From an uncultured Bacteroidota bacterium (GTDB lineage: Bacteria; Bacteroidota; Bacteroidia; Chitinophagales; Chitinophagaceae), in assembly GCA_903837525.1 (NCBI GenBank), contig CAILUU010000020.1:1-64000 (forward strand): a DNA stretch of 64,000 bases, read 5' to 3'. Of the stretch, positions 1 to 64,000 are shown piece after piece. Positions within the stretch are counted from its first letter, which is position 1, and the number at the start of each line of letters is the position of its first letter. The position numbers were made by a program, and so were the translations under genes. Under the pieces are notes generated by a model. It saw nothing but the letters and a program-made list of their open reading frames with translations, had not been told where the DNA came from and ran no database searches.

Positions 1-5
1 TACAA

Positions 6-887
6 TTGGCTAAACTTTTTCTTATATTTTTTATACTACTTACAAGCCATATGCTTTTAGTTGCACAAGTGCCCAATAGTATAAGTATACAACTTGCCGA
101 TACCACAAATTCATTATTTGTACCTCCTACAGCCTATCAACGAGTGTTGCAAAACACCGTTTATAAATATCATCAATATATAGATACAATAAAATCTTCC
201 ACATCCTTTATTATTTCCACAAAAAAAAGGGCTAATAAAGAGGTGGTTTTTTATTTATTGGCAACCCTTACTTTATTGCTTGGTTGCCTAAAAGCTATTT
301 ACAGTAAATATTTTAATAACTTATTTAAGGTTTTCTTTAATTCATCTTTACGCCAAAGTCAACTTACCGATCAACTATTACAAGCCAAATTACCTTCCTT
401 ACTCTATAACTTTTTCTTTGTAGTAAGTAGTGGCGCATATGTTTATTTAATAGCAAATCACTTTTATAAAACAGCGGCGTTTAATACTTGGGTACTCTTG
501 TTTGTATCTATTCTTTTTTTTGGAGTAGTTTATGCAATAAAATATTCATCTTTAAAATTTACAGGTTGGGTTACAGGCTATGCTCAAACCATCAATACCT
601 ATATGTTTGTGTTATTTTTAATTAATAAAATTTTGGGCATATTATTGGTTCCTTTAAGTATAGCAATAGCATTTCTTCATCCAAAATTTACAAATAGCTT
701 AATCCTTATTTCTTTTTTTTGTATAGCGTTTATGTTTATTTTACGGTTTTTTAAGAGCTATGGATTAGTGCAAAATCAATTAAAAATTAGCAGGGTTCAC
801 TTTTTTTTATACATTATTGGAGTAGAAATGTTGCCTCTATTATTGATTTACAAAGCTGCGATGCTTTATTTAGCTAAAAATGCCTAA
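6..887 (+). CDS. DUF4271 family integral membrane protein (5' end may lie outside window)
   Basis: About 293 residues with a hydrophobic N-terminus that looks like a signal sequence ending near LLVAQ, a Ser/Lys-rich linker, and then some seven hydrophobic stretches from residue 75 onward. The size, topology and position directly before hemD fit the DUF4271 family of Bacteroidota, whose function is unknown. The first in-frame start seen is TTG at 6; the codon before it is still open, so the true ATG may lie upstream of the window. The gene ends in TAA at 885-887, and that TAA forms part of the -7 element before hemD. Family assignment is from memory of protein style and gene order. Confidence 0.7.
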   Translation: MAKLFLIFFILLTSHMLLVAQVPNSISIQLADTTNSLFVPPTAYQRVLQNTVYKYHQYIDTIKSSTSFIISTKKRANKEVVFYLLATLTLLLGCLKAIYSKYFNNLFKVFFNSSLRQSQLTDQLLQAKLPSLLYNFFFVVSSGAYVYLIANHFYKTAAFNTWVLLFVSILFFGVVYAIKYSSLKFTGWVTGYAQTINTYMFVLFLINKILGILLVPLSIAIAFLHPKFTNSLILISFFCIAFMFILRFFKSYGLVQNQLKISRVHFFLYIIGVEMLPLLLIYKAAMLYLAKNA

Positions 888-892
888 TTTTG
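885..892 (+). promoter_or_regulatory. -7 promoter element before hemD
   Basis: TAATTTTG fits the Bacteroidota -7 consensus TAnnTTTG and overlaps the stop codon of the DUF4271 gene. It ends one base before the ATG at 894. If used, transcription would start at or inside that codon, which favours the second ATG at 909 as the start of translation. No clear -33 TTTG was found. Confidence 0.4.
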
Positions 893-893
893 T

Positions 894-1712
894 ATGACCA
901 TTTTGTTAATGAATAAGGTTAAAACTGAGGTAAACACGTTGATAGCACCCCCTTTAAAAATTAAAAAAATATTAATTACCCAACCTAAGCCGGATGGTGA
1001 CAAGTCTCCATATTTTGAACTTGCCAAAAAGCATAATGTAAGCCTTGATTTTCATCCATTTATAGTTGTTGATGGTATCGTTGCTAAGGATTTTCGTAAG
1101 CAAAAAATCGACATAACTAATTACACAGCCGTAGTATTTACCAGCCGTAATGCAATTGATCATTTTTTTAGAGTATGTGAAGAAATGAAGGTAAGTGTAT
1201 CGCAAGATACCAAGTACTTTTGCATTACCGAAGCAGTAGCACTTTACCTACAAAAATTTATTTTATACCGCAAGCGTAAAGTATTTTATGGCGCCGATGG
1301 TACTAATAAAAGCTTATTTGATGTAATTAATAAGCATAAAGACAACGAAAAATTTCTTTACCCTTGCTCCGAAAGTTTTGATAGTGAAATAACAAATTGG
1401 CTAAAAAATAATAAATGTGAATACGCAACTCCAGTTTTGTATCGTATTATTAGCAACGATATAAAAGAGGTAGTTAATAAAAACTATGATGTTATTTGCT
1501 TTTTTTCTCCAGGAGGCGTTAAAAGCTTATTAGAAAATTTTCCTAAGTTTAAACAAAATGGCACTCGTATTGGTGCGTTTGGTGCTAATACATTTAAAGC
1601 AGCAGAAGATGCTGGCCTAACGCTCAATATTAAAGCCCCCCAACCGCAAGCTCCCAGTATGGTAAGTGCCTTAGAGTTATTTCTTTCTACCTATAAAAAA
1701 AATAAGTTGTAA
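894..1712 (+). CDS. hemD: Uroporphyrinogen-III synthase
   Basis: HemD closes linear hydroxymethylbilane with inversion of ring D to give uroporphyrinogen III in cytoplasmic tetrapyrrole synthesis. The 272-residue protein shows the family pattern: an N-terminal ILITQPKP strand near residue 27, a VFTSRNAIDHFF segment near 80, and a second domain with the typical CFFSPGGVKSLLENF motif near 200, followed by a GAFGANTFKAAEDAGL stretch. The family is poorly conserved, so the call rests on these motifs and on the DUF4271 neighbour. The ATG at 909 may be the true start because a -7 element ends at 892. Haem synthesis fits the haem-type receptor and haem-binding protein further along. Confidence 0.8.
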   Translation: MTILLMNKVKTEVNTLIAPPLKIKKILITQPKPDGDKSPYFELAKKHNVSLDFHPFIVVDGIVAKDFRKQKIDITNYTAVVFTSRNAIDHFFRVCEEMKVSVSQDTKYFCITEAVALYLQKFILYRKRKVFYGADGTNKSLFDVINKHKDNEKFLYPCSESFDSEITNWLKNNKCEYATPVLYRIISNDIKEVVNKNYDVICFFSPGGVKSLLENFPKFKQNGTRIGAFGANTFKAAEDAGLTLNIKAPQPQAPSMVSALELFLSTYKKNKL

Positions 1713-1797
1713 TATTTACAGCTTTCAACGTTTTAAAATACTCAATTTTCTGCAATCGATCTAGCCAAAATTAATACCCATTTTTAATTACTGGTCA

Positions 1798-1873
1798 TAC
1801 CATCTTTATTTACTATTTAATCCAAAGGACTAAGGGTAAATCTTAGATGGTACCTGCCTACCGGCAGGTAGGT
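1798..1873. repeat. Nested inverted repeats in a gene-poor stretch
   Basis: TACCATCT (1798-1805) is matched by AGATGGTA (1845-1852). Directly after it comes the GC-rich palindrome-like block ACCTGCCTACCGGCAGGT (1852-1869), in an otherwise AT-rich spacer. Together they could form a cruciform or a structured RNA. Nothing coding was recognised from 1713 to about 1957. Confidence 0.5.
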
Positions 1874-1957
1874 TATGCCGATAGAAAAGAGATTGGACTA
1901 AAATATTTGTCATATCGGTATAAAATATTTATTAGCAAAGCAAATAGCAGGAATTAA

Positions 1958-2173
1958 CAAAATTGCCTTTTTAGAAAAAATGTAGAAACTTTAACAATTG
2001 AAGTGTTGAATAGGTACATTCCTGGTAAAATTTTACAAACATCTACCCAAATGAATAACGACTTTCCTTTACTAGCCAATAAAAAAATAACGGAAGAACC
2101 CATTATTTATAGGTGTTTACATACAGTTGTTACCAACCAATACATACCACAAATGGGTTATTGGGTGTATTAA
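1958..2173 (+). pseudogene. Remnant of DUF255/YyaL-type thioredoxin-domain protein (C-terminal end)
   Basis: Between an in-frame stop just upstream and a TAA at 2171-2173 the frame through ATG 2051 encodes about 70 residues, including EVLNRYIPGKILQ and NNDFPLLANKK followed by EEPIIYRC. This resembles the extreme C-terminus of YyaL/DUF255 proteins, where a short strand, a 'FPLL.gK' motif and an 'iYvC.nytC' motif close the protein. The last part no longer fits (the second Cys is absent), and there is no room upstream for the remaining 600 or so residues. I read it as the tail of a deleted gene. The family match is from memory and moderate at best. Confidence 0.4.
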
Positions 2174-2191
2174 ATCAAAACAATATTTTTG
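2161..2191 (+). promoter_or_regulatory. Possible gldKLMN promoter
   Basis: TTG at 2161-2163 and TATTTTTG at 2184-2191, 20 bp apart, fit the Bacteroidota -33/-7 pattern. The leader to the gldK ATG at 2344 would be about 150 nt. It is the best promoter seen before the cluster, but AT-rich DNA gives chance matches. Confidence 0.35.
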
Positions 2192-2343
2192 CGTAAGTAA
2201 ACACAATATTTATATTAAATAGCCGTTTACCTTTTTTAGGAGTACTTTTTTGGAAAAATTAAATAATGGTTTCAGTTACAAATAATGGTTTTAATTCTAA
2301 AAGTCATTATATTTGTTGCTTAACACCCTCAAAGTTAAAAACA

Positions 2344-3645
2344 ATGAAGAATAGATTATTCTTTTTTATAGCTGGAATAGCTATTGTATCCGCATCTTCA
2401 AGCTGTAAAATGCTTGGCGGAAAAAACAAATCTGGTAGTTTACCAAAAGATGGACAAGTGCACGGTATTGAACCAGGCAAGCGTTCAGGTATTGGTCGAC
2501 CATTTGGTATGATATACATTAATCCTGGAACCTTTCACATGGGACCAAATGATGAAGATGTAACGTATGCACTAACTGCACGTAACAAATCCGTATCTAT
2601 TAGTGGTTTTTGGATGGATGCTACAGAAATTACAAACAACGAGTACCGTCAGTTTACGAATTGGGTTAAAGATTCTATTGCTTTAAAATTAATGAATCAT
2701 GTAAAGCAAGGTAGCGATGGTATTGAATATATAGACTGGACAAAACAAAAATCAATCAAGTGGGGAGATAAAGCCACGCTGGAAAAAATTGATGCAATAA
2801 TTGTAACTCCAGATAATAGAATTTTTGGTAAAAAAGAGTTAGATGCTAATAAAATTGTTTACCAATCAGAAACGTTTGATTACAAATCAGCAGCTAATAA
2901 TAGAGATGCAAGCATCCCTCGATCTAAATTTATTATAAAAAAATCAATACCTGTAATGCCCGATTCTTTGTGTTGGATAAGAGATTTTGCTTATTCGTAC
3001 AACGAGCCAATGGCAAAAAAATACAACAATCACCCTGCTTTTGGCAATTACCCTGTGGTTGGAGTAAATTGGAAACAAGCAACTGCTTTCTGTGAGTGGA
3101 GAACCCACTACTTAAACTCTTTTTTAGAGGGCAAAAAGAAAAGTGCTGAAACCGATTTTCGTTTACCAACAGAAGCTCAATGGGAATATGCTGCAAGGGG
3201 CGGTCGTTCTCAAGCTAGCTACCCTTGGGGTGGTTACTACTTACGTAACAAAAAAGGTTGTTTATTAGCTAACTTTAAACCAGGCCGTGGTAACTATCCA
3301 GAAGATGGAGGTTTTTACACCGTAAGAGCAGATGCTTATTGGCCTAATGATTTTGGCTTATACAATATGGCTGGTAATGTTGCAGAATGGACATCTTCTT
3401 TATTTTACGAAGGAGCTTACAATTTTCAACATGATATGAATCCAGATATTCGTTACAATGCTAAGGATACCGATAAACCAAGAGATAAGCGTAAAGTTAT
3501 CCGTGGTGGTAGCTGGAAAGATGTTGGTAACAGATTACAATGTGGAACAAGAGATTATGAGTATCAAGATACTTCAAAATCGTATATTGGTTTCCGTTGT
3601 GTAATTGATTTACCAGCAGTAATAAGTAAAAAAGATAAAAAATAA
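2344..3645 (+). CDS. gldK: T9SS/gliding lipoprotein GldK (PorK)
   Basis: GldK is an outer-membrane lipoprotein that forms the large periplasmic GldK-GldN ring of the type IX secretion system. The frame opens at 2266, but the ATG at 2344 begins a clean lipoprotein signal, with the lipid-attachment Cys at residue 21 in SASSSC, so I start there (433 residues). From about residue 55 the protein is an FGE-sulfatase-like fold: GMIYINPGTFHMG, FWMDATEITNNEY, PVVGVNWKQATAFCEW, RLPTEAQWEYAARGG, GNVAEWTSSL and VIRGGSWKD, ending in YIGFRCV. It is a structural relative of the formylglycine enzyme, not a known catalyst. gldL follows after 201 nt. Confidence 0.93.
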   Translation: MKNRLFFFIAGIAIVSASSSCKMLGGKNKSGSLPKDGQVHGIEPGKRSGIGRPFGMIYINPGTFHMGPNDEDVTYALTARNKSVSISGFWMDATEITNNEYRQFTNWVKDSIALKLMNHVKQGSDGIEYIDWTKQKSIKWGDKATLEKIDAIIVTPDNRIFGKKELDANKIVYQSETFDYKSAANNRDASIPRSKFIIKKSIPVMPDSLCWIRDFAYSYNEPMAKKYNNHPAFGNYPVVGVNWKQATAFCEWRTHYLNSFLEGKKKSAETDFRLPTEAQWEYAARGGRSQASYPWGGYYLRNKKGCLLANFKPGRGNYPEDGGFYTVRADAYWPNDFGLYNMAGNVAEWTSSLFYEGAYNFQHDMNPDIRYNAKDTDKPRDKRKVIRGGSWKDVGNRLQCGTRDYEYQDTSKSYIGFRCVIDLPAVISKKDKK

Positions 3646-3846
3646 ATTTTCCCTACAAACATTAAAATTTTAATTACGAGAGTATTTTTAAAACACCACT
3701 TTTCATTTAACAAAATTGTAACTACATATATACACTTCACGTTGCAATAAAAGATTTATGAAATAATGATGTTTTAAATGTATATTCTTATATATATATA
3801 AACTTTGTAAATAAACATTAACAACCCCATCTAAAACTTAAATTTT

Positions 3847-4593
3847 ATGGCAGGACGTCTTATTGACCGAATCTTAAACATTGGTGTATCTGCAGCAGCG
3901 GTACCAGTACTTTACGGAGCATTACAAAAAATATTGCATGCTCCAAATGCAGATTTTTGGCTTAAATTCGGGTTGCTTACCGAGTGTGTAATCTTTGGTG
4001 CTTATGCGCTACTTTATGTAGTTTCTCCTCCGCCAGAAGCCGCTATTCCGGTAGAAGCAAAAGTTATGGGTGATAGTCCATTAAAAAATATGGATAAAAT
4101 GTTGATGGAAGCAGATATTACACCTACTAGCTTAAAAAAATTAGGTGAAGGGTTTAATAAATTAGGTACAAGTGTATCGGGCATTAGCGATGTAAGCGAT
4201 GTTATAAAAAGTACAACTGATTTTGGAGCAAAAACTAAAGAAGCCACTGCTGCTATAGGCTCTATGGCTACAGCATTTAATGCAAGTGCAGCTACCATGA
4301 CGTCTTTTAACAGTGCAAGTGAAAGTGCAAAAGGCTTTCATGAGCAAGTACAAGTGTTAACCAAAAACTTAGGTTCGTTAAATACAATTTACGAGTTAGA
4401 GCTAAAAGAAAGTAATAATCATTTAAAAGCATTAAATAACTTTTACGGTCAAATGGCACAAGCTAGTCAGACAATGATGGCAAGTGTTGATGATGCACAA
4501 AAAGCAAAAGAGCAAATTGGGGTGTTGGCTAATAACTTGGGTAAATTAAACTCGGTTTATGGCAATATGCTAAGTGCAATGCAAGGAAGATAA
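3847..4593 (+). CDS. gldL: T9SS/gliding motor subunit GldL (PorL)
   Basis: GldL is the inner-membrane stator-like protein that, with GldM, uses the proton gradient to drive type IX secretion and gliding. The 248 residues show two N-terminal membrane helices (about 10-30 and 41-60) and then a long cytoplasmic tail rich in helix-forming repeats. Glu46 lies inside helix 2 (LLTECVIF) and Lys28/His31 lie near the end of helix 1; family studies place proton-path residues at these kinds of positions. The 201-nt gap before it holds an imperfect -7 motif (AAACTTTG, 3800-3807), so an internal promoter is possible. Confidence 0.93.
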   Translation: MAGRLIDRILNIGVSAAAVPVLYGALQKILHAPNADFWLKFGLLTECVIFGAYALLYVVSPPPEAAIPVEAKVMGDSPLKNMDKMLMEADITPTSLKKLGEGFNKLGTSVSGISDVSDVIKSTTDFGAKTKEATAAIGSMATAFNASAATMTSFNSASESAKGFHEQVQVLTKNLGSLNTIYELELKESNNHLKALNNFYGQMAQASQTMMASVDDAQKAKEQIGVLANNLGKLNSVYGNMLSAMQGR

Positions 4594-4603
4594 TAAAGCA
4601 GTT

Positions 4604-4676
4604 GGCGGTTTGCAGTTGGCAGTTTGCAATAAACTACTAAACTTCTAAACCCCTAAACTTCTAAACCTTTCTAAAC
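4604..4676 (+). repeat. Short tandem repeats between gldL and gldM
   Basis: Two kinds of low-complexity repeat fill this spacer. First come alternating GCAGTTGGC and GGTTTGC/AGTTTGC words. Then CTAAACTT, CTAAACCC, CTAAACTT, CTAAACC and CTAAAC follow as five near-copies with a period of about 8. Similar CTAAAC runs occur near 37137-37170 and 47750-47772. Confidence 0.7.
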
Positions 4677-4714
4677 GAAATTATATTAACTAACAACCGT
4701 AAATTAACAATACT

Positions 4715-6205
4715 ATGGCTTTACCTAAAGAGCCCCGGCAGAAGATGATTAACATCATGTATTTGGTACTAACAGCATTGTTGGCACTAAATGTATCGGC
4801 AGAAGTTATTGAAGCCTTTAGAACCGTTGATAAAAGTTTGATTAAATCGAACACTAATTTAGAAACTAGTAACGAGGGACTATTTAAGTCTCTAGCTGCT
4901 AAAGTATCTGAAGCTGGAGTTGATAAAGTAAAACTAGCAAAATGGACTGCCCATGCAGGAACTGCAAAAAAATTATCAGATGATCTAAATGTTTATATCG
5001 AAGGATTAAAGAAAGACTTGAAAACAGCATCTGGTTTAAAAATTGAAAATGGAGTTGAAGATTTTAAAATGGATGACTTAAATGCCTCATCTAGATTAAT
5101 GGACAACGAAAAGAAAGGGAAAGACTTAGATGATAAATTAAAGGCTTATAGAGCCGCTATGTTAGCCATTGATCCTGAACTTGAAGCAGAATTTAAAAAT
5201 ACTTTTCCAGTAGAAGTAGATAATACAAAAGATGCTACAACACCAAGTTTTAGAATGATGCCAACAGTTGCCGCTGTTACGTTGTTAAGTAAATTTCAAA
5301 ACAATGTAAAGAATGGCGAAAATCAAATTGTTGCAGCTTGCCATAGTAAAATTGGACAAGTAAAATTCATTTACGATAAGTTTGCTGCCGTAGTTGGACA
5401 AAGCTCTAACTATGTAATGCCAGGCGATAAAGTAAAAATTACAGCAGGTGTTGGTGCATTTAGCACTCAAGCCCAACCACAAATTACAATTGGTGGTAGT
5501 GGTGCTGCTGTAAATGCTGATGGAATTGCAGAAAGAGAATTTACTGCAGATGGTGGTGGAAACAAATCTGTACCCGTAACTGTTACATATACCAAACCAG
5601 ATGGTACTAAGGAAAGTAAAAGTTATACTATTGAATATACAGTGGGTACGCCCGGCGGGGCTGCTGTAATGTTGGATAAAATGAATGCTTTTTACATAGG
5701 TTTAGAAAATCCTATCACTATTGGTTCTCCAACAGGGTGGGATAAAACAAATGTATCAATGAGTGGAGGTTCTTTATCAGGTTCTGGCGGTAAACGTACA
5801 GTTTCTGTTACCACACCAGGAAAAGCTAGCATTACAGTTACTGCAGATGGAAAATCAAGTACGTTTGAATATAGAGTTTTAAGAGTTCCAGATCCAGTAT
5901 TTAAAATTGGAGACGGTAAACCTCGTCAACCAACTGTTTCTTTAAAAAATCAACAATTTGTAAGAGCCGAATTAGAAAATTTTGTTTACGACACCAAATT
6001 TAGTATAACTAAAGCAACAGTATATTTTTCTGGTGCAGGTTTCCCATCTACTCAAATTGGGTCAATTAACGGAAATGGTTTAGGTGGAATTAGTGGTTTG
6101 TTACAAAGATGTCAACCAGGCTCATCAATTACATTTGATGCTGTAACGGTTACTGGGCCCGGAGGAAGTAGAGTAATTGACGGAAGAACATTTACTTGTT
6201 ATTAA
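4715..6205 (+). CDS. gldM: T9SS/gliding motor subunit GldM (PorM)
   Basis: GldM has one N-terminal membrane helix that packs in the GldL ring and a long periplasmic dimer of four domains that reaches the GldK-GldN ring. The N-terminus MALPKEPRQKMINIMYLVLT is the family signature, followed by the helix to about residue 36 and helical domain D1 (40-215). Beta-rich domains then run to the end with repeated IG and GG turns and a final Cys in RTFTCY. At 496 residues it is close to the usual length of just over 500. It lies 121 nt after gldL and 28 nt before gldN. Confidence 0.93.
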   Translation: MALPKEPRQKMINIMYLVLTALLALNVSAEVIEAFRTVDKSLIKSNTNLETSNEGLFKSLAAKVSEAGVDKVKLAKWTAHAGTAKKLSDDLNVYIEGLKKDLKTASGLKIENGVEDFKMDDLNASSRLMDNEKKGKDLDDKLKAYRAAMLAIDPELEAEFKNTFPVEVDNTKDATTPSFRMMPTVAAVTLLSKFQNNVKNGENQIVAACHSKIGQVKFIYDKFAAVVGQSSNYVMPGDKVKITAGVGAFSTQAQPQITIGGSGAAVNADGIAEREFTADGGGNKSVPVTVTYTKPDGTKESKSYTIEYTVGTPGGAAVMLDKMNAFYIGLENPITIGSPTGWDKTNVSMSGGSLSGSGGKRTVSVTTPGKASITVTADGKSSTFEYRVLRVPDPVFKIGDGKPRQPTVSLKNQQFVRAELENFVYDTKFSITKATVYFSGAGFPSTQIGSINGNGLGGISGLLQRCQPGSSITFDAVTVTGPGGSRVIDGRTFTCY

Positions 6206-6233
6206 TTAAAATAGATGTAATTCATCAAAAAAG

Positions 6234-7283
6234 ATGACTATGAAGAAGTATATAAAATATGTTGTTTTGCTGTTGTGCTTTGGCATTTTTACAGTAAATG
6301 TTGCTGAGGCCCAAAAGAAAAAAGCAAAACCTCGTACAGCCACAAAAAGAACCCCAACAAAGCAGGGAGCTAAGGGTAAAAAGAATGTAAAAGTTACTAC
6401 CCCAACAACTGTCACGGAGCCCGTTGTTGCAGTTGCAGCTATTCCTGCTCCAGCAGTAGAAGATAGTTTACCTGTTCCGGTCGTAAAGAAATCGTTACGT
6501 CCTAATGAAGCAGTTGAATCTAGTAACTATAATGATAAAACACCTTTACCTTACGAGCATTTAAGAGCAGAAGACGCACTTTTTCGCCATAAAATATGGA
6601 GAGAAATTGATACTAGGGAAAAGTTAAATCTACCTTTTAGATATTCAGCAGATGATAACAACGGTAACCAACGTTTTATCTCTATTCTATTAAAAGCAAT
6701 ACAAGATAAAGAAGTAACTGTTTTTGATGCAATGGATGACCGTTTTACTACGCCTATGACAATTGGGGAGGTAGGAAAAAAACTAGGTGGAGACAGTGTG
6801 CCAGTGCCTATATTTGATAGTAATGGTGTACAAACAGGTGTGGTATATAAGAGAAATGAAATTAACCTTGATTCGTTCTATAAGTTTAGAATTAAAGAAG
6901 AAGTTATTTTTGATAAAGAAAGCTCTAGATTATTTTGGAGAATACTAGGTATTGCACCGTTAAAAAGAATCAGAATTGAATCTCAAGGCTTAGATCTTGG
7001 CGAAACAGAATTGTTTTGGGTGTATTATCCAGATATGCGACCAATTTTTTCTAAATATGAAATTTACAATGGTAAAAACTTTGGAGCAAGAATGAGTTGG
7101 GAAGAATTATTTGAAGGCAGAATGTTTTATGGTAGAATAATAAAAAGTACCATTGATAATCCTTATGACAGGTTTATTAAAAACTATCCTGGATTAACAG
7201 ATTACCCAATTTTACAATTGTTAGAAGGTGAAAATATTAAAGATAAAATATTTAACTACGAACAAGATTTGTGGAGTTACTAG
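6234..7283 (+). CDS. gldN: T9SS/gliding protein GldN (PorN)
   Basis: GldN is the periplasmic partner of GldK in the outer-membrane-associated ring. A signal peptide (to about residue 26, VNVAEA) precedes a basic Lys/Thr/Pro-rich linker (27-80). The conserved domain follows, with LPYEHLRAEDALFRHKIWRE near 103, a FDAMDDRFTTPMT segment, and then RLFWRILGIAPLKRI, WVYYPDMRPIF and the C-terminal DYPILQLLEGENIKDKI, all typical of GldN. The ATG at 6240 (MKKYIK) is an equally good start. A strong terminator follows at 7305, so gldN closes the operon. Confidence 0.93.
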   Translation: MTMKKYIKYVVLLLCFGIFTVNVAEAQKKKAKPRTATKRTPTKQGAKGKKNVKVTTPTTVTEPVVAVAAIPAPAVEDSLPVPVVKKSLRPNEAVESSNYNDKTPLPYEHLRAEDALFRHKIWREIDTREKLNLPFRYSADDNNGNQRFISILLKAIQDKEVTVFDAMDDRFTTPMTIGEVGKKLGGDSVPVPIFDSNGVQTGVVYKRNEINLDSFYKFRIKEEVIFDKESSRLFWRILGIAPLKRIRIESQGLDLGETELFWVYYPDMRPIFSKYEIYNGKNFGARMSWEELFEGRMFYGRIIKSTIDNPYDRFIKNYPGLTDYPILQLLEGENIKDKIFNYEQDLWSY

Positions 7284-7304
7284 CCTTTACTAATTTAAAT
7301 AATT

Positions 7305-7336
7305 AAACGCCTCGATTTTTTCGAGGCGTTTTTGTT
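7305..7336 (+). terminator. Rho-independent terminator after gldN
   Basis: AAACGCCTCGA (7305-7315) and TCGAGGCGTTT (7321-7331) form an 11-bp perfect stem with a TTTTT loop, followed by further T residues. It ends gldKLMN transcription; the A-rich left arm could also serve the minus-strand uvrC. Confidence 0.9.
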
Positions 7337-7453
7337 TGGTTATTTTTTGAAAGTAATTTTATAAGTTACCATAAGCAACCTAGGTAGTATCAGATTTGTA
7401 AAAACTTGCACTAGTTATGTTTAGGAACGAAATATTTTATTTTCAAATAAAAA

Positions 7454-9275
7454 TTACATTTGCAATTGTGGGTATACTTTAAAATAAGCTATAATTATCC
7501 CAGCTCTTTTTTTGCCTATTACTTCGGCTAATTCCTCAACAGTTTTTTCTTTTATTTGCTTTAACGATTTAAACTTTTTTAATAATAAATCAACCGTGTT
7601 TTTTCCAATACCTTCAATCTGCTCAAGTTCATTATTAAAGGCACCTTTACTTCGTAAATCTCTGTGAAAGGTAATGCCAAAAAGATGTACCTCATCTCTA
7701 ACTCGGCGTATTAATTTAAGGCTTTCGCTATCCCAAGGTAATTTTATGGATTGTGTATCTTTTGGGAAAAAAATTTCTTCTTCATTTTTTGCTAAGCCCA
7801 CTACTGAAGTAGTATTGGGTAAGTTTAAACTATGTATACTTTCCATAGCTGCACTTAACTGACCTTTTCCACCATCAATAATAATTAATTGTGGAATAGG
7901 TTGTTGCTCATCAAGTAACCGTTTATAGCGCCTAAACACTATTTCCTTCATGCTAGCAAAATCATTTATTCCTTTTACGGTTTTAATTTTAAAACGCCTA
8001 TAATCGGCTTTACTAGGCTGCCCGTTTTTAAAAACCACACAAGCCCCTACCGGAAAACTTCCCTGAAAATTAGAATTGTCAAAACACTCTATATGTAAAG
8101 GAGTAGCGGTTAATTGCAAATCTTTTTGTAGTTGCACAAGTACCTCTTTTTTTTGAGCTGCAGATTTATCTTCTAAATTCAGCATCTTCTTTTTTATTAA
8201 CTCAAACCTAAAGTGGTTTACATTTTTTTGAGATAGCTGCAAAAGTTTTAGTTTATCTCCACCTTTTGGTGTGGTTAAAAGAATACCAGGCTCAGTATAA
8301 TCAATTTCAAACGGAATAATTAGTTCAGTTGCTTCACTGTCAAATTGTAAACGTAAATCGCTAATAGCAAAAGCTAAAACTTCGGCAGCTGTTTCATCTA
8401 ATTTTTTTTGTAATTGAATAGTTTTTGTTTTAATAATAGTACCATTACTTACTGCCAAATAATTTACATAAGCCGTATTGCCTTCTTCCAAAATAGTAAA
8501 AACATCTACCGTGCCTATTTTAGTATTTACAACCGTATTATGCGTTTCATACTTTTTTAAACGTTCAATTTTCTTTTTTACATGTTCGGCCTTTTCAAAG
8601 TTCATTTGTAGGGCATATTCTTGCATTTCGCTTTTAAAATGTTGTAGTACAGGTTGTAAATTTCCTTTAAGTAAATGGGTTAATTGTTGCAATTCGTTAG
8701 CGTAATCGGTAGAGGTTTGTAACCCTTCGCATGGGCCTTTGCAATTACCCAAATGATACTCCAAACATAGTTTGAATTTTTTTGCTACAATATTTTTATC
8801 CGTCAAATTTAATTTACAGGTACGTAACAAAATAGTTTGCTTAATAAAATTCATTAACTCCTTTACAGAACTTACAGAAGTATAAGGGCCAAAATATGTT
8901 GAGCCATCATTAATTTTTCTTCTCGAAAAAAAAAACTCTAGGAAAGGGCTCTTTTTTTATAACTAAATAGGGATATGTTTTATCATCTTTTAAAGCAATA
9001 TTGTATTTTGGTTGATGTTTTTTTATTAACGTATTTTCTAAAAGTAAAGCCTCGTTTTCGGTATTTACTATGGTAAACTCAATACGCTTGATGCGGCTTA
9101 CTAACTCCATAGTTTTATAGCTTACCTTGTTTTTGCTAAAGTAGGAGCTTACTCGTTTACGTAAATGCTTTGCTTTGCCTACATAAATTAATTCGTTTGC
9201 AGCATTATAATATTTATAAATACCAGGTTGTGTAGGAATGGTATTGGCTAGTATATAAAACTCTTGTGGTGTCAT
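7454..9275 (-). pseudogene. uvrC: Excinuclease ABC subunit C, split by a homopolymer frameshift
   Basis: UvrC makes the dual incision in nucleotide excision repair. The N-terminal part (start ATG at 9275, stop at 8910) holds the GIY-YIG nuclease, with GIYKYYN and LIYVGKAKHLRKR. The rest (7454 to about 8930 in another frame) holds the CLEYHLGNCKGPC segment, the UVR region (FEKAEHVKKKIERLK), the RNase-H-like nuclease with IECFDNSNFQG and IIDGGKGQL, and helix-hairpin-helix motifs near IEGIGKNTVDLL. The frames part in ten consecutive A (8926-8935, plus strand). With nine, the protein would read PRVFFSRRKINDGSTYFGPYT, exactly the family pattern. It may be a sequencing error, a real mutation, or a slippage site. 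Confidence 0.88.
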
Positions 9276-9281
9276 TACAAT

Positions 9282-9872
9282 TTAATAGTCCCAATTAATT
9301 TTTACTTCTTTATCAACTACAAAACTTCCATCGGCATTACTAGTTAAATAAACCATTTTGCAATTGGCATTACTATTCCAGGTAAGTTGTGTAGTTTTAG
9401 TTGTTTTTGTTTTTACTAAATAAATACGTTTTACATTGCCTGTTTCAGGCTCTATGTAAACGGTCCAACTGCTTAAACTTAAGGAATCGGGTAATTTTTT
9501 TATAGGCTCATAGGTAAGGGTTACAGCATCTAAACTTTGGTCAACAAATTTTTTCTCTAAAAATAATTGAATCAAATTAGTTGAATCAATTTCTGGAGTA
9601 AGAAATTCATTTATTGCACTAGGTAAGTCTTCTATTTTTAGCCAGCTACTATCTTTTTTATCCCCTTCAATAAGGTACTGAATTGGATTTAAGCCTTTTT
9701 CTTTTATGGAATAAAGTTGCCCTTTAATATAAATTGTAACTGGGAAAAAGCGTTGCTTAGCTAAAGAATCTGTTGTTATGCTATTTGCAGTTAGGGGTAT
9801 CTTTTTTTCATTTGTTGTACAACTGTTTAACAAAAGCATAAACGCACCTAAAATGGGGACATAAAATTTCAT
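9282..9872 (-). CDS. Hypothetical lipoprotein
   Basis: A 196-residue protein with a lipoprotein signal (LLLNSC, Cys18), so probably anchored in the envelope. The mature part is hydrophilic, with no motif I can name; it includes a PVTIYIKGQLYSI segment near residue 46 and a C-terminal run of alternating polar and hydrophobic strands (WTVYIEPETGNVKRIYLV, MVYLTSNADGSF). This may be a beta-rich fold. It lies 7 nt before uvrC and 80 nt after the barrel gene on the same strand, so it may share their transcript. No function is assigned. Confidence 0.7.
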   Translation of the reverse strand: MKFYVPILGAFMLLLNSCTTNEKKIPLTANSITTDSLAKQRFFPVTIYIKGQLYSIKEKGLNPIQYLIEGDKKDSSWLKIEDLPSAINEFLTPEIDSTNLIQLFLEKKFVDQSLDAVTLTYEPIKKLPDSLSLSSWTVYIEPETGNVKRIYLVKTKTTKTTQLTWNSNANCKMVYLTSNADGSFVVDKEVKINWDY

Positions 9873-9952
9873 ACGTAAAATTAAACTATACTGTTGTAAA
9901 TAAAAAACTGGGAAAGCTTTGGCTTCCCCAGTAGTATGTTAAAAAGAGTTTG

Positions 9953-11455
9953 TTAAAAGCTTTTTGATACGCCAACTTTAAAACCAATATTATATAGTTT
10001 TTCTGAAACAGCTATATTTTTGTTATGGGTACTAAACAATTGGTATCTAAATTGTGGGCCAGCTAAAAAGTTTAAATCGCCAACTTTGTAATTAATGTAG
10101 GCCTCTGCAGCAGTATTCATATTAAATCTTCTTAATAAATAGGATTCATTTACGTAATATTTTCTATCCGAAGAGATTACATTTGGTTTACCGCCAAATA
10201 CATACGTTGGTTGTACAGATCCGCCAACAAATAAATCAAACCTTGCTTTATCTAAAACTTTATAATACCCACCCAACGGAATAGAAAGTTGATAAGTGGT
10301 GTTATGTATTTTATCAATAGCGTTAGTATTGTTAGCAATATAACTAGCTACTGAGCTATACTCAACTGCTTGGGTAGTAGGGTTAATAGTTGCTAAAGTA
10401 GTAGGCGATGGGTGACTTGTAATATTACTAGTGATACCGTAATTCGTTAAATTTAATTGTAATCCAGCTTTTAATTTTACTCGTTTTGAAGTTGCATAGG
10501 CAATATTAAAACCAGTTTCTATATTTAATGCAGCGTTATGCTTCATTGGATTAGCAGCATCAAAATTTGTTGCTCCAATTGTAGGTATGGTTGTATTTGC
10601 TAAAAAAGGGTTAGCATCATATTGTGGGCCAGGGCTCATAGTTCTATAGCCTATACTAGGTGTTGCATAAAATTCCATGCTAGCATTTTTCATCCAATTC
10701 TTCTTCTTTGCATTTTTTTGTTTTGATGCCTCTTGTACAGCTAAATTTAAATTATCTTTTTTGCTTTGTTGCCTAATTTTATTTTCGTTTTGTGGTGATT
10801 TAGTAACAACGCTTTGAAACATATTTTTTGTAGTTGTAACTACCCCATTGTTATTTTTTAATTCGTTGGTAATAAACTCATCAATAGTAGTATTTTCTGA
10901 TGAGGCCTCAATTTTAGTTATACTTGCATCGGTTTGTTTTATACTTGCTTTAGTAACTGAAAGTTTATTTGTTATTGCACCAGAATTTTGTGTTGGGTTA
11001 GTAGTTACAACATAAAAACTAGTAATACTTGCTTTTTTACTATTAACGTTACTTTCTTCACGACTATAGGTAGGTGAACTTACTTTGTTACTGCTAGCTA
11101 CTGAAGTAGACAATGTAGTAGGATTATTATTATTTTTGTTGTTAATTAGTTCTTTTGAGCTATTTATTGAGGTAACTTCTTGTGTATTTTTATTTTCTAA
11201 AGTGGCTAGTATAGTATTATTTTGAGTAGTCTTTTTTTCTGAAGATAAACTAGTAGTAGGGTCAGTATTTTCGTAACCAATAAATAACACTCCCGTAAAT
11301 AAAATTAAACACATAAGCACCGAAGGCCATTTACGACTAGGATGCAAATCGTTATAAATACTGTGCCAAACTCTTTTTGAAGGAATCATTTTAAAGTCAT
11401 CGGCACTTTCCTTTATAAAGCGTTCAAAATTATTTGTATATATTCTCTTTTCCAT
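9953..11455 (-). CDS. Anti-sigma-like N-terminus fused to outer-membrane beta-barrel domain
   Basis: About 500 residues in three parts. A short, charged N-terminus (FERFIKESADDFKMIPS, then RVWHSIYNDLHPSRKWPS) would face the cytoplasm. One membrane helix follows (VLMCLILFTGVLFIGY, residues about 47-62). Then comes a 180-residue disordered region rich in Ser, Thr, Asn and Lys, and a C-terminal domain from about 250 with repeated amphipathic strands ending in VGVSKSF, as in PorT/OmpA-like barrels. It begins 33 nt after an ECF sigma gene. I infer that the N-terminus binds the sigma factor and the protein spans the envelope. The start is the ATG at 11455; a TTG nine bases upstream is less likely. 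Confidence 0.7.
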   Translation of the reverse strand: MEKRIYTNNFERFIKESADDFKMIPSKRVWHSIYNDLHPSRKWPSVLMCLILFTGVLFIGYENTDPTTSLSSEKKTTQNNTILATLENKNTQEVTSINSSKELINNKNNNNPTTLSTSVASSNKVSSPTYSREESNVNSKKASITSFYVVTTNPTQNSGAITNKLSVTKASIKQTDASITKIEASSENTTIDEFITNELKNNNGVVTTTKNMFQSVVTKSPQNENKIRQQSKKDNLNLAVQEASKQKNAKKKNWMKNASMEFYATPSIGYRTMSPGPQYDANPFLANTTIPTIGATNFDAANPMKHNAALNIETGFNIAYATSKRVKLKAGLQLNLTNYGITSNITSHPSPTTLATINPTTQAVEYSSVASYIANNTNAIDKIHNTTYQLSIPLGGYYKVLDKARFDLFVGGSVQPTYVFGGKPNVISSDRKYYVNESYLLRRFNMNTAAEAYINYKVGDLNFLAGPQFRYQLFSTHNKNIAVSEKLYNIGFKVGVSKSF

Positions 11456-11487
11456 TAGGCACAAAAACAGTTAGGTAATCCAAGTAT

Positions 11488-12069
11488 TTATCTTGGTGCA
11501 ACTGCAGCTTGATAAATAATTTTTTCTTTTGGTTTTAGTATTATTTTTTTTCTTATTAAAATTTCTTCTAGCATTGATTTAGCTCTTGTATATTGACTTC
11601 GGCTAGTACTTTCTTCTATATCTAACAACATACCAATCTCCTTATGAGAAAAGCCTTCAATAGCATAAAGATTTAAAACCGTTCTGTACCCAAGTGGTAA
11701 TAATCTAATGCACTCAACCACTTGTTTGGCTTGCATTATTGAAGGAATCATATCTTCTCTTATGTGCAAGCCGTTTGCGTAAGCAATATCTAAACTATCC
11801 GAAAACTTTTTATTCTTTTTTAAAACATTTATACAAGTGTGTACTACAATTCTTCTTATCCAGCCCTCTAGCGATCCTTCGTTTCTATACTGAAACATTT
11901 GTGTGTATACTTTTACAAATCCTTCTTGTAACATATCTTCAGCATCTTCTCTATTTTTTGCAAAGCGATAACACACACTTAGCATTCGGGGGCTAAATCG
12001 ATTATACAAAGCCTCTTGGGCAGATGCATTATTTTTAAGACATCCAGCTATCATTAGCTCTTCAGTCAT
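11488..12069 (-). CDS. ECF-type RNA polymerase sigma factor
   Basis: A 193-residue sigma-70 factor of the extracytoplasmic-function class. Region 2 shows NRFSPRMLSVCYRFAKNRED and AEDMLQEGFVKVY (residues about 23-55). Region 4 shows LLPLGYRTVLNLYAIEGFSH followed by KEIGMLLDIEESTSRSQYTR (about 122-165), the helix-turn-helix for the -35 element. A basic tail follows. It would direct core polymerase to a small envelope-related regulon. The next gene downstream on the same strand is the probable anti-sigma/barrel protein, the usual arrangement for a signal relay. Confidence 0.9.
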   Translation of the reverse strand: MTEELMIAGCLKNNASAQEALYNRFSPRMLSVCYRFAKNREDAEDMLQEGFVKVYTQMFQYRNEGSLEGWIRRIVVHTCINVLKKNKKFSDSLDIAYANGLHIREDMIPSIMQAKQVVECIRLLPLGYRTVLNLYAIEGFSHKEIGMLLDIEESTSRSQYTRAKSMLEEILIRKKIILKPKEKIIYQAAVAPR

Positions 12070-12130
12070 ATAAATTATTTAGTTTCCTTAAAATTAGGAC
12101 AATTTTTGGTGTGAATATGCTGCTTAATAA

Positions 12131-12163
12131 AAAAGGATCAAATTTTAACATTTGACCCTTTAT
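12131..12163 (-). terminator. Terminator after the haem-type TonB receptor
   Basis: On the minus strand AAGGGTCAAAT pairs with ATTTGATCCTT around a short loop, with one non-Watson-Crick position, and is followed by a T run. It lies 29 nt past the receptor stop codon and separates it from the sigma factor gene. Confidence 0.7.
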
Positions 12164-12191
12164 TAAACTTAAACTATTGATAATTAGCAGA

Positions 12192-14486
12192 TTAAAAATT
12201 ACTTCGGAGTGCAATAATAAAACTTCTGCCTGGTGCCGAAAAGCCAGAAGCAAAATATCGGTAATTTCTATCAAAAAAATTTTCTACACCAAGTTGTACC
12301 TGAAAACCCTTTTTTGCAGTAATGGTAGTTTTAATATTTGTTGTTAACCAGCTTGGCATCCCATCTGCAGTGGCATATTGTGCATTATCTTCTCCATCGG
12401 CGTTATACTCATCAAGTTTTTTCCACCCATTGTATAACAAATAAAACTCTGCATTTATTTTTTTATATTGATAAGTAATACTTGTTTTTCCTAAAGTTGG
12501 TGGAATATGATCCAATGGTTTACGACCTACTTTTTTACTGACTAAACTGTACGATCCATTAGTTTGCTTTTCGTAAATACTAGAGTTCTTTGTATTATCT
12601 GTAATAAAATATCCTTTTGTATAGGTTAGCGTACTTCTTATGATCAAGTTTTTTATTACTTCAGCATCTACACCAACACTAAAGCCATACACATTGGCTT
12701 TGTTTATATTTTGATTTGCTAATACTTGGCTTTTAACACCATTGTATAAAATAGAGTCTTGTCCGTTTAATTTATAAGGTGCTTTTAGTATAGCATTTCT
12801 AAATAAATTGTAAAAACTTGTAAACTCAAAAGTTATTTTGTTATCAATCTTTTGCATAAAACTAATATCAATATTATACGTATACTCTGGTTTTATAGCT
12901 GCATTAGGAACTACCACTTGGCTTGCTAATGTGCTGCTTTCAAATACTTTTGCCAAATCATCAATGTTTGGGGCCCTAAATGCAGATGAAATAGCAAGCT
13001 TTATACTTGTATTTTTAGTGTGATTGTATACCAAGCCTATATTGCCTGTAACTGCAAAATTAGTTTGCGTAATAGCAGTATCTGGTAAGTTAAAAAATGA
13101 GTTATCTAACACATTACTTTTTAAACGTACGGCTTGTAAACGAATACCATCGTTTAGTATTAATTTTTTATTATTGAAATGATGGGTGTGTTGTGCATAC
13201 ACACCAAAATTATTTAGTGTATTTTTTCCATCCGGATAACGAGTGTCTAATTTTGAAACAACGCCTGTATTTAAATTTTTGAGTGTAGCGGCAGATTTTA
13301 CGTCATTCAATTGCATATCTAAACCAACTGTTAATTCGTTGTTTGTCCACTTTTTTATTGCATTTAGTGTTGTGCCAAAAACGTTTACTTTTTCTATTCT
13401 ACTTTCAAATCTATCGTAGCGTTTAAACTCTCTTGTTTGCCTACTTTCTTCAATGGCTTGATAATTAATATTGGCCTTGATACTATTAAAAAAACCTTTT
13501 GTATTTGCATCAAAAGTGTAAGCACCCATTACCCTTTTTTGAGGGCCATAATACCATTGGGCAAAGCGTAAAGTTGTTCCAATGCTACCACCAAAGTTTC
13601 TGGTGTCTTGTAGCCTATCGTACCTAGGTACATTGTTGCTGTTAGAGATTTGCAAATTTAAAGAATGACTTATTTTATTTGATGGGTTATATAAAATTTT
13701 TTGAGTAATATCCCATTGTTTGTAGCCAGAAAATTTTTGAACTCTATCCTCCTCATTAATCAATAAAGTATCTATACCATTGATCGTGGCTACATAGGTA
13801 CTTCTTCTTCCAAAATTTGGATACTTACGATTATAGGAATCACCCATTTTCATATCGCCAAAGTCGCTAAAATTATATAGTTGCATCCAAGCAATTTTTT
13901 TATTGCCAATACTAGCATCTACATGTATTGTTTTTTCATTATTACTAGTATTGTGTCTTACAAATCCTGTACCTACAACTAACGTGTTAGTTGTTGAAGA
14001 AAGAATGGGTGCTTTAGTTATTAAATGCACAATTCCGCCTAAAGCATCGCTACCGTAAATGGTGCTAGATGGACCATACATTACTTCTACTCGGCTTAAA
14101 GAATTTTGATCGGTTGTTATTGCATTTTGTAGATGCCCACTTCTATAAATTGCGTTATTCATTCTTACTCCATCAATAACTAGTAAGACTCTACTAGCTT
14201 CAAATCCACGTATTACAGGACTACTACCGCCTTGCTGGCTTTTTTGTACAAATATTTTACCCGTATTTAGTAATAAATCTCCAATGTTTTGTGTATTGGC
14301 GTCTGCAATTGTTTTTGATGTAAGCACATCAATTTTTTGTGCTATATTTTTTTTACTTTGAGATATATTACTTGCAGAAATAACGACTTCCTCTAAACTA
14401 ATCTCTTTTTTTGTTGAGTCTATTTGTTGTGCAATACTTGTATGCATTTGGATAAATGCAATAGCAAGTATATAAAGTTTTTTCAT
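12192..14486 (-). CDS. TonB-dependent outer-membrane receptor, haem/haemoglobin type
   Basis: A 764-residue receptor that imports a large ligand through a gated 22-strand barrel with energy from TonB. A signal peptide ends near SIAQ. The plug domain (about 45-160) has IRGFEASRVLLVIDGVRMNN and RSGHLQNAIT, then VEVMYGPSSTIYGSDALGG, a pattern seen in haemoglobin/transferrin-type receptors. The barrel fills the remainder and ends in an aromatic residue (ALRSNF). The nearby haem-binding-domain gene supports haem as ligand, but specificity is inferred. A dyad AATTGT-aaa-ACAATT (14509-14523) lies 23 nt before the start and may be an operator. Confidence 0.88.
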   Translation of the reverse strand: MKKLYILAIAFIQMHTSIAQQIDSTKKEISLEEVVISASNISQSKKNIAQKIDVLTSKTIADANTQNIGDLLLNTGKIFVQKSQQGGSSPVIRGFEASRVLLVIDGVRMNNAIYRSGHLQNAITTDQNSLSRVEVMYGPSSTIYGSDALGGIVHLITKAPILSSTTNTLVVGTGFVRHNTSNNEKTIHVDASIGNKKIAWMQLYNFSDFGDMKMGDSYNRKYPNFGRRSTYVATINGIDTLLINEEDRVQKFSGYKQWDITQKILYNPSNKISHSLNLQISNSNNVPRYDRLQDTRNFGGSIGTTLRFAQWYYGPQKRVMGAYTFDANTKGFFNSIKANINYQAIEESRQTREFKRYDRFESRIEKVNVFGTTLNAIKKWTNNELTVGLDMQLNDVKSAATLKNLNTGVVSKLDTRYPDGKNTLNNFGVYAQHTHHFNNKKLILNDGIRLQAVRLKSNVLDNSFFNLPDTAITQTNFAVTGNIGLVYNHTKNTSIKLAISSAFRAPNIDDLAKVFESSTLASQVVVPNAAIKPEYTYNIDISFMQKIDNKITFEFTSFYNLFRNAILKAPYKLNGQDSILYNGVKSQVLANQNINKANVYGFSVGVDAEVIKNLIIRSTLTYTKGYFITDNTKNSSIYEKQTNGSYSLVSKKVGRKPLDHIPPTLGKTSITYQYKKINAEFYLLYNGWKKLDEYNADGEDNAQYATADGMPSWLTTNIKTTITAKKGFQVQLGVENFFDRNYRYFASGFSAPGRSFIIALRSNF

Positions 14487-14508
14487 TTATACTTTTTGAT
14501 AATAAAAA

Positions 14509-14523
14509 AATTGTAAAACAATT
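14509..14523. promoter_or_regulatory. Dyad upstream of the haem-type TonB receptor
   Basis: AATTGT and ACAATT flank AAA, a perfect 6-bp dyad just before the receptor start on the minus strand. It could bind a regulator such as a Fur-family protein, but no regulator gene is adjacent and the arms are AT-rich. Confidence 0.25.
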
Positions 14524-14554
14524 TATCGCTCTACATTTTTAAAAATAAAAATTA

Positions 14555-15070
14555 TCAAAGCGTATTTGGTGGGGGAGTAGCAATTTCTATACTTACCGTT
14601 AATATATTTTGTGTAGGTATAAAATATTTTATTTTGGGCGATAAAAAAAATAGCAGTAGCAGATTTGAATTGTTTTGGGAGAGTAGTAGTGCAGGTGAAA
14701 GAAATTGAGTTATTAAGAGGTGCAAAGGCTTATCCGTATTACTTTGATTGCCTAAAGCCAAGAATAATTTTTGCTTTATTTCTTTTTCTGCACTATCAAA
14801 TAAGCCACTTATTACTAACGAATCATTTTTTTGTGTTACTTCTTTTACATCAAATAACTCACCCTGTACAATTAATTCTTTCCCTTGCTCCATCCAGTGT
14901 ATGTTCTTTTTTAAAAGCGTAATGGTTAATAACGAACACGCTTCAAGTTTTTCCTCCATTTCCGCTTTAATGCATTGTTGTTTTACTAAAAAATAAACAC
15001 AAACTAGCATGGGCATTAAAACCATTGTTAGTAAAGGAAAAGCAAAAATATTTTTATTGTATTTAAACAT
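14555..15070 (-). CDS. Small single-helix membrane protein, unknown function
   Basis: A 171-residue protein with one strong N-terminal membrane helix (LLTMVLMPMLVCVYFLVKQQ, about 14-33). The domain after it begins with a KAEMEEKLEACSL helix and continues through beta-like segments such as KELIVQGELFDV and SLVISGLFD, ending in a hydrophobic stretch and Pro-rich tail. I do not recognise a family. It lies 19 nt after the haem-binding protein gene and 68 nt before the haem-type receptor, so a role linked to that receptor is a fair guess. Its sequence resembles the small accessory proteins often found before such receptors in Bacteroidota. Confidence 0.6.
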   Translation of the reverse strand: MFKYNKNIFAFPLLTMVLMPMLVCVYFLVKQQCIKAEMEEKLEACSLLTITLLKKNIHWMEQGKELIVQGELFDVKEVTQKNDSLVISGLFDSAEKEIKQKLFLALGNQSNTDKPLHLLITQFLSPALLLSQNNSNLLLLFFLSPKIKYFIPTQNILTVSIEIATPPPNTL

Positions 15071-15089
15071 TTAACTGCACTTATTTTGC

Positions 15090-15593
15090 TTAGGGTTGGG
15101 TTGGTCGCTTTTTTAAACTATCCGCTGGGTAATGTGCTTCTATACTATCTCTTAATGCATTAGCCCAATTGGTAATTATTTCTTTTTGTTGAGTATTAAG
15201 TTTCGCCTTTTTATGTATGTAGGTATAGGATTCTAGGGGCATTTCATTTTCACTAATTTCATTGCTTATTTCTTCTAGTTTTTTATATTGCCGCCCAATT
15301 TTATAACTACTAAACATACTAAAATTTAATTCTTTTTTACCCTCTTTTATATGATCATTTAGCCACCAAGCTATTGGCTGTATATTGGCGTACCACGGGT
15401 AATTAGTATGGTTACTGTGGCAATCGTAGCAACTTGTTACTAAAATAGTTTGCACCTCATTTGGTACTGCATATTTTGTTGTAATGTCGTTTTCAGCAAG
15501 GTCTTTACTATTATTTTTTGTTGGTCGTATAAATTGAATAACAATAAACGCTATTAATAAAATTTGTGCAAATCGTTTCAATATTAATTTCAT
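15090..15593 (-). CDS. Haem-binding domain protein (CXXCH)
   Basis: A 167-residue protein with an N-terminal membrane helix or uncleaved signal (residues 5-24) and one c-type haem attachment motif, CYDCHS (about 55-60), followed by NYPWYANIQPIAWWLNDHI and KEGKKELNFSMFSSY. This layout matches the haem-binding domain family of Bacteroidota (PF14376 in my memory), which holds a single covalent haem in the periplasm. It starts 9 nt after gpmI on the same strand and precedes the haem-receptor pair. The role may be electron transfer or redox sensing; the substrate is unknown. Confidence 0.82.
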   Translation of the reverse strand: MKLILKRFAQILLIAFIVIQFIRPTKNNSKDLAENDITTKYAVPNEVQTILVTSCYDCHSNHTNYPWYANIQPIAWWLNDHIKEGKKELNFSMFSSYKIGRQYKKLEEISNEISENEMPLESYTYIHKKAKLNTQQKEIITNWANALRDSIEAHYPADSLKKRPTQP

Positions 15594-15602
15594 AAAATAA
15601 AT

Positions 15603-17117
15603 TTAAGTGGTCAAACAATTCCCTGTCATTTCTTTTGGTATAGGTAAGCCCATCATAGTTAAGATAGTGGGTGCAATATCGCCTAATTTCCCTTGTTTAA
15701 TTGTTCCTTTCCATTGGGCATCTAGTACAAATAAAGGAACTAGGTTTAACGTATGTGCTGTATTAGGGCTACCATCTTCATTTATCATATAATCGCTATT
15801 GCCATGGTCGGCGGTTAAAAAAATGGTATAGTTATTTGCTAGGGCAGCTGTAACTACTTTTTCTACACAACTATCTACGGTTTCAACAGCTTTTATTACC
15901 GCACTCCATACGCCTGTGTGCCCAACCATATCTGCATTTGCAAAGTTTAAGCAAATGAAATCTGTAGGGTTGTTTTGTAGTTCATTTACAATAGTAGTTG
16001 TTAATTCATTAGCACTCATTTCTGGTTGCAAATCGTACGTAGCTACTTTTGGCGAGGGAGTCATTAATCGTTTTTCGCCAACAAAAGGCGTTTCTCTCCC
16101 CCCACTAAAAAAGAAACTTACGTGTGGGTATTTTTCTGTTTCGGCAATACGAATTTGTGTTTTGCCCTGTTGTTCCAAAACTTCGCCAAGTGTATTTTTT
16201 AAATCATCGTTTTCAAAAACTACGTGTACGTTTTTAAACGTTTGATCGTATTGTGTAAGTGTTGTGTAGTGCAAGTTTAATTTGTGCATTCCAAATTCTA
16301 CAAAATCATGTTGCGTAAGTACGTCGGTAATTTCTCTACATCGATCTGTTCTAAAATTAAAACAAATAACAACATCATCATTTTTTATAGGTTGATAGCT
16401 TTTTAAATTTATAATTGGTTTTATAAATTCATCTGTAACATTATTTTGGTAAGATGTTTCTATACTATCAAAAATAGAATTGGATTGTTCGCCAATACCG
16501 TTTACCAATGCATCATACGCTAACTTTACTCTTTCCCATCTTTTATCTCTATCCATTGCAAAATACCTACCAGTAACACTTGCAATTTTACCTGTTGTAT
16601 TATCTAAATGCTTTTGTAAATCTGTTAAATAAGCCAACCCACTTTTTGGGTCAGTATCTCTACCATCAGTAAAAGCATGTATATGTACATTGGTAAAGTT
16701 TTGTGCCACACAAATTGTTGTTAAAGCTTTTAAATGATTTAGGTGGGAGTGTACGCCACCATTGCTTACTAAACCAATTAAGTGCAACGGTTTATTGTTT
16801 TGTTTAGCATAAGTAATAGCGTTTAATAAGATTTTGTTTTTAGCAAATTCTCCCGTTTTAACCGCTACATTTATACGTTGTAACTCTTGGTAAACTATTC
16901 TGCCAGCGCCTAAGTTTAAATGCCCAACTTCGCTATTACCCATTTGCCCTTCTGGTAAGCCAACTTCTTCGCCACAAGTTACCAAAGTGGTATTTGGGTA
17001 TTGGGTGTATAAAGAGCTTACAAAGGGCGTTTTAGCATGTTGTATAGCATCACTCTTGTGTATTTTTCCTAAACCCCATCCATCCATAATTATCAACATT
17101 ACTCGTTTACTTATCAT
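15603..17117 (-). CDS. gpmI: 2,3-Bisphosphoglycerate-independent phosphoglycerate mutase
   Basis: GpmI interconverts 3- and 2-phosphoglycerate in glycolysis using two Mn ions and a phosphoserine. At 504 residues it has full length. The N-terminal metal motif IIMDGWG (about 9-15) is followed by the catalytic Ser62 in GNSEVGHLNLGAGR. The transferase domain shows HIHAFTDGRDTDP and the arginine pair of FNFRTDR. The C-terminal metal ligands lie in NFANADMVGHTG and FLTADHGNSD, and the protein ends in the usual MTGNCL. A near-match to the -7 element (TAGCTTTA) lies 5 nt before the ATG on the minus strand. Confidence 0.97.
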   Translation of the reverse strand: MISKRVMLIIMDGWGLGKIHKSDAIQHAKTPFVSSLYTQYPNTTLVTCGEEVGLPEGQMGNSEVGHLNLGAGRIVYQELQRINVAVKTGEFAKNKILLNAITYAKQNNKPLHLIGLVSNGGVHSHLNHLKALTTICVAQNFTNVHIHAFTDGRDTDPKSGLAYLTDLQKHLDNTTGKIASVTGRYFAMDRDKRWERVKLAYDALVNGIGEQSNSIFDSIETSYQNNVTDEFIKPIINLKSYQPIKNDDVVICFNFRTDRCREITDVLTQHDFVEFGMHKLNLHYTTLTQYDQTFKNVHVVFENDDLKNTLGEVLEQQGKTQIRIAETEKYPHVSFFFSGGRETPFVGEKRLMTPSPKVATYDLQPEMSANELTTTIVNELQNNPTDFICLNFANADMVGHTGVWSAVIKAVETVDSCVEKVVTAALANNYTIFLTADHGNSDYMINEDGSPNTAHTLNLVPLFVLDAQWKGTIKQGKLGDIAPTILTMMGLPIPKEMTGNCLTT

Positions 17118-17200
17118 TTGGTAAAGCTAATTTATTTTATACTATTTTTTTATTTTAACGTTTATTCAGCTACAGTTTTTAACTTTAACTCAACTTGGCA

Positions 17201-17208
17201 TACTTTTG
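17201..17208 (+). promoter_or_regulatory. -7 element before the DUF4783 gene
   Basis: TACTTTTG fits TAnnTTTG and ends 30 nt before the ATG at 17239, giving an ordinary leader. It faces the divergent gpmI start at 17117, so this 121-bp spacer carries promoters for both strands. Confidence 0.5.
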
Positions 17209-17238
17209 GTAAAATAGGATAAGAGTAAAAAAAGCAAC

Positions 17239-17616
17239 ATGAAACAGTTTTTAATTTTAATCTCCATAGTAGGGTTATTTTCCTTTACAAAATCTATTGG
17301 TTTTGATGAAGTTATTATTGCCTTAAAAGAAGGGAATGCTAGTAAAGTGGCTCAACAATTTGATAAAACTGTTGAAATTTCAATTCCAACTAAAAGTGAT
17401 TCTTATAGTAAAACACAGGCCGAAATGATTTTAAAAGACTTTTTTAGTGCCAATGGGGTTAAAAATTTTACCGTTATACACAAGGGAGAAAACAATGGAT
17501 CGAAGTACTGCATAGGAAATTTAATAACCCGTAATGGTACCTTTAGAACAACTATTTATATGAAACAAAAAGCCGATAAACAACTTATACAGGAAATTAG
17601 TTTTGAAGCGGCATAA
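17239..17616 (+). CDS. DUF4783 family secreted protein
   Basis: A 125-residue protein with a signal peptide (to about residue 18). A compact domain follows that resembles the NTF2-like fold of DUF4783: FDEVIIALKEGNASKVAQQF, then DKTVEISIPTKSDSYSKTQA, then EMILKDFF and the strands FTVIHKG, YCIGNL and FRTTIYMK. Members lie directly before nadC in many Bacteroidota, as here. The ligand and role are unknown. A terminator follows at 17640. Confidence 0.82.
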   Translation: MKQFLILISIVGLFSFTKSIGFDEVIIALKEGNASKVAQQFDKTVEISIPTKSDSYSKTQAEMILKDFFSANGVKNFTVIHKGENNGSKYCIGNLITRNGTFRTTIYMKQKADKQLIQEISFEAA

Positions 17617-17639
17617 CTAAAAAATATTTTTTACCAGAT

Positions 17640-17667
17640 AGCTCCAAAATTTTTGGAGCTTTTTTTA
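17640..17667 (+). terminator. Rho-independent terminator after the DUF4783 gene
   Basis: AGCTCCAAAA (17640-17649) pairs perfectly with TTTTGGAGCT (17651-17660) and is followed by seven T. It separates the DUF4783 gene from nadC, which has its own -7 element 11 bp further on. Confidence 0.88.
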
Positions 17668-17677
17668 TGTACTTTCT

Positions 17678-17685
17678 TAGCTTTG
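17678..17685 (+). promoter_or_regulatory. -7 element abutting nadC
   Basis: TAGCTTTG matches TAnnTTTG and ends only 4 nt before the nadC ATG at 17690, directly behind a terminator. The implied transcript would start at or within a base or two of the start codon. Confidence 0.55.
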
Positions 17686-17689
17686 TTTT

Positions 17690-18541
17690 ATGAAGTACGA
17701 TGAACAATTACAACATCTTATAAAAAATGCACTTGCCGAAGATATTGGAGATGGAGATCATTCTACCTTATCTAGTATTGATGCAAATGCAAAAGGAAAA
17801 GCTATTTTAAAAATTAAAGAAGATGGAATTTTAGCTGGGGTAGAAGTGGCTAAAAAAATATTTACTTATGTACAACCCAACATCCTCTTTACTGCTTATA
17901 AAAAAGATGGCGACCAAATGAAATTTGGCGAAATTGCTTTTGGTATAGAGGCTAATATACATACAATTTTACAAGCCGAACGATTGGTGTTAAACACTAT
18001 GCAACGAATGAGCGGCATTGCAACATTAACAAAAAAGTTTACCGATAAATTAAAAGGGTATAAAACAAAACTATTAGATACCAGAAAAACTACACCTAAT
18101 TTTAGATTGTTAGAAAAAGAAGCTGTTAAAATAGGTGGAGGAATAAACCATAGATTTGGATTGTATGATATGATTATGTTAAAAGATAACCATATTGATT
18201 ATTGTGGCGGAATTGAAAAAGCAATCAACAAGGCATACGACTATATACAATCTAAAAAAATGGGTTTAAAAATTGAAGTAGAAACAAGAAGCCTTGAAGA
18301 TGTGGAAAAAGTGATGGCTATTGGTAAAGTAAATAGAATAATGTTAGATAATTTTACCCCAGAAAAAATTGTTGAGGCATTACAAATTATTAAGGGAAAA
18401 TACGAAACAGAAGCTAGTGGAGGAATACACTTTGATAATATTGAAAGCTACGCTGATACTGGTGTTGATTACATTAGCAGCGGTGCAATAATACACCAAG
18501 CCAAAAGTTTAGATTTAAGTTTAAAAGCGGTGGTAATGTAA
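17690..18541 (+). CDS. nadC: Nicotinate-nucleotide diphosphorylase (quinolinate phosphoribosyltransferase)
   Basis: NadC joins quinolinate and PRPP and releases CO2 to give nicotinate mononucleotide, the entry to NAD. The 283-residue protein shows the family landmarks: ALAEDIGDGDHST (about 14-26), NTMQRMSGIATLTKKF (103-118), LLDTRKTTPNFRLLEKEAV (127-145), GGGINHRFGLYDMIMLKDNH (148-167), and the barrel end EASGGIHFDNI with VDYISSGAI. The glutamine-hydrolysing NAD synthetase at 21660 completes the same pathway. A -7 element ends 4 nt before the ATG. Confidence 0.96.
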   Translation: MKYDEQLQHLIKNALAEDIGDGDHSTLSSIDANAKGKAILKIKEDGILAGVEVAKKIFTYVQPNILFTAYKKDGDQMKFGEIAFGIEANIHTILQAERLVLNTMQRMSGIATLTKKFTDKLKGYKTKLLDTRKTTPNFRLLEKEAVKIGGGINHRFGLYDMIMLKDNHIDYCGGIEKAINKAYDYIQSKKMGLKIEVETRSLEDVEKVMAIGKVNRIMLDNFTPEKIVEALQIIKGKYETEASGGIHFDNIESYADTGVDYISSGAIIHQAKSLDLSLKAVVM

Positions 18542-18667
18542 TAATTCGATAATTTGCTAATTTCAGTTTAAACTATAAAATAAACTTATCGTCTTTTCGC
18601 CTTGCCAGCAAAATTTTTGATAAAATGCTATAGTAACTTCCGTGTTTCTGGGGCAAAACATAACAAC

Positions 18668-18994
18668 ATGAAAAAAATAAATTCACTTAGTGGTTTGGTT
18701 TACTCAACCGACCCTAATTTTAAAATACAAGAAGAAAGTATAGATGTTGAAACATTGCCTACATCAAAACAAAAATTAAAAATTAAATTAGAAACCAAGC
18801 ATAGGGCCGGTAAGGCAGTAACCTTAATTTCAGGTTTTATTGGTAAGCAAACCGATGCGGAGGAGTTAGGGAAAAAACTAAAATCATTTTGTGGTACAGG
18901 TGGCAGCGTAAAAGATGGCGAAATAATTGTACAAGGGGATAATAGAGAAAAAATAAAACAATGGTTGAATAAAAATGGCTATCCTACGGCTTAA
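18668..18994 (+). CDS. SUI1/eIF1-like translation factor (YciH family)
   Basis: A 108-residue protein with the SUI1 fold: a short N-terminal arm (GLVYSTDPNF), then LKIKLETKHRAGKAVTLISG near residue 46, a FIGKQTDAEELGKKLKSFCG helix, and GGSVKDGEIIVQGDNREKIK near 85, ending in LNKNGYPT. Bacterial members bind the small ribosomal subunit and can check initiation; their exact role is unsettled. The frame stays open back to 18602 through a TTG, but the ATG at 18668 gives the usual N-terminus. apaG follows after 23 nt. Confidence 0.88.
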   Translation: MKKINSLSGLVYSTDPNFKIQEESIDVETLPTSKQKLKIKLETKHRAGKAVTLISGFIGKQTDAEELGKKLKSFCGTGGSVKDGEIIVQGDNREKIKQWLNKNGYPTA

Positions 18995-19003
18995 TAAAAT
19001 ACG

Positions 19004-19011
19004 TAAATTTG
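19004..19011 (+). promoter_or_regulatory. -7 element abutting apaG
   Basis: TAAATTTG matches TAnnTTTG and ends 6 nt before the ATG at 19018. It lies in the 23-nt gap after the SUI1-like gene, so apaG may have its own very short-leader transcript. Confidence 0.5.
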
Positions 19012-19017
19012 TGTAAC

Positions 19018-19401
19018 ATGTTTAAAATTACCGAAGGCATAAAAGTAAGTGTAGAAACATTTTACCAACCCGATTATAGCAACATAATCAATAACGAATT
19101 TATGTTTGCATATAAAATAACTATTGAAAACAATAATGCTTTTCCAGTAAAATTACTACGCCGCCATTGGCATATTTACGATAGCAATGGCACCTTAAAA
19201 GAAGTGGAGGGCGAGGGGGTTGTTGGGGTTCAGCCTCATATAAACCCAACAGAATTTTATCAGTACATAAGTGGATGTAATTTGCGTACCGAAATGGGTA
19301 AAATGAATGGTAGTTATTTAATGCTTAATCTTAATACCAAAAAAACCTTTGATGTTACCATTCCATCTTTTAACATGGTTGTGCCCTATAAGTTAAACTA
19401 A
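19018..19401 (+). CDS. apaG: ApaG family protein
   Basis: A 127-residue single-domain beta-sandwich protein of the ApaG (DUF525) family, linked in other bacteria to diadenosine-polyphosphate levels and divalent-metal resistance; its biochemical role is unclear. Visible landmarks are GIKVSVETFYQPDYS, FAYKITIENNNAFPVKLLRR and HWHIYDSNG, then the family's EVEGEGVVGVQPHINPTEFY segment, and SGCNLRTEMGKMNGSYLM. A TTG at 19009 would add three residues; the ATG at 19018 matches the family start. Confidence 0.93.
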   Translation: MFKITEGIKVSVETFYQPDYSNIINNEFMFAYKITIENNNAFPVKLLRRHWHIYDSNGTLKEVEGEGVVGVQPHINPTEFYQYISGCNLRTEMGKMNGSYLMLNLNTKKTFDVTIPSFNMVVPYKLN

Positions 19402-19419
19402 ACTATGCATTTTAACCTT

Positions 19420-19452
19420 TTTGATGTACCTTTAGCCTAGTAGATAATTTTG
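19420..19452 (+). promoter_or_regulatory. Promoter of the desaturase gene
   Basis: TTTG (19420-19423) and TAATTTTG (19445-19452), 21 bp apart, form a full Bacteroidota -33/-7 promoter. The -7 ends 22 nt before the ATG at 19475. Confidence 0.6.
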
Positions 19453-19474
19453 TTTAATTACTTAAGTAAAACCA

Positions 19475-20578
19475 ATGCCAAAAATCACATTTTCCAACAA
19501 AAATAACGAGTTTTATCAAAGTTTAAAAACTTCGGTAGATGAATACTTTGAAACAAAAGGTATTAAAAAAACCGGTGATTGGAGATTGTATATAAAAACA
19601 ATTATTTTGGTAAGTGTTGCTATTGCAACATACTTTACCGTAATGCTTGTACCAATGAGTGGTTTGCTTACCCTTAGTTTATGTGGATTATTAGGTTATA
19701 CATTTGCTTGTGTAGGTTTCAGTGTAATGCATGATGCAAACCATGGTAGTTACTCTACCAAACCCTTAGTAAACGATTTTTTAGGGCTTAGCATGAATTT
19801 TATGGGGGCCAATGCCTATTTCTGGAAACAAAAACACAATATCATTCATCATACCTATACCAATGTAGATGGGTTAGATGATGATATAGCAAAAAGCCCT
19901 ATCATTCGCCAGTGTGAATCGCAAAAATGGGTGCCTGCACACAAAATTCAACATATTTATTTACTACCAATTTATGCGTTGTCATCAATATTTTGGTTAT
20001 TTATAATGGATTTTACAAAATATTTTACCCGTAAAATTTACACTACGGATGCTTGGAAGATGACCACCAAAAATCATATTGTTTTTTGGACAACTAAAAT
20101 TTTATATCTAACTGTTTATATGGTATTGCCAGCTATAAAGTTTGGCTTTTTCCCTTGGTTAGCAGGTTTTTTTATTTTGCATGCCTTTATGGGGTTAACC
20201 TTATCATTGGTGTTTCAATTAGCTCATGTAGTTGAAAATACAGAGTTTGAAACCATTGCATTAGATGAAACAAAACATATTGAAACTGCCTGGGCAGAGC
20301 ATCAAATAAAAACGACTGCAAATTTTGCAATGGATAATAAAGTGATCAGTTGGTTTGTTGGTGGCTTAAATTATCAAATTGAGCATCATCTTTTTCCCAA
20401 AGTAAGTCATGTACATTACCCAACTATTAGTAAAATAGTTAGGGCAAAATGTAAAGAATTTAATTTGCCGTATAATTATTATCCTACTTTTTTTACTGCT
20501 TTAGCATCGCACTTTAGAGTAATGAAATGGTTAGGACAAAATGAACCGGTAACCGTAACGCAAGCACAAGCTGCTTAA
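19475..20578 (+). CDS. Membrane fatty-acid (acyl-CoA/acyl-lipid) desaturase
   Basis: A 367-residue di-iron desaturase that would place a double bond in membrane acyl chains. The three histidine boxes are intact: HDANHGS (about 86-92), HNIIHHTYTN (about 122-131) and QIEHHLFPKVSH (about 304-315). Hydrophobic hairpins lie between them, at about 45-85 and 200-255. There is no cytochrome b5 domain, so an external electron donor is needed. The layout is that of the linoleoyl-CoA desaturase-like group common in Bacteroidota; regiospecificity cannot be read from sequence. Its stop codon overlaps that of convergent gldB. Confidence 0.9.
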   Translation: MPKITFSNKNNEFYQSLKTSVDEYFETKGIKKTGDWRLYIKTIILVSVAIATYFTVMLVPMSGLLTLSLCGLLGYTFACVGFSVMHDANHGSYSTKPLVNDFLGLSMNFMGANAYFWKQKHNIIHHTYTNVDGLDDDIAKSPIIRQCESQKWVPAHKIQHIYLLPIYALSSIFWLFIMDFTKYFTRKIYTTDAWKMTTKNHIVFWTTKILYLTVYMVLPAIKFGFFPWLAGFFILHAFMGLTLSLVFQLAHVVENTEFETIALDETKHIETAWAEHQIKTTANFAMDNKVISWFVGGLNYQIEHHLFPKVSHVHYPTISKIVRAKCKEFNLPYNYYPTFFTALASHFRVMKWLGQNEPVTVTQAQAA

Positions 20579-21585
20579 GGTTTATATTTAGTTTCTGTAA
20601 AAAGGGTATCGTTATCTAACTGCATTAATTGTTGTAGGGTAGTAGCGGTGTTTTTGCTCATATACTTTTTTACAATTTGCCAACCAACATAGCTACCAAT
20701 ATTACCTGGCGAGGCATCTCCTAACTCTTGTGTTTTAGGGCTTTCACCAATGTAGTTTTTAATAATATTATTGTCTATGGTTTGTAAAAAACTGTTTTGT
20801 ACAAACAAATCCCAAATTGCCCTTTCGTGGAGGTTGCAATCTTTTAATTGCTGCGTGGTGTAGCCAATCAAATTGGCAGGGTTTGCTTTTGGTAAAATTT
20901 TTTGTAAAATGTACAAATGCTTTCCTTTTTCAATCATTTGCTGTACAAGCGTTTTATCTTCTAATTTTTCTGGAAAAATATCTAGTACAATATTTTTCAT
21001 AGCATTAACTGTAATGTAATCTGGCTCAAATCTATCAGTAATGTAAGAAGGGTACACTTGTTGTACCATTTCTGATTTGTATAACGAAAAATTTTTGCCC
21101 AAGTGATGTTGTAGTCCTATAATAATGGCATCGTCCGATAAAATATCGCCATACCCATCTAATGGTCCTATGTAAGTAATTAAATTGGTTGGTAGTTTGT
21201 ACGATGGAAAGTAGTGTTTTATAAACTTTAGTCCTTCAATTATTTTATTTTCATATAACGAAAAAGTAAAAAACACTTTTTTACTACTATCGTAAACGGG
21301 TTTGTAGGCCGTTAAAAAACCTTGCAAATAATTAGCAACAGTATCTTCACTCCAAGCAGGTTCAATATTTAAAATAATAGCAAAAAAGTTTTCGCCAAAA
21401 GAAGGATAGTTAGCCTGTAATTTGTTTAGTTTGGTAATTAAGTTACTGGTATCTGCTTTAAACAAATCTTCCTCAAACCGCTGGGTTTTAATAGCTATCT
21501 TAATGTTTGCTACATTAGGACTGTTATCATTGTTGCATCTTGCAAAAAATAGTACGGCTATAATTGTTATAAATGCTATTCTCAT
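20575..21585 (-). CDS. gldB: Gliding-motility lipoprotein GldB
   Basis: A 336-residue envelope lipoprotein needed for gliding in flavobacteria, of unknown biochemical role. The signal ends at Cys17 (LFFARC), with an unusual Arg at -1. The family body follows: IKTQRFEEDLFKAD (about 32-45), LQANYPSFGENFFAIILNIE (about 54-73), the TYIGPLDGYGDILSDDAIII block (about 140-160), LGKNFSLYKSEMVQQVYPSY, and the C-terminal GDASPGNIGSYVGWQIVKKY. It is divergent from nadE by 74 bp and convergent with the desaturase. gldC, which often accompanies gldB, is not here. Confidence 0.92.
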   Translation of the reverse strand: MRIAFITIIAVLFFARCNNDNSPNVANIKIAIKTQRFEEDLFKADTSNLITKLNKLQANYPSFGENFFAIILNIEPAWSEDTVANYLQGFLTAYKPVYDSSKKVFFTFSLYENKIIEGLKFIKHYFPSYKLPTNLITYIGPLDGYGDILSDDAIIIGLQHHLGKNFSLYKSEMVQQVYPSYITDRFEPDYITVNAMKNIVLDIFPEKLEDKTLVQQMIEKGKHLYILQKILPKANPANLIGYTTQQLKDCNLHERAIWDLFVQNSFLQTIDNNIIKNYIGESPKTQELGDASPGNIGSYVGWQIVKKYMSKNTATTLQQLMQLDNDTLFTETKYKP

Positions 21586-21659
21586 TTTCTTAATTTAACT
21601 TTACAAAGTAAACAATCTTTTATCAAACGTAAATACTCCTCTTTAGGAGCTTGGTGTTT

Positions 21660-23342
21660 ATGAAAATATTTTTAGCGCAACAAAATTATCATATAGGCAA
21701 TTTTGAAAGTAATACACAACAAATAATTGCTGCCATCCAAGAGGCTAAAAAACAAGGAGGCGATTTAATTGTATTTAGCGAATTAAGTATTTGTGGCTAT
21801 GCACCAAAAGATTTTTTAGAGTTTGATGATTTTATACAAAAATGTTATAGTGCTATAGATGAAATAAAAGTATATGCAGATACTATTGGAGTGCTAGTTG
21901 GTGCCCCAGATAAAAACCCGATTAACCAAGGCAAAGATTTATTTAATGCTGCCTACCTTCTTTACAACAAAGAAATAAAAGCAGTAGTACATAAAACCTG
22001 TCTACCCAATTACGATGTGTTTGATGAGTACCGATATTTCGAACCAGCGTATAGTTGGCAAGTAATAGAATTTAAAGGGAAAAAATTAGCAGTTACAGTG
22101 TGTGAGGATATTTGGAATTTAGGCGACAACCCTTTATACCGTATTTGCCCAATGGACGAGTTGATGAAACAACAACCCGATGTTATGATAAATTTATCTG
22201 CATCGCCATTTGATTATACACACGATGAAGATAGAAAAGCTACCATTAAAGCTAATGTTACAAAATATAAATTACCCTTATTTTACTGTAATGGGGTTGG
22301 TAGTCAAACAGAAGTTGTGTTTGATGGCGGAAGTTTAGTATTTGATAAATTTGCAAACTTATGTGGGCAATTACCAATGTTTGAAAGTAGTTTGCAATCC
22401 TTTATTTTAAATACGGATGGTACTATTGACGCACCTATATTGGAAGAATCAAATAAATTATCTAGCGAAGAGTTAAACGCAGCAACATTAAACGCGAACC
22501 TACATATTGAAATGATTTATAAAGCCCTATTGCTTGGTATAAAAGATTATTTTACTAAAATGGGCTTTACAAAAGCCATAGTAGGCAGTAGTGGAGGAAT
22601 TGACAGTGCTGTAACGCTAGCCCTAGCATGCGAAGCGTTGGGTGCAGAAAATGTACGAGCTATTTTAATGCCATCTGATTACAGTACACCGCATAGTGTT
22701 AGCGATGCAGAACAATTAAGTAAAAACCTAAAAAATCCTTACGATATTATTTCAATTAAAAATATTTACGAAAGCTTTTTAAATGAATTAAAACCAACCT
22801 TTAATAACTTACCCTTTAGTGTAGCCGAAGAAAATATTCAAAGCCGTACTAGAGGTAATTTATTGATGGCAATAGCCAATAAATTTGGATACATCTTATT
22901 AAATACAAGTAATAAAAGCGAATTAGCTACAGGCTATGGAACGCTGTACGGCGATATGGCAGGCGGTTTAGGCGTACTAGGCGATTGCTACAAACTACAG
23001 GTTTATGCTTTAGCTAAGTACATAAACCGTACAACAGAAATAATACCCAATAACATTATTACAAAAGCCCCAAGTGCCGAGTTAAGGCCTGCGCAAAAAG
23101 ATAGCGATTCGTTACCTGATTATTCTATACTCGATAAAATATTATATCAATATATAGAAAGGCGGCAAGGACCAAACGAAATTAAAGCACAAGGATTTGA
23201 GGCAACATTAGTTGATAAAGTATTAAAAATGGTAAACATGAACGAATACAAACGCAATCAATTTTGCCCCATTATTCGTATATCGCCAAAAGCATTTGGT
23301 GTAGGAAGAAGGTTGCCGATAGTTGCAAAGTATTTGAGTTAA
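21660..23342 (+). CDS. nadE: Glutamine-dependent NAD+ synthetase
   Basis: This 560-residue two-domain enzyme makes NAD from nicotinate adenine dinucleotide, with ammonia from glutamine. The N-terminal nitrilase-type glutaminase has its Glu-Lys-Cys triad in VFSELSICGY (Glu41), HKTCLPNYDVFDEYRYF and VCEDIWN. The synthetase domain starts near residue 290 and has the ATP loop SSGGIDSAVTLALA, then RTRGNLLMAIAN, LLNTSNKSELATGYGTLYGD and APSAELRPAQKDSDSLPDY. I start at the ATG at 21660 rather than the TTG at 21651. It shares the divergent gldB spacer and complements nadC. Confidence 0.96.
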   Translation: MKIFLAQQNYHIGNFESNTQQIIAAIQEAKKQGGDLIVFSELSICGYAPKDFLEFDDFIQKCYSAIDEIKVYADTIGVLVGAPDKNPINQGKDLFNAAYLLYNKEIKAVVHKTCLPNYDVFDEYRYFEPAYSWQVIEFKGKKLAVTVCEDIWNLGDNPLYRICPMDELMKQQPDVMINLSASPFDYTHDEDRKATIKANVTKYKLPLFYCNGVGSQTEVVFDGGSLVFDKFANLCGQLPMFESSLQSFILNTDGTIDAPILEESNKLSSEELNAATLNANLHIEMIYKALLLGIKDYFTKMGFTKAIVGSSGGIDSAVTLALACEALGAENVRAILMPSDYSTPHSVSDAEQLSKNLKNPYDIISIKNIYESFLNELKPTFNNLPFSVAEENIQSRTRGNLLMAIANKFGYILLNTSNKSELATGYGTLYGDMAGGLGVLGDCYKLQVYALAKYINRTTEIIPNNIITKAPSAELRPAQKDSDSLPDYSILDKILYQYIERRQGPNEIKAQGFEATLVDKVLKMVNMNEYKRNQFCPIIRISPKAFGVGRRLPIVAKYLS

Positions 23343-23349
23343 AAAAGGG

Positions 23350-23481
23350 TTAAACTTTTTCTACTACCACTGCAGTGCCGTTGGCTAATACCTCTGTAAC
23401 ACCTGCCATTACTTCGTTTGCATCTTAGCGCATGTTTATTACAGCATTAGCACCACGTTCTGCAGGCCTTTTGGTATAAAG
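23350..23481 (-). pseudogene. Remnant of YbjQ/UPF0145 heavy-metal-binding-domain protein
   Basis: The minus strand reads RGANAVINMR, then a TAA, then DANEVMAGVTEVLANGTAVV and VEKV with a proper stop at 23350-23352. This is the C-terminal third of a YbjQ/UPF0145 protein, whose end has the pattern 'GANAVvnvRfd...ev...EVlayGTAVvle'. The aromatic residue after the Arg has become a stop codon. Upstream frames are closed and no N-terminal half remains before the gbsR promoter. Confidence 0.72.
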
Positions 23482-23520
23482 TTTAGGTCTATTTTATAAA
23501 AAGAAAAATTAACTTTCATA

Positions 23521-23554
23521 AATTATTGAAAATTCAATAATTATACTATCTTTG
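23521..23554 (+). promoter_or_regulatory. Operator and promoter of the GbsR-type regulator
   Basis: AATTATTGAA and TTCAATAATT flank AA, a perfect 10-bp dyad (23521-23542). It covers the TTG (23526-23528) that serves as -33; the -7 element TATCTTTG follows at 23547-23554, 18 bp away. The ATG is 19 nt further on. Sixteen bases (ATTATTGAAAATTCAA) recur exactly at the broken membrane gene, so this is probably the regulator's own autoregulatory site. Confidence 0.75.
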
Positions 23555-23573
23555 TGTTATAAATAATTGAAGG

Positions 23574-24080
23574 ATGAAATTAGCAGAAGCAAAAGCACAA
23601 TTTATAAGTAGTTGGGGAGCATTTGCTACACATTGGGGTATAAATAGAACTATGGCACAAATACATGCGTTATTGCTTATATCCCCAAACCCTATTACAC
23701 AAGATGATATTATGGAGCAGCTAAATATTAGCAGAGGTAATGTAAATATGAATACAAGAGAGTTGATTGATTGGGGCTTGGTTGATAGAGTTTTAGTACC
23801 TGGCGAACGTAAAGAATTTTTTAGTGCCGAAAAAGATATATGGAAAGTAAGTACACAAATTATTAAAGAAAGAAAGCGTAGAGAGTTAGATCCAATGCTT
23901 AAGCTATTAGCACAATTAGAAAAAATTGAGGGAGATAAGAAAGATAAGGATACCCAACAATTTATAGATACTGTACAAGGGATAAAAAAATTGGGTAGCC
24001 AAGCAGATAAAATGTTGGATGTTATGATTAAAGCAGAGGAAAACTGGATAACCGGTTCGCTACTAAAGTTCTTTAAATAA
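23574..24080 (+). CDS. GbsR/MarR-family transcriptional regulator
   Basis: A 168-residue winged-helix regulator. The N-terminus AKAQFISSWGAFATHWGINR (about 6-25) is typical of the GbsR branch. The helix-turn-helix follows in AQIHALLLISPNPITQDDIM and EQLNISRGNVNMNTRELIDW (about 27-66), with the wing in VDRVLVPGERKEFFSAEKD. A long C-terminal helix rich in Lys and Glu would form the dimer. Members in other bacteria sense small molecules or control membrane-stress genes; the ligand here is unknown. A perfect dyad overlaps its promoter, and the same core precedes the broken gene downstream, its likely target. Confidence 0.87.
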   Translation: MKLAEAKAQFISSWGAFATHWGINRTMAQIHALLLISPNPITQDDIMEQLNISRGNVNMNTRELIDWGLVDRVLVPGERKEFFSAEKDIWKVSTQIIKERKRRELDPMLKLLAQLEKIEGDKKDKDTQQFIDTVQGIKKLGSQADKMLDVMIKAEENWITGSLLKFFK

Positions 24081-24094
24081 AGAGTAATTAATTA

Positions 24095-24120
24095 AGCTAG
24101 ATTTTTCTAGCTTTTATTTA
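24095..24120 (+). terminator. Terminator after the GbsR-type regulator
   Basis: AAGCTAGA (24095-24102) pairs with TCTAGCTT (24107-24114) over a TTTT loop, followed by a short T-rich tract. It separates the regulator from the downstream operator. Confidence 0.75.
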
Positions 24121-24162
24121 CTGCATATTTTTCAAATATTATTGAAAATTCAAAATATGCAG
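24121..24162 (+). promoter_or_regulatory. Second GbsR-type operator inside a longer dyad
   Basis: CTGCATATTTT (24121-24131) and AAAATATGCAG (24152-24162) are perfect inverted arms. Between and overlapping them lies TTGAAAATTCAA (24142-24153), part of a 16-base identity with the operator at 23521. The site ends two bases before the ATG of the broken membrane gene, so it probably controlled that gene. Confidence 0.65.
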
Positions 24163-24164
24163 TT

Positions 24165-24535
24165 ATGAAAAAATTTAAACAAATTGAGTTTTATGTCAGC
24201 GTAATCTTGTTGATAGCGAGCTTAGTGTAAACTGTTCTTACCCAAAACAATACATTTATATGGGCTTATATGGTAGTTGGTACTTGGCAAGTAATTAGTA
24301 TGATGGGGCATACTAAAAATAGTTGCTTTACTAAAAGAGTGGACGCAGATACACCTATCATTTTACAACCGCAAGCATAATAGGGATTGCTCTACTAGGC
24401 TTTGTATTTTACCAGTTACTTTTTATTTTTGTTATATTACTTTTTGTAGCTCCTTTTATGGCAATAGGGTATACTTATTTATGCTACAATGAAACATATA
24501 TTAAAATGAAACGGCCATTGGATGATTTAAAATAA
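24165..24535 (+). pseudogene. Broken small membrane-protein gene, probable GbsR target
   Basis: The frame begins MKKFKQIEFYVSVILLIASL and meets TAA at 24228. It then continues in frame with NNTFIWAYMVVGTWQVISMM and GHTKNSCFTKRVDADT. Near 24348-24356 the reading must shift to reach FTTASIIGIALLGFVFYQLL and then FVAPFMAIGYTYLCYNETYI, with a final stop at 24533-24535. Read through, it would be about 122 residues with four membrane helices. The family is not recognised. One nonsense codon and one frameshift indicate a recently lost gene. Confidence 0.72.
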
Positions 24536-24620
24536 ATGGGTTTGAAATCAATATTGAACTTATACGAAATTAAAACTAACTGCAACTTGCATTAGCATGT
24601 TTTTACTTTATTTAATGCTG

Positions 24621-24628
24621 TAACTTTG
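24621..24628 (+). promoter_or_regulatory. -7 element abutting the DCC-family gene
   Basis: TAACTTTG matches TAnnTTTG and ends 5 nt before the ATG at 24634, implying a leaderless or nearly leaderless mRNA for the two-gene unit that follows. Confidence 0.55.
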
Positions 24629-24633
24629 TAAAA

Positions 24634-25035
24634 ATGAATATACAACCGACAATATTATTTGATGGAGTTTGTAACTTTTGTAATGGTGCTGTAAACTTTG
24701 TAATTAAAAGAGATAAGCAAGGTGTACTAAAATTTGCTGTTTTACAAAGCAATGCTGGGGTACAATTATTACAGCAATATAATTTACCAACAACCGACAT
24801 GAAATCGTTTGTGTTTATTGAAAATGGAATTGCCCACACCCAATCAACTGCTGCACTAAAAGTATGTAAATATTTAGGTTGGGCATGGCCTTTATGTAAC
24901 GTTTTTATATTAGTGCCTAAGTTTGTTAGAGATGGTTTATATAATTGGATAGCAAAAAATAGATACAAATGGTTTGGCCAAAAAAATGCTTGTATGATAC
25001 CCACACCCGAAGTAAAATCAAGATTTTTAATATAA
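24634..25035 (+). CDS. DCC-family (DUF393) thiol-disulfide oxidoreductase-like protein
   Basis: A 133-residue protein that starts with the family's name-giving motif, here ILFDGVCNFCNGAVNFVIKR: the DCC-type aspartate with the CxxC pair (Cys12, Cys15). It continues with FAVLQSNAGVQLLQQY, SFVFIENG, STAALKVCKYLGWAWPL and the C-terminal NWIAKNRYKWFGQ. The fold resembles thioredoxin-like proteins. Substrates are unknown; a redox role is inferred from the CxxC. The stop codon overlaps the next start (TAATG), so the two genes are translationally coupled. Confidence 0.9.
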   Translation: MNIQPTILFDGVCNFCNGAVNFVIKRDKQGVLKFAVLQSNAGVQLLQQYNLPTTDMKSFVFIENGIAHTQSTAALKVCKYLGWAWPLCNVFILVPKFVRDGLYNWIAKNRYKWFGQKNACMIPTPEVKSRFLI

Positions 25036-25397
25036 TGAATAAAAAAACATTAGTAATAGGTACCTCAACAAACCCAGAACGATATAGTTATTTAGCAGTA
25101 AATAAATTACTTAAACATAAGCATAGTGTTTTAGCAATAGGATTAAAGAATGGTACCATTACTTCTGTGACTATAGAAACAACTTTACTGCCGTATGAAA
25201 ATATTGATACGGTTACACTTTATGTAAATCCTGCCAACCAAAAACAGTACTATAGTTATATTATTTCTTTGCAACCTAAGCGTATAATATTTAACCCCGG
25301 TACCGAAAATAGTGAGTTTGAAAAATTAGCTCTCCAAAATAACATTGAAGTAATTGAGGCTTGTACCTTAGTTATGCTATCTACAAATCAATATTAA
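25035..25397 (+). CDS. CoA-binding (Rossmann-like) domain protein
   Basis: A 120-residue protein of the CoA_binding_2 type: TLVIGTSTNPERYSYLAVNK near the N-terminus, KHKHSVLAIGLKNGTI, then YENIDTVTLYVNPANQKQYY and the ending RIIFNPGTENSEFEKLALQN with IEACTLVML. Such small proteins bind a nucleotide or CoA; the role is not known. The frame is open further upstream inside the DCC gene, but the ATG at 25035, overlapping the DCC stop by one base, gives the family N-terminus. Confidence 0.88.
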   Translation: MNKKTLVIGTSTNPERYSYLAVNKLLKHKHSVLAIGLKNGTITSVTIETTLLPYENIDTVTLYVNPANQKQYYSYIISLQPKRIIFNPGTENSEFEKLALQNNIEVIEACTLVMLSTNQY

Positions 25398-25433
25398 TCG
25401 TATTTCTACTTTTATCCTATCGTATATCTACTT

Positions 25434-25631
25434 GCCTTATTAATGCGGGTGATTATGGTAGCTTAGGTGCATATACTTTTTCGGGCACAAGTTACCTATA
25501 CCTAGCATGGTATTAAATGGTTCAACAACAAAAGGAATACAATTGATATTAGTAACAAAGAAAATGGTATATATATACTGCAACTAATTGCCCAATCCAA
25601 AAACCAAGTAGAAAAAATTATAAAAAACTAA
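25434..25631 (+). pseudogene. Relic of a T9SS-secreted protein (C-terminal sorting signal)
   Basis: The first piece encodes INAGDYGSLGAYTFSGTSY, which recalls the 'sDYgSLGqYtisGt' strand found after the catalytic domain of reprolysin-like metalloproteases in Bacteroidota. After stops and a change of frame, 25542-25631 encodes IDISNKENGIYILQLIAQSK then NQVEKIIKN and a stop. This is the canonical end of a type A sorting domain, recognised by the T9SS, with the 'G.YilQl' and basic 'KiiKn' ends. The rest of the protein is gone. Confidence 0.65.
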
Positions 25632-25656
25632 GGTAAATTCATGTGTACATTAAAGT

Positions 25657-25684
25657 GATAACAGCAATGTTATCCTTTTTTTAT
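25657..25684 (+). terminator. Terminator downstream of the relic
   Basis: GATAAC (25657-25662) pairs with GTTATC (25669-25674) around AGCAAT, followed by CC and a long T run. It has outlived the gene it once ended. Confidence 0.7.
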
Positions 25685-25744
25685 TTTTGGTATAAAGTAA
25701 ATCAGGTATACTAAAATAAACGTAACTTTAAGAAAACCTTTTTT

Positions 25745-26218
25745 ATGTTATGGAGAAAATTTAATGGAGATCTCATCAAGCTACCTATTAAAGATGCAGT
25801 AGAAAATGCCATCAAAAAAGAAACTACCGATGGAAATAAGCTAAAAGTTTGTATTGGTACCGATAGCCAAGTAAAAGGTAAAGAAACCGAATTTGCAACC
25901 GTAATTGTTTTTTTACGAGAAGGCAGAGGAGGTTTTATGTTTATTCACAACGAAAAAACATTGCATAAATACAGCATTAAAGAACGTATGTTGGTAGAGG
26001 TAGCAAAAAGTATTGAAATTGCTTACGAATTATGTACTTTATTTACTGAACATAATGTAGATATGGAAGTACATGCCGATATCAATACTAATCCACAATT
26101 TAAAAGCAACGAAGCATTACGAGAGGCTATGGGCTATATTTTAGGAATGGGCTTTGCTTTTAAAGCCAAGCCAGAGGCCTTTGCTAGTAGTTGTTGTGCA
26201 AATAAAGCAGTCAATTAA
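25745..26218 (+). CDS. YkuK-family RNase H-like protein
   Basis: A 157-residue protein of the YkuK/DUF458 family. It shows KVCIGTDSQVKGKETEFATV (about 35-54), where Asp41 lies at the position of an RNase-H acidic residue, then VIVFLREGRGGFMFIHNEKT, the ERMLVEVAKSIEIAYEL helix, MEVHADINTNPQFKSNEA (His/Asp at about 110-112) and the C-terminal GMGFAFKAKPEAFASSCCAN. The family is thought to have an RNase-H-like fold; activity is unproven. A hairpin with a T run near 26205-26235 may end the transcript. The rest of the spacer to 26449 holds nothing I can support. Confidence 0.87.
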   Translation: MLWRKFNGDLIKLPIKDAVENAIKKETTDGNKLKVCIGTDSQVKGKETEFATVIVFLREGRGGFMFIHNEKTLHKYSIKERMLVEVAKSIEIAYELCTLFTEHNVDMEVHADINTNPQFKSNEALREAMGYILGMGFAFKAKPEAFASSCCANKAVN

Positions 26219-26449
26219 TTTACTGGCTTTTTTGTTTTTCGGCATAACCCAACTATCTGAGTAGCTTTTTAAATTTGCATGTATAGAGCCCATCAGCTGC
26301 CTGCTTTTCTTTACCTCTCCAATAGCATTATCAATCATTTTTTTGTTTGCCCAAACGAACAAAATGAGGTTAAAAGTAAAAGGTTAAACAGGTGTTTTTT
26401 ATCTAATTTTTTATCAAAGAAAGGAGATCTGGGTGTAAAAAAATGCCTT

Positions 26450-27076
26450 CTATTGGGTATTTATTTCATCTATAAGTGCTAATATTTTATCTTTCCCTAA
26501 TTTTTTTACAGCACTCGTTACAAAATGTTGCGGTAAAAATTGCCAAGTTTTTTTCATGGCTTCTAAAAACGATTTTACATTTTTACTTACAATGGCTTGT
26601 TTTTCCTTATCACTTTTAGTAAAAATTAATGCAAAGGGAATTTGCCATGCTTTTAATTGTTCCAAAAAAGCTAGGTCAATTTTTTGTGGAGTATGTCGGG
26701 CATCTATCAATACAAAAACTAAACTTAAGTTTTCTCTTTTACGTAAATAGTTTTCAATCATTTGCTCCCAACGTCGGCGGCTACTTTGGCTTACTTTTGC
26801 AAAGCCATAACCAGGTAGATCTACCAAATACCAATGATCTTGCTTATCTGCTTTTGTATGGGTAGAGGTTGAATAAATTTCAAAATGATTAATAAGTTGT
26901 GTTTTGCCTGGCGATGCAGAAGTTTTTGCCAGTTTTTCCATACCACAAAGCATATTAATTAAGGAAGATTTGCCCACATTACTTCGTCCAATAAATGCAT
27001 ATTCAGTTTTATCGGGTAAGGGGCATTTATCAAAAGTAGGGCTGCTAATAATATATTTTGCAAACTTAATAACCAT
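26450..27076 (-). CDS. engB: Ribosome-biogenesis GTPase EngB (YsxC/YihA)
   Basis: EngB is an essential GTPase in late assembly of the 50S subunit. The 208 residues contain all G motifs: G1 GRSNVGKSSLIN (about 30-41), G2 around SASPGKTQ, G3 DLPGYGFAKV (about 82-91), G4 TKSDK (about 144-148) and G5 TSA near residue 187. The C-terminal LIDEINTQ is short, as usual. On the minus strand TATATTTG (27088-27081) ends 4 nt before the ATG, another promoter that abuts its start codon. It is divergent from ubiE. Confidence 0.96.
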   Translation of the reverse strand: MVIKFAKYIISSPTFDKCPLPDKTEYAFIGRSNVGKSSLINMLCGMEKLAKTSASPGKTQLINHFEIYSTSTHTKADKQDHWYLVDLPGYGFAKVSQSSRRRWEQMIENYLRKRENLSLVFVLIDARHTPQKIDLAFLEQLKAWQIPFALIFTKSDKEKQAIVSKNVKSFLEAMKKTWQFLPQHFVTSAVKKLGKDKILALIDEINTQ

Positions 27077-27080
27077 TCTG

Positions 27081-27088
27081 CAAATATA
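27081..27088 (-). promoter_or_regulatory. -7 element abutting engB
   Basis: Read on the minus strand, TATATTTG matches TAnnTTTG exactly and leaves 4 nt before the engB ATG at 27076. Confidence 0.55.
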
Positions 27089-27168
27089 CAGTCTAAAAAA
27101 GCTTATGAGTTATTAATCCTTTAACCTAAGGATAGTTCAACAACAGCACCAAATAAAATTGTAAATAG

Positions 27169-27176
27169 TATCTTTG
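27169..27176 (+). promoter_or_regulatory. -7 element abutting ubiE
   Basis: TATCTTTG matches TAnnTTTG and leaves 6 nt before the ATG at 27183. With the engB element it makes a divergent promoter pair in a 106-bp spacer. Confidence 0.55.
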
Positions 27177-27182
27177 TAGCTA

Positions 27183-27926
27183 ATGACAGATTTTGCACAT
27201 GATAGCGTAGTGCCGTATAAAAATGCGGATCAAAGTAAAAAAGAGCAAGTAGCCACTATGTTTAATGATATTGCAGGCAAATACGATTTTTTAAATCGTT
27301 TTTTAAGTGCAGGCACAGATTTAGGTTGGCGAAAAAAGGCATTGAAGCAATTAGAGTCAATTGATGCTAAAAAGTTGTTAGATGTTGCCACTGGCACTGC
27401 AGATGTAGCTATTATGGCAGCTAAACAATTAAAACTAAAAAAAATTATTGGTATTGATATTAGCGATGGAATGTTAGATGTGGGCAGGCAAAAAATTGTT
27501 AAAGCCAATTTGCAAAACACTATCGAATTGTTAAATGGGGATAGCGAAGCAATAAATTTTCCTGATAATACGTTCGATGCCGTAACTGTGGCATTTGGTG
27601 TACGTAATTTTGAAGATTTGGAAAAAGGCTTAAGTGAAATAAAAAGAGTATTAAAACCCACGGGTAAACTTGTGGTTTTAGAGTTTAGTAAGCCTATTTT
27701 ACCAGGTGTTAAAACAATGTATAATTTATACATGAAAATTATAACGCCAACTGTTGGTAAAATGATTAGTAAAAACAAAGTGGCGTATGCTTACTTGGAT
27801 GAAAGCATACAAAAATTTCCGGAAGGTAAAAATTTTATTACTATTTTAAATAATATAGGTTACACAAATACCTATTCTAAAAAATTGAGTTTAGGCATAT
27901 GCAGTATTTATTGCGGAACAAAATAA
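27183..27926 (+). CDS. ubiE: Demethylmenaquinone methyltransferase
   Basis: This SAM-dependent enzyme (UbiE/MenG) methylates demethylmenaquinone to menaquinone, the main quinone of Bacteroidota. The 247 residues show the family signature MFNDIAGKYDFLNRFLSAGT (about 28-47), SAM motif I LLDVATGTADVAI (about 61-73), GIDISDGMLDVGRQKI (about 90-105), NGDSEAINFPDNTFDAVTVA then FGVRNFEDLEKGLSEIKRVL, VVLEFSKP, and the YAYLDESIQKFPEGKNF tail. porT begins inside its last 28 bases. Confidence 0.95.
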   Translation: MTDFAHDSVVPYKNADQSKKEQVATMFNDIAGKYDFLNRFLSAGTDLGWRKKALKQLESIDAKKLLDVATGTADVAIMAAKQLKLKKIIGIDISDGMLDVGRQKIVKANLQNTIELLNGDSEAINFPDNTFDAVTVAFGVRNFEDLEKGLSEIKRVLKPTGKLVVLEFSKPILPGVKTMYNLYMKIITPTVGKMISKNKVAYAYLDESIQKFPEGKNFITILNNIGYTNTYSKKLSLGICSIYCGTK

Positions 27927-28630
27927 CTTTTTTATTGGGGCTTATTTTAGTTTCAACTTCAACTGCTTTTTCTCAAAATGCATTGGATTTAAACTTGCAA
28001 GACCATGATAGCAAACGTGTACACTTTGGTATTAACTTAGGCGTAAACCGTACTAACTTTAATTTTCAACATCACCCAATTTTTTTAGGGCAAGATAGTA
28101 TTATGGCTGTAGAAAGTATAAATAGTACTGGACTTAATCTTGCCTGGTTAGTTAATCTTAATTTAAGTGAGCATTTTGATATTCGTACTTTTCCATTAAA
28201 CCTTACGTTTACCGAAAAAATATTTCAATACACGTTAAAATACCCAGATAAGCCTGCAGGGGAAGATACGATTACAAATAAAAAAATTCAATCTATTTCG
28301 TTAACCTTACCCCTACAACTAAAATTTAGTAGCGATAGAATTAATAATTTTAAAGTATACATGATGGCAGGCGTTAAAGGTGAATTTGATTTAGCTTCTA
28401 ATGCTGGTGCCAGAAAAGCTGAAAACTTAATTAAACTAAACAAATTTGATTTTGGCGTAGATGCTGGTATTGGCTTTCATTTTTACTTTCCTATGTTTGT
28501 GCTTACACCAGAGTTAAAAGTTGGTTGGGGCTTGGGCAATTTGCATAGCCGAGATAAAAGCCTCAAATTCTCCAATGTAATTGATAGAATAAACTCTCGT
28601 GGTATAACCTTTTCGTTAACGGTAGAGTAG
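27899..28630 (+). CDS. porT: T9SS outer-membrane protein PorT (SprT)
   Basis: PorT is an outer-membrane barrel needed for type IX secretion. The 243 residues start with a signal peptide (LLGLILVSTSTAFSQ, to about residue 25). The barrel then begins RVHFGINLGVNRTNF and proceeds through FDIRTFPLNLTFTEKIFQYT, SISLTLPLQLKFSS, VYMMAGVKGEFDLASNA and FVLTPELKVGWGLGNL to the final RGITFSLTVE. Overlap with ubiE by 28 nt, a linkage seen across Bacteroidota, is strong support. It joins the gldKLMN products in one machine. Confidence 0.88.
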   Translation: MQYLLRNKITFLLGLILVSTSTAFSQNALDLNLQDHDSKRVHFGINLGVNRTNFNFQHHPIFLGQDSIMAVESINSTGLNLAWLVNLNLSEHFDIRTFPLNLTFTEKIFQYTLKYPDKPAGEDTITNKKIQSISLTLPLQLKFSSDRINNFKVYMMAGVKGEFDLASNAGARKAENLIKLNKFDFGVDAGIGFHFYFPMFVLTPELKVGWGLGNLHSRDKSLKFSNVIDRINSRGITFSLTVE

Positions 28631-28821
28631 TATTTAACGTTTGCAACCTTGTTCATAACTTTATAGTCTTAAAAATATATACTTACATTTATTTAGCTAA
28701 ATGATATACTATTTTTAACTACTCTATATTATGCGAAAAGAAAAAGTAACGAACAGAATGAACACTATTTTTTATTATTTATACTTAAATGTATTGGATA
28801 ATCTTTATAAAGTTTAAAAGC

Positions 28822-28842
28822 TTAACAAAATAATTTTGTTAA
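28822..28842. terminator. Perfect dyad between convergent porT and the RemB-like gene
   Basis: TTAACAAAAT, one A, ATTTTGTTAA: ten-bp perfect arms. It lies 21 nt beyond the stop of the minus-strand gene and 190 nt beyond porT, and may end transcription from both sides, though the T tracts are short. The remainder of 28631-28862 shows nothing else. Confidence 0.45.
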
Positions 28843-28862
28843 AGCGGCAAATAATTTTGGTA

Positions 28863-30581
28863 TTAAAAATCGTAATTACGTTTAAACATATTTATCCGTA
28901 TTCCTGCTGTAATCATGGTTGTATTACTTTGACCAGCTATATTTTGTATTTTGTAATTTCTGTACAACATGGATACGTCAAAAAATAAATTTTCTTTCCA
29001 CTCATAACTAACTTGTAAAAGTCCATTTAAGCCAGTAGCTTTTCTACCGCCCGCTACTTCAAATCCATCATCGCCACTTCTTGTACGGTAGTCTTTAAAA
29101 ATATTACCGCCAAAATTTTTATTTGCACTATCTAACCCATGGTTAAAATAAATAGCTTGTGCATATACATACCATTTAGGAAAGGGTTGGTAACGAATTA
29201 TACCAATAAATTCTTGAAAATTTGCACCTAACGGGTGTGCTAATGGTTGGTTGTAGTGTGTGTAATTTGTAATAGAATCTCTTGAATAGGTAAATGGCCG
29301 CACTCTATTTGTTTCTACTTGAACATCTAAATTTTTTACCCCAAAAGCATCTATATATTTAATACCAGTTTGTAGGCCAAATTTATTTACCCAGCTTGTA
29401 GGTCTATTTCTTATTTTCGATAAAACAAATTCATCTAACAAAAACTGACCATACACTTGAGCCCTATGTGCAATATTGGCTTTAAAATCTAAACCTGCCA
29501 TAGCATTATCTGGGCTACCCACAGAGCCTTCTATATGGCGATAAAAAATAATTGGGTTTAGGTATTGAAAATCAAAATGGTCTTTTCTACCAAACACAAC
29601 TCCTTCAAACACACCAATGTTTAACCACTTTGTAACATTCATGCTTAAGTGATGTATGGCTGCATATTTACGAGGTAATAACGTATCGCCAGCTTTTTTA
29701 AACTGTGGCGTAAGTTCCATAAACAGGTTTTGGTAATTTAATTTCCAAATTTTTGTATTCAACTTAGCAAATAAATAACTGTTACCCCAATCACTTAAAA
29801 ATAAACTTCGGTATCCGTTTCCAATAAAATTTTTATCATGCCCAAATTGTACATCAATATATTTTGTAACATTAAAATTAATGCTACCTCTTGCATCAAA
29901 ATAATCAACTCCGTTAGTTTTAAAAGGTTTGTAAAAACCTGCACCAGCTAACGCATTAAACTTACTAACTTGTTGTTGAAAAAACTGTGGCCCTCTTTCT
30001 TGGTTATCTGTAATAAATGTAGAAAAGCCTATTTTTTTTGCAATCATCCCTCTGGCCGTAATACCACGGCTATTTAAAAATATGGCTTGATCGTACCCTG
30101 ACTCTATAGCTTGATGAATTTGTAATACAGGGTTTACCACTAAAAAAAAGTCTTTGGTATTTACTTCTAAAAAATTTGTTTTGGTTTTGTAAAACGATCT
30201 TAATAATGCTTTTTTACTATTGAAATTTTCTTTTGGTACCGTAACCCACTCACTATTATTCATAAGCAAACTTTGCATATTGTATTCATCAATTGGGGTT
30301 AACCACAAGCTTGTCAACTCTTTGTATTTATCTATTCCGGCAATGGAATCGGCGTAGCCTAACCTTGCACTATCTAAAAATTCAACTTCCCGTACAATGG
30401 CTTTACGGTTAAAAGGTTTTAATGTACTAAAATTTAAATGTGTATTGGTTTGCTGCTTAATTTCAATTCGCTCTACAAAATGATAATCTTTACTACCTTG
30501 GTTTAAATAGGTTGACTGTGCCATAACAAAACCTGGTAAAATAAAAATAAAAAGATTGAGTAAGCTTTTAATAATTTGCAT
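28863..30581 (-). CDS. RemB/Wzi-like outer-membrane beta-barrel protein
   Basis: A 572-residue outer-membrane protein with a signal peptide (to about residue 21, FVMAQ). Typical strands include DVQFGHDKNFIGNGYRSLFL (about 237-256), FDFQYLNPIIFYRHIEGSVG, NAMAGLDFKANIAHRAQVYG and QFLLDEFVLSKIRNRPTSWV, and it ends MFKRNYDF. These match the RemB group of gliding proteins in flavobacteria, distant relatives of the capsule-anchoring Wzi barrel. It may tie a surface polysaccharide or adhesin to the gliding apparatus. The exact role is inferred. The divergent dihydroorotase starts 35 bp away. Confidence 0.7.
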   Translation of the reverse strand: MQIIKSLLNLFIFILPGFVMAQSTYLNQGSKDYHFVERIEIKQQTNTHLNFSTLKPFNRKAIVREVEFLDSARLGYADSIAGIDKYKELTSLWLTPIDEYNMQSLLMNNSEWVTVPKENFNSKKALLRSFYKTKTNFLEVNTKDFFLVVNPVLQIHQAIESGYDQAIFLNSRGITARGMIAKKIGFSTFITDNQERGPQFFQQQVSKFNALAGAGFYKPFKTNGVDYFDARGSINFNVTKYIDVQFGHDKNFIGNGYRSLFLSDWGNSYLFAKLNTKIWKLNYQNLFMELTPQFKKAGDTLLPRKYAAIHHLSMNVTKWLNIGVFEGVVFGRKDHFDFQYLNPIIFYRHIEGSVGSPDNAMAGLDFKANIAHRAQVYGQFLLDEFVLSKIRNRPTSWVNKFGLQTGIKYIDAFGVKNLDVQVETNRVRPFTYSRDSITNYTHYNQPLAHPLGANFQEFIGIIRYQPFPKWYVYAQAIYFNHGLDSANKNFGGNIFKDYRTRSGDDGFEVAGGRKATGLNGLLQVSYEWKENLFFDVSMLYRNYKIQNIAGQSNTTMITAGIRINMFKRNYDF

Positions 30582-30616
30582 TAGTTTTAGTAGTTTAACT
30601 ACAACATTTTCAAGAT

Positions 30617-31957
30617 ATGCAAAAATACCTTTTTAAAAACATACAAGTAGTAAATGATGGAAAAATTACCAATAAAGATGTTTTAATCAATGGGGAACGT
30701 ATTGAAAGAATTGACAATACTATAGATGTAAAAGGAGGCTGTATAGAAATAAATGGAGAAGGAAAACATCTCTTCCCTGGCGTAATAGATGATCAAGTGC
30801 ATTTTAGAGAGCCTGGGCTTACCCATAAAGCAACCATAAACTCCGAAAGTAGAGCTGCCGTTGCAGGAGGAGTTACCAGTTTTATGGAAATGCCAAATAC
30901 AATACCCAATGCACTTACTGGGGAGTTGTTAGAAGATAAATACAATATTGCAAAAAATACATCCTTGGCTAATTACTCATTTTTTATGGGTACAAGTAAT
31001 ACAAATGCCGAGGAAGTATTAAAAATGAATGCACATAAAAATGATGTTTGTGGGGTAAAAATTTTTATGGGTGCAAGTACAGGAAATATGTTAGTAGATA
31101 GCCACACTTCATTAGATAAAATTTTTAGCGGAAGCGAATTGTTAATTGCTACACATTGCGAAGATGAGCGTATTATTAAAATAAATTATGAAGCGTTAAA
31201 GCAAAAAGTTGGAGTCTTTAATGCTAACCATCACCCCATAATACGAAACGATGAGGCTTGTTACGAAAGTAGTTTAATGGCTATACAGTTTGCAAAAAAA
31301 TATAATAGCCGCTTACATATTTTACATATTAGTACCGAAAAAGAAATACAACTATTTGGCAATATGTTGCCTTTAAAAGATAAACGAATTACGGCAGAAG
31401 TTTGTATACATCACCTACATTTTACAGCAGACGATTACGATACATTGGGCTACAAAATAAAATGTAACCCTGCAATAAAAGCTCCACATAATAAAGAAGC
31501 ATTGTGGAAAGCCTTGTTAGATGATAGATTAGATGTGATTGCAACAGACCATGCACCCCATTTATTAACGGAAAAAGAAGGAAGTTATGAGCATGCACAT
31601 GCAGGTTTACCTTTAGTGCAACACCCACTTTTATTAATGTTGCACTATTACCAGCAAGGCAAAATATCGTTAGAGAAAATTGCCCAAAAAATGAGCCATG
31701 CTGTTGCAGATTGTTTTGCTATTGAAAATAGAGGATTTATTAATGAGGGTTATTATGCCGATTTGGTTGTGGTTGATACCACTAAGCCACATAAAGTAAC
31801 TAAAGAAAACGCTTTTTATAAATGTGGATGGAGTCCTTTAGAGAATTTTACATTTTCTGCATCTATAGATAAAACATTTGTAAATGGTAACTTGGTTTGG
31901 GCTAATGGAAAGCTTAATGAAGAGAGTAGGGGGCAGCGATTATTATTTAACCGATAA
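30617..31957 (+). CDS. pyrC: Dihydroorotase (class I)
   Basis: It would cyclise N-carbamoyl-aspartate to dihydroorotate in pyrimidine synthesis. The 446 residues show the amidohydrolase layout: GVIDDQVHFREPGLTHKATI (about 55-74), AAVAGGVTSFMEMPNT, KIFMGASTGNMLVD (with the lysine usually carbamylated), ATHCEDERII, LHILHIST, TAEVCIHHLHF and VIATDHAPH (about 314-322). In the first motif the usual HxH reads QVH, so one metal ligand is Gln. I recall the same QVH in other Bacteroidota, so this may be a subgroup trait. Allantoinase is the alternative. Confidence 0.85.
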   Translation: MQKYLFKNIQVVNDGKITNKDVLINGERIERIDNTIDVKGGCIEINGEGKHLFPGVIDDQVHFREPGLTHKATINSESRAAVAGGVTSFMEMPNTIPNALTGELLEDKYNIAKNTSLANYSFFMGTSNTNAEEVLKMNAHKNDVCGVKIFMGASTGNMLVDSHTSLDKIFSGSELLIATHCEDERIIKINYEALKQKVGVFNANHHPIIRNDEACYESSLMAIQFAKKYNSRLHILHISTEKEIQLFGNMLPLKDKRITAEVCIHHLHFTADDYDTLGYKIKCNPAIKAPHNKEALWKALLDDRLDVIATDHAPHLLTEKEGSYEHAHAGLPLVQHPLLLMLHYYQQGKISLEKIAQKMSHAVADCFAIENRGFINEGYYADLVVVDTTKPHKVTKENAFYKCGWSPLENFTFSASIDKTFVNGNLVWANGKLNEESRGQRLLFNR

Positions 31958-31982
31958 AATTACCCTTTAGGGGTTAGGGGCA

Positions 31983-33299
31983 ATGGAAATAGATAAAACA
32001 ACACTTAACGATATATCCATTTTTAATGCGGAAGAAGATTTATCGGTTTTTAATAAGCTAAATTTATGCAATACATTAAATGGAAAAGAGCAACTGTATT
32101 ATAACTTTACTACACCACTAAATTCAGTAGACCAAATACAAGGGGTACAAAAAACCGTACAGCTTTTAATTAATAAAAGTGCTTTTTTGCCCACTATTAT
32201 TAGCAATGGTACCATAATGGTAGTTGAAAAATTTTTTACCGCCACACTCGATGAAATACCCGAAAGTGGAAGCGCTTTTCAAACATTTAATTATAAAGTA
32301 TTTCATGGCCCAGATTATTCATTAGTAAAATATAGTTCTCAACATTGTTTTGATTTTATTAAGGGAATGAAAGAATGGGTTAGTGTGTTGTTAGATGAAA
32401 ATACACCCTTGCCCTTAAAAGAAATACTTGAAAGTGCTAATAAGGCGTTACAAAAAACACAATTTGCTAATACTCAAAAATATGCTACAGGTAAAGACTT
32501 ACCCAATGGGGAATTGCTACAACTAGCTCATTTTATTAGATACAAATACAAAATAAATGTGCTTGATTTATTGGCTATTCATGCTAGGCTTGATGCTTGG
32601 TTGGGTATGGCCAAAGCGGTTAAAAAATATAACTTAGTTTTTCCAACTTTTGTTAAAAATGATAAACCTGTATTGCAAGTACAGGGGCTTTATCATTTAC
32701 TATTGGCTTCACCTTTCAACTATAATGTGGAGCTAAATGAGGCTGTAAATTTTTTATTTTTAACGGGTGCAAATATGGCGGGCAAAAGCACTTTTATAAA
32801 ATCGGTGGGTAGTGCAGTTTTTTTAGCACATACAGGAATGGCAGTACCAGCCACCCAAATGAAACTTACTTATTTTGATGGGTTACTAAGTAATATAAAT
32901 GTGGTTGATAATTTAGTAAAAGGCGAAAGTTATTTTTATAACGAAGTACAACGTATAAAAGCCACCATTGCAAAAATTAGTAATGGAAAAAAATGGTTGA
33001 TTTTAATAGATGAATTATTTAAAGGCACCAATGTGCAAGATGCTATGAAATGCTCAGCAACTGTTATAGAGGGGTTGCATAAAAAAACAAATTCATTATT
33101 TGTATTATCTACACATTTGTACGAAATAGCCGAAGAATTAAAACAGCATAAGACTATTAGTTTTAAATATTTTGAAACAGCTATTGCAAACGAAAAAATA
33201 CAATTTAGCTATCAACTAAAAGATGGCGTAAGTAACGACAGGCTTGGTTATTTAATTTTACAGCAAGAGGGAGTGGTGGATATGTTGGAAAAATTATAA
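31983..33299 (+). CDS. Short MutS-family ATPase
   Basis: A 438-residue relative of MutS with only the core/lever and ATPase parts. The N-terminal mismatch-reading domains and any Smr nuclease are absent. The ATPase begins near residue 255: Walker A FLTGANMAGKSTFIKSVGSA, then MAVPATQMKLTYFDGLLSNI, the D/Q-loop region NLVKGESYFYNEVQRIKATI, Walker B ILIDELFKGTN and the His switch LFVLSTHLYEI. This matches the 'MutS-related protein' group of Bacteroidota, unlikely to be the canonical repair MutS. A GC-rich repeat ends directly before its ATG. Confidence 0.85.
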   Translation: MEIDKTTLNDISIFNAEEDLSVFNKLNLCNTLNGKEQLYYNFTTPLNSVDQIQGVQKTVQLLINKSAFLPTIISNGTIMVVEKFFTATLDEIPESGSAFQTFNYKVFHGPDYSLVKYSSQHCFDFIKGMKEWVSVLLDENTPLPLKEILESANKALQKTQFANTQKYATGKDLPNGELLQLAHFIRYKYKINVLDLLAIHARLDAWLGMAKAVKKYNLVFPTFVKNDKPVLQVQGLYHLLLASPFNYNVELNEAVNFLFLTGANMAGKSTFIKSVGSAVFLAHTGMAVPATQMKLTYFDGLLSNINVVDNLVKGESYFYNEVQRIKATIAKISNGKKWLILIDELFKGTNVQDAMKCSATVIEGLHKKTNSLFVLSTHLYEIAEELKQHKTISFKYFETAIANEKIQFSYQLKDGVSNDRLGYLILQQEGVVDMLEKL

Positions 33300-33354
33300 A
33301 AAATGTTAAATGTGGCAAATGGGTATCTATTAAAGATTCTATACAGTAACCTAA

Positions 33355-33609
33355 TTATTTTTTATTAATAAAAAATACCATAGCAAATGCTACTACAATT
33401 AGTAGTATAGAATAAATAATAATTCCACTAGTGTTCGACCTTCTGCTTTTACTATTGAACGTAAATTTACAAGTATTGCATTTAGTATGATGGAATAATT
33501 TAGGGCCAATAAAGCCTCCCCACCACGTATATTTTATTACACTTGTTAGCATATTCCCACATTTAGGGCAGCCATTTTCATTTGTAAATTCATTTAATTG
33601 ATCTGTCAT
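33355..33609 (-). CDS. Small zinc-ribbon membrane protein
   Basis: 84 residues. Two cysteine pairs, CPKCGN (about 14-19) and CNTCKF (about 44-49), suggest a zinc ribbon, and one C-terminal helix (IIIYSILLIVVAFAMVFFIN) would anchor it. The middle WWGGFIGPKLFHH is typical of small Bacteroidota proteins without a known role. It is convergent with the MutS-like gene and divergent from comM. Confidence 0.7.
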   Translation of the reverse strand: MTDQLNEFTNENGCPKCGNMLTSVIKYTWWGGFIGPKLFHHTKCNTCKFTFNSKSRRSNTSGIIIYSILLIVVAFAMVFFINKK

Positions 33610-33719
33610 TTTGTTTTTGTGTATTTAATTTTTTATAGAACTACTTTTAGAAACATTCAACAAAGTAAACAGTTTTGCTTTAAAAGTTTTTGCTTAATTT
33701 GGGCCTACAATAATTAGTT

Positions 33720-35264
33720 ATGTTAGTTAAAACCTATGGAAGTGCAGTGTATGGGGTAGAAGCAATTTCAATTACTGTGGAAGTAAGCGTTAATAGCCAA
33801 GGACAAAACTATTATATAGTTGGCTTACCCGATAATGCCGTAAAAGAAAGTTTACAACGAGTAGAAAGTGCAATAAAAAGTAATAAATATTTTATGCCAC
33901 GTACAAAGCTGGTGGTTAATTTAGCCCCTGCAGATATTCGTAAAACAGGTACAGCATTTGATTTACCTATTGCCATTGGAACATTAGGTGCTACAGAGCA
34001 AATTGAAAATCCCGAAAAACTAAGTGAGTACGTAATAATGGGAGAGTTAAGTTTAGATGGCGAAGTACGTTCTATAAAAGGGGCATTGCCTATTGCTATA
34101 CAGGCACGTAAAGAAGGGTTTAAAGGGTTGATTTTGCCTTTAGCAAATGCAAAAGAAGCAGCAATGGTAAATAATTTAAATGTGTATGGTGTTAGCCATA
34201 TAAATGAAGTAATTGAATTTTTTGCAAACGAAAATTCTTTACAGCCAACCATAGTAAATACACGAGAAGAGTTTGCTTATGCACAAAGTAATTTTGATAT
34301 AGATTTTTGCGATGTAAAAGGACAAGAAAATATTAAGAGAGCCTTAGAAATTGCGGCAGCTGGCGGACATAATGCCATATTAATTGGACCGCCGGGAGCA
34401 GGTAAAACTATGTTGGCAAAAAGATTACCAACTATTTTACCACCGTTAAGTTTACAGGAGGCTTTAGAAACTACAAAAATTCACAGCGTAGCTGGTAAGC
34501 TACCTGAGAATGCAACGCTTATAAGTAAACGACCTTATAGAAGCCCCCACCATACCATTAGCGATGTGGCATTAGTTGGTGGTGGTGGAAATCCACAGCC
34601 TGGCGAAATTTCGTTAGCACATAATGGTGTTTTATTTTTAGATGAATTGCCAGAGTTTAAACGTTCTGTTTTAGAAGTAATGCGGCAACCTATGGAAGAA
34701 CGAAAAGTTACCATTAGTAGAGCAAAAGTGGCATTAGATTTTCCTGCAAGTTTTATGTTAATTGCAAGTATGAATCCCTGCCCTTGTGGGTATTTTAATC
34801 ATCCCGAAAAAGAATGTACTTGTGGCCCAGGTATGGTACAAAAATATTTAAATAAAATTAGCGGTCCCTTATTAGATAGAATTGATTTACATGTAGAAGT
34901 TACACCAGTTGCCTTTAGTGAACTATCAAGCACTCAACAATTTGAAAAAAGCGAAAGCATAAGAGAACGAGTTATAAAAGCAAGAGATTTACAAACCGAA
35001 AGGTATAAAAATAGCGAAGGCGTTTATGCTAATGCCCAGATGAGTAGCAAGCAATTAAAAGAAATTTGCATAATAAGTACACCAGCCCAAAACTTATTAA
35101 AAACAGCAATGGAAAAACTTAACTTAAGTGCCAGAGCTTATGATAGAATATTAAAAGTTAGCCGAACTATTGCTGATTTAGCTGCTAGCCAAGATATTAA
35201 GCCAGAGCATTTAGCAGAAGCTATTCAATATAGAAGTTTGGATAGAGAAGGTTGGGCAGGATAA
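33720..35264 (+). CDS. comM: YifB/ComM-family Mg-chelatase-like AAA+ ATPase
   Basis: A 514-residue AAA+ protein. The N-terminal Lon-S5-like domain (to about residue 165) contains YIVGLPDNAVKESLQRVESA, VVNLAPADIRKTGTAFDLPI and GELSLDGEVRSIKGALPIA. The ATPase shows Walker A LIGPPGAGKTMLAKRLP (about 221-237), the RPYRSPHHTISDVALVGGG motif, Walker B GVLFLDELPEF, and a cysteine cluster in MNPCPCGYFNHPEKECTCGP. The C-terminal Mg-chelatase lid ends in AIQYRSLDRE. ComM of other bacteria is a helicase that extends strand exchange in natural transformation. Other competence genes are not in view. Confidence 0.93.
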   Translation: MLVKTYGSAVYGVEAISITVEVSVNSQGQNYYIVGLPDNAVKESLQRVESAIKSNKYFMPRTKLVVNLAPADIRKTGTAFDLPIAIGTLGATEQIENPEKLSEYVIMGELSLDGEVRSIKGALPIAIQARKEGFKGLILPLANAKEAAMVNNLNVYGVSHINEVIEFFANENSLQPTIVNTREEFAYAQSNFDIDFCDVKGQENIKRALEIAAAGGHNAILIGPPGAGKTMLAKRLPTILPPLSLQEALETTKIHSVAGKLPENATLISKRPYRSPHHTISDVALVGGGGNPQPGEISLAHNGVLFLDELPEFKRSVLEVMRQPMEERKVTISRAKVALDFPASFMLIASMNPCPCGYFNHPEKECTCGPGMVQKYLNKISGPLLDRIDLHVEVTPVAFSELSSTQQFEKSESIRERVIKARDLQTERYKNSEGVYANAQMSSKQLKEICIISTPAQNLLKTAMEKLNLSARAYDRILKVSRTIADLAASQDIKPEHLAEAIQYRSLDREGWAG

Positions 35265-35313
35265 ATTAAATTAAACATTGAATAATTTCGATGTATTTTT
35301 GTTAAATTTTTTT

Positions 35314-37098
35314 ATGAAGATTTTATTACATTATTTAAAACCGTATAAATGGTTGGTAGCCTTATCTCTTTTTTTGGCGGCAGTAAACCAATGTTTTTCA
35401 TTACTAGATCCATTTTTTGCTGGAAAATTGTTTGACCAATTTATTATTCATCCTCTTTCGTATGATGTGGAAGGTAAATTACCACGTACAAAAACTGACT
35501 TTATTTGGGGTGTAATGGGTATGTTGGGCATATTAATTAGTGTGGCAATGGTAAGTCGTATTGCTAAAGCATTTCAAGATTATTTTAGTAGTGTAGTAAT
35601 ACAAAAATTTGGAGCAAAAATATTTACAGATGGGTTGGCACATAGTATGAAGTTGCCTTACGAACAATTTGAAGATCAACGCAGCGGCGAAACCTTATCT
35701 ATTTTAACAAAAGTACGTACTGATACCGAACGATTTATATCTTCTTTTATAAATGTTTTATTTGGTGTGTTTGTAGGCTTAGTGTTTGTGATAGTTTTTG
35801 CTTTTAGAATACATTGGAGTATTCCGTTGGTTTATATTGGCGGCGCTTTGGTACTAAGTTTATTAATTAGTGTGCTAAGTAAAAAAATAAAAGCAGTACA
35901 AAAAACAATCGTAAAAGAAACTACTGCATTGGCTGGTAGTACCACCGAAAGTTTACGTAATATTGAATTAGTTAAAAGTCTTGGATTAACTAATCAAGAG
36001 GTGGGTAGACTAAATAAAAATACCTTTAAAATTTTAGGGTTAGAAATAACTAAGGTAAAAAAATTGCGTAGTTTAAGTTTTGTACAAGGCACTTTTGTAA
36101 ACTTATTGCGCCAAGCAATTGTATTTATTTTATTATTATTAATTTATGATACACTAATAACACCTGGTCAATATATTTCTTTATTATTTTATTCCTTCTT
36201 TATTTTTGGACCACTACAAGAAATTGGGAATATTATTTTGAGTTATAGAGAGGCAGAAGCATCGTTAAATAATTTTCATAACTTAATGCAAAAAGCTCCA
36301 GAGTTGGAGCCGGCTAATCCTAAACCATTGGGCGAAATAAATTCGTTGGAATTTAATGATGTTTCTTTTAAACATAAAACGGCCTCTCACAAAGCAATCG
36401 ATAATATTAGCTTTGAAGCTAAACTTGGCGAAACCATTGCTTTTGTAGGTCCAAGTGGTAGCGGAAAAAGTACCTTAATGAAATTGTTAGTTGGATTGTA
36501 TAGGCCACAAGAAGGTAAAATTTTATATAATAAATTAGATGAAAATGAAATTCATTTTGATGATTTAAGAAATCAAATTGGCTTTGTAACACAAGACACT
36601 AATTTATTTAGTGGTACCATAAAAGAAAATTTATTATTTGTAAACCCAACAGCTAGCAACGAATTATTAACTGATGTATTAGCCAAAGCAAGTTGTACCA
36701 ATTTATTGGCAAGAGCCGAAAATGGCTTGGATACTATAATTGGCGAAGGGGGTTTAAAATTAAGCGGCGGCGAAAAACAACGTTTGTCTATTGCCCGAGC
36801 ATTACTACGTAAACCCCATTTACTTATTTTTGACGAAGCTACAAGTGCTTTGGATAGTTTAACTGAAGAAGAAATTACAAATACCATTAGAGAAATATCT
36901 AACCAAAAAGAACAAATAACTATTTTGATAGCACACCGCTTAAGTACCATAATGCATGCTAACAAAATTTATGTTTTAGAAAAAGGGGATGTTGTAGAAA
37001 CGGGTACCCATGAAATTTTATTGGCCGAAAAAGGGTTGTATTATGCTATGTGGAGGCAGCAAATAGGCGAAAGAAAAAAACCATTAGCTACAGTATAA
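35314..37098 (+). CDS. ABC exporter, fused membrane and ATPase domains
   Basis: A half-transporter of 594 residues that would dimerise to export lipids, peptides or drugs. Six membrane helices fill residues 1-310. The ATPase has Walker A VGPSGSGKST (about 382-391), Q-loop GFVTQDTNLF, signature LSGGEKQRLSIARA (about 483-496), Walker B LLIFDEATSALDS and H-loop IAHRLSTI. TTG at 35278 is a weaker start than the ATG at 35314, which gives the usual MKILLHYLKPYKW. A -7 element TATTTTTG (35294-35301) ends 12 nt before this ATG and would exclude the TTG. The substrate cannot be read from sequence. Confidence 0.92.
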   Translation: MKILLHYLKPYKWLVALSLFLAAVNQCFSLLDPFFAGKLFDQFIIHPLSYDVEGKLPRTKTDFIWGVMGMLGILISVAMVSRIAKAFQDYFSSVVIQKFGAKIFTDGLAHSMKLPYEQFEDQRSGETLSILTKVRTDTERFISSFINVLFGVFVGLVFVIVFAFRIHWSIPLVYIGGALVLSLLISVLSKKIKAVQKTIVKETTALAGSTTESLRNIELVKSLGLTNQEVGRLNKNTFKILGLEITKVKKLRSLSFVQGTFVNLLRQAIVFILLLLIYDTLITPGQYISLLFYSFFIFGPLQEIGNIILSYREAEASLNNFHNLMQKAPELEPANPKPLGEINSLEFNDVSFKHKTASHKAIDNISFEAKLGETIAFVGPSGSGKSTLMKLLVGLYRPQEGKILYNKLDENEIHFDDLRNQIGFVTQDTNLFSGTIKENLLFVNPTASNELLTDVLAKASCTNLLARAENGLDTIIGEGGLKLSGGEKQRLSIARALLRKPHLLIFDEATSALDSLTEEEITNTIREISNQKEQITILIAHRLSTIMHANKIYVLEKGDVVETGTHEILLAEKGLYYAMWRQQIGERKKPLATV

Positions 37099-37136
37099 TT
37101 TATTAATGAATAATTTAAACAGGGTTAGAAGTTTTT

Positions 37137-37170
37137 TTCTAAACCTTTAAACCTCTAAACAACTAAACCA
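37137..37170 (+). repeat. CTAAAC-type low-complexity repeat
   Basis: CTAAACCTTTAAACCTCTAAAC and then AACTAAACC repeat a CTAAAC/TTAAAC core at a period of about 8. This is the same word as in the gldL-gldM spacer. It ends 8 bp before the SemiSWEET start. Confidence 0.65.
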
Positions 37171-37177
37171 ATAACCA

Positions 37178-37435
37178 ATGACAGCGATACAAATTTTAGG
37201 CTTAGCCGCAGGTACTATAACCTCTATAACATTTTTACCACAAGTACTTCAAATTTGGAAAACAAAATCGGCAAAAGATTTATCGCTTCAAATGTTGTTG
37301 CTGTTAATTTTAGGCGTTACCATGTGGCTTACCTATGGGTTATTAGTTAAGGATACTGCTATTATTTATACAAATAGTATGGTTCTAGTAATGAGTTTAC
37401 TTATGCTTTATTTTAAGTATAAATTTAATAAATAG
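37178..37435 (+). CDS. SemiSWEET sugar transporter
   Basis: An 85-residue three-helix membrane protein; SemiSWEETs dimerise to give a six-helix facilitator for sugars. The PQ motif lies in FLPQVLQIWKTKSAKDLSLQ (about 19-38), and helix 2 carries LGVTMWLTYGLLVKD with the conserved Trp. Helix 3 ends in a basic YFKYKFNK. The length and layout are exactly those of the family. DUF983 follows 21 nt later. Confidence 0.9.
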   Translation: MTAIQILGLAAGTITSITFLPQVLQIWKTKSAKDLSLQMLLLLILGVTMWLTYGLLVKDTAIIYTNSMVLVMSLLMLYFKYKFNK

Positions 37436-37444
37436 CTAAAGTAG

Positions 37445-37452
37445 TACCTTTG
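37445..37452 (+). promoter_or_regulatory. -7 element abutting the DUF983 gene
   Basis: TACCTTTG matches TAnnTTTG and leaves 4 nt before the ATG at 37457. A second in-frame ATG at 37472 would give a short 19-nt leader instead. Confidence 0.5.
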
Positions 37453-37456
37453 TACT

Positions 37457-37897
37457 ATGAGTCGAGAGATTATGCCCAAACCCAATACCCTATGGAGTGT
37501 TTTTAGTATGAAATGCCCAAGATGTAGAAGAGGCCCAATGTTTAAAAATAATAATACCTACAAAAGCTTAAAGCTCAGCCATACATTTGATATGTACGAT
37601 GAATGCCCCCATTGCTTACAAAAATACGAATTAGAAACTGGCTTTTGGTACGGTACAGGCTATGTTAGTTATGCATTAACGGTTGCCTTATCTGTTGCCA
37701 CATTTGTTGCTTGGTGGGTATTAATTGGGGTTTCTATTAATGATAATCGAATATTTTATTGGCTTGGCTTTAATATTTTATTGATTGTTTTATTGCAGCC
37801 TTGGTTAATGCGTTTAAGCAGGGTAGTGTATTTATATCTTTTTGTTAAGTATGATAAAAATTATAAAACCAATAGCCCAAGAATATTTGATAATTAA
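37457..37897 (+). CDS. DUF983 membrane protein with zinc ribbon
   Basis: 146 residues. The N-terminal part carries two cysteine pairs, MKCPRCRRGPMF (about 18-29) and DECPHCLQKYE (about 49-59), as in DUF983 of Bacteroidota. The family's FWYGTGYVSYALTVA precedes two membrane helices (about 70-95 and 100-120) and a final basic segment. In other bacteria the family lies near cytochrome oxidase genes; here it follows a SemiSWEET. Function unknown. Confidence 0.85.
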   Translation: MSREIMPKPNTLWSVFSMKCPRCRRGPMFKNNNTYKSLKLSHTFDMYDECPHCLQKYELETGFWYGTGYVSYALTVALSVATFVAWWVLIGVSINDNRIFYWLGFNILLIVLLQPWLMRLSRVVYLYLFVKYDKNYKTNSPRIFDN

Positions 37898-38339
37898 GTT
37901 TATTCATCATCTTTTTTAAAAAATTAAAAATAGTTGCACCGTTTAATTTTTCTATATCGCTAAGTTTTACTTTAATTGCTTTCGTACTTTTATTAATTTC
38001 TAAACCCGATAAAATAATTGAGCCTAATAACAAAAGTATACTAGCCGCAAATATCCAATGCGACAAGATTTGCCATTCCCTAAAAACCGAATAAATGCAA
38101 AGTACACAGCATAAAAAACTAAAAATACCTAAGTCTTGCATATAACGTATAAGTTTAAAGCGGCTAGGAATATTTTATATTTTTAGTAAAATGTTTTTTT
38201 CTTTTTGACCAATAATATATTCGGTATGTAATTTTCCAACTAAGGATGCTAACGATAAAAACCGATTGGTATAGGCTAACATTAGTAACGTAATTGCAGG
38301 AAAGAGTAAAGCGGGGGTATTAATATTTATCTATAACAT
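37845..38339 (-). pseudogene. DUF2721 membrane-protein gene with two premature stops
   Basis: Read from ATG at 38339 the protein is M-L-stop, then INTPALLFPAITLLMLAYTN and RFLSLASLVGKLH. A TAA at 38177-38175 (codon 55) follows, then SRFKLIRYMQDLGIFSFLCC and VLLLLGSIILSGLEINKSTK with KAIKVKLSDIEK. All of this is one frame and reproduces the DUF2721 pattern from its 'TPALLFPAisLL' start to its 'EI..S..A...L.D' end. The TAG at codon 3 and the TAA at codon 55 are single-base changes away from sense codons. An ATG at 38141 could give only the C-terminal half. Confidence 0.8.
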
Positions 38340-38347
38340 TTTATTAT

Positions 38348-39070
38348 CTAATCATTTTTTAGCTTATAAATAGAGTTGCAGGTTGTATACTGTTTTTCAT
38401 TTTTTGTAATAAAAGTTGCTACATGTTTAGTATTTTCAAAACTTTGGGTAACAAAACCTACACTATACGGCTTAAGTTCCTTATCACTATAAACTTTACC
38501 TGCTAAGGCCTCTTCAGTTAATTCAATTTAAATTGAAAGCTAACAGCTTGATTGTTTATAAAAACTAAATCTTTATAGCCAAAATATACAGTAGCATCAC
38601 TACCTAAAGGTGTAAATCTTTCTTCTTCTTTATAAATATCTATACTATGATAATGCCGTTCAATAATTTCTAAATTGCAATGAAGGGCCAGGTAGTAAAT
38701 TAACCCACTTAATTGACAAATACCTCCTCCAATCTCTTCTAAAATTTTATTATTTTGTATAGCTCTGCTTTTTAAATAACCTCCTTTATAAGTTGGAAAA
38801 TTTACAAAATGCCAAAAACTAAACACTTGGCCAGGTTTTAATTGTAGATCATTTATCTTTTGTATTGCTATACGAATGTTGTGTTGTTTTTTTTCACTTT
38901 CCTTTGTACCTAGGTTTTGTACAATCCTTTTAACCTCAAATATGTTTTTGTCGCTTTTGGAAATACTGCCCATTTTAACAAAAACCTTTTTTTAAAAAAT
39001 TAATTTGTTTAAAAAAATGTTTAATTCTTTGCTTTTTAGTAGTTGATAATAAATGTTTTAGGAAATGCAT
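38348..39070 (-). pseudogene. VanW-family gene broken by frameshifts
   Basis: The central 151-residue frame (38973-38518) has the VanW core: NIRIAIQKINDLQLKPGQVF, SFWHFVNFPTYKGGYLKSRA, EEIGGGICQLSGLIYYLALH and ERHYHSIDIY, with GSDATVYFGYKDLVF. It stops at 38518, yet another frame carries on at once with IELTEEALAGKVYSDKELKP and YSVGFVTQSFENTKHVATFI, ending in TAG at 38348. One base is missing near AAATTG (38524-38529). Upstream, MHFLKHLLSTTKKQRIKHFF from 39070 also belongs, but is out of frame across the homopolymers near 38981-38995. The family's role is unknown beyond its link to vancomycin resistance clusters. Confidence 0.75.
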
Positions 39071-39116
39071 TTTTGAAAAAGCTTGGATAAATAACTTGTA
39101 AATACTAAATATTAAA

Positions 39117-39175
39117 TTTGATTTGCAACTATGTTTCATTTATTTTTGCAACTATATGGCAATATATCTTGCCAT
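39117..39175 (+). promoter_or_regulatory. Promoter and dyad operator of the second TonB receptor
   Basis: TTTG (39117-39120), 20 bp, then TATTTTTG (39141-39148) form a full -33/-7 promoter. Just downstream ATGGCAA (39156-39162) and TTGCCAT (39169-39175) form a perfect dyad with a 6-bp spacer, at or beyond the expected transcription start. In addition TTGCAACTAT occurs twice (39123-39132 and 39146-39155). A repressor bound here would block transcription; metal control is a reasonable guess. Confidence 0.65.
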
Positions 39176-39188
39176 TTATAAATATAAG

Positions 39189-41555
39189 ATGCGTCTTTTA
39201 ATAACACTTTTTATTCTCATATCCATTAGCAAGGTTAACTCGACATTTGCACAATGCAATTTGCGGTTTACCGGAAAAATTACTGATGAAGATACTAAAG
39301 AATTATTGCAAAAAGCTAACATTTTCATTAAAGGTATTAATGTAACTACAGAAACAAATGATAAAGGTGCATTTAAAATTGAAGGCTTGTGCCCAGGCCA
39401 TTATGATATTGTAATAAGCCATGTAGGGTGTAAAACAATATATACACATATTCATATTAAGGATGATTTTTTCCAAGAGTACTTATTGCCTCATGCTTCT
39501 AATCAACTTATGGAAGTAAAAGTTTCAAGCACTGTTTCAACTATAAAAACTAACGATGAAATAAAAGGGAGAAACTTAGAGGCGACAAAAGGTTTATCTC
39601 TTGCAGAATCATTAAAAAGAATTGCAGGGGTAAGCGTAATACAAACCGGTACAAATATTTATAAGCCTGTTATTCATGGGCTGCACAGCAATAGAGTAAT
39701 AATTTTAAATAATGGTATTCGTCAAGAAGGACAACAATGGGGTAGTGAGCATGCTCCAGAAATAGACCCTTTTGTTGCAAATAGAATTGCAGTAGTAAAA
39801 GGAGCTGCCACTATGCGTTATGGTGGAGATGCGATAGGAGGAATAGTATTGGTAGAGCCTAAACTACTTAGAGCTATACCAGGGGTAGGGGGAGAACTTA
39901 ATTTAGGCTTGTTTAGCAATAACAGAATGGGGGTTATGTCTGGTATTGTTGAGAGCAATAGCAAAAAAATACCGGCATTAAGTTGGCGAGTACAAGGCAC
40001 TGTAAAGAAAGGTGGAAATGCTAAAACAACTAATTATTGGTTAGACAATTCCGGGTTAGAAGAATATAATTTTTCATTAGCAATGGGATATAAAAAGCAA
40101 AATTGGGCAACTGATATTTTTTATAGTCAATTTAATACCAAGCTTGCCATTTTTTCTGGCTCACATATTGGAAATACAACAGATTTGATTCAAGCAATTA
40201 ATGGTAATGAGCCGCCTGATTACATACGAAATGTAGGATTTACTTATAAAATAGATAGACCCTATCAACAAGTACAACATCATTTATTAAAAGCAAAAAC
40301 TTATTTTAATACAGGCAAAATAGGAAGGTTAAATATCATTAACTCATTTCAATACAACAATAGAAAAGAGTATGATAAAAAACGATTTCAATCAAGCGAC
40401 AACTCTCCTCAGTTAGATTTATCTATTGCAACTGTTGCTACAGACGTTGTTTGGGATCATTACACCATAAATAATTTTAGAGGTACAATAGGTGTTAATG
40501 GGGCATTTCAAGACAATCAGTATAGCGAAAGATTATTTATTCCTAATTATCAAGCCATCAATGCTGGAGTATTTGCTATAGAAAAATGGGAAATGAACAA
40601 ATGGATAATAGAAGGTGGAATTAGATACGATGTAAGAAAATTCATCAATACCAATACGAATGGTGGTGTTAATTACGATGATAGAACTTATAATAGTTTT
40701 TCGGGTAATGCAGGTATTGCCTATTTAATAAACGAAAAAACAAAAGTAAACATTAGCACTTCTACCGCTTGGAGAGCACCCACTATCAATGAGTTGTATA
40801 GCAATGGTTTGCATCATGGAGCTGCCCGTATTGAAACGGGTAGTAGTGTTTTGCTACCAGAAAGGGCCAATAATGTTTTAGCAGGTATCAATTTTGATAG
40901 CCATAAATGGGTGATTGACGCAGCTGTGTATATAAAAAGCATACAGGATTTTATTTTTTTAAAACCAACTTACCCTCCTCAATTAACTATACGTGGAGCA
41001 TTTCCGGCATTTGAGTTTAGCCAAACAAATGCAAGGTTAAGTGGTACAGATATTTCCATTGGTTATCAAATCAATCATCATTTTTTAGTAAATACAAAAG
41101 CCTCTATTCTAAGAGGATGGAATAAAACCGAAAACGATTGGTTAATACAAATGCCTGCTGATAGATTTGATTATGAAATAGAATATAGTTTTAGAAATGG
41201 AAAGTTTTTTAACGAAAGCTATATAAAACTAAATCTACAAGATGTTTTGTTTCAAAAAAGAGTACCAGCAAAAGGTAATATAGAAATTACAGATGCTTCT
41301 GGCATCAAGTATTTAGCATCGGATTATGCTCCTCCGCCAGCGGCTTATGGATTGGTTGGGCTTGAAGCTGGTTCGCAAATTAAAATGGGCAAAAAATACG
41401 TTAATGTAACCTTATCGGCTACCAATTTATTAAACAAGTCTTATAGAGATTATTTAAACGCCTTTAGATATTTTTCTGATGATATGGGAAGGAATATTGC
41501 CTTAAGAATAAAAATGCCTTTTGAATTTGGAAGAAAAACAAACAATAATTTATAA
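39189..41555 (+). CDS. TonB-dependent receptor with carboxypeptidase-like N-terminal domain
   Basis: A 788-residue outer-membrane receptor. After a signal peptide (to about residue 22, TFAQ) comes a CarboxypepD_reg-like domain (LRFTGKITDEDTKELLQKAN) and HYDIVISHVGCKT. The plug contains GVSVIQTGTNIYKPVIHGLH, NRVIILNNGIRQEGQQWGSE, HAPEIDPF and GAATMRYGGDAIGG. The barrel includes WRAPTINELYSNGLHHGAAR, a pattern I associate with the zinc receptor ZnuD group; that link is tentative. The start at 39189 lies behind the promoter; upstream ATG codons (39135, 39156) would fall in the promoter or operator. A lipoprotein gene follows 19 nt later. Confidence 0.88.
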   Translation: MRLLITLFILISISKVNSTFAQCNLRFTGKITDEDTKELLQKANIFIKGINVTTETNDKGAFKIEGLCPGHYDIVISHVGCKTIYTHIHIKDDFFQEYLLPHASNQLMEVKVSSTVSTIKTNDEIKGRNLEATKGLSLAESLKRIAGVSVIQTGTNIYKPVIHGLHSNRVIILNNGIRQEGQQWGSEHAPEIDPFVANRIAVVKGAATMRYGGDAIGGIVLVEPKLLRAIPGVGGELNLGLFSNNRMGVMSGIVESNSKKIPALSWRVQGTVKKGGNAKTTNYWLDNSGLEEYNFSLAMGYKKQNWATDIFYSQFNTKLAIFSGSHIGNTTDLIQAINGNEPPDYIRNVGFTYKIDRPYQQVQHHLLKAKTYFNTGKIGRLNIINSFQYNNRKEYDKKRFQSSDNSPQLDLSIATVATDVVWDHYTINNFRGTIGVNGAFQDNQYSERLFIPNYQAINAGVFAIEKWEMNKWIIEGGIRYDVRKFINTNTNGGVNYDDRTYNSFSGNAGIAYLINEKTKVNISTSTAWRAPTINELYSNGLHHGAARIETGSSVLLPERANNVLAGINFDSHKWVIDAAVYIKSIQDFIFLKPTYPPQLTIRGAFPAFEFSQTNARLSGTDISIGYQINHHFLVNTKASILRGWNKTENDWLIQMPADRFDYEIEYSFRNGKFFNESYIKLNLQDVLFQKRVPAKGNIEITDASGIKYLASDYAPPPAAYGLVGLEAGSQIKMGKKYVNVTLSATNLLNKSYRDYLNAFRYFSDDMGRNIALRIKMPFEFGRKTNNNL

Positions 41556-41574
41556 ATTTTAAAAACCACACACA

Positions 41575-42123
41575 ATGCTAAAAAAAATCACACGCAATTT
41601 ATTTGCACTACTTACAATTTCAGTTTTATTTACGGCATGTAAAAAAGACAAGGATGAGCCTAATGAAGAGGAATTAATAACAACAGTTATTTTAACCTTT
41701 TCTCCAGTAGGTGGCGGTACACCAGCTACTTTTACATTTAGAGATTTAGATGGCCCTGGAGGAACAGCACCATCAGTATTTCAAGATATAGTTTTATCTC
41801 CTTCAAAAACATATACTGTTTCTTCTACTTTTACAAATGAAAGTGTAAGCCCTGCTGAAGATGTTACTGCAGAAATAGTTTCAGAAGGTGTGGATCATCA
41901 AATTTATTATACCCCAACTGGAGCAAATGTTACCGTATCAAACCTAAACAATGATACTAGAGGGTTACCACTAGGTATTAGTTCTACATGGACAACTACA
42001 ACGGCAAGCAACGGAAGCATGTTAATGACTTTAAAGCATAAACCTGGTATTAAAGCTGCTGGAGACCTAGTTACAAAGGGAGATACAGATGTTGAGATTA
42101 GCTGGGTGGTAAGAATATTATAA
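41575..42123 (+). CDS. Lipoprotein paired with the TonB receptor
   Basis: 182 residues with a lipoprotein signal (SVLFTAC, Cys22), a charged linker KKDKDEPNEEE, and a beta-rich domain: TTVILTFSPVGGGTPATFTF, RDLDGPGGTAPSVFQ, SKTYTVSSTFTNESVSPAED and a final DTDVEISWVVRIL. The style is that of surface or periplasmic binding lipoproteins found behind TonB receptors in Bacteroidota. Its position 19 nt after the receptor and before a terminator argues for a two-gene unit, perhaps ligand capture. I know of no experimentally defined function. Confidence 0.75.
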   Translation: MLKKITRNLFALLTISVLFTACKKDKDEPNEEELITTVILTFSPVGGGTPATFTFRDLDGPGGTAPSVFQDIVLSPSKTYTVSSTFTNESVSPAEDVTAEIVSEGVDHQIYYTPTGANVTVSNLNNDTRGLPLGISSTWTTTTASNGSMLMTLKHKPGIKAAGDLVTKGDTDVEISWVVRIL

Positions 42124-42149
42124 TTTTTGTTTTTTATTTGTGATTAATC

Positions 42150-42179
42150 AGCCAATACCTTTTGGGTATTGGCTTTTTT
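42150..42179 (+). terminator. Terminator after the receptor-lipoprotein pair
   Basis: AGCCAATACC (42150-42159) pairs perfectly with GGTATTGGCT (42165-42174) over TTTTG, followed by a T run. It also shows that the open frame beginning at 42140 cannot mark the true start of the next gene. Confidence 0.92.
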
Positions 42180-42202
42180 ATTTTTTGTTGTATATTTATT
42201 GT

Positions 42203-42886
42203 ATGATAAAGTATGCTATAACAATAATTGCACTTTTATTTTTAATCGAATCTAAAAGCCAAAAACTTTCTCAGGTAAATATTAAAGGCAATGGTACGTT
42301 AGATGTATTTATAATAAGTCTTGATGAAAATGTACAACTTTATTTAACAAAAGATGGTAACCTAAGCAAATGGGGTTACGATCGTTTTATGGGTATACAA
42401 GAAAACTTTGGAGGCCAGTTAGATCCTTATGTAGGCAGAGTAGAATATTATACTCAAAACGATGATGCTGCCTTACAAGGGAAAGTAAAATATATTGGCA
42501 GAATTATGCTTACCTACTATACTTCTTTTGAAAACGAAACACTAAAAGGTAAAATAAAAACTATTGGCTCAATTAGTTTTGATTATTTTTTAAACTACGA
42601 AGACGCTGCTTTTAAAGGAAATATAAAAAAAATTGGACAACAAAACATAGCTTGGTATAGTAGTTTTGATAACGAAGGGTATAGAGGTAAATTAAAAACA
42701 CTCGGCTCAACTTTCTTTGCGTATTATAGTTTTTTTGAAGACAAAGCGTTTAGAGGTAAAATTAAAAATATTGGAGGAAACAGCTTTGTGTATTTTTCCT
42801 CTTTCGAAAATTTTAGTGGTAGCTTAAAAAATGGTAGTATGGTTAATGCCACTAATAGTATAAAATATTTTGTTTTAAATTATTAA
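42203..42886 (+). CDS. Secreted protein with 23-residue tandem repeats, unknown function
   Basis: 227 residues with a signal peptide (MIKYAITIIALLFLIESKSQ). After 70 residues with no known motif, five repeats of exactly 23 residues follow (residues 93-207). Each has the form G-K-I-K-x-I-G, five variable residues, Y-Y/F, S-F-E/D-N/D, two or three residues and a basic end. Examples are GKIKTIGSISFDYF and GKLKTLGSTFFAYY. Evenly spaced Gly and alternating hydrophobic residues suggest a beta-solenoid. I do not recognise the family. The ATG at 42203 is chosen because a terminator occupies the earlier part of the open frame. Confidence 0.75.
   Translation: MIKYAITIIALLFLIESKSQKLSQVNIKGNGTLDVFIISLDENVQLYLTKDGNLSKWGYDRFMGIQENFGGQLDPYVGRVEYYTQNDDAALQGKVKYIGRIMLTYYTSFENETLKGKIKTIGSISFDYFLNYEDAAFKGNIKKIGQQNIAWYSSFDNEGYRGKLKTLGSTFFAYYSFFEDKAFRGKIKNIGGNSFVYFSSFENFSGSLKNGSMVNATNSIKYFVLNY
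42479..42823 (+). repeat. Five coding 69-bp tandem repeats
   Basis: The 23-residue units of the secreted protein start at 42479, 42548, 42617, 42686 and 42755. The spacing is an exact 69 bp with no indels, although the DNA of the units has diverged; selection on the protein period is implied. Confidence 0.8.
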
Positions 42887-43842
42887 TTCACTGCTTTTCT
42901 CAACCTATCATTTATACTTTTCCCAATACCTTCATTGGGTAGTAATGCTATTAAAATAATATCTACTTTACTTTTATCTAATCGGTGTAAGGCAGCGTAT
43001 AAGTTTTTTGCTGCTTCTTCTAAATTACTAGCTTCCGATAAAATTTCTTGCTCAACAATTCTTTCATCGTCTATTTTTTTATTAAAAACCAATGCACCAA
43101 TTTTTTTATTGGCTAAGTTATTTAATTGAATATTAACATCATTCTCCAATAAAACTGTTTTTGTTTTTGGCGAATAGTGTTTTATTAACATGCCTGGTGC
43201 AATAGGTTTATCATCTTGCCCAATATAAATACTTACTTCGCCTACAATTTTTTCTAAATCGGTTTCAGTAATGGCCCCTAATCTATAAATAATTACATCA
43301 TCTCCAGTAAAACCAACAATGGTACTTTCAATACCTTTTGTACATTCACCGCCATCTAAAATAATATCTAAATCTTTATCAAAATACTCTTTTACGTGCT
43401 GGGCAGTAGTGCTGCTAATAGTGGTAAATGGGTTTGCACTTGGTGCCGCCAATGGAAAATTTAATTGTTGTAAAAGCGCCAACGCCATTGGATGGCTTGG
43501 AATACGAACGGCTACTGTTGGCTTATCTGCAGTAACAATATTGGGAACATCAGCTCTTTTATCTAACAAAAGTGTTAAAGGCCCTGGCCAAAAATGTTGG
43601 GCTAATAAAAGGGCTTTTGCTGGAATGTTTTGTGCAACTACATCTAAATAATCAATATTTTTTATATGTACTATAAGTGGATTATAGAAAGGCCTTTTTT
43701 TGGTTTCAAATATTTTTTTAATAGCTTTTTCACTATACATGTTTCCTGCTAAACCGTAAACCGTTTCGGTAGGTAAGCCAATGATATCATCGTTTTGCAA
43801 CGCCACAATTGCCAAATTAATATGGGTAGTAAGTAGTGCCAT
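42883..43842 (-). CDS. L-threonylcarbamoyladenylate synthase (Sua5/YrdC type)
   Basis: It makes threonylcarbamoyl-AMP from Thr, bicarbonate and ATP for the t6A37 modification of ANN-reading tRNAs. The YrdC domain (about 1-205) shows the KxR/SxN set: GLPTETVYGLAGNMYSEKAI, KIFETKKRPFYNPLIVHI, HFWPGPLTLLLDKR, VAVRIPSHPMALALL, LAAPSANPFTTIS and the GIESTIVGF motif. The rest (to 319) is the C-terminal Sua5 domain after the linker IAPGMLIKHYSPKTK, so it is the long Sua5 form. Its stop overlaps the end of the repeat-protein gene. On the minus strand TACTTTTG (43858-43851) ends 8 nt before the ATG. Confidence 0.93.
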   Translation of the reverse strand: MALLTTHINLAIVALQNDDIIGLPTETVYGLAGNMYSEKAIKKIFETKKRPFYNPLIVHIKNIDYLDVVAQNIPAKALLLAQHFWPGPLTLLLDKRADVPNIVTADKPTVAVRIPSHPMALALLQQLNFPLAAPSANPFTTISSTTAQHVKEYFDKDLDIILDGGECTKGIESTIVGFTGDDVIIYRLGAITETDLEKIVGEVSIYIGQDDKPIAPGMLIKHYSPKTKTVLLENDVNIQLNNLANKKIGALVFNKKIDDERIVEQEILSEASNLEEAAKNLYAALHRLDKSKVDIILIALLPNEGIGKSINDRLRKAVN

Positions 43843-43850
43843 AGTTTAGA

Positions 43851-43858
43851 CAAAAGTA
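43851..43858 (-). promoter_or_regulatory. -7 element close to the Sua5 gene
   Basis: On the minus strand TACTTTTG fits TAnnTTTG and leaves 8 nt before the ATG at 43842. Confidence 0.45.
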
Positions 43859-43972
43859 ATTAATTGCATTAATAACATTTAAAAACAGGTGTTGCCCACA
43901 TTTTTTTCAAAATAAGTGAGCAAAAACCTGCTATTTCCTCATTTTTCATTTTCCTTTTTTGATTGAATTGCC

Positions 43973-43980
43973 TACCTTTG
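43973..43980 (+). promoter_or_regulatory. -7 element before atpD
   Basis: TACCTTTG fits TAnnTTTG and leaves 39 nt before the atpD ATG at 44020, an ordinary leader length. No -33 TTTG at the right spacing was found. Confidence 0.5.
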
Positions 43981-44010
43981 CCGCTCAAAATATATACTAC
44001 ATATAGTTAA

Positions 44011-45525
<1,515 letters not shown>

Positions 45526-45795
45526 AACCCCTGTCTCCTAAAGGGGAACTAGCGTTCAGCCATCATAATTAAATAAAATTAGTTCTTAAATTGAAGTGTG
45601 TACTTTTTTTGTGAGCCAATCTTTTATATTACTATTTAGCTTCATTGGCGTCGCACTCTTGTACAAAAAGTTCTTTATTCTTCTTTTATTGAAGCGATTG
45701 AAATAAGTGGAGTAAAAAAATAATTATAAACTTTAAAATCAGGTTCCCCTTTTGGTACATCCCGATTTTTTCGGGAAGGGGAATAAAACAAGGGT
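45526..45795 (+). repeat. atpD-atpC spacer with GC-rich palindromes
   Basis: ACCCCTGTCTCCTAAAGGGG (45526-45545) can fold by CCCC/GGGG. A larger nested hairpin lies just before atpC: TTCCCCTT (45744-45751) with AAGGGGAA (45776-45783), and inside it CCCGA (45761-45765) with TCGGG (45771-45775). The middle (45560-45740) is AT-rich, with no coding signal. The hairpin lacks a following T run, so it may be a processing or stability element, or an inserted repeat, rather than a terminator. Confidence 0.6.
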
Positions 45796-46047
45796 ATGGT
45801 TCTAGAAATATTAACACCAGAAAAGAAAATTTTTAGCGGTGATGTTTACGGCGTTATTCTGCCAGGTATTGGTGGTTCGTTCGAAGTATTAGATAAACAT
45901 GCCCCAATGGTAAGTGCATTAAAAGCAGGTACTGTAAAAATTTTAACTAATAAAACTACATCGCAAACCTATACTATACAAAGTGGCTTTGCCGAAGTTA
46001 TAAATAATAAAACTACTGTACTTATTGAAGGTGCAGAGGAAAACTAA
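45796..46047 (+). CDS. atpC: F1 ATP synthase subunit epsilon (short form)
   Basis: 83 residues covering only the N-terminal beta-sandwich: LEILTPEKKIFSGDVYGVIL, PGIGGSFEVLDKHAPMVSAL and KAGTVKIL, ending in SGFAEVINNKTTVLIEGAEE. The C-terminal helical hairpin that inhibits ATP hydrolysis in other bacteria is absent, which I believe is usual in Bacteroidota. It lies behind atpD, the normal partner, but is separated by the palindromic spacer. Confidence 0.93.
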   Translation: MVLEILTPEKKIFSGDVYGVILPGIGGSFEVLDKHAPMVSALKAGTVKILTNKTTSQTYTIQSGFAEVINNKTTVLIEGAEEN

Positions 46048-46070
46048 GTTTACTTTTTTTAAAATGATCA

Positions 46071-46097
46071 TGCCGCAACTATTGCTGCATTTTTTAT
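46071..46097 (+). terminator. Probable terminator after atpC
   Basis: TGCCGCAA (46071-46078) pairs with TTGCTGCA (46082-46089) with one mismatch, followed by a T run. It is placed 23 nt past the atpC stop. Confidence 0.6.
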
Positions 46098-46161
46098 TGT
46101 AGCATCTCTATAAAAATTATCTCTATAAAAATTTCTAATCAATCTTTGTGGGAAATAAAAA

Positions 46162-47118
46162 TCACTCCTTCCACCTAACCCAACACCAAGCTAAAAAAGG
46201 CATAACCAAAAAACTACACAAGCCCCACCAACTGCCACTAAAAGCAAAAACTAATAAACTTATAGCCAACAAATAAAACGGGTAACCTAAAAAATAACTA
46301 CCCATAATAATACTATCATAATGCCCACTATGCAATGCTTTTTTTTGCACAACGTTTTTTATGGGGTAATAAAAAGGCAAGTGAATAATCCAACCAATTA
46401 TAGCAGGAAAAAAAAGTAAACTCTTTTTTATAGTAGATGATGGTAGTGCAAATATTTCTTTATGTTTTAAATCATCATCTTTAGGTATTTCGTAAACCAA
46501 TGTACTTAATTGGCTTTGAATTGAAGAGGTAATATCATTTAATAATTTTCCATCCGTAGTTAATTGAACGGTAAAATCTTCTTTACAAATTAAATGACCA
46601 CTATTAATAATAATGTGCTTCCCAAATTTATTAAAACTGCTGTAGTTAATGCCTACGGGCAATATTTGTAACGGAATATTTTGCTGCCATGCAGTAGCGG
46701 CAAGCCTTGCAGTACCTTTTTTTAATGTACGCAAATGCCATTCGTTAATACACAATGCTTCACTAAAAATTAATACTATTCCATTTTTTTTAAAAAGCTC
46801 AATACACTCATTAAATGTATCATAATTTTTGTTGAGGTTTTGGGCACCTTCTCTTTTTCTAAAAACGGGTAAAATGTGTAAGGCTTTTAAAATTTTAGCA
46901 ACCCAATTTTTTTTAAATACATCTCCTCTAGCTAACGAATAAATAGGGGCATTAAATAGGGTACATAAAAGTATGGCATCTAAAAAAGAATTTGGATGAT
47001 TGCAAGCAATTAATAAAGGCCCTTTAAAGTTGGCAAGTGCTTTATTATTCAATTGTAGTTTTCTACAATAAAGTTGCAAAGCAAGTTTAGCTGGTATTTT
47101 TATTAACGTATATAACAA
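46162..47118 (-). CDS. Lysophospholipid acyltransferase (PlsC-like)
   Basis: A 318-residue membrane acyltransferase of the LPLAT group. The catalytic block is CNHPNSFLDAILL (about 38-50), with five residues between His and Asp rather than four, as in the Gpt/Sct-like branch. Later blocks are YSLARGDVFKKNWVAKIL, the FRKREGAQNLNKNYDTFNEC segment, LIFSEALCINEW in place of the 'FPEGtrs' block, and LPVGINYSSF. Two hydrophobic helices end the protein (about 230-305). It may acylate glycerol-phosphate or a lysolipid; the acceptor is not certain. It follows yqgE by 9 nt. Confidence 0.82.
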   Translation of the reverse strand: MLYTLIKIPAKLALQLYCRKLQLNNKALANFKGPLLIACNHPNSFLDAILLCTLFNAPIYSLARGDVFKKNWVAKILKALHILPVFRKREGAQNLNKNYDTFNECIELFKKNGIVLIFSEALCINEWHLRTLKKGTARLAATAWQQNIPLQILPVGINYSSFNKFGKHIIINSGHLICKEDFTVQLTTDGKLLNDITSSIQSQLSTLVYEIPKDDDLKHKEIFALPSSTIKKSLLFFPAIIGWIIHLPFYYPIKNVVQKKALHSGHYDSIIMGSYFLGYPFYLLAISLLVFAFSGSWWGLCSFLVMPFLAWCWVRWKE

Positions 47119-47127
47119 ATAAAATTT

Positions 47128-47679
47128 TTAATTTAATTGAGGGTCAATAGGGAAGTTTATTAGCATCTCGTATTTGCTACCCAATAGTTTTATACTGTTT
47201 TGCCAAATTTTATTTTCTGGTGTATTAAAAACAATAACATCGTTTACATTAGCTACAAGCCAAGTTTTTTCTTCAATTTCTTCATTTAACTGGTTTGCGT
47301 CCCAGCCGCTATACCCAATAAAAACTTTTATTTTTTCTATATCAATACTATTTGTTTTTATTAATTGCGTAAGGGTTTCAAAATTTCCTCCCCAAAAAAT
47401 ATTGGGGGCAAGCTCTATGCCATCGGGCAGTAAAGCCGGATATTGGTGTATAAAGTGAATATAATTTGGCTCTACTGGGCCACCGTAATACAAAGGAATT
47501 TTATAACCTGCAAAATCTGTATTTAATTCATCTAATGTTTGTTCGAATAATCTATTTAATACTAATCCAAAATCGCCGGCCTCATTATGCTCACATAATA
47601 ATACCACAGTTCGTAAAAAATTGGGGTCTTTTAAAAATGGGTCTGCAATTAATAATTTGCCTGCATCAAAATTTATCAT
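47128..47679 (-). CDS. YqgE/AlgH family protein
   Basis: 183 residues of the YqgE/AlgH family (DUF179), cytoplasmic and of unknown function. The signature is GKLLIADPFLKDPNFLRTVV near the N-terminus, then LLCEHNEAGDFGLVLNR and PLYYGGPVEPNYIHFIHQYP. The NIFWGGNFETL segment, KVFIGYSGWDANQLNEEIEE and a final KYEMLINFPIDPQLN complete it. A start at 47694 would add five residues; the ATG at 47679 gives MINFDAGKLL. A reading frame on the opposite strand (47466-47846) is a shadow. Confidence 0.9.
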   Translation of the reverse strand: MINFDAGKLLIADPFLKDPNFLRTVVLLCEHNEAGDFGLVLNRLFEQTLDELNTDFAGYKIPLYYGGPVEPNYIHFIHQYPALLPDGIELAPNIFWGGNFETLTQLIKTNSIDIEKIKVFIGYSGWDANQLNEEIEEKTWLVANVNDVIVFNTPENKIWQNSIKLLGSKYEMLINFPIDPQLN

Positions 47680-47832
47680 GTTGTAAAATAACAATTAATT
47701 TTAAATTTATTTCAGTAAATTTTTTATCAAACAAAACTCTTAAACCCCTGCTCCCCTATACCTCTAAACTCTTCCTCACCTGTAAACCTATGTTAAAATT
47801 TTTTACAGTATCTTTCGTACACTATATTATTA

Positions 47833-47840
47833 TAATTTTG
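47833..47840 (+). promoter_or_regulatory. -7 element abutting the histidine-kinase gene
   Basis: TAATTTTG matches TAnnTTTG and leaves 5 nt before the ATG at 47846. Upstream, 47740-47775 holds another TAAACCCCT/CTAAAC low-complexity stretch. Confidence 0.5.
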
Positions 47841-47845
47841 AGTTG

Positions 47846-49174
47846 ATGAAGAAAACCTTGCCACTTATTACTGTACTAATTACGCTTTCTTTATTGGGCA
47901 TAATATTTTTTCAGATATTATGGTTAGATAGTGCTAGGGATGCTAGAAATAAACAATTAGATGAAAATCTATTTCAATCTATGCAGGAGGTGGCGTTAGA
48001 ATTAACAGAAGATAAACCCTCTATATTAAATTTTAATAAAAAAAGCGATTTGCTTTTCCCTAGTGATAAAATGCAAATGCAATATTTAAAACCTTCCGTT
48101 TTACAACGCTTTAATGAAGAAGAGATTTATATCATAATTAGAAGGACCTTCGATAAATTTCATTTAAAAAACTACCAATTTGAATTTGCTATAACAAGCA
48201 ATTCATTAACTGGGCAACAAATGCTTAGTAATAATTATTACGCTTTGTATGCCGATTCGGCAAGTGGTAAAAACACAAGTTTTGTAATACCGTTAGAGCC
48301 TTCAAGCGGTAGTAATTTTGAAAATCTTGTTGGTGAAGAATTGCTTAATGTAATTGTACCACATAGAAATTCAATGATTTTAAAAGAAATGTTTTGGTTT
48401 ATAATAGGAGCAATTTTATTTACCATGATTATTACAACGGCATTTTTTATAACCGTACGGACACTCTTACGTCAAAAAAAGGTTAGTGAAATTAAAAACG
48501 ATTTCATTAATAATATGACGCATGAGTTTAAAACCCCACTAGCCACTATTTCATTAGCGGTTGATGCATTAAAAAACGAAAAAGTAATAAACGACAAAGA
48601 AAAAACAAATTATTTTACGGGTATAATTAAGGAAGAAAATATACGGATGAATAAACAGGTGGAAACTATACTACAGGCAGCTTTGCTAGATAAACAAGAG
48701 GTACAACTTAATTTAAAAAAATTATCGGCACACCAATTAATTGATGCTGCATTAAACAATATTACGCTACAAGTAGAGGAGAGGGGAGGAAAGTTAGCCG
48801 TAAATAAAGCAGCACAAAAAGAGATGATAATGGCTGATGAAGTTCATTTTACAAACCTTATTAATAATTTATTAGATAATGCTGTTAAGTATTCAAATGA
48901 ACATCCTATAATAAAATTATCTACCCAAAATATTGGAAAGCAACTTCGTATTAAAATAGAAGACAATGGCATTGGTATGAACAAAGAAACACTAAGCAGA
49001 ATTTTTGAAAAATTTTATAGGGCACACACCGGTAATGTACATAATGTAAAAGGTTTTGGCCTAGGCCTTAGTTATGTAAAAACTATGATTGATGCACATA
49101 AAGGAACCATAAAGGCAGAAAGTACACCGGGTAAAGGAAGTAGTTTTATAGTTACTATTCCAGTTTTAGGATAA
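47846..49174 (+). CDS. Sensor histidine kinase
   Basis: A 442-residue membrane kinase. Helix 1 (about 5-25) and helix 2 (about 178-203) enclose a 150-residue periplasmic sensor with no family I recognise. The kinase has the H-box FINNMTHEFKTPLATISLAV (His near 227), N-box FTNLINNLLDNAVKYS, G1 IEDNGIGM, F-box IFEKFYRAHTGNVHNVKG and G2 FGLGLSYVKTMID. There is no HAMP domain. No response-regulator gene is adjacent: yqgE lies on one side and mraZ on the other. The TTG one codon upstream is ignored. Confidence 0.92.
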   Translation: MKKTLPLITVLITLSLLGIIFFQILWLDSARDARNKQLDENLFQSMQEVALELTEDKPSILNFNKKSDLLFPSDKMQMQYLKPSVLQRFNEEEIYIIIRRTFDKFHLKNYQFEFAITSNSLTGQQMLSNNYYALYADSASGKNTSFVIPLEPSSGSNFENLVGEELLNVIVPHRNSMILKEMFWFIIGAILFTMIITTAFFITVRTLLRQKKVSEIKNDFINNMTHEFKTPLATISLAVDALKNEKVINDKEKTNYFTGIIKEENIRMNKQVETILQAALLDKQEVQLNLKKLSAHQLIDAALNNITLQVEERGGKLAVNKAAQKEMIMADEVHFTNLINNLLDNAVKYSNEHPIIKLSTQNIGKQLRIKIEDNGIGMNKETLSRIFEKFYRAHTGNVHNVKGFGLGLSYVKTMIDAHKGTIKAESTPGKGSSFIVTIPVLG

Positions 49175-49198
49175 ACTTTCACCAACGTATTTTCTTAG

Positions 49199-49298
49199 TA
49201 ATCCACACTAATCCACACCTCTTCACAACTAATCCACACCCCTTTTCGTCAAAATAAGGTTATAGTCAATGCCAATAAGCCTTTCAGCTTGTGGATAA
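49199..49298. promoter_or_regulatory. Cluster of DnaA-box-like sites
   Basis: TAATCCACA occurs at 49199, 49209 and 49230, one base off the DnaA box TTATCCACA and spaced 10 and 21 bp, about whole helical turns. TGTGGATAA at 49290-49298 is a perfect box on the other strand. The cluster lies between the kinase gene and the dcw cluster, which suggests DnaA control of mraZ. A replication origin is possible but no dnaA, dnaN or GC-skew evidence is in view. Confidence 0.45.
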
Positions 49299-49326
49299 AA
49301 ATGTTATATGTAAAACACTATAAAAA

Positions 49327-49356
49327 GTGGGAAAATGTGTTTATTTGTGTAGATTT
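49327..49356 (+). promoter_or_regulatory. mraZ: MraZ-box-like triple repeat
   Basis: GTGGGAAAAT, GTGTTTATTT and GTGTAGATTT lie head to tail at an exact 10-bp period, ending 28 nt before the mraZ ATG. MraZ of other bacteria binds TGGGA-type repeats at this period upstream of its own operon. Only the first copy has the full GTGGGA; the others keep GTG. Confidence 0.6.
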
Positions 49357-49384
49357 ATGTTTTAAAATAGCTAATTTATTATAA

Positions 49385-49852
49385 ATGATAGGTTTTTTAG
49401 GTGAATATGAAGCAACTATAGACTCAAAAGGTCGCTTTCTACTTCCAGTAGGCTTTAAAAAGCAACTGCCAGAAGAAGGGGGCAACCAATTTGTGATTAA
49501 TAGAGGCTTTGAAAAATGTCTAACCTTATACCCGCTACAAAGTTGGGATCCTATTTTTTTAAAAATTAGCAAACTCAATGATTTTGACCCTAAGGTAAGA
49601 GAATTTAGACGACATTTTTTAAATGGTGCTACACAAATTGAATTGGATGGGGCAGGAAGATTATTGCTACCTAAAAATTTAATTGAACATGCCGGCTTAG
49701 ATAAGGATAGTAAGGATATAGTGTTGGTATCGGCCGTAAACAAAATAGAAATCTGGGATAAAAATAAGTACACACAGTTCTTTGACACTTTTACACCGCA
49801 AGGCTTTAGTGATTTGGCTAATGAGGTAATGAATAAGGAAGAGTTGGGTTAA
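49385..49852 (+). CDS. mraZ: Transcriptional regulator MraZ
   Basis: 155 residues with two SpoVT/AbrB-like MraZ repeats: FLGEYEATIDSKGRFLLPVG (about 4-23) and GATQIELDGAGRLLLPKNLI (about 80-99), each with the D-x-x-G-R-hhhP core. MraZ forms a ring that binds repeats before its operon and usually represses the dcw genes. The predicted site is directly upstream. A charged C-terminal tail (GFSDLANEVMNKEEL) extends beyond the domain. rsmH follows after 29 nt. Confidence 0.95.
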   Translation: MIGFLGEYEATIDSKGRFLLPVGFKKQLPEEGGNQFVINRGFEKCLTLYPLQSWDPIFLKISKLNDFDPKVREFRRHFLNGATQIELDGAGRLLLPKNLIEHAGLDKDSKDIVLVSAVNKIEIWDKNKYTQFFDTFTPQGFSDLANEVMNKEELG

Positions 49853-49881
49853 TTGGTTAAAAAGTTAATTAGTAAAAAAGT

Positions 49882-50829
49882 ATGAATAATAAAACATCAA
49901 CACTAATTAACCAATCAACAGATGAACCAACTGAATATCACATTCCTGTTTTATTAAATGAAGTAATTGAAGGATTAGCAATTAAACCAAATGGCATTTA
50001 TGTTGATTGTACGTTTGGTGGTGGAGGGCATAGTAAAGTCATACTTTCCTTATTAAATAAAGAGGGAAAACTAATTGTGTTTGATCAGGATGAAGATGCA
50101 AAAGCAAATGTACCTAATGATGATCGAGTGCTATTTATACCACAAAATTTTATACACCTACAACGTTTTTTACGGTTGCATAAAGTTAGGAGGGTAGATG
50201 GAATTTTAGCAGACTTAGGCGTAAGCAGTCACCAGTTTGATGAAGCCGAAAGAGGCTTCTCTATTCGCTTTGATGCTAATTTAGATATGCGTATGGATAA
50301 ACGCCAAACCCTTACTGCAGCTAGTGTTTTAAAGAATTTTACAGAGGTACAATTGCATAAAATGTTTGAAAAATTTGGCGAAGTAACCAATGCAAAAACA
50401 TTAGCAAAAACAATTATAGAGCAACGAACCATAGTACCTATAAAAACAATTGCCGAATTTAAAAAAGCTATTCACACTGTGGTTAAAGGTAATCCTCAAA
50501 AATATTTAGCCCAGGTTTTTCAAGCGTTGCGTATTCAAGTTAATAGTGAGTTAGAAGTATTACAAAATTTACTACAACAAATCCCATCCATTTTAAAACC
50601 ACAAGGCAGAGCAGCCATAATCACCTTTCACTCCTTAGAAGATAGAATTGTAAAAAATTTTTTTAAAATAGGAAGCATAACAGAGGGAGAAGAAGATGAT
50701 GTATATGGTACAAAACCCAATAACCCCCTAACTATTATTACCAAAAAACCAATAACAGCATCAACCGAAGAGTTAAAACAAAATGCTAGAAGTAGAAGTG
50801 CAAAATTAAGAGTTGCTGAAAAAAAATAG
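49882..50829 (+). CDS. rsmH: 16S rRNA (cytosine-N4-)-methyltransferase RsmH
   Basis: RsmH (MraW) methylates N4 of C1402 in 16S rRNA. In 315 residues it shows YHIPVLLNEVIEGLAIKPNG (about 19-38), SAM motif VDCTFGGGGHSKVIL, FDQDEDA, GILADLGVSSHQFDEAERGF and SIRFDANLDMRMD, then KYLAQVFQALRIQVNSELEV and the late FHSLEDRIVKNFF. The first 18 residues (NNKTSTLINQSTDEP) are an extra N-terminal stretch; the DNA there (CTAATTAACCAATCAAC) is the reverse complement of sequence in the preceding spacer, so it may come from a repeat. Confidence 0.96.
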   Translation: MNNKTSTLINQSTDEPTEYHIPVLLNEVIEGLAIKPNGIYVDCTFGGGGHSKVILSLLNKEGKLIVFDQDEDAKANVPNDDRVLFIPQNFIHLQRFLRLHKVRRVDGILADLGVSSHQFDEAERGFSIRFDANLDMRMDKRQTLTAASVLKNFTEVQLHKMFEKFGEVTNAKTLAKTIIEQRTIVPIKTIAEFKKAIHTVVKGNPQKYLAQVFQALRIQVNSELEVLQNLLQQIPSILKPQGRAAIITFHSLEDRIVKNFFKIGSITEGEEDDVYGTKPNNPLTIITKKPITASTEELKQNARSRSAKLRVAEKK

Positions 50830-50868
50830 TAAAAAATAAATTATACCACTTGGCCACTAGGCAAAATA

Positions 50869-51231
50869 ATGACAGAAATAAAAAATATAGAACAACAGGC
50901 ATCAACACCAACTAGCCAAAAATTAGATACGAATTGGTTCGGATGGAAAAAAATGTTGAATTATAAATGGGTTGAAAAAAATATACCCTTCTTTTTATTT
51001 CTGGCTCTATTAGCAGTAATGTATATATATAACGGGCATTACAACGATAAAATTGCTCGAAAAATAAATGTAACGGAAAAGCATATTAAAGAATTAGAAT
51101 ATCAATATAAAACAATAAAAAGCGAAGTAATATTTAGAAGCAAAGCAAGTGAATTAGTAAAAGCTGTAGAACCATTGGGTTTAAAAGAATTACTAACACC
51201 GCCCGTCTTATTAAATGATTCAGTAAAATAA
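50869..51231 (+). CDS. ftsL: FtsL-like division protein
   Basis: 120 residues: a 40-residue cytoplasmic N-terminus, one membrane helix (NIPFFLFLALLAVMYIYNG, about 44-62), and a periplasmic helix with heptad spacing (ARKINVTEKHIKELEYQYKT) suited to a coiled coil with FtsB-like partners. The ending PLGLKELLTPPVLL is typical of the FtsL-like protein of Bacteroidota dcw clusters. Sequence conservation is weak, so position between rsmH and ftsI carries much of the call. Confidence 0.85.
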   Translation: MTEIKNIEQQASTPTSQKLDTNWFGWKKMLNYKWVEKNIPFFLFLALLAVMYIYNGHYNDKIARKINVTEKHIKELEYQYKTIKSEVIFRSKASELVKAVEPLGLKELLTPPVLLNDSVK

Positions 51232-51234
51232 TAA

Positions 51235-51249
51235 TACCCTTTTAGGGTA
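51235..51249 (+). other. Short hairpin before ftsI
   Basis: TACCC and GGGTA flank TTTTA and end 2-5 nt before the ftsI start codon. It recalls the CCCTTTTAGGG words elsewhere in the window and might affect translation of ftsI. Confidence 0.4.
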
Positions 51250-51251
51250 AA

Positions 51252-53378
51252 ATGATGGATGTAAAAAAAGACATATTGTGGAGAGTTTATCTCTGTTTTA
51301 TTGCAATGGCATTACTAGGTTTTGTAGTACTGGGTCGTACATTTTATATACAACGAGTAGAAGGAAATTACTGGAAAAAAATGGGGGATAGTTTGCATTT
51401 AAAATATATGCCAATAAATGCCGAAAGAGGAACAATTTATAGTGAAGATGGAAATATGTTGAGTACATCAGTTCCCATATTTGATGTGTTTATAGATTTT
51501 GGTGCAGAAGGATTACGACAAAATAATGGAAAACGATTTAGAGAAAATGTAGATTCTTTAAGTAGTAGTTTAACTAATTTATTTAACGACAAAACGGTTG
51601 CCGAGTATAAAAAAATACTACAACTAGCTTATAAAAATGAAGACCGCTATTTTTTACTAAAAAAGAAAATTTCTTTTTTAGAATATACTGCCCTAAGAAA
51701 TTTTCCACTGGTACGCCAAGGTAGAAATAAAAGTGGTTTTATTATAGACCTAAGAGATAAACGTATAAATCCTTATGTTTTATTAGCGAATAGAACTATA
51801 GGTTTATCAAGAGAAGATAGTACTAAAAATGTAGGTTTAGAGAGAAGCTATGATAGTTTATTAAAAGGTAGTACCGGACAGCGTTTGATGCGTTATATGT
51901 CAGGAGCATATGTACCTGTAGATGGCGCAGAAGTTGATCCGGAAAATGGGAAAGATATTATTACAACATTAGATACGTATATGCAAGATGTTGCAGAAAA
52001 TGCTTTAATGAAAATGTTAGTAAACAATAACTCAATACATGGTACAGCAATTGTAATGGAAACTGCAACAGGTAAAATTAAAGCAATTGCTAACCTCGGT
52101 AAACAACCAGATGGAAGCTATGCCGAAGACTTAAATTATGGAATTGCTAAAGCAACAGAACCAGGGTCGGTATTTAAATTAGCAACGTTAATGAGCTTAA
52201 TAGATGATGGATTTGTTACAAAAAATAGCTTGGTAGATTGCGAAGGTGGTGCAAAATATTTCTATGGTTTGCGTATAAAAGATTCTCACTTAGGTACAGG
52301 AACACTAACAGTAAAAGATGCTTTTTTACGAAGTAGCAATGTTGCTTTTGCAAAATTAGCCGATCAGTATTACCATAATCAACCTACTAAGTTTATAAAC
52401 AACTTACATAAATATAGATTAGATGTTTTAACAGGTATAGATATTACAGCATCATCTGCAAAGCCAACAATAAAAAAACCAACTAATCGTAGTTGGGCAA
52501 ATACTACCATTCCATATATGGCACATGGCTACGAAGAGTTGGTAACACCATTGCATATGTTGTGCTTTTATAATGCAGTAGCCAACAAGGGTAAATTTAT
52601 GAAACCCTATTTAGTAAGCTCTATACAACAATATGGTGTTACGCTTAGAAGTATTGAACCGCAAGTTTTAGTTGAAAAAATTTGTAGTAACGAAACATTA
52701 CTTCAATTGCAAGAATGCTTAAGTGCAGTAATAGATAGCGTACATGGTACAGGCCATAAAATTTTGTTTGATAGTGCATATAAAATTGCAGGAAAAACAG
52801 GCACCGCAGTTACGGCATTAAACAACAAAGGGTATAACAAGGGCAATAAAATTTATCAAGCATCTTTCATAGGTTATTTTCCTGCTAATAATCCAAAATA
52901 TACTATGGCTGTAGTTATTCAAAATAGTAATCAGTCAAGATTAACGTATGGTGCAGATGTATCTGGTAGGGTGTTTAAAGAAATTAGCGATAGAATTTAT
53001 GGAAAATATTTAAGTACACAAAAATATAAGTCTGCAACTTTAATCGATACGATACAATATAATTATTACGGTGCTGCAAAAGATGTTTCCTCAATTTTTA
53101 GTGTGATGAATATTAAATACAACAGTAACCAAAATGCTGCAGGTGCGATTCAATTTGTACAGGTTAAAAATAATAATGCAATCATAAATAATAGCACACC
53201 AAGTTTAAAAAATACAGTACCAAATATGGTAGGCATGGGTTTAAAAGATGCTTTATATACGTTAGAAAATGCAGGACTAAAAACAATAATAACGGGTAAA
53301 GGGAAAGTGGCTAGTCAATCATTATCAGCTGGCACTTTATTTAAAAAAGGACAAACAATAACCTTATTACTCAATTGA
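51252..53378 (+). CDS. ftsI: Division-specific transpeptidase FtsI (PBP3) with PASTA domain
   Basis: A class B penicillin-binding protein that cross-links septal peptidoglycan. After a membrane helix (about 10-30) and the pedestal (INAERGTIYSEDGNMLSTSV near 56), the transpeptidase has its active motifs: Ser306 in PGSVFKL, SSN at 361-363 and KTG at 515-517. A single PASTA domain ends the 708 residues (VPNMVGMGLKDALYTLENAG, about 652-671), as in many Bacteroidota FtsI. The ATG at 51255 is equally possible. It partners FtsW, encoded downstream. Confidence 0.95.
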   Translation: MMDVKKDILWRVYLCFIAMALLGFVVLGRTFYIQRVEGNYWKKMGDSLHLKYMPINAERGTIYSEDGNMLSTSVPIFDVFIDFGAEGLRQNNGKRFRENVDSLSSSLTNLFNDKTVAEYKKILQLAYKNEDRYFLLKKKISFLEYTALRNFPLVRQGRNKSGFIIDLRDKRINPYVLLANRTIGLSREDSTKNVGLERSYDSLLKGSTGQRLMRYMSGAYVPVDGAEVDPENGKDIITTLDTYMQDVAENALMKMLVNNNSIHGTAIVMETATGKIKAIANLGKQPDGSYAEDLNYGIAKATEPGSVFKLATLMSLIDDGFVTKNSLVDCEGGAKYFYGLRIKDSHLGTGTLTVKDAFLRSSNVAFAKLADQYYHNQPTKFINNLHKYRLDVLTGIDITASSAKPTIKKPTNRSWANTTIPYMAHGYEELVTPLHMLCFYNAVANKGKFMKPYLVSSIQQYGVTLRSIEPQVLVEKICSNETLLQLQECLSAVIDSVHGTGHKILFDSAYKIAGKTGTAVTALNNKGYNKGNKIYQASFIGYFPANNPKYTMAVVIQNSNQSRLTYGADVSGRVFKEISDRIYGKYLSTQKYKSATLIDTIQYNYYGAAKDVSSIFSVMNIKYNSNQNAAGAIQFVQVKNNNAIINNSTPSLKNTVPNMVGMGLKDALYTLENAGLKTIITGKGKVASQSLSAGTLFKKGQTITLLLN

Positions 53379-54838
53379 AATTACAGGATATACTATATAA
53401 AGTAAACATAAAATCTGTTGTTGGTAATACATCAATAGAGGTAAATGCGTTGCAGATAGACTCTCGTAAAGTAGTTGATGGAGATACTTTTATTGCCTTA
53501 AAAGGAACATTAAATGATGGGCATAGTTTTATTGATGCCGTAATTGAAAAAGGGGCTAGTGTAATTGTATGTGAAATTTTGCCAATAACTATTAATCCTA
53601 AAATTGTTTATGTTCAAGTTGAAAATACCGAAATAGCTGTTGGGATAATGAGTAGTAATTTCTTTGAAAACCCATCTTCTAAAATTAACTTAATAGGCAT
53701 TACAGGCACCAATGGAAAAACAACAGTAGCTACATTACTATTTAATTTATTTACAGCACTAGAGTATAAGTGTGGGTTAATTAGTACAGTGCAAAATCAA
53801 ATAGCAAATGAAATAATACTAGCCACCCATACAACTCCAGATGCAATTAGTTTGAATACGTTGCTACATAAAATGGTTAGCCAAGGTTGTACCTATGTAT
53901 TTATGGAAGTTAGTAGCCATGCCATCCATCAAAATCGTATTGCAGGTATAGAATTTAAAGGAGGAATATTTACCAATATTACACATGATCATTTAGATTA
54001 TCATAAAAGCTTTGATGAATATATAAAAGTAAAAAAATATTGGTTTGATAATTTACCACCTACAGCATTTGCAATTAGTAATGCGGATGATAAACGTGGA
54101 ATGGTTATGGTACAAAATACCTCTGCCAAAAAAATATTTTATAGCCTTAAAACAATTGCAGATTTTAAGGGTAAAATATTAGATAATAGTTTATCAGGCC
54201 TACATCTTTCTATAAATGAAATTGATGTTCATTTCAAAATGGTTGGAGAGTTTAATGCCTATAATCTTTTAGCAGTATACGCCACAGCAATTAGTTTAGG
54301 CCAACAAAAAAATACTGTACTACAAATTTTAAGTAACCTAACTGGTGCCGAAGGGCGATTTGATTATATCGTTAGCCAACAAGATAAAGTTATGGGTATT
54401 GTTGACTATGCTCATACACCAGATGCCTTATTAAATGTATTAGCAACAATAAAAGAATTGCGACAAGGGCACGAAAAAATAATTTCTGTAATTGGCTGCG
54501 GTGGCAATAGAGATAAATCAAAACGCCCCATAATGGCAGAAGTTGCCTGCGAATACAGCGATAAAATTATTTTAACATCGGATAACCCTAGAAACGAAAA
54601 TCCAGAGGATATTTTAGCCGATATGCAAAAGGGTGTTAATGTAGTTACAAAACGAAAAGTAATAACAATACCGGATAGAATGGAAGCAATCAAAATAGCT
54701 GTAAGTCTTGCTGCTTATGAAGATATTATTTTAGTTGCAGGTAAGGGACACGAAAAATATCAAGACATAAAAGGGGTGAAGTATGATTTTGATGATAAAA
54801 AAGTATTAAAAGAAATGTTTGAGTTACTTGGAAAATAA
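53375..54838 (+). CDS. murE: UDP-N-acetylmuramoyl-tripeptide synthetase MurE
   Basis: MurE adds the third stem residue, meso-diaminopimelate in most Gram-negative bacteria. The 487 residues show ALQIDSRKVVDGDTFIALKG (about 25-44), the P-loop LIGITGTNGKTTVATLLFNL (about 105-124), ATHTTPDAISLN, MEVSSHAIHQNRIAG, TNITHDHLDYHKSFDEYIK and the DNPRNENPEDI block (about 407-417), which contains the DNPR motif of the meso-DAP-adding type. Translation seems to begin at TTG 53375, overlapping the ftsI stop (TTGA), so the two are coupled. murF is not next to it. Confidence 0.95.
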   Translation: MKLQDILYKVNIKSVVGNTSIEVNALQIDSRKVVDGDTFIALKGTLNDGHSFIDAVIEKGASVIVCEILPITINPKIVYVQVENTEIAVGIMSSNFFENPSSKINLIGITGTNGKTTVATLLFNLFTALEYKCGLISTVQNQIANEIILATHTTPDAISLNTLLHKMVSQGCTYVFMEVSSHAIHQNRIAGIEFKGGIFTNITHDHLDYHKSFDEYIKVKKYWFDNLPPTAFAISNADDKRGMVMVQNTSAKKIFYSLKTIADFKGKILDNSLSGLHLSINEIDVHFKMVGEFNAYNLLAVYATAISLGQQKNTVLQILSNLTGAEGRFDYIVSQQDKVMGIVDYAHTPDALLNVLATIKELRQGHEKIISVIGCGGNRDKSKRPIMAEVACEYSDKIILTSDNPRNENPEDILADMQKGVNVVTKRKVITIPDRMEAIKIAVSLAAYEDIILVAGKGHEKYQDIKGVKYDFDDKKVLKEMFELLGK

Positions 54839-54906
54839 AAAATGTTTATGATTAATAAGATGCTACAAATTAGCAAATTATCTAATTATTAAATTATCAA
54901 ATTAAC

Positions 54907-56229
54907 ATGCTATATCACTTATTTGATTGGTTAACAAAAGAAGGGTTTTCATTCCCAGGTAGCGGTTTGTTTAAGTTTCAAACCTTTAGAGTATTAATGG
55001 CTGTTATACTTAGTTTATTAATAACAACGGTATATGGAAAAAAATTAATTGCTTTTTTACAAAAAAAGCAATTAGGCGAAAGTGTTAGGGATCTTGGTTT
55101 AGCAGGCGAACAACAAAAAAAAGGGACACCCACAATGGGAGGTATAATAATTTTATTGGGTATACTTATTCCTACATTACTATTAGCCAATTTAGATAAA
55201 GTATACATACGCTTAATGATACTTTGTACCGTTTGGTTGGGTGCCATTGGATTTATAGATGATTATTTAAAAATAAGAGCAAAACGAATTGCACAATCAA
55301 AAGGCTTAGTGTATAAAAAAAGTGACAGCGATGGTTTGGCTGGCCGCTTTAAAATATTTGGCCAAGTAATACTAGGAATTATTGTAGGTACTACCCTTTA
55401 TTTTACCCAAAGCGTAACAGTGCAAAGAGAAGTATATGGTGCTAATAAAGAGGAAATAAGAAATGAAATTGCTGAAATGAAAGGCGGAAATAAATGGATA
55501 GGGGATAGTGTAATATTACGAACGGTTAATGGAGTGCCACACAAATTTGTAAATGTAAAATCTGTAATTACAACCATTCCGTTTGTAAAAAATCATGAAT
55601 TTGATTACTCTAAAATATTACCGAAAAGTTGGAGAGACTATACCTACATACTGTATATATTAATTGTAATATTTATTGTTACCGCTGTAAGTAATGGAGC
55701 AAATATTACAGATGGGTTAGATGGTTTGGCTACAGGTGTAAGTGCAATTATAGGTATTTGTTTAGGAATATTTGCTTACGTAAGTGGCAATATAAATTTT
55801 GCCGAGTATTTAAATATAATGTACATACCTAACCTTGGTGAGTTATCTATTTTTATTGCAGCATTTGTTGGTTCTTGTATAGGGTTTTTGTGGTACAATA
55901 GTTACCCAGCACAAGTTTTTATGGGTGATACGGGTAGCCTTGCACTAGGTGGAATTATTGCTGCATTAGCCATTATTGTTCGTAAAGAATTATTAATACC
56001 TATTTTTTGTTTTGTGTTTTTAGTAGAAAATTTAAGTGTAATGATTCAGGTAGCTTATTTTAAATACACAAAGAAAAAATATGGAGAAGGAAAAAGAATT
56101 TTCTTAATGAGTCCATTACATCATCATTACCAAAAACTAGGTTATCACGAAAGTAAAATTGCAGTACGCTTTTGGATTGTAACCATTTTAAGTGTGGTTT
56201 TAGCAATGGTAACATTAAAATTACGCTAA
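54907..56229 (+). CDS. mraY: Phospho-MurNAc-pentapeptide transferase MraY
   Basis: MraY joins the precursor to undecaprenyl phosphate to give lipid I in the inner membrane. Markers in the 440 residues are [16 protein letters not shown] (about 76-91), [19 protein letters not shown] (the DDxxK aspartates), [15 protein letters not shown] (about 264-278) and [11 protein letters not shown], with [17 protein letters not shown] near the end. About 80 residues longer than the E. coli enzyme because of a hydrophilic insert (about 175-240) between helices, which I believe is usual in Bacteroidota. The spacer before it is a CAAATTA/TAATTA low-complexity run. Confidence 0.96.
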
Positions 56230-56363
56230 TAAAAGAAGTAATGGAAAGCCAAGCAATAAAACTTTCTATGTTTTTTGAAGTATCCAATATCTATGAGAAA
56301 ATTATTCGATGAAAAACTGACTTATTAAATTCTATGTTGTTGAAGAGCCATTTTTAAAAAATT

Positions 56364-57704
56364 ATGAATCAGAGAATCGTCATTTTAGGCGCAGGCGAAA
56401 GCGGAGTAGGAGCTGCAATTTTAGCAAAATTGCAAGGGTACGATGTTTTTGTTAGCGACAGTGGAAAAATTAAAGACGAATTCAAAAAAGAGTTAACTCA
56501 ATATAAAATTGAGTTTGAAGAAGCAGAACATTCTGAAGAAAAAATTTTTAGTGCCAAGGAAATAATGAAAAGCCCTGGCATCCCTGAAAAAAACGAATTG
56601 ATAAAAAAAATAAGAGCAAAAGGAATAGAAATAATTAGCGAAATAGAATTAGCATATAGGCATAAAGGAGATAGTAAAGTAATAGCAATAACAGGCAGTA
56701 ACGGAAAAACAACAACTACTTCACTTATTTATCATATATGCAAAACTGCCAATTTAGATTGTGCTCTTGTAGGAAATATCGGGTTTTCATTTGCAAAGCA
56801 AGTAGCTGTTGAGCCAAAGCCATTGTATGTTGTAGAGATTAGTTCTTTTCAATTAGATGATATAAAAACATTTAAACCAGATGTAGCTGTGCTAACAAAT
56901 ATTACCGAAGATCATTTAGATAGATACGAGTACAATATTAAAAATTATATAAATAGCAAATTTAAAATTATACAAAATCAAACTCAGGAGGATGTATTTA
57001 TATATTCTTTAGATGATGAAACAACAAACCAAAACATTACTAACTATTCCATTCAATCAACATTAGCCCCATTCACCATGAGTAAACAACTGCCACAAGG
57101 AGCCTATTTGCTTAACGCAAAAATGCACTTAAAATGGAAAAACGAAGAGATGCAAATGAACATATCTGACTTTGCAATTAAAGGAAAACATAATCAATAT
57201 AATAGTATGGCAGCAAGCTTAGCCGCAACAGCGGTGGACATTAGAAAAGAAAAAATTAGAGAAGCACTACAAACATTTGAAAGCTTAGAGCATAGAATGG
57301 AACCCGTAGTAACCATAAAAGGAGTAGAGTTTATTAATGATAGTAAAGCTACAAACATAAATAGTACTTGGTTTGCTTTGGAAAGTATGGAAAAGCCTAC
57401 TATACTTATTTTAGGTGGTGTAGATAAAGGAAATGATTACTCTTTAATTAAAGATTTAGTAAAAGAAAAAGTTAAAGCAATTGTGTGTATGGGTACCAAT
57501 AACTTAAAAATCCATCAAGCATTTGGAGAGGTTATGCCGCTCATTGTAAATACATCAAGTACATCAGAGGCAGTACAGGCAGCTTTTCACTTTGCCGAAA
57601 AAGGCGACTGTGTATTATTAAGTCCTGCATGTGCAAGTTTTGATTTATTTAAAAATTATGAGGATAGAGGAAATCAATTTAAACAAGCAGTAAAAGAATT
57701 ATAA
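56364..57704 (+). CDS. murD: UDP-N-acetylmuramoylalanine-D-glutamate ligase MurD
   Basis: MurD adds D-glutamate to UDP-MurNAc-L-Ala. Of 446 residues, the N-terminal Rossmann domain has VILGAGESGVGAAILA (about 5-20) and the central domain the P-loop AITGSNGKTTTTSLIYHI. Further blocks are VVEISSFQLDDI, LTNITEDHLDRYEYNIKNYI, KGKHNQYNSMAASLA, LEHRMEPV, FINDSKATN and VLLSPACASFDLFKNYEDRG (about 416-435). The 134-nt spacer before it shows no clear feature. Its stop is followed at once by the ftsW start. Confidence 0.96.
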   Translation: MNQRIVILGAGESGVGAAILAKLQGYDVFVSDSGKIKDEFKKELTQYKIEFEEAEHSEEKIFSAKEIMKSPGIPEKNELIKKIRAKGIEIISEIELAYRHKGDSKVIAITGSNGKTTTTSLIYHICKTANLDCALVGNIGFSFAKQVAVEPKPLYVVEISSFQLDDIKTFKPDVAVLTNITEDHLDRYEYNIKNYINSKFKIIQNQTQEDVFIYSLDDETTNQNITNYSIQSTLAPFTMSKQLPQGAYLLNAKMHLKWKNEEMQMNISDFAIKGKHNQYNSMAASLAATAVDIRKEKIREALQTFESLEHRMEPVVTIKGVEFINDSKATNINSTWFALESMEKPTILILGGVDKGNDYSLIKDLVKEKVKAIVCMGTNNLKIHQAFGEVMPLIVNTSSTSEAVQAAFHFAEKGDCVLLSPACASFDLFKNYEDRGNQFKQAVKEL

Positions 57705-58967
57705 TTGGCCCAAAACATAAATATAAAACAATTGTTCACCCCTTCATTTACAAATGTTGGTAGCAATCTTGCATCTAAAACCAAAGGCGATAAAGTTATT
57801 TGGGCAATTGTTGTAATCCTTACATTGGCAAGTTTGTTAGTTGTATATAGCAGTACAGGGTCCTTAGCATATAAATATAGTAAGAGTACTGAAAGCTATT
57901 TATTTAAACAATTTGCATTTATTGTGCTAGGCGTAATGCTTATTTATTTTGCACATAGAGTTAACTATACCATTTATGCAAGAGTAGCCAAAATTCTTTT
58001 TTTAATTTCTATTCCATTAATGATTTATACGTTGCTTTTTGGCTCAAGGTTAAATAGCGCAAACCGTTGGATAACATTGCCGGTCATAAATATGACTATG
58101 CAAACTTCTGACTTAGCAAAACTTGCCTTATTTATGTATTTAAGTTTACAACTAAGCCGTAAACAAGACGTAATAAAAGATTTCAAGAAAGGATTTTTAC
58201 CCATCATTATTCCAGTTGGTATTATTTGTTTACTTATAGCACCAGCAAATTTATCTACTGCATTATTAGTGGGTGCAACAAGTTTGCTTTTAATGTTTAT
58301 CGGAAGAATAAATACTAAACATATTTTAGCAACTATAGGCATAGGATTAGTGCCTATAATACTCTTAGTTTCTGTAGCAGTAAAATATTACGATAAAGTA
58401 GAGCAAAAACAAAAAGAGTTACCTGCAATTTTTTCTGGAGGAAGAATTCCAACCTGGATAAGCCGGATTCAAACATTTATATACACCGATAAAAATACCG
58501 ACAGCGAAAAATTATATCAAACCAATCAAGCAAAAATTGCAGTAGCTAATGGCGGTTGGATAGGTAAAGGGCCAGGCAATAGTACACAAAGAAATTTTTT
58601 GCCCCATAGTTACAGCGATTTTATTTATGCCATTATAATAGAAGAGTATGGTTTTTTAGGTGCATCATTTATGATGTTTATTTATTTATTGTTTTTGTAT
58701 AGATGTATTCGACTGTACAGAAAATGCCCTTTTGCATTTGGAGCATTTTTGGCATTGGCATTAAGTTTTACACTAGTAATACAAGCTATTGCCAATATGG
58801 GTGTAGCTGTAAATGCATTTCCTAATACTGGAGTTACATTACCCCTTGTAAGTATGGGAGGTAGTAGTTTTTTATTCACATGTTTATCTATTGGCATTGT
58901 ATTAAGTGTTGCAAGAAATGTAGAACAGTTAGAAGGAAAAAATCAGGAGGTTGTTGTAAATGAGTAA
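57705..58967 (+). CDS. ftsW: Septal peptidoglycan polymerase FtsW
   Basis: FtsW, a SEDS glycosyltransferase, polymerises lipid II at the septum with FtsI. The 420 residues have about ten membrane helices. Blocks include WAIVVILTLASLLVVYSSTG (about 30-49), NSANRWITLP (about 113-122), NGGWIGKGPGNSTQRNFLPH (about 285-304) with SYSDFIYAIIIEEYGFLGA, and NTGVTLPLVSMGGSSFLFTC near the end. The start is TTG at 57705, directly behind the murD stop; no ATG precedes the conserved part. It overlaps murG by 8 nt. Confidence 0.95.
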   Translation: MAQNINIKQLFTPSFTNVGSNLASKTKGDKVIWAIVVILTLASLLVVYSSTGSLAYKYSKSTESYLFKQFAFIVLGVMLIYFAHRVNYTIYARVAKILFLISIPLMIYTLLFGSRLNSANRWITLPVINMTMQTSDLAKLALFMYLSLQLSRKQDVIKDFKKGFLPIIIPVGIICLLIAPANLSTALLVGATSLLLMFIGRINTKHILATIGIGLVPIILLVSVAVKYYDKVEQKQKELPAIFSGGRIPTWISRIQTFIYTDKNTDSEKLYQTNQAKIAVANGGWIGKGPGNSTQRNFLPHSYSDFIYAIIIEEYGFLGASFMMFIYLLFLYRCIRLYRKCPFAFGAFLALALSFTLVIQAIANMGVAVNAFPNTGVTLPLVSMGGSSFLFTCLSIGIVLSVARNVEQLEGKNQEVVVNE

Positions 58968-60048
58968 AAAAATAATTATAGCAGGTGGCGGAACTGGTGG
59001 GCATATTTTTCCTGCTATTGCAATTGCGAATGCGTTGAAAAAAATTGACGATAAAATAGAAATATTATTTGTAGGAGCAAAAGGAAAAATGGAAATGGAA
59101 AAAGTACCGCAAGCTGGATATAAGATTGAAGGGTTAGCTATTGCAGGCTTTAATAGAAGTTCTTTGATAAAAAATATTGGTTTACCCTTTAAGTTGATAA
59201 AAAGTTTTTTTCAGGTAAGACGAATTTTTAATACGTTCAAACCAATCGCTGTAGTTGGCGTTGGGGGTTATTCAAGTTTCCCTGTATTAAAGTATGCACA
59301 AACAAGAGGTATAAAAACATTTATACATGAAAGTAACTCGTTTGCCGGAAAAAGTAATATTCTTTTAGGGAAAAATGCTACAAAAATATTTGTTGCTACC
59401 GATGGTATGGAAAAATTCTTTAAAGCAAATAAATTAAAAATAACAGGAAATCCTGTCAGAAAATTAATTGTAGAAAATAATATAAGTCGTACAGAAGCAA
59501 TTGAATTTTTTAAATTAAGCCCAAATAAAAAAACAATTTTATCAATTGGAGGAAGCCTTGGTGCAAAAAGTATAAATGAAGCTATTAATAAGTATATTAA
59601 TGAATTTGAAAAAAATGAGTTACAATTAATTTGGCAAACGGGTAAACCTTGTGCAACTACAGCACAACAAACAGCAAAAGGTAGCGCCAATATTTATACA
59701 AGTGATTTTATAACCAACATGGAATATGCTTATGCCGCAGCCGATTTAATAATTAGCCGAAGTGGCGCAATGGCAATTGCTGAAATATGCGTAGCTAAAA
59801 AACCTACCATTTTTGTGCCTTATCCATTTGCAGCAGAAGACCATCAAACGGTAAATGCACAGAATTTAGTTAATAAATCTGCTGCACTTACCATAAATGA
59901 TAATGAGGCGTTAGATAAATTAGTAAGTAGCATTATAGCATTATCAAATAACCTTGAAAAACAACATACATTAAAACAAAACATTGCAAAACTTGCCATA
60001 ATCAATGCCGATGAGGTTATTGCAAACGAAATATTAAGTGTAGTATAA
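58960..60048 (+). CDS. murG: Lipid II synthase MurG
   Basis: MurG transfers GlcNAc from UDP-GlcNAc to lipid I on the inner face of the membrane. The GT28 markers in 362 residues are IIAGGGTGGHIFPAIAIANA (about 5-24), VVGVGGYSSFPVLKYA (about 98-113), IHESNSFAGKSN, TGNPVR, ILSIGGSLGAKSIN, LIISRSGAMAIAEICVAKKP and the ending FVPYPFAAEDHQTVNAQNLV. Overlap with ftsW (ATGAGTAA) implies coupled translation. Confidence 0.96.
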   Translation: MSKKIIIAGGGTGGHIFPAIAIANALKKIDDKIEILFVGAKGKMEMEKVPQAGYKIEGLAIAGFNRSSLIKNIGLPFKLIKSFFQVRRIFNTFKPIAVVGVGGYSSFPVLKYAQTRGIKTFIHESNSFAGKSNILLGKNATKIFVATDGMEKFFKANKLKITGNPVRKLIVENNISRTEAIEFFKLSPNKKTILSIGGSLGAKSINEAINKYINEFEKNELQLIWQTGKPCATTAQQTAKGSANIYTSDFITNMEYAYAAADLIISRSGAMAIAEICVAKKPTIFVPYPFAAEDHQTVNAQNLVNKSAALTINDNEALDKLVSSIIALSNNLEKQHTLKQNIAKLAIINADEVIANEILSVV

Positions 60049-60050
60049 AA

Positions 60051-61487
60051 ATGAAAAAAGAACTTAACGAAATATTCACGACGTTGCTCCAGTTAACCTT
60101 TCAGGGGGTGGATGGGGTAAAGGGTTCTGTCTTTTTTATTGGAATTGGGGGAATAGGGATGAGTGCACTTGCTCGTTATTTTAATGCAAAGGGTATAAAT
60201 GTTTCTGGTTACGATAAAACAGAAACGTTACTTACTAAACAATTACAAGCAGAGGGCATTGGGGTACATTACGAAGATAATATTGACTTAGCAGATAAAA
60301 ATGCATCCTTTATTGTATACACACCTGCTGTTCCTAAAAACCAATCGCAGTTAAATTATTTTATTAATAATAACTATACGGTTGTAAAACGAAGTGATGT
60401 TTTAGGTGCTATTACAAGTAGCTCGTTTAATATCTGCGTAGCAGGCACTCACGGCAAAACAACGACTAGTAGTATGGTTGCACATTTATTGCAACATAGT
60501 GGTTATGGGTGTAATGCATTTTTAGGAGGTATTGCAGTTAACTACAATAGTAACTTTTGGTCGTCGTCAAATAATGTTTGTGTGGTAGAGGCAGATGAAT
60601 ATGATCGAAGTTTTTTAAAACTTAATCCTGATGTAGCAATAATTACAGCAATAGATGCCGATCATTTAGACATTTATGGTACTGCCGAAAATGTAGAAAA
60701 TGCATTTATAGAATTTTCTACAAAAATAAAAAAAGGCGGTTGTTTATTGCTAAAATATGGTTTAAAAAGAAGTAATGATTTTAATGTAAAAGATACATGT
60801 ACATATAATGCAACTGATACTAATGCAAATATTTATGCGCAAAATTTAACTATACATAATGGCAGTTACACATTTGATGTTGTAAATAAGTATTGGACAA
60901 TTAACGATGTTACGTTAAATATGGGAGGCTTACACAATGTCGAAAACATAATAGCAGCCATAGGCGTAGCTAAATATTTAAAAATAAGTGATAATAAAAT
61001 TAAAGAAGCAGTGAGCGAATATAAAGGCGTTAAACGCAGATTTGAATATATTATTAAAAACGATGAGCTTGTTTTTATTGATGATTATGCACATCATCCA
61101 GATGAGTTAAACGCTTTATTAAATGGAGCTAAAAACTTATTTCCAACAAAAAAATGTACCATTATTTTTCAACCTCATTTATATAGCCGTACCAATGATT
61201 TTGCAGATGGGTTTGCTTCAGCTTTAGATGAAGCGGATGAAATTATTCTTTTACCCATTTATCCGGCAAGAGAATTACCTATGGTTGGAGTGAGTAGCGA
61301 TATGATAATGCAACGAATGAAAAATAAAAATGTAAAAGTGATAGCCAAAGAAAATATTGCTCATTATTTAATGTCGTTAAAACAAATAAATGCAAAGGAA
61401 AATGTTGATGGTGTCTTTATTACTGCAGGCGCAGGCGATATTGATACATTAGTAAACCCAATAAAAGAAATATTGAATAAAAAATAA
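60051..61487 (+). CDS. murC: UDP-N-acetylmuramate-L-alanine ligase MurC
   Basis: MurC adds L-alanine, the first stem residue. The 478 residues carry VFFIGIGGIGMSALARYFNA (about 27-46), P-loop AGTHGKTTTSSMVAHLL (about 131-147), VVEADEYDRSFLKLNPDVAI, DADHLDIYG, GLHNVENIIAAI, FIDDYAHHPDELNALL and FQPHLYSRT. Most MurC proteins reach the dinucleotide-binding strand within ten residues; here TTLLQLTFQGVDGVKG precedes it. The coding DNA there (ACCTTTCAGGGGGTGG, then ATGGGGTAAAGGG) is unusually G-rich and resembles the intergenic repeat before the MutS-like gene. It overlaps ftsQ by one base. Confidence 0.95.
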   Translation: MKKELNEIFTTLLQLTFQGVDGVKGSVFFIGIGGIGMSALARYFNAKGINVSGYDKTETLLTKQLQAEGIGVHYEDNIDLADKNASFIVYTPAVPKNQSQLNYFINNNYTVVKRSDVLGAITSSSFNICVAGTHGKTTTSSMVAHLLQHSGYGCNAFLGGIAVNYNSNFWSSSNNVCVVEADEYDRSFLKLNPDVAIITAIDADHLDIYGTAENVENAFIEFSTKIKKGGCLLLKYGLKRSNDFNVKDTCTYNATDTNANIYAQNLTIHNGSYTFDVVNKYWTINDVTLNMGGLHNVENIIAAIGVAKYLKISDNKIKEAVSEYKGVKRRFEYIIKNDELVFIDDYAHHPDELNALLNGAKNLFPTKKCTIIFQPHLYSRTNDFADGFASALDEADEIILLPIYPARELPMVGVSSDMIMQRMKNKNVKVIAKENIAHYLMSLKQINAKENVDGVFITAGAGDIDTLVNPIKEILNKK

Positions 61488-62611
61488 TGCAGCATTTAAA
61501 AACATATAAACTAAAACAAATTTTATTTGGCATACTGTGGCTTTTACTAGCTATAGCTGCAATTGTGTTGTTAGTTGCTGCCATTAATAAAAAAGAAGAA
61601 AAAAAATGTAAATCGATTGAAATAGAACTTAAAGGTAAGGGTAATAATTTCTTTGTTGAAGAGGCAGATGTATTAGCAATGATGACAAAACTACAAACAA
61701 ATGAAATTATAGGGAGTCCAATAAATACAATCAATATTAGGTTATTAGAAACCGAGTTAGAAAAATCAATTTGGATAAAAAAAGCAGAATTATTTTTTAA
61801 TAATAACGAAGTGCTAAAAGTAAGCATTGAAGAAAGAGAACCTATTGCAAGATTATTTTCCACTAGCGGCACATCGTTTTATATTGATAGCATGCTTTTT
61901 AAATTACCCTTAAGTGATACGTATAGTGCTAAAGTACCTGTTTTTACTGGCTTTCCTTCAGATAAAACAATATTGAGCGAATTGGATAGCATTATTTTAA
62001 AGCAAGTCAAACGCTTAAGTATGGCAATTCAAAAAGATTCTTTTCATACTGCAATGATTGAACAAATTGATATTACCCCACAACTTACGTTTGAATTTAT
62101 ACCCAAAATTGGTAACCAACTAATACAATTTGGTACAGCTACTGATATTGATGCTAAACTATATAAGTTAAAATTATTTTATAAAAAAGTAATAGCAGTT
62201 GAAAGTTGGAATAAATATAGTACAATCAATTTGCAATATGCTAATCAAATTATTGCAAAGCGAAGAGGAGTCGAAGATGTAACTGCAGATTCGTTAAAAG
62301 CCATACAGCTAATGCAACAAATTGCAACCATTGCAGAAAAACAAGCAAGCGATAGTTTACAAACCATACTAATAGATAATAGTAATAATACAACCGATAG
62401 TACAATTATTCAACAAAGTATAGAAAGAGATGAAGAAGCTGTTGTGCCTGGTTTCAATACCATTGAAGAGCCTATTTTAGCAAAACCCTTAAATCCAAAA
62501 CCGCAAGCTGTTGTTGCAAAACCACCAACCCCTAAACCAATGCCAAAAGTTGTAAAACCAAATCCAGCAAAACCAATTGTAAAACCAAAACAACCCGTTA
62601 CAAAAAATTAA
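61487..62611 (+). CDS. ftsQ: Division protein FtsQ with Pro/Lys-rich tail
   Basis: A 374-residue bitopic protein of the FtsQBL complex. A membrane helix (LFGILWLLLAIAAIVLLVAA, about 11-30) is followed by the POTRA-like part (IELKGKGNNFFVEEADVLAM) and the beta domain (NEVLKVSIEEREPIARLFST, TSFYIDSMLF and NKYSTINLQYANQIIAKRRG). From about residue 325 the tail is an unusual run of Lys-Pro repeats (KPLNPKPQ, KPPTPKPMPK, KPNPAKPIVKPKQP). It starts in the murC stop (TAATG); ftsA follows after 72 nt. Confidence 0.9.
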   Translation: MQHLKTYKLKQILFGILWLLLAIAAIVLLVAAINKKEEKKCKSIEIELKGKGNNFFVEEADVLAMMTKLQTNEIIGSPINTINIRLLETELEKSIWIKKAELFFNNNEVLKVSIEEREPIARLFSTSGTSFYIDSMLFKLPLSDTYSAKVPVFTGFPSDKTILSELDSIILKQVKRLSMAIQKDSFHTAMIEQIDITPQLTFEFIPKIGNQLIQFGTATDIDAKLYKLKLFYKKVIAVESWNKYSTINLQYANQIIAKRRGVEDVTADSLKAIQLMQQIATIAEKQASDSLQTILIDNSNNTTDSTIIQQSIERDEEAVVPGFNTIEEPILAKPLNPKPQAVVAKPPTPKPMPKVVKPNPAKPIVKPKQPVTKN

Positions 62612-62683
62612 TAAAATCGATGGTACTAAAACTACCAAAAGAATAAATAACTCAACTAACACAAACACAAAACAAACACAATT

Positions 62684-64000
62684 ATGAATCAAGAACAACC
62701 CATTATTGTAGGCTTAGACATAGGCACTACAAAAATTGCAGCCATAGCTGGCCGCAAAAATGAATACGGCAAGTTAGAAATTTTGGGATTTGGTCGAGCC
62801 AATAGTAATGGCGTACAACATGGTATGGTACTAAATATTGACCAAACTATTAAGGCTATTGAATTAGCTTTAAAAAACTGTTACGACAGTAATCCTAATT
62901 TAGAAATTGGCGAAGTATATGTTGGTATAGCTGGCCATCATATTAAAAGCTTACAAACCCGTGGGGATATTGTACGCCAAGCCGTTGACGATGAAATTAG
63001 TCAGCAAGAAATTGATAGGCTAGTAGCCGATCAATATAGAACCTATATACCAGCTGGCGATCAAATTATTGATGTAATTCCTCAAGAGTTTACAGTTGAT
63101 AATTTTCAAAACATTCCAAATCCAATAGGATATAGTGGTGTAAAAGTTGGTGCAAATTTTCATATTATAACTGGCGATAAAAATGCCATTCGAAATATCA
63201 ATAGAAGTGTAGAAAAATCTGGATTAAAAACAAAAGACTTAGTCCTACAACCATTAGCATCTGCCGCAGCAGTAATGTGTGATCAAGATTTAGAAGCAGG
63301 TGTAGCCATTGTGGACATTGGTGGTGGTACAACAGACTTAGCAGTATTTTATGAGGGAATATTAAAACATACAGCAGTAATTCCGTTTGGTGGCGAAAAT
63401 ATTACTAACGATATTAAAACAGGTTTAGGGGTTTTAAAAACGCAAGCCGAACAAATGAAAGTACAGTTTGGAAGTGCATTAAGCGACGAAGCAAAATCAA
63501 ATGCATTTATTACCATACCAGGTTTACGTGGTATGGCACCAAAAGAAATATCGGTTAAAAATTTAGCATCAATTATACAAGCTCGTATGAGTGAAATTAT
63601 GGATTTTGTAACCTATCACTTAAAGCAAGTAGGATTAGATACTCGTATGTTAAATGGCGGCATAATCCTTACTGGTGGAGGCTCTCAATTAAAGCACTTA
63701 ATTCAATTAACAGAGTACATTACCGGGTTAAATGCACGAATTGGGTATCCTAATGAGCACTTAGCTGGTGGTCATATTGATGAATTAGCAAAGCCAATGT
63801 ATAGTACTTGTATAGGATTAATTTTAAAAGGCTACAACGATTACGAAAATAAAAATAAACAGTTTGAGCAAACCTTTAAACAAGTTGCTATTCCTAATGG
63901 ACTACAACAACAACCAATAGACGAAACCTTAGATGTTGTAGAAAACGAAACAGTAAAAAGCAAAGAACGTAAAACATTAAAAGGTTTTATGGATGGTTTT
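62684..64000 (+). CDS. ftsA: Division protein FtsA (3' end beyond window)
   Basis: The actin-like membrane tether of FtsZ. 439 codons are in view with no stop. Phosphate 1 is VGLDIGTTKIAAIAGRKNEY (about 9-28). Blocks then run VQHGMVLNIDQTIKAIELAL, YVGIAGHHIKSLQTRGDIVR (domain 1C side), DVIPQEFTVDNFQNIPNPIG and HIITGDKNAIRNINRSVEKS. Phosphate 2 is VAIVDIGGGTTDLAVFYEGI (about 207-226), and the adenosine motif is LTGGGSQLKHLIQLTEYI (about 328-345). A linker (QQQPIDETLDVVENE) and a basic KERKTLKGFMDGF lead toward the C-terminal membrane helix outside the window. ftsZ would be expected next. Confidence 0.96.
   Translation, partial: MNQEQPIIVGLDIGTTKIAAIAGRKNEYGKLEILGFGRANSNGVQHGMVLNIDQTIKAIELALKNCYDSNPNLEIGEVYVGIAGHHIKSLQTRGDIVRQAVDDEISQQEIDRLVADQYRTYIPAGDQIIDVIPQEFTVDNFQNIPNPIGYSGVKVGANFHIITGDKNAIRNINRSVEKSGLKTKDLVLQPLASAAAVMCDQDLEAGVAIVDIGGGTTDLAVFYEGILKHTAVIPFGGENITNDIKTGLGVLKTQAEQMKVQFGSALSDEAKSNAFITIPGLRGMAPKEISVKNLASIIQARMSEIMDFVTYHLKQVGLDTRMLNGGIILTGGGSQLKHLIQLTEYITGLNARIGYPNEHLAGGHIDELAKPMYSTCIGLILKGYNDYENKNKQFEQTFKQVAIPNGLQQQPIDETLDVVENETVKSKERKTLKGFMDGF

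Follow-up and report, generated by a model that had tools for sequence, protein, structure and literature searches.

Can a single polypeptide relay an outer-membrane signal to an ECF sigma factor? In the FecI-FecR-FecA system, such a signal passes through a separate anti-sigma factor and a TonB-dependent transducer that carries a signalling domain at its N-terminus. The locus studied here lies in a 64,000-nucleotide stretch of DNA from an uncultured member of the Chitinophagaceae, which we call the window. It contains an ECF sigma gene that is followed 32 bases downstream, on the same (-) strand, by a gene for a 500-residue protein, and a sequence-only reading had proposed that this protein acts as a one-chain relay. 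The locus would resemble FecI-FecR-FecA in passing an outer-membrane signal to an ECF sigma factor but differ in using one chain; the sigma-adjacent protein gave no FecR match in Pfam and has a barrel. We put the probability that the pair is a Dma-type (EcfO-Reo-like) sigma/anti-sigma system at roughly 0.85.

Pfam analysis of the 193-residue sigma factor identified sigma regions 2 and 4. For the barrel gene, we set aside the TTG start at 11464 given in the open reading frame list for the ATG at 11455, which lines up with the starts of relatives in a 30-row alignment. The features of the locus are collected in Table 1. The encoded protein has a helical N-terminus (residues 1-41), a membrane helix, a mostly disordered linker and an OmpA-like barrel, in that order. 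AlphaFold2, supplied with a 29-row alignment, returned a model with a mean pLDDT of 66 and a pTM of 0.50, which is silent on the placement of the domains relative to the membranes, and predicted helices at residues 9-20 and 27-37 within the N-terminus. Hydropathy reached 1.92 at residue 43, while the next best scanning position scored 0.48; this single peak and the modelled helix at 39-63 bear out the one membrane helix proposed earlier.

Table 1 Features of the sigma/anti-sigma locus, in window coordinates
Feature	Coordinates	Strand	Evidence
ECF sigma factor gene, 193 aa	11488..12069	-	PF04542 E 1.2e-15, PF08281 E 3.7e-11
Dual membrane-spanning anti-sigma-like protein, 500 aa	9953..11455	-	Start match with relatives and domain layout
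Residues 1-41, candidate sigma-binding N-terminus	11333..11455	-	30-row alignment; E11, P25, S26, W30 conserved
Residues 42-64, single membrane helix	11264..11332	-	Hydropathy and AlphaFold2 helix 39-63
Residues 67-253, linker, mostly predicted disordered, helix at 228-247	10697..11257	-	pLDDT and low conservation
Residues 254-500, OmpA-like outer-membrane barrel	9956..10696	-	PF13568, AlphaFold2, Foldseek, VIA-align
Residues 421-446, barrel loop 3, predicted outward-facing	10118..10195	-	Conservation equal to strands
Lipoprotein gene, 196 aa, probable third operon gene	9282..9872	-	Family member between barrel gene and uvrC, 19/19
Promoter-like footprint GCAGC-N17-TGTC before sigma gene	12098..12123	-	15/21 upstream regions; recovered by pattern search

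Residues 64 and 258 bound a linker of 193 residues, and in the model pLDDT fell below 50 at 67-220, 222-226, 228-232 and 281-303. It had been described as Ser/Thr/Asn-rich, which is true of the window protein (44%) but is not a family trait, since the linkers of 28 relatives contain 17-38% Ser/Thr/Asn over lengths of 130-281 residues. The linker and its helix at 228-247 are the least conserved of all regions. The C-terminal barrel that the sequence-only reading had also expected was recovered by three routes: PF13568 matched with an E value of 4.7e-7, AlphaFold2 gave a barrel at residues 254-500 with pLDDT mostly above 80 apart from 281-303, and VIA-align compared it with the OprF, NspA and OmpA barrels and a designed barrel at Z scores of 16-18. 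At E 0.01, PF13568 was found in 21 of the 29 members of one alignment and in 16 of the 24 in another, which leaves eight members of each below this threshold, three of the 24 being short proteins. NCBIfam returned nothing meaningful for the window protein, and an anti-sigma model matched one of 24 wider family members. A search of the genome contigs with the full-length window protein gave 133 stretches that fit a pattern, several of the patterns sitting in the variable linker, and tblastn confirmed none of them. A profile of the N-terminus found one copy in the source genome at E < 0.01; the second-best match there (E 0.018) lay mainly over the helix region.

We sought relatives of the N-terminus within the window's phylum. 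With the first 66 residues as query, 29 of the 198 genomes searched from the order yielded relatives, and 26 of these genomes belong to the window's own family. Among the 33 matches, 30 had loci, of which one is the window itself and one stops at a contig edge. A sigma gene lay directly upstream and on the same strand at every one of these loci (30/30), with a gap of -46 to +88. Across the phylum, the N-terminal profile matched in 73 of 296 genomes at E 0.01, and we inspected 23 of 30 loci, namely those from places not yet covered. All 23 have a sigma gene upstream; 16 encode proteins of 389-553 residues and seven encode proteins of 225-259 residues. A third set of loci, mostly from the same genomes as these 23, gave the same result (20/20). 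Twelve additional places were found with long frames, and a sigma gene was present at 11; the twelfth was a weak match, apparently an ABC transporter hit by chance. None of the 12 long-frame regions contained a natural fusion of sigma and anti-sigma factor, the sigma gene being separate in 11. The linkage and conservation at the order and phylum levels exceed chance, and the expectation of a conserved N-terminus linked to sigma genes held at 30/30, 23/23 and 11/12 loci. Three of the short relatives (L150, L151 and L157; 225-249 residues) share the N-terminal segment and the membrane helix and are encoded behind a sigma gene. The Pfam barrel was absent from these three proteins, which are scattered over several places of the sigma tree. 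Since the three short sigma-linked proteins that were checked lack the Pfam barrel, we conclude that the N-terminus is a module that accompanies sigma genes whether or not a barrel is attached. In one genome, two such sigma/anti-sigma pairs stand in tandem (L141:8211-11818).

Within the N-terminal segment, W30 was present in 30/30 and 24/24 rows of two alignments. The sequence-only reading had singled out WHSIYNDLHPSRKWPS as a candidate sigma-binding or juxtamembrane motif. Its first part is broadly kept, but the stretch as a whole is not, its second W appearing in 83% of 24 close rows, and the most conserved core also takes in E11, P25 and S26, residues that precede WHSIYNDLHPSRKWPS. Mean conservation of the segment before the membrane helix was 0.597, on a par with the barrel strands. 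A search of solved structures with the N-terminal profile gave eight matches, every one at E 0.24 or worse. We propose from sequence that residues 1-41 would bind and hold the sigma factor. With that step conditional, conservation, sigma linkage and the modelled barrel support the one-chain relay as a plausible reading.

This design is already published, in the Dma family and in EcfO-Reo. Dma proteins are described as having an N-terminal anti-sigma domain, a membrane helix, a disordered tether and a C-terminal barrel, and as adjoining ECF21 sigma factors; the same account places them solely in Bacteroidota and names Dma1/Das1 and Dma2/Das2 in Bacteroides thetaiotaomicron (PMC13088901). The window protein shares the membrane helix, the long disordered tether, the C-terminal barrel and the ECF sigma gene next door, and its conserved sigma-linked N-terminus is a candidate equivalent of the anti-sigma domain. 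It differs in that the pair belongs to another lineage and lies beside uvrC and gldKLMN, and no equivalent of Dma3, to which a sigma domain is fused, was seen among the loci here. In the EcfO-Reo system of Phocaeicola vulgatus and B. fragilis, a sigma gene is followed by an anti-sigma factor said to end in a C-terminal barrel and to extend from the cytoplasm as far as the surface, and interruption of the anti-sigma factor switches the regulon on (PMC9308784, PMC13114119). The window locus has the same order of a sigma gene and a barrel-bearing, probably spanning anti-sigma-like protein; whereas NigD lipoproteins belong to the EcfO-Reo regulon, the window locus has an adjacent lipoprotein gene. 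For both the Dma and the EcfO-Reo systems, genetic evidence is reported that the anti-sigma factor restrains its sigma factor (PMC13088901, PMC9308784, PMC13114119); in the Dma family, its loss is described as releasing the sigma factor and altering vesicles or the envelope.

We compared kinship with Bacteroides sp. GM023, a stand-in for the B. thetaiotaomicron Dma/Das systems whose genome was reached via a 16S primer pattern. The sigma profile scored 169.6 and 162.4 bits for two GM023 genes and at most 74.9 bits for the other 31 of 33 matches. Each of the two top genes is followed by a gene whose product has a single membrane helix near the N-terminus and matches a Pfam barrel family (PF13568, E 3.3e-6, for the first; PF13505, E 5.7e-6, just under its curated cut-off, for the second), and by this gene layout we take the two sigma factors as Das-type. 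When the window family was compared with the first GM023 protein by profile, the barrels aligned at E 5e-9 and the N-termini aligned in the same register but weakly (E 7e-5, probability 63%); in a separate search, the N-terminal similarity to the GM023 proteins was again weak (E 0.7 and below the cut). In a tree of 63 sigma factors, the window group splits from six other GM023 sigmas with support of 92/93, but with very long outgroup branches and a bootstrap that did not reach convergence. The profile scores and the tree group the window sigma with the two outstanding GM023 sigmas. Since those two pair together (100/99), the window sigma is not a special orthologue of either. The order of genes at the GM023 locus L135 (sigma, barrel protein, a small protein of unknown function and two more genes) fits the dma2 operon as described (PMC13088901), which it may represent. 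An assignment of GM023 L084 as dma1 from locus numbers was dropped, as PMC13088901 gives nigD1 as bt_4005. Because the design is in print and the top GM023 sigma genes precede the same layout, we place the window pair with the published Dma/Reo kind. The published accounts we drew on concern gut Bacteroides and Phocaeicola, and the window pair represents another lineage of Bacteroidota in which the gene neighborhood is stable within the family. Relative to those accounts, the lipoprotein third gene, the uvrC/gldKLMN synteny, the promoter-like footprint and a conserved loop 3 appear to be additions. The fixed parts (the E11-W30 segment, loop 3, the lipoprotein and the footprint) offer handles on what envelope-spanning anti-sigma factors sense.

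Sequence and prediction give the order of the genes and of the domains, their conservation, the barrel fold and the promoter-like footprint, and from this we infer how sigma binding, topology, release, trigger and regulon may fit together. The short helical N-terminus would tie the sigma factor to the inner membrane, while the flexible tether would bridge the periplasm to an OmpA-like barrel seated in the outer membrane. Upon disturbance of the outer membrane, or binding of a ligand at its surface, the hold on the sigma factor would be lost through cleavage or a pull on the tether, and the freed sigma factor would transcribe its own operon and other envelope genes. Self-regulation is suggested by the footprint before the sigma gene: 15 of 21 upstream regions carry GCAGC-N15-18-TGTC at -52 to -62 relative to the sigma start, compared with a mean of 0.03 and at most one region in 500 single-base shuffles, which ignore the kinship of the sequences. 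The DNA flanking the footprint is without visible conservation. When 60 family genomes were searched irrespective of position, the tight pattern was found at 30 loci, 29 of them placeable, and five of the 29 lie before the same sigma gene; the other sites are inside genes or ahead of mixed genes. The window's own footprint fits the looser pattern only, which has 18 sites in the genome, four of them outside genes near a start codon. The footprint could also be used by another sigma factor.

Within the Dma-type class, we somewhat favor outer-membrane stress as the signal. EcfO-Reo is induced by two envelope-directed toxins and has been proposed as a sensor of outer-membrane stress (PMC9308784, PMC13114119). 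That unrelated envelope-damaging agents act on it speaks against a second, possible but less probable account within the same class, in which the barrel, instead of sensing stress in general, recognizes one particular molecule at the surface (a glycan, a part of LPS or the operon's lipoprotein). Some features of the barrel do lean toward such a specific receptor. Conservation was 0.598 for loop 3, equal to that of the strands (0.53-0.68), and nearly so for loop 4 (0.572), unlike loops 1 and 2 (0.384 and 0.423); these values were computed on 24 of 29 rows after five distant rows were dropped. From loop lengths and the N-terminal tether, the loops, including loop 3, would face outward, but this topology is itself deduced, and loop conservation may stem from folding or barrel assembly. 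For Dma2, a glycan of unknown identity was proposed as the signal by its authors (PMC13088901), and at the loci considered here every one of the 19 regions that bear uvrC also has a member of the lipoprotein family with the pair.

The latter count comes from 20 family regions picked from the hits. In 19 of the 20, uvrC lies downstream of the pair, and in each of the 19, one gene of similar size precedes uvrC. Together with the window's gene these make up one family: a profile built from nine recovered the other eleven at E 1.3e-16 or better. A simple lipobox test was passed by 16 of the 20, and the remaining four have a cysteine after a hydrophobic stretch. By its position, the lipoprotein gene is probably co-operonic with the sigma/anti-sigma pair. 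A further difference from the Dma systems lies here, as no similarity was detected between this lipoprotein family and the gene in third place at GM023 locus L135. On the other side of uvrC, at 2266-7283 (+) and convergent to uvrC and the sigma/anti-sigma locus, lies a gldKLMN-like type IX secretion core operon. Pfam identified GldL, GldM and GldN there and, where GldK would be expected, a protein with an FGE-sulfatase domain, which we read as GldK; a gldN relative is present in 16 of the 20 family regions. A more speculative extension, to which we give a small chance, is an ancient three-part surveillance of the outer membrane made of the sigma factor, a spanning anti-sigma factor whose conserved loop points outward, and a lipoprotein dedicated to the system and encoded in the same operon. 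Loop 3 would then read either this lipoprotein or a single fixed molecule at the surface; the lipoprotein would feed back on the sigma factor, possibly on behalf of the type IX core (gldKLMN).

Outside the Dma-type class, the protein might be an ordinary outer-membrane protein whose helix is a signal peptide, cleaved off along with a long leading segment so that no chain would cross both membranes, and whose sigma neighborhood reflects expression control only. A barrel needs export, and a helix near the N-terminus could act as the export signal. We nonetheless consider this improbable: the segment that precedes the helix ranks with the best-conserved regions of the protein and its W30 is invariant, the same segment recurs in short proteins behind sigma genes (7/23 loci), the three checked being without a Pfam barrel, and published relatives work as anti-sigma factors (PMC13088901, PMC9308784). 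Least probable of all is a classical three-part system in which the TonB-dependent receptor encoded at 12192-14486 transduces for the window sigma factor: 122 bases separate its gene from the sigma gene, which follows on the same strand, and the receptor resembles haem receptors, below curated cut-offs, but Pfam finds in it a plug (from residue 45) and a barrel only, with no signalling domain, and a full-length relative stands next to the pair in just four of 20 family regions (L121, L125, L126 and L134), which counts against it as a fixed partner.

Several further features of the neighborhood were observed. The window uvrC, at 7454-9275 (-), is read in two frames owing to a one-base shift near 8854-8910, whereas the frames of two relatives are intact; the split is either an assembly error or a true break. 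Upstream of the sigma gene, the stretch at 12192-15593 (-) encodes the TonB-dependent receptor, an unknown 171-residue protein and a Haem_bd protein, a possible haem cluster. Lastly, a gene for a DUF4783 protein and nadC are found at 17239-18541 (+), in the vicinity of the window pair, and at L135:3075-4308 (+) the same two genes directly precede one of the two GM023 pairs, with a different orientation and distance. A shared ancestry of this position beside the pair in the window and in GM023 is only suggested.
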